Assembly (NCBI GenBank): GCA_947476855.1
Contig: CANJSR010000163.1
Location: 1 to 9,736 of the forward strand
Direction of reading: 5' to 3'
Length of the DNA: 9,736 nucleotides
Origin: Acetobacteraceae bacterium
Lineage (GTDB): Bacteria; Pseudomonadota; Alphaproteobacteria; Acetobacterales; Acetobacteraceae
Of the stretch, positions 1-9,736 are shown one piece after another. The first letter of the stretch is position 1, and each line of letters opens with the position of its first letter. A program made the position numbers and the translations under genes. The notes below the pieces were generated by a model, which was not told where the DNA came from, did not search any database, and saw only the letters and a list, made by a program, of their open reading frames with translations.

Positions 1-1
1 C

Positions 2-193
2 GCCGGCCTGATGGTGCTGCTGATCGAGCATCACATGGATTTCGTGGCCGAACTGGTCGACGACGTCGTGGTGCTGGACAGCGGACGGGTCATCTATCAC
101 GGCGGGATCGAGGGGATGCGCCAAAGCCCCGCCGTCATCGAGGCCTATCTCGGCACGTCCGACGATCATGCGGAGGGCGCGTCCCATGCTTGA
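2..193 (+). CDS. livG: Branched-chain amino acid ABC transporter ATPase LivG, C-terminal end (partial)
   Basis: Only the last 63 residues are present; the gene starts before the window. The fragment opens with a beta strand ending in LLIEHHMDF, the H-loop region (switch histidine after the Walker B strand) of LivG-type ATPases. It continues with VVVLDSGRVIYHG, the usual closing strand of an ABC nucleotide-binding domain, and ends with SPAVIEAYLG, the tail typical of the BCA_ABC_TP_C extension of LivG. LivG is one of two cytosolic ATPases that power the LivHM permease in uptake of branched-chain amino acids or related substrates. The stop overlaps the livF start by 8 nt (ATGCTTGA), so the two are translationally coupled. 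The true substrate cannot be read from this fragment, since many liv-like systems import amides, urea or aromatic acids. Confidence 0.88.
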   Translation, partial: AGLMVLLIEHHMDFVAELVDDVVVLDSGRVIYHGGIEGMRQSPAVIEAYLGTSDDHAEGASHA

Positions 194-896
194 AATCCGC
201 GACCTGGTCGTCAGCTACGGCGCCATCGAGGCCGTGCGCGGCGTCACCATGACCGCCGCCCCCGCCGCCATCACCGCGATCGTCGGCGCCAACGGGGCGG
301 GGAAGTCATCGCTGATGCGGGCGGTGTCCGGCCTCGCACCCGTCCGCGGCGGGCAGATCCTGCTGGACGGCAAGGACATCACCTCCGTCTCCGCCTCCCG
401 CCGCTCCCAGCTTGGCCTCGCACACGCGATGGAGGGACGGCGAATCTTCCGCCAGCTTTCCGTCGAGGAGAACCTCCAGCTCGCCTGGCAGTTCGGCCGC
501 CGCCGCAACACCTGGGCCACCGCGCTGGAACGGGTGTTCAATACCTTTCCCATCCTGATGGAAAAGCGGCGCACGCAGGCTGGACTCATGAGTGGCGGGC
601 AGCAGCAGATGCTGATCGTCTCGGCGGCCACCATCTGCAACCCGGCCTATCTGCTGTTGGATGAGCCGTCCTTGGGACTGGCGCCGATCATCGTGCAGGA
701 AATCTATACGTTCTTCACCGAACGCTGTCGGGAAGACGGCACGACGGTGCTGCTGTCGGAACAGATGGCCGCCCTGGCCCTGAAAGTATCCGTCCACGGC
801 TACGTGCTGCGCCAGGGCAAGGTCGTGCGCGAAGGCCCGTCCCAGGAACTGATTGACAGCGGCCTCGTGGCGGCATTGTCGTCGGCGTACCTGTAG
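186..896 (+). CDS. livF: Branched-chain amino acid ABC transporter ATPase LivF
   Basis: Complete 236-residue ATPase, close to the usual LivF length of about 235. In order: Walker A GANGAGKS (residues 34-41), Q-loop region EGRRIFRQLSVEENL (83-97), signature SGGQQQ (136-141), Walker B YLLLDEP (155-161) and SLGLAP directly after it. As in LivF proteins generally, the switch region reads LLSEQM instead of carrying the H-loop histidine seen in LivG. The ATG at 186 is chosen because GGAGGG (172-177) lies 8 nt upstream. An in-frame ATG at 168 would add six residues but would precede that site. It pairs with LivG to drive a LivHM-type inner-membrane permease. The stop codon lies in the outer edge of a long inverted repeat that separates it from a convergent oxidoreductase gene. 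Confidence 0.93.
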   Translation: MLEIRDLVVSYGAIEAVRGVTMTAAPAAITAIVGANGAGKSSLMRAVSGLAPVRGGQILLDGKDITSVSASRRSQLGLAHAMEGRRIFRQLSVEENLQLAWQFGRRRNTWATALERVFNTFPILMEKRRTQAGLMSGGQQQMLIVSAATICNPAYLLLDEPSLGLAPIIVQEIYTFFTERCREDGTTVLLSEQMAALALKVSVHGYVLRQGKVVREGPSQELIDSGLVAALSSAYL

Positions 897-1130
897 TCGG
901 GGCGCTGCCCCGAACCCCGCCAGGGGCTTTGCCCCTGGACCCCACCAAAGGGCACAGCCCTTTGGAAACCACTCCGTTGGGGGGATTCCGGGAGGGGCTG
1001 AGGCTGTGGTTGATACATCACCTCGGCCCCTCCCGGTATCCCCCCAATCCAATGGTTCCAAGGGCTCCGCCCTTGGTGGGGGTCGAGGGGGCAAAGCCCC
1101 TCGTGGGGTCCGGGGCAAAGCCCCGCTACA
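892..1130. repeat. Giant imperfect inverted repeat between two convergent genes (likely bidirectional terminator)
   Basis: Left arm 892-1003 and right arm 1021-1130 are near-complete reverse complements around a 17-nt loop (1004-1020). The outermost match is TGTAG + T + CGGGGC on the left against TGTAG + CGGGGC on the other strand, so both convergent stop codons (894-896 and 1126-1128) belong to the repeat. The arms differ by scattered substitutions and a few single-base gaps. Each arm contains smaller palindromes such as GGGGCgctGCCCC, AGGGGCtttGCCCCT and AAAGGGcacaGCCCTTT. It has no gene of its own; reading frames that cross it are by-products of its GC content. Repeats of this style are common in spacers of GC-rich Rhodospirillales. 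A role in stopping convergent transcripts is inference. Confidence 0.9.
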
Positions 1131-2787
1131 CCGTCGCCGGCACGCCCTCCACCGGCGCCAATGGCGCTCGGCCGCGGATCATGTCGGAGGCTTTTTCGGC
1201 GATCATCATCGTTGAGCTGTACGTATTCGCCGACGGCATGTTGGGCATGATCGAGGCATCCACACAGCGCAGGCCCTGGATGCCATGCACCCGCAGTTCG
1301 TCGTCCACGACCGACGTCTTGTCGCTCGCCGGTCCCATCCGAGCCGTGCCGATCAGGTGGTAGCAGGTTGATCCGTATTGACGAGCGTAATCCAGCCACT
1401 CGTCATCGGACACGTCACCGCCGGGCGGCAGTTCGTCGCGGTCGAAGAAGGGTTTCAGCGCCTCCGTATGCAGCAGGTTCCGCGCGAGGCGCATGCCCTT
1501 CGCCAGCACCTGCCGGTCCATCGGGTCCTTCAGGTAGTTCGGCTGGATGATCGGATCGACGAACGGGTCGGTGGAGCGGGCGCGGACGTAGCCTACGCTC
1601 TCGGGCCGGTGCTGCCAGACGCCGCAGGTCATGCCCGGGAAGTTATCCAGCAATCCAACGAATCCCTGCCGGTAGCTGGCCGGGCTGAACACGCCTTGCA
1701 GGTCGGGCTGGCCCATCGCTTCGTCGGATTTCCAGAACCAGTGGACGATGGACGGGCTGACCGCCAGGATCGACGGCTTGCCCATCATCCACCGCGCCAC
1801 CTGTCCGGCCAGGCCAAAGCCGGTCGCCATTTCATTGATCGTGCGGACATTCTTGACCCGCGCGACGATGCGGGCGGCGTAATGATCGCGAAAATTCTCC
1901 CCGACCGGCAGGTCGGCGATCACCGGCACGCCGAGTTCCCCCAGCAGCCACGCCGGACCAATCCCTGACATCTGCAACAACCGCGCCGTGTTGGCGGTGC
2001 CGGAGGACAGGATCACCTCCCGCCGAGCGAAAATGCGGGTGCGGGTCTTGCGGTCGCGGTCATCGACGTATTCGACACCGACCGCCCGCGTGCCCTCGAA
2101 CAGCACTTTCGCGGCGCGGGCGTCGGTCCGCACATCCAGCCGCCCTGTCGCGCGGGCGGGATGCAGGAAGACGCGGGCGGCCGAGTGCCGGAAGCCCCGG
2201 TTGATCAGCCGCTGGAAATAGCCAACGCCTTCCTGTCGGTCGCCGCTGTTGTAGTCGACGCAGCGGGGCAGCCCGAGTTCCTGCGCGCCGGCGATGAACG
2301 CCTCATTGACCGGGTGGATCCAGTCATTGTCGGTGACGGGGAGATTGCCCTCCCGCCCGTGGATCCTGTCGTCGGCGACGCCGATGCGCTGCTCGGTGCG
2401 CTTGATATAGGGCAGGACGTCAGTATAGCCCCAGCCGCGGTTGCCGCGCTGCGCCCAGTGATCGAAGTCCGCCCGCTGGCCGCGGTTGTAGATCATCCCG
2501 TTGATGGAGCTTGATCCGCCCAGCGTGCGGCCCTGTGTGGTGGGGATGCGCCGGCCGTTGGTGCCCTCCCCTGGTTCCGTCTGGACTTGCCAGGTGTAGG
2601 TCGGGTTGAACAGCATCTTGATGAAGCCGGCGGGGATATGGATGTAGGGATGCCGGTCGGGCGGCCCGCTTTCCAGGACGCAGACGGTGGCGGTGCCTTC
2701 CTCGGTCAGCCGGTTCGCCAGCACCGATCCGGCTGCCCCCGCGCCTACGATGATATAGTCAAACGTATCCCCGTCTTGGCCCGCCAC
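1126..2787 (-). CDS. GMC family FAD-dependent oxidoreductase (choline dehydrogenase-like)
   Basis: Complete 553-residue flavoprotein of the glucose-methanol-choline family, which oxidises alcohols to aldehydes or ketones with FAD. N-terminal FAD-binding fold: YIIVGAGAAGSVLANRL (residues 11-27), with the ribose-binding acidic residue in VLESG (38-41, E39). The first GMC signature spans residues 86-111 (GRTLGGSSSINGMIYNRG, then DFDHW). The second lies at 263-277 (GTANTARLLQMSGIG), with Ala where Pro or Ser is usual. The catalytic pair is H477 (in CYHLIGTARMG) and N521 (in PSANTYSST). The start is GTG at 2785-2787, with AAGGGGAA just upstream on the minus strand. No signal peptide is seen, so it is probably cytosolic. 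It is transcribed divergently from the hypothetical gene at 2863 and convergently with livF. No betB or betI gene is adjacent, so the substrate is unknown. Confidence 0.93.
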   Translation of the reverse strand: MAGQDGDTFDYIIVGAGAAGSVLANRLTEEGTATVCVLESGPPDRHPYIHIPAGFIKMLFNPTYTWQVQTEPGEGTNGRRIPTTQGRTLGGSSSINGMIYNRGQRADFDHWAQRGNRGWGYTDVLPYIKRTEQRIGVADDRIHGREGNLPVTDNDWIHPVNEAFIAGAQELGLPRCVDYNSGDRQEGVGYFQRLINRGFRHSAARVFLHPARATGRLDVRTDARAAKVLFEGTRAVGVEYVDDRDRKTRTRIFARREVILSSGTANTARLLQMSGIGPAWLLGELGVPVIADLPVGENFRDHYAARIVARVKNVRTINEMATGFGLAGQVARWMMGKPSILAVSPSIVHWFWKSDEAMGQPDLQGVFSPASYRQGFVGLLDNFPGMTCGVWQHRPESVGYVRARSTDPFVDPIIQPNYLKDPMDRQVLAKGMRLARNLLHTEALKPFFDRDELPPGGDVSDDEWLDYARQYGSTCYHLIGTARMGPASDKTSVVDDELRVHGIQGLRCVDASIMPNMPSANTYSSTMMIAEKASDMIRGRAPLAPVEGVPATV

Positions 2788-2862
2788 GTCGTTCCCCTTT
2801 ACCGTCAGGTCGGACGCACTCTAAGCTGGCCCGCAACACCGTCCAAGCCACCGGAGACACGC

Positions 2863-3279
2863 ATGGAATATGTCTGCGACGCCCCCGGCGACCGGACCTG
2901 GTTCCGGCTGTTGCATGAGGGAGAGGCCGCCGCCGAGTCTGAGGCCATGGGCCACGCGGTCGAGAAGCACTATCGCCGCGAATGGGAAAAGGCCGAGGCA
3001 AACTACCAGCCCACGACCTCCGTCTATATCGAGCAGGACATCGGCAAGGCGGCCCATATCCAGCGTGTCATGCCCCGGTTCGTGACCCTGCGCGACCAGG
3101 ATGGGCGGGCGCTGGTGACCGCGATGGTGCCCCCGAAAAGCCAGACGGCCGGCGCCTGCATCGTGGTTGGACCAGGCAACGCCGATCCCTATCAGGACCA
3201 CGCGGATGCGATCGAGGCGCTGGGACGGCACCTGGGCATCAGGCTGGACCGCGCGTCCTGTTACCCTTATCGTCGCTAG
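2863..3279 (+). CDS. Conserved-looking hypothetical protein, 138 aa
   Basis: I do not recognise this family. It is a small soluble protein without signal peptide or membrane segment. Residues 20-48 are rich in charged residues and Ala and look helical (EAAAESEAMGHAVEKHYRRE). A likely beta-rich middle (TSVYIEQDIG, PRFVTLRDQDGRALVTAMV) and a C-terminal helix (HADAIEALGRHLGI) follow. The ATG at 2863 is preferred because GGAG (2853-2856) sits 6 nt upstream; the frame is open further upstream but overlaps the divergent oxidoreductase. It is followed after 19 nt by the cupin gene at 3299, so the two are probably co-transcribed. A role linked to the cupin is guilt by association only. Confidence 0.75.
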   Translation: MEYVCDAPGDRTWFRLLHEGEAAAESEAMGHAVEKHYRREWEKAEANYQPTTSVYIEQDIGKAAHIQRVMPRFVTLRDQDGRALVTAMVPPKSQTAGACIVVGPGNADPYQDHADAIEALGRHLGIRLDRASCYPYRR

Positions 3280-3298
3280 GAGAAGGAGGGCAATGCCA

Positions 3299-3802
3299 AT
3301 GACCGTAAGCCTGGAAAAATTTGCCGCGGACTGCCACGACGCGATCAAGAACAACCCTGGCACCCCGGGGCGTGAGAAGGTGTGCACGCTGCTCAAGCAG
3401 GCGCTCGCCGATCCCGAATTCGTCAAGACCTACATCCCCGAAGGCACGCCGGAGCGGAAGGTCCTGTACGAGGATTCGGAGTTCGGCTTCACCATCCTCG
3501 CCCACGGCTACACCGGTCCCAAGGGCAGCAAGCCGCATGATCATGGCCCGTCCTGGGCGATCTACGGCCAGGCCGCCGGCGAGACGATCATGACCGCCTG
3601 GGACTGCCTCGCCCGCCCGTCCGAGGGCACGCCCGGCAAGGCCAAGTACAACCACGACTACGTGATGCGGCCCGGCGACGCGTATCTGTACGACGTCGGC
3701 GTCCTGCATTCCCCCGAGCGGAAGGCGTCCACCCGCCTGATGCGGATCGAGGGTCTGAACATGGACAAGGTCAAGCGGCTTCCCTACGACGCCGTGAGCT
3801 AA
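3299..3802 (+). CDS. Cysteine dioxygenase-like cupin, predicted metal-dependent enzyme
   Basis: A 167-residue single-domain cupin. The first cupin motif is GSKPHDHGPSWAIYGQAAGET (residues 76-96), giving ligands H80 and H82. The second gives H137 in YDVGVLHSPER. Together they form a three-histidine site as in the cysteine dioxygenase superfamily, where the usual cupin glutamate ligand is lost. It resembles the COG5553-type predicted metal-dependent beta-helix enzymes, which are shorter than classical cysteine dioxygenase (about 200 aa). AGGAGG (3284-3289) lies 9 nt before the ATG at 3299 but only 3 nt before an in-frame ATG at 3293, so 3299 is preferred. It sits downstream of an unrecognised gene and is closed by a strong hairpin. 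A thiol dioxygenase role is possible but not shown; the substrate is unknown. Confidence 0.8.
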   Translation: MTVSLEKFAADCHDAIKNNPGTPGREKVCTLLKQALADPEFVKTYIPEGTPERKVLYEDSEFGFTILAHGYTGPKGSKPHDHGPSWAIYGQAAGETIMTAWDCLARPSEGTPGKAKYNHDYVMRPGDAYLYDVGVLHSPERKASTRLMRIEGLNMDKVKRLPYDAVS

Positions 3803-3818
3803 TCTGGCGTTCCACAGG

Positions 3819-3850
3819 CGGGCGGAGACGGCAACGTCTCCGCCCGTTTC
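3819..3850 (+). terminator. Rho-independent terminator after the cupin gene
   Basis: A perfect 12-bp GC-rich stem runs from 3819-3830 (CGGGCGGAGACG) to 3835-3846, closed by a GCAA tetraloop of the stable GNRA type and followed by TTTC. It lies 16 nt after the cupin stop. The T tract is short, but the stem is very stable. It separates the 2863-3802 unit from the hydroxylase operon. Confidence 0.8.
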
Positions 3851-3956
3851 ATGTACGCCGGGCTCTCTGGTGAAGGGTGTGCCCCTTCCCCAACCGTCAT
3901 CCCCCCGCTTGATCCCGACCGACCAGCCGGGACACCATCGCCTCCGAACGAAACAG

Positions 3957-3971
3957 CCTGGCAACGCCAGG
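3957..3971 (+). promoter_or_regulatory. Short perfect hairpin just before the hydroxylase ribosome binding site
   Basis: CCTGGC-AAC-GCCAGG is a perfect 6-bp inverted repeat ending 4 nt before the GGAGG (3976-3980) that serves the ATG at 3988. It could be a small operator or an mRNA hairpin affecting translation. A second small hairpin, GAAGGG-tgtgc-CCCTTC, lies at 3872-3888. I see no convincing -35/-10 pair in 3851-3987. Function is unproven. Confidence 0.35.
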
Positions 3972-3987
3972 AGCCGGAGGAAACGAC

Positions 3988-5448
3988 ATGGCGGCGCGCA
4001 CGGGGCGGCAATACCTTCAGGGACTCAGGGACCACCCGGCCGAGGTCTGGATGGCCGGCGAACGCGTCGCCGATGTCACGACCCACCCTGGCCTCGGGAA
4101 TGGCGCCCGCGCCATCGCCTCGCTCTACGACCAGCAATCCGACCCGGCGAACCGCGACGCGATGACCTTCGTGTCGCCGAAATCCGGTGACCGGCTGGGC
4201 ATGTCCTTCATCATTCCCCGCACGCGGGAGGAGCTGGAGGCGCGCAGGGCCATGATGCTGACCTGGGCGCGCACGACCTGCGGGATGATGGGCCGGTCCC
4301 CCGATTTCATGAACGTGACGTTCTCCGCCTGGAGCGCGGCGGCCGATTATTTCGGGCGGAGCAAGCCGGAGTACGGCGCCAACATGCGCCGGTATTACGA
4401 ATATATCAGCGAGAACGACCTCGTCCTCACGCACTCCCTGATCAACCTGCAACGGTCCCGTGACGTCAGCGGGATGTTCAACCTCCAGGAGGGCACCGCC
4501 CTTCAGGTGGTAAAGGAGAGTTCAGCCGGGATCACCGTCCGCGGTGCCCGCGTGCTGGCAACGCTGGGGCCGCTGGCGGATGAGATCGCGGTCTACTCCC
4601 CCCGCCTCGCCCAACACCGCGACGCGCACAGCCCCTTCGCGCTGAACTTCGCTTTGTCCTGCGCCACACCCGGGCTGCGGTTCCTGTGCCGCGATACCTT
4701 CGACTATGGCCGGTCGCATTTCGACCACCCGCTGGGGTCCCGATTCGAGGAGATGGACAGCATCGTCTTCTTCGACGACGTGCTGGTCCCGTGGGAACGG
4801 GTGTTCGTCTACGGCGACGTGGCGATGCTGAACAACACCGCCCCGGTCACGCATTCCTCCGCCCATACCTCCCACCAGGGGGCCGCGAAGAACCTGGCCA
4901 AGTGCGAACTCGTCCTCGGAGTCGCCCTGCTGGTCACGGAAACGCTCGGCAGTTCCCACCTGCCCCACTCCGATGAACGGATCGGCGAACTGATCATGTA
5001 CACGGAACTGATGAAGGCCTGCATGCGCGCGGCCGAGGCGGATGCGAAGCTCGATGAATGGGGGGTGATGTGTCCGGCGTCCCTGCCGGCCGAGACGACC
5101 CGCAACCTGTTCATGACCGCCTATCCGCGGATGGTGGAGATCCTGCAACTGCTGGGCTCCTCCAGCCTGATGATCCTGCCCACCGAGGCCGATTTCAAAA
5201 CGCCGCTTGGCCCCCATATCGAATCGTATCTCGCGACGGACAAATCCAACGCGCGCGACCGGGTGAAGCTGTTCCACCTGGCCTGGGACATCGCCTGCTC
5301 GTCGTTCGGGAGCCGGCAGGTACTTTATGAGCGGTTCTTCGCCAGCGATCCGCTGACCCGCGCGCGGGCACTGGGCTCGATCTATCCCAAGCGGGAAACG
5401 ATGGACCGGGTGCTGGATTTCCTCGCCCGCGACGACACGCAACCTTAG
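3988..5448 (+). CDS. HpaB/PvcC-type flavin-dependent aromatic hydroxylase (large component)
   Basis: A 486-residue protein of the 4-hydroxyphenylacetate 3-monooxygenase (HpaB) family, which uses FADH2 from a separate reductase to hydroxylate phenolic rings. Family landmarks: N-terminal RTGRQYLQGLRDHPAEVWMAGERV and VTTHPG (residues 4-35), MGRSPDFMN (101-109), ESSAGITVRGARVLAT (177-192) in the middle beta domain, HPLGSRFEEMDSIVFFDDVLVPWERVFVY (247-275), and the helical C-terminal domain with WDIACSSFGSRQVLYERF (433-450). Length fits the short bacterial type (about 480) better than E. coli HpaB (520). The start is supported by GGAGG 7 nt upstream. No HpaC-like flavin reductase is present, so it must borrow one. 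The next gene, 13 nt downstream, is a VOC-fold protein with extradiol dioxygenase residues. The exact phenol is unknown; chlorophenol hydroxylases share this fold. Confidence 0.9.
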   Translation: MAARTGRQYLQGLRDHPAEVWMAGERVADVTTHPGLGNGARAIASLYDQQSDPANRDAMTFVSPKSGDRLGMSFIIPRTREELEARRAMMLTWARTTCGMMGRSPDFMNVTFSAWSAAADYFGRSKPEYGANMRRYYEYISENDLVLTHSLINLQRSRDVSGMFNLQEGTALQVVKESSAGITVRGARVLATLGPLADEIAVYSPRLAQHRDAHSPFALNFALSCATPGLRFLCRDTFDYGRSHFDHPLGSRFEEMDSIVFFDDVLVPWERVFVYGDVAMLNNTAPVTHSSAHTSHQGAAKNLAKCELVLGVALLVTETLGSSHLPHSDERIGELIMYTELMKACMRAAEADAKLDEWGVMCPASLPAETTRNLFMTAYPRMVEILQLLGSSSLMILPTEADFKTPLGPHIESYLATDKSNARDRVKLFHLAWDIACSSFGSRQVLYERFFASDPLTRARALGSIYPKRETMDRVLDFLARDDTQP

Positions 5449-5461
5449 GGAGTGCAAACCG

Positions 5462-5938
5462 ATGCGCCTGGGACACGTGAACATCCATGTCCGCAACGCC
5501 GAACGGTCCCGCGACTGGTATGCGCGGGTGCTGGGGCTGCACACCTATCACTACCGGCCCGGCCGAGCGGCGTTCATGTCGGCCGACAAGGAGATGTCGC
5601 ACGAGGTCGCGCTGATGCAGGTGGGTGACGGCGCGGCCGGCCCGATGCGGGGCCAGGTCGGGCTGAACCACATGGCCTGGATGGTGGAGAGCCTCGATGA
5701 CCTGGCGGTTGCATACGAACGTCTGAAATCAAACAAAGTGCCGATCGACGCGATCGTCGATCACGGCATTTCGCTGGGCATCTATTTCCGCGATCCGGAT
5801 GGGAACGGGCTGGAGGTGTCGTACGAACAGCCCCGTGCCGAATGGCCGCGGCAGGAGCAGGTGTTTTCCGATGACGTGGTGAATCGCGGTTTGTTCCACG
5901 GGCCCTGGGACAGCGACCCGGCACTGGTTCGTCGCTGA
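5462..5938 (+). CDS. VOC superfamily protein, probable extradiol-type ring-cleaving dioxygenase
   Basis: A 158-residue glyoxalase/bleomycin-resistance/extradiol dioxygenase fold built from two beta-alpha-beta-beta-beta modules. Candidate metal ligands follow the 2-His-1-Glu pattern of type I extradiol enzymes: H5 (LGHVNIHV), H70 (GLNHMAW) and E118 (GNGLEVSYE). H101 and Y108 in DHGISLGIYFRDPDGN resemble the second-shell His and Tyr of catechol dioxygenases. It is one domain long, where classical catechol 2,3-dioxygenases have two. AGGGAG (5447-5452) is 9 nt before the ATG and overlaps the hydroxylase stop, so the two genes form an operon. The neighbour makes it a candidate for opening the catechol product of the hydroxylase. 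A glyoxalase or isomerase role cannot be excluded. Confidence 0.82.
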   Translation: MRLGHVNIHVRNAERSRDWYARVLGLHTYHYRPGRAAFMSADKEMSHEVALMQVGDGAAGPMRGQVGLNHMAWMVESLDDLAVAYERLKSNKVPIDAIVDHGISLGIYFRDPDGNGLEVSYEQPRAEWPRQEQVFSDDVVNRGLFHGPWDSDPALVRR

Positions 5939-5943
5939 AACAG

Positions 5944-5972
5944 AAAAGGCCGGGGCGAACCCCGGCCTTTTT
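5944..5972. terminator. Strong rho-independent terminator between convergent genes
   Basis: A perfect 12-bp stem, AAAAGGCCGGGG (5944-5955) with CCCCGGCCTTTT (5960-5971), closed by a CGAA tetraloop. It has a T-run on the plus strand (5968-5972) and A-run (5944-5947) giving a T-run on the minus strand. It lies 5 nt after the VOC gene stop and 36 nt beyond the end of the minus-strand hydrolase, so it can serve both. Confidence 0.92.
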
Positions 5973-6008
5973 CCGTTCTGTCGCCGATCCGGGCCGAAGC
6001 CCGAATGT

Positions 6009-6674
6009 TCAGTCGGCGGCGAGTGCCATCTGCCGGCGCGAAATCGCGCCGCCACAATGATCCTCGATCGCATCGGCCACCTGGTCGGCCTGCTGCGCGA
6101 AGACATGGTCGGCACCGCCGAACACACGATAATCGACATGCACACCCTTCTGGGTGTTAAGCTTGTCGACCAGCTTCCGCACCGCCGGCTCCGGCACCAG
6201 CTCATCCGCATCCCCATGCAGCATGAGACCGCCGCACGGGCAGGGGGCGAGAAAGCCGAAATCGTAGTGGTTCGCTGGCGGAGCAACGCTGACCCAGCCC
6301 GAAATCTCCGGACGGCGCATCAGCAGTTGCATGCCGATGAACGCGCCAAAAGAGTACCCGCCGATCCAAAGACCGCCGTGGTTCGGGTTGACAGCCTGCA
6401 TCCAGTCCAGCGCGGCGGCGGCATCGCCGATCTCCCCAATGCCGCCATCATAGCGACCCTGGCTGCGACCGACGCCGCGGAAGTTGAACCGCATCACCGA
6501 ACAACCCAGGCGCTGAAACGCCTGGTACATGCTGTAGGTGATCCGGTTGTTCATCGTCCCACCGTGCAATGGGTGGGGGTGAAGGATCAGAGCAACGGGT
6601 GCGCCTGACTCCTTCGAGTGGTGGTAGCGACCTTCTAGCCGGCCGTCTGGGCCGGCAAACATCACCTCGGGCAT
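6009..6674 (-). CDS. Alpha/beta hydrolase (COG2945-like)
   Basis: A 221-residue alpha/beta-fold hydrolase of the small dienelactone-hydrolase-like group. Visible elements: early LHPHPLHGGTMNN (residues 31-43), the oxyanion-hole region typical of the group; RFNFRGVGRSQG (62-73); nucleophile elbow GYSFG (106-110) with S108; acid D157 in HGDADELVP; and H190 in GADHVF. No signal peptide, so it is probably a cytosolic ester or thioester hydrolase; the substrate is unknown. The start at 6672-6674 gives MPEVMFAGPDGRLEGRYH, which I recall as the usual family beginning. The frame continues 30 codons upstream to an ATG at 6762-6764, but that stretch looks non-coding and neither start has a good ribosome site (nearest AGG about 12 nt from 6674). 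It is convergent with the VOC gene and divergent from cysE. Confidence 0.87.
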   Translation of the reverse strand: MPEVMFAGPDGRLEGRYHHSKESGAPVALILHPHPLHGGTMNNRITYSMYQAFQRLGCSVMRFNFRGVGRSQGRYDGGIGEIGDAAAALDWMQAVNPNHGGLWIGGYSFGAFIGMQLLMRRPEISGWVSVAPPANHYDFGFLAPCPCGGLMLHGDADELVPEPAVRKLVDKLNTQKGVHVDYRVFGGADHVFAQQADQVADAIEDHCGGAISRRQMALAAD

Positions 6675-6850
6675 GGCAATCCGAAACCTGTTTCCTGTCG
6701 CGCTCGACAGACACCGACAAAGGCCCTCCTGACCTTGCCCCGCCTGCCGTCCCCTGTTCCTCATGACCCGTGTTTCACGGGCAGCTAAACCGTTCGCTGG
6801 ATAGGAAGGCGATCCCCTGTCTTGATGGTTCTGTCCGGTTCATGGCTAAT
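6675..6850. other. Divergent intergenic region between hydrolase and cysE operon (hydrolase side)
   Basis: No gene is seen here. Two small perfect inverted repeats stand out: CTGTCG-cgct-CGACAG at 6695-6710, 20 nt upstream of the hydrolase start, and CCCGTG-ttt-CACGGG at 6767-6781. Either could be an operator or a leader hairpin for the minus-strand gene. No convincing minus-strand -35/-10 pair was found. Confidence 0.4.
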
Positions 6851-6869
6851 CTTGACTCATGGAGTCAAG
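6851..6869 (+). promoter_or_regulatory. Probable IscR (type 1) binding site
   Basis: CTTGACTC-ATG-GAGTCAAG is a perfect palindrome. Its TTGACT-N5-AGTCAA core has the half-site sequence and spacing of the E. coli type 1 IscR box (YYGACT-N5-AGTCRR), including C and G at the S positions just outside the half-sites; the spacer and outer AT flanks match only partly. The iscR gene is second in the operon downstream. The site covers the TTGACT -35-like element, so bound holo-IscR would block transcription, giving autoregulation. Assignment rests on motif match and context. Confidence 0.72.
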
Positions 6870-6878
6870 AATTATAAC
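6852..6878 (+). promoter_or_regulatory. Candidate promoter of the cysE-iscR-iscS operon
   Basis: TTGACT (6852-6857) and TATAAC (6873-6878) each match five of six consensus positions of the housekeeping sigma factor. The spacer is 15 nt, shorter than the ideal 17, suggesting a weak promoter. Transcription would begin near 6885, leaving a leader of about 145 nt before cysE. Confidence 0.55.
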
Positions 6879-6885
6879 CTTCACC

Positions 6886-7031
6886 GTGACCTGCTGAACC
6901 GCGGGGTTGGCGCTTCCTCCTGTCCAATGAGCGGGTTTCCCCTGTTGACTGGACCTGGAGCCGGGTGACCCGCCCCAAGGCAGCGCTGACTATAGGGCAT
7001 GTTTTCCGAATTTTCATAATGGAAATGTCGC
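6886..7031 (+). other. Long leader of the cysE operon
   Basis: About 145 nt without a gene. It holds several possible base pairings: GTCCA (6922-6926) with TGGAC (6950-6954) around a GGGtttCCC core, CGGG-TGA-CCCG (6962-6972), and TTTCC (7003-7007) with GGAAA (7021-7025), the latter being the cysE ribosome site. Bases 6998-7025 are unusually AT-rich for this window. I do not recognise a known riboswitch. Confidence 0.35.
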
Positions 7032-7730
7032 ATGGCTTTCATGTTCCTACGGGAGACGATCCGCACATACCGGGAGCGCGATCCCGCCGCGCGATCATCG
7101 TTGGAAGTAGTCTTATGCTACCCAGGGTTGCATGCGGTAGTTTGGCATAGAGTTTCACATGCATTGTGGAACAGAAGACTGTATGTATTGGGCCGCCTGT
7201 CTTCACATCTCGCGCGCTGGTTGACCGGAATCGAGATCCATCCGGCGGCCAAACTCGGCCGACGTCTCGTGATCGACCACGGCATGGGGGTTGTCATCGG
7301 CGAAACCGCCGAGGTTGGTGATGACTGCTACTTCTATCACCAGGTGACCCTCGGCGCCGCACGGTCCATGGGCGGCAAACGCCATCCAACCATCGGCAAC
7401 AATGTCATTATCGGCGCCGGCGCCAAGGTGCTCGGCCCCTTCACCGTGGGCGACAACGCGCGCATCGGCTCCAACGCCGTCGTCGTCGATCCGGTGCCCG
7501 CCGATACAACCGTGGTCGGCATCCCTGCCCGCCCGGTCGACCGCACGCTGCCGCGGCGCGAAGCGCCCTTCGATCCCTATGGCATGCCGTGCGAGGACGC
7601 GCTCGACCCGCTGCTGCGCGACCTGGAAGGCATGCGCGCCGAACTCGCGGAGCTTGAGGCCCGGGTAGCCCGCCTTACCAACGTCGATTCGCGCAACGCG
7701 ACCCGGCCGCACCAGCCTGTCGCCGAATAG
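7032..7730 (+). CDS. cysE: Serine O-acetyltransferase (EpsC-type)
   Basis: A 232-residue enzyme that transfers acetyl from acetyl-CoA to L-serine, giving O-acetylserine, the direct precursor of cysteine. The N-terminal helical part carries [27 protein letters not shown] (residues 14-40). Then [11 protein letters not shown] (67-76), [18 protein letters not shown] (81-98, catalytic H83), YHQVTLG (102-108), [20 protein letters not shown] (116-135, H118) and IGSNAVVV (145-152) form the left-handed beta helix. It is the shorter EpsC form, lacking the long N-terminal domain of E. coli CysE (273 aa). A charged heptad-like tail (195-218) may be a coiled coil. GGAAA lies 6 nt before the ATG. Codons 21-60 are rich in codons rare elsewhere in the window (AGA, TTA, GTA, TCA). 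It leads the operon, ending 2 nt before iscR, which fits cysteine supply for sulfur mobilisation. Confidence 0.93.
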
Positions 7731-7732
7731 AC

Positions 7733-8227
7733 ATGCAGCTTTCCACGCGCGGCCGCTACGCGGTCATGGCCCTGGCCGATCTGGCGTCTCGCCAGACCGC
7801 CGGGTGTGAATGCGGGCCCGTCTGTCTGGCCGAGATCGCGTCCCGCCAGCAGCTCAGCCTGTCCTATCTGGAACAGTTGTTCGGAAAGCTACGCCGAGCG
7901 GGGCTGGTCGCCTCAGCGCGGGGACCGGGTGGAGGGTATCGGCTGGCGCGCGGGGCGGAGCTGATCGCGATCGCCGATATCGTGGCCGCCGTCGATGAAC
8001 CGATCCATGCCACGCGGTGCGAGCCTGGCAGCGGCGGCTGCCTCGCCGGCGCCCATCCTGGCGGGCCTGGAGAGAAATGCCAGACGCATGACCTGTGGTT
8101 CGAACTCGGCCGGCAGATCGAGCTGTTCCTGCGCGGGGTCACCCTGTCGGACGTGATCAACCGCCGGGTGGCCGGGCGGGCGGTTGCGATGCCAGCGGAT
8201 GAGATCAAGCCGCTGGCCGCGGAATAG
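7733..8227 (+). CDS. iscR: Fe-S cluster-sensing Rrf2 family regulator IscR
   Basis: A 164-residue Rrf2 winged-helix regulator that holds a [2Fe-2S] cluster and controls Fe-S assembly genes. MQLSTRGRYAVMALADLA (1-18), LSLSYLEQLFGKLRRAGLV (41-59) and RGPGGGYRLA (63-72) are near-identical to IscR hallmarks. Cluster ligands are C96 (HATRC), C103, C116 and H119 (EKCQTHDLW), matching C92, C98, C104 and H107 of E. coli. The gap between the second and third Cys is 12 residues instead of 5. Three additional cysteines (C25, C27, C31) form CECGPVC between the first helix and the recognition helices, where E. coli IscR has none. The start has no clear ribosome site and lies 2 nt after the cysE stop, so translation is probably coupled. 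A matching operator is at 6851. Confidence 0.93.
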   Translation: MQLSTRGRYAVMALADLASRQTAGCECGPVCLAEIASRQQLSLSYLEQLFGKLRRAGLVASARGPGGGYRLARGAELIAIADIVAAVDEPIHATRCEPGSGGCLAGAHPGGPGEKCQTHDLWFELGRQIELFLRGVTLSDVINRRVAGRAVAMPADEIKPLAAE

Positions 8228-8229
8228 CG

Positions 8230-9582
8230 ATGGTCTACCTGGACGCCAACGCGACCGAGCCGCTCCGCCCCGAGGCGCGGGCGGCCATGCTTGCCGCGAT
8301 GGATGGCGTAGGGAACCCGTCCTCGATCCACCGGTTCGGCCGCTCGGTTCGCCGCACGGTAGAGGACGCGCGGGAAAGCCTCGCCGACCGCTTTGGGGGA
8401 CGGCCGGGGGACCTGGTGTTCGTGTCCGGCGGGACCGAGGCCGATGCGCTGGCGATCCACGCTTTGGGCCGTGATCGTCGGGTGATCATCGGGGCGACCG
8501 AGCATGACGCGGTGCGCTCCGCCGCCCAGAGGGCCGAGGTCCTGCCGGTGGACCGGGATGGGATCGCTGATCTTGACGCGTTGCGGACGATACTGCGGGC
8601 GGACGGGCCAGCGCTGGTCTGCCTGATGCTGGCGAACAATGAGACCGGGACGATCCAGCCGATTCGAGAGGCCGCGATCCTCTGCCGGGAATACGGGGCG
8701 CTGCTGCATGTCGATGCGGTCCAGGCCGCGGGGCGGTTGGTCGGTGCGCTGCCCGCTGTTGGTCCCGGGGGGACCATGGCCCCAACCACCACGCCCCCCC
8801 TCCCCTTGAGGGCTTGGGCCGCAGAGCGGACCGAGGCCGGGGGGAGGGGTAGCCACCCCACGGACCGTGCCGCGATCACCCCTCCCCCGGCCCCTCCCTC
8901 AAGGGGAGGGGAGACTATGTGGCAAACCGCCCCTCTCCCATTCCACACCGCGAACCCTGGGATGGCCGCCGCTCCCCCAATGGACACGCCCTCCACCGTC
9001 TCCCTCACCGCCCTCCTCTGCCACTCCCTCGCCCTCTCCTCCCACAAGATCGGAGGCCCCCCGGGCGTGGGCGCCCTCCTCCTCGCCCCTGAACTCAGCG
9101 CGATCCGCCCCCTGATCACCGGCGGGGGCCAGGAACGAGGCCGCCGAGGTGGCACCCTCGCCGCCCCCCTGATCGCCGGATTCGCCGCCGCAGCCGAGGC
9201 CTGCGGTGATGCAGCGACTCTCTCCCCCCTGCGTGACGCCGCCGAACAGGCCGCCATTGCCGCCGGGGCCATCGTCTGTGGCGGGGGTGCCCCTCGCCTG
9301 CCCAACACCACCTGCCTCGCGCTGCCCGGCGTCCGGGCCGACGCGCAGGTCATCGCGCTCGACCTGGAGGGCATCGCCGTCAGTGCCGGCGCCGCGTGTA
9401 GTTCCGGCAAGGTCGCCGCCAGCCATGTCCTGACCGCTATGGGCCTCGGCGACCTCGCCGCCCAGGCCATCCGCGTCTCCCTGCCCTGGAACGCCACCGC
9501 CGCCGATATCGAGGCCTTCATCGCCGCCTACCAACGCATGGCCGACCGGCTGCGCCCAACCATGGCGCCCAGGGCAGCCTAG
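8230..9582 (+). CDS. Cysteine desulfurase (NifS/IscS family) with a large in-frame insertion
   Basis: A 450-residue PLP enzyme expected to turn cysteine into alanine plus enzyme-bound persulfide for Fe-S assembly. Family landmarks: YLDANAT (3-9), GNPSSIHRFGR (28-38), SGGTEADALAI (66-76), ATEHDAV (89-95), NNETGTIQP (136-144), LHVDAVQAAGR (159-169; D162 and Q165 contact PLP), SSHKIGGPPGVGAL (270-283; K273 forms the PLP Schiff base) and SAGAACSSG (385-393; C390 carries persulfide). All key residues are intact. R169 and S270 are 100 residues apart, where IscS proteins have about 15; the extra roughly 85 residues are Pro/Ala/Gly-rich and come from a palindromic repeat. Leucine codons shift from mostly CTG before it to mostly CTC after it. 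The start is 2 nt after the iscR stop. A second desulfurase follows, so this copy may be under relaxed constraint. Confidence 0.9.
   Translation: MVYLDANATEPLRPEARAAMLAAMDGVGNPSSIHRFGRSVRRTVEDARESLADRFGGRPGDLVFVSGGTEADALAIHALGRDRRVIIGATEHDAVRSAAQRAEVLPVDRDGIADLDALRTILRADGPALVCLMLANNETGTIQPIREAAILCREYGALLHVDAVQAAGRLVGALPAVGPGGTMAPTTTPPLPLRAWAAERTEAGGRGSHPTDRAAITPPPAPPSRGGETMWQTAPLPFHTANPGMAAAPPMDTPSTVSLTALLCHSLALSSHKIGGPPGVGALLLAPELSAIRPLITGGGQERGRRGGTLAAPLIAGFAAAAEACGDAATLSPLRDAAEQAAIAAGAIVCGGGAPRLPNTTCLALPGVRADAQVIALDLEGIAVSAGAACSSGKVAASHVLTAMGLGDLAAQAIRVSLPWNATAADIEAFIAAYQRMADRLRPTMAPRAA
8761..8911. repeat. Palindromic repeat element inserted in-frame inside the desulfurase gene
   Basis: CCCCTCCCCTTGAGGG (8797-8812) is the perfect reverse complement of 8896-8911. 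Inside these arms, GGCCGGGGGGAGGGGT (8835-8850) pairs with ACCCCTCCCCCGGCC (8878-8892) with one extra G. Minor palindromes CCGC-AGA-GCGG (8819-8829) and CACGG-A-CCGTG (8859-8869) lie inside, and GGTCCC-GGG-GGGACC (8761-8775) lies just outside. The element is translated as part of the desulfurase (residues 178-228, Pro-rich). The full extra segment runs from about 8740 to 9000 and keeps the frame. It looks like an intergenic GC-rich repeat that has landed in a gene, comparable to Rickettsia palindromic elements in concept, but not related by anything I can show. Confidence 0.85.
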
Positions 9583-9588
9583 CCCCAA

Positions 9589-9736
9589 ATGGAACCCATG
9601 ACCGACCTGCCGCCCCGCCCGAACCGCCCCGTCTATCTGGACAACCAGGCGACCACGCGCTGCGATCCGCGCGTCCTGGCGAAGATGCTGCCGTATTTCA
9701 CCGAGGAATACGGCAACCCCCACAGCGCCGAACACG
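9589..9736 (+). CDS. iscS: Second cysteine desulfurase IscS, N-terminal part (partial)
   Basis: The first 49 residues of a second NifS/IscS enzyme; the gene runs past the window end. [33 protein letters not shown] is the usual opening of alphaproteobacterial IscS, with Arg where Pro usually follows ATT. There are two in-frame ATGs, 9589 and 9598. Neither has a strong ribosome site (GGA at 9591-9593 is 4 nt before the second), so the start is uncertain. It begins 6 nt after the preceding desulfurase stop and is surely in the same operon. suf/isc assembly genes are expected downstream by analogy with related genomes, but are not visible. Confidence 0.88.

What the first reader, a model, noticed from the sequence alone, without database searches (positions are those of the whole stretch)
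8737..9036. In-frame palindromic repeat inside a cysteine desulfurase, next to the PLP-lysine motif
The segment between the PLP-contact motif HVDAVQAAGR and SSHKIGG is 100 residues instead of about 15. The extra DNA holds a 115-bp inverted repeat (8797-8911) typical of spacer elements, yet the frame is open and catalytic D162, Q165, K273 and C390 remain. Either the enzyme tolerates an extra Pro-rich loop, or the gene is being relieved by the second iscS directly downstream. In-frame palindromes in core enzymes are known in Rickettsia; a case in a sulfur-transfer enzyme of a free-living-looking alphaproteobacterium would be notable.
Basis: partly seen in the sequence, partly recalled or inferred. 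Interest (0 to 1): 0.72.

Follow-up and report, generated by a model that had tools for sequence, protein, structure and literature searches.

The report
In-frame palindromic repeats in bacterial enzymes
A scattered palindromic DNA repeat sits, in reading frame, inside a sulfur-transfer enzyme and several other core genes of uncultured relatives of acetic acid bacteria, adding what looks like a floppy loop that the proteins tolerate; the kind of thing is known from Rickettsia, but the repeat and the lineage are new to it.

Summary
The NifS-like desulfurase (8230-9582) has 99 residues between HVDAVQAAGR and LSSHKIGG; 70 of 73 readable relatives have 14. The extra DNA is a copy of a dispersed palindrome: 130 and 242 half-site matches in two congeners, 0 for the backwards control. 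Two related species share the insert and keep the catalytic residues. Outside it dN/dS is 0.08-0.15, inside 0.93-1.97; AlphaFold gives a confident core and a disordered stretch at 184-254. A tolerated loop fits better than a decaying gene, although one further relative (P0001) is frameshifted. It is not isolated: 14 of 168 surveyed element sites in four genomes were called in frame inside genes of 13 families, among them AddA, AddB, an impB/mucB-type polymerase and a GltX-type protein. CopA (insert 0.98) repeats the dN/dS pattern, AddA (0.50) more weakly. Protein-coding palindromes are known from Rickettsia, and intragenic REPs from free-living bacteria (PMC3733652). This repeat shows no GTAG/CGTC tag, and no RAYT transposase was detected in the four genomes. 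New member of a known kind.

The parts
8230..9582 (+). NifS/IscS-type cysteine desulfurase gene carrying the insert, 450 aa
   Evidence: PF00266 in two stretches, best NCBIfam TIGR03402 at 264 bits (below its 531 cut-off)
8737..9033 (+). 99-codon linker between HVDAVQAAGR and LSSHKIGG (14 codons in 70 of 73 readable relatives)
8740..8994 (+). parsimonious extent of the in-frame insertion, 255 bp, 85 codons
   Evidence: inference from the residual 14-residue linker
8786..8922 (.). palindromic core of the dispersed repeat (nested hairpins)
8813..8830 (+). 18 nt present in the window's copy and absent from the two orthologous copies
   Evidence: alignment
8923..8994 (+). Pro-rich tail, outside the stretch matched by most other copies; in L062 the same place holds 3.1 copies of a 39-bp (13-codon) tandem repeat
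8713..8724 (+). D162 to Q165 (PLP-contacting residues, roles recalled)
   Evidence: D162 and Q165 invariant in 45 sequences
9046..9048 (+). K273, PLP lysine (role recalled)
   Evidence: invariant
9397..9399 (+). C390, persulfide cysteine (role recalled)
   Evidence: invariant
7733..8227 (+). IscR-like Rrf2 regulator upstream
9589..9736 (+). start of a second desulfurase gene, cut by the window end (read by eye, YLDNQATT; not run through a family search)
   Evidence: sequence; in G001 and G032 a second desulfurase lies right behind the first

Best explanation
A dispersed, MITE-like palindromic repeat inserted once, in frame, into the nifS-like gene of an ancestor of this Acetobacteraceae clade, in the linker between the stretch that holds D162/Q165 and the one that holds the PLP lysine. 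It is translated (inferred) as a Pro/Gly/Arg-rich disordered loop that leaves the fold intact. The gene stayed under purifying selection while the insert drifted nearly freely at the protein level, kept in frame. The same repeat has done this in at least 12 other gene families of related genomes; most sampled copies lie outside genes or were not called in frame, probably because most intragenic insertions are lost. Shown: the insert, its repeat family, its presence in two further species, dN/dS, the in-frame copies elsewhere, the predicted disorder. Inferred: one ancestral insertion, translation, enzyme activity, a transposition-like origin, loss of harmful insertions.
For: Dispersed family: (backwards control 0). 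Insert shared with L061/G001 and L062/G032, absent in 71 of 73 readable relatives. dN/dS: nifS 5' part 0.146, 0.123, 0.083; 3' part 0.148, 0.101, 0.148; linker 1.97, 0.96, 0.93; three uninserted pairs 0.19, 0.04, 0.11. CopA flanks 0.07 and 0.05, insert 0.98; AddA flanks 0.18 and 0.11, insert 0.50. AlphaFold: 296 residues at pLDDT 90 or more, below 50 at 184-254; the model matches IscS/NifS structures. 14 of 168 element sites in frame inside genes (union, checked), families named. Congeners in which both parts of the GltX-type protein or of AddA show up lack the extra stretch, except AddA of G001, which shares it. Element copies are stop-free in 426 of 672 frames (112 copies x 6), so some chance in-frame insertions are expected.
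Against: No transcript or protein data. A relative, P0001 (one contig), carries the insert and is out of frame behind it, so the gene can be lost or that contig has an error in a C-run. Between window and L061 the linker has pS 0.06 against 0.22-0.25 in the flanks, so the insert is not simply neutral at the DNA level; conversion from other copies or constraint on the palindrome is possible. The AddA insert has dN/dS 0.50, not 1. Only four insert-bearing nifS sequences were seen (window, L061, L062, P0001). No RAYT transposase and no evident target duplication were found. Seven of 168 sites were same-frame with a stop and 32 had same-strand coding flanks in different frames; some may be broken genes, which I did not check.
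Confidence: 0.85

Rival explanations
1. The gene is on its way to being a pseudogene, relieved by the iscS copy next door.
For: A second desulfurase lies directly downstream; P0001 has the insert and a frameshift.
Against: Three species keep the frame, with dN/dS 0.08-0.15 over about 169 + 182 flanking codons, within the range 0.04-0.19 of three uninserted pairs; D162, Q165, K273, C390 invariant.
Confidence: 0.08
2. The insert has been co-opted: the loop, or the hairpin in the mRNA or DNA, has a function such as binding a sulfur acceptor, slowing translation before the C-terminal half folds, or setting expression.
For: Inserts are shared between orthologues at three loci: nifS, addA and copA; the core differs by 7% between window and L061 while synonymous flank sites differ by 22-25%; strong predicted hairpin.
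Against: dN/dS near 1 in nifS and copA inserts, indels between species, predicted disorder; unrelated host proteins; 154 of 168 sampled sites were not called in frame within genes.
Confidence: 0.12
3. Assembly artefact: repeats misjoined into genes in draft assemblies.
For: The two named insert-bearing records, L061 and L062, are metagenome-assembled genomes; the sources of the window and of P0001 are not known to me.
Against: The same insert at the same place, 7-13% diverged in the core, in window, L061 and L062, in frame; likewise addA and copA in two genomes.
Confidence: 0.02

Closest known systems
Rickettsia palindromic elements (RPE) and Wolbachia palindromic elements
   Same: 100-150 bp palindromic repeats found in frame inside unrelated conserved proteins, in exposed places, kept in orthologues (passages of PMC10969869, PMC3767692 and PMC2229807)
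   Different: Acetobacteraceae, congeners of 4.1-8.4 Mb, loci of G+C 0.63-0.72; sequence relation to RPE families not tested; 14 of 168 sampled sites in frame in genes, against nearly half in R. conorii as cited in PMC10969869
Intragenic GTAG/CGTC REPs of free-living bacteria (PMC3733652)
   Same: Palindromes inside genes of free-living bacteria, with DNA repair and tRNA synthetase genes among the hosts (section 15); here AddA, AddB, impB/mucB-type and GltX-type
   Different: No GTAG/CGTC tag enrichment, about 100-180 bp instead of 20-40 bp, no RAYT found; that paper names Acetobacteraceae among families without CGTC repeats (section 17 part 1)
MITEs with ORFs (ERIC, Correia, QMITE)
   Same: In G033, 15 copies of 156-181 bp are bounded by TTCACACATCNCGG-like inverted repeats; intragenic in-frame fusions are known for MITEs (passages)
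   Different: No cognate transposase or evident target duplication found; the window's copy lacks these ends

Membership tests
RPE-type protein-coding palindromes | dispersed palindromic repeat of about 100-150 bp | tested here: met
RPE-type protein-coding palindromes | in-frame copies inside unrelated conserved proteins | tested here: met
   14 of 168 sites, 13 families
RPE-type protein-coding palindromes | host is a Rickettsiales genome | tested here: not met
   the nearest named records are Acetobacteraceae metagenome-assembled genomes
RPE-type protein-coding palindromes | sequence homology to a named RPE family | not tested
   no RPE set was on hand; an Rfam scan of the window gave 0 matches
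RPE-type protein-coding palindromes | decorated protein expressed and active | not testable with these tools
   no expression data
GTAG/CGTC REP superfamilies | GTAG or CGTC tag at one end | tested here: not met
   near the ends GTAG in 16 and CGTC in 32 of 112 copies; six control tetramers 16-36
GTAG/CGTC REP superfamilies | RAYT (Y1_Tnp) transposase in the genome (for GTAG REPs) | tested here: not met
   PF01797: 0 matches in G001, G024, G032, G033; 12 of 59 relatives match; G001 and G024 are only 64% and 68% complete
MITE | terminal inverted repeats, in congener G033 | tested here: met
   47 + 41 end matches at up to 1 mismatch, backwards control 0; 15 pairs 156-181 bp apart at up to 3 mismatches, a cut at which chance matches are common (52 in 262 kb of G032 loci)
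MITE | terminal inverted repeats, at the window's copy | tested here: not met
   no match to these ends near 8786-8922 at up to 3 mismatches
MITE | target-site duplication and a related autonomous element | tested here: inconclusive
   none evident by eye in 15 copies; 13 end pairs 0.6-3 kb apart at 3 mismatches were not examined further
NifS/IscS cysteine desulfurase | class V aminotransferase domain with PLP lysine and persulfide cysteine | tested here: met
   PF00266, invariant K273 and C390, Foldseek to IscS/NifS
NifS/IscS cysteine desulfurase | NCBIfam equivalog cut-off | tested here: not met
   TIGR03402 264.4 bits, cut-off 530.75; the match is split into two stretches at the insert, so this says little

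The most novel reading that the evidence does not exclude
Unrelated palindromic repeats end up again and again in the same kinds of genes: recombination and mutagenic repair (here AddA, AddB and an impB/mucB-type polymerase, 3 of 13 host families) and tRNA synthetases, as a 2013 survey saw with different repeats. If real, either these proteins share surface sites that accept loops, or repair genes are preferred hosts because repeat-carrying alleles change recombination and so favour repeat spread.
Probability: 0.15. Interest if true: 0.78.

Novelty: new member of a known kind. Interest (0 to 1): 0.5.

Why it matters
It puts in-frame, protein-coding palindromes into an uncultured Acetobacteraceae lineage with full-size genomes, with three loci (nifS, addA, copA) where inheritance and selection can be measured. 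It gives a set of natural loop insertions in core enzymes for testing how repeats create new protein segments, and an independent repeat family with which to test whether repair genes are preferred hosts. It also shows how such a gene can fall below a curated family cut-off.

Tried and rejected
Own-genome copy count: not possible, the window's assembly is not held; relatives were used instead. REP/RAYT origin: no Y1_Tnp match in the four element-rich genomes surveyed, no tag enrichment. Known RNA family: 0 Rfam matches in the window. Other proteins carrying the same peptide: a 92-residue region search found 1 protein, P0001, among 756 candidates; length and word limits make this weak. A cognate insertion sequence for the G033 ends: not found, not exhaustive. 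GC-skew step: the 3' part of nifS has third-position skew -0.52, -0.51 and -0.48 in window, L061 and L062; in a list of 66 relatives that includes L061 and L062 these two are the lowest, the next being -0.40; but 150-nt stretches of cysE in the window reach -0.63 without any insert, so I did not build on it. Decay of the gene: judged unlikely from dN/dS. The in-frame calls are heuristic: one search gave 9 of 93 sites by G+C phase, one search gave 11 of 168 by codon usage; three sites (L011, L140, L149) were labelled otherwise, and I kept them because family matches or orthologue alignments span them. The rest: 57 one side coding, 36 neither, 32 both coding on one strand in different frames, 25 opposite strands, 7 same frame with a stop. 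L298 shows only nine element residues and L289 has family support mainly on one side; these two are the weakest. RecO in G001 (L006) has an element near its 3' end and was not counted. Two of five uninserted control pairs failed to parse and were dropped. A plasmid search with the AddA protein added nothing.

Papers: PMC3733652, passages plus section 15 and part 1 of 2 of section 17; PMC10969869, PMC3767692, PMC5896051 and PMC2229807, passages only; the Ogata papers were seen only as cited, PMC186582 is not held. That I found no report of palindromes inside Acetobacteraceae genes rests on searches and 69 of open-licence papers, of which only named the family, and on listings, not on reading all hits.

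Full report
What is there. The window holds cysE, iscR, a NifS-like desulfurase and the start of a second desulfurase gene. The first desulfurase is 450 aa. Between HVDAVQAAGR and LSSHKIGG it has 99 residues. Of 79 relatives fetched from genome contigs, 73 had both motifs readable: 70 have 14 residues there, one 12, and two have 97 and 114. In all three the linker still ends in a 13-residue stretch such as TVSLTALLCHSLA that, with one leading residue, makes up the usual 14, so the insertion looks clean: 255, 249 and 300 bp by difference (inference).

The insert is a repeat. A 300-nt query of the segment gives 69 match pieces in the nearest held genome G001 (both strands of a palindrome count, and 40 of 133 candidates were scored). 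A 141-nt query from L062 gives 88 pieces in G032, 82 in G033 and 83 in G024, again with 40 candidates scored each. A half-site pattern counted over whole genomes gives 68+62 in G032 and 128+114 in G033; the same pattern read backwards gives 0. With 14 candidates scored per genome, 18 of 59 relatives show a match to the core, in 4 of 27 genera. The core is a nested palindrome whose predicted fold beats all 200 shuffles. In G033 longer copies are bounded by TTCACACATCNCGG inverted repeats (47+41 ends at up to one mismatch, control 0; 15 pairs 156-181 bp apart at up to three mismatches).

The gene looks alive. D162, Q165, K273 and C390 are invariant in 45 aligned sequences. Between window, L061 and L062, dN/dS is 0.083-0.146 before the insert and 0.101-0.148 behind it, against 0.04, 0.11 and 0.19 for three uninserted pairs; two further control pairs failed to parse and were dropped. 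In the linker it is 1.97, 0.96 and 0.93. Nucleotide identity of the core is 0.93, 0.87 and 0.88, of the Pro-rich tail 0.88, 0.62 and 0.60. In L062 the tail holds a 39-bp tandem repeat, 13 codons per unit, 3.1 copies. AlphaFold2 on a 45-sequence alignment gives mean pLDDT 82, a confident core and residues 184-254 below 50; Foldseek returns IscS and NifS structures. That the loop is exposed is inferred from this; I could not measure distances in the model.

Against this reading: P0001, a 276-aa protein from one contig, carries the 5' part and the element but follows another frame behind it. It may be a real loss or a base error in a C-run. Between window and L061 the linker has fewer synonymous differences than the flanks (pS 0.06 against 0.22-0.25), which a purely neutral stretch should not show; conversion among copies or constraint on the hairpin could explain it.

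Not alone. I collected 168 unique element sites with flanks on both sides from four genomes (G032 77, G033 49, G001 24, G024 18; 217 before removing duplicates and sites near locus ends). These are the best-scoring or first-listed sites, not all sites. Two heuristics, G+C phase (9 of 93) and codon usage (11 of 168), together sites in frame inside genes; all 14 are among the 168. The other labels were 57 one side coding, 36 neither, 32 same strand in different frames, 25 opposite strands and 7 same frame with a stop; some of these may be broken genes. Families of the 14: copper-type P-ATPase in G001 and G032, AmgK-like in G001; NifS-like, AddA, GltX-type, PMT_2 glycosyltransferase, CbiX, hydantoinase, MBOAT and a PRK06567-like protein in G032; AddB and an impB/mucB-type polymerase (ImuB is my recalled name) in G033; HpnG in G024. 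The GltX-type match is below its curated cut-off, as are several others. For the GltX-type protein and AddA, the congeners whose two parts both appear lack the extra stretch: the parts abut or overlap in the DNA while about 50-70 query residues between them stay unmatched. AddA of G001 holds the same insert at the same place as G032. dN/dS: CopA flanks 0.07 and 0.05, insert 0.98; AddA flanks 0.18 and 0.11, insert 0.50. At least three readings of the element occur in these proteins: LPLPLREG..GGRG, PPPLEGG..RGEG and PPPPLRGRAGVGG.

Why in frame. Of 112 full copies, 426 of 672 frames are free of stops, and 35 of 112 core lengths divide by three. Roughly a fifth of chance insertions into genes would then stay open; the rest would usually break the gene and be lost. 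That, with most sampled sites not in frame in genes, fits a repeat that spreads broadly and is filtered by selection. This is inference. What moves it is unknown: no Y1_Tnp match in the four genomes, no tag enrichment, no target duplication evident by eye in 15 copies.

Against the literature. RPEs insert in frame into conserved proteins and are kept in orthologues (passages). PMC3733652 reports REPs within genes of free-living bacteria, many in DNA repair, and in tRNA synthetases (section 15), and says CGTC repeats are missing in Acetobacteraceae (section 17). So the phenomenon is known; the repeat family, the lineage and the hosts here are what is added. The overlap in host categories with that survey (AddA, AddB, impB/mucB-type, GltX-type) is striking but rests on 13 families and was not tested against a background.

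Verdict. Observation confirmed, interpretation supported, novelty moderate: a repeat family behaving like RPEs in an uncultured Acetobacteraceae clade. Confidence 0.85 that it is a tolerated in-frame palindromic insertion in a gene under selection.

Noticed in passing
window 895-1128: A second, different palindromic repeat of about 234 bp between the ABC transporter ATPase gene and the GMC oxidoreductase gene; 81, 83 and 84 match pieces in G001, G032 and G033 (40 candidates scored each).
   Followed up: partly
window 9034-9579 and the same part of L061, L062: Third-position GC skew drops to about -0.5 behind the insert in all three insert-bearing genes; L061 and L062 are the lowest of 66 relatives measured. 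Short stretches of cysE in the window reach -0.63 without an insert.
   Followed up: partly
L062:3639-3759: 39-bp tandem repeat, 3.1 copies, in frame inside the linker, so the insert can grow by 13-codon units.
   Followed up: partly
L334 (G001:C156:28500-32000): A second element copy lies just upstream of the conserved start of addA in G001, and a related one in G032.
   Followed up: no
L006:1501-1620: Element copy near the 3' end of recO in G001, possibly changing its C-terminus.
   Followed up: no
window 3167-3802: A 211-aa ORF before the HpaB-type hydroxylase gene has no Pfam match.
   Followed up: no
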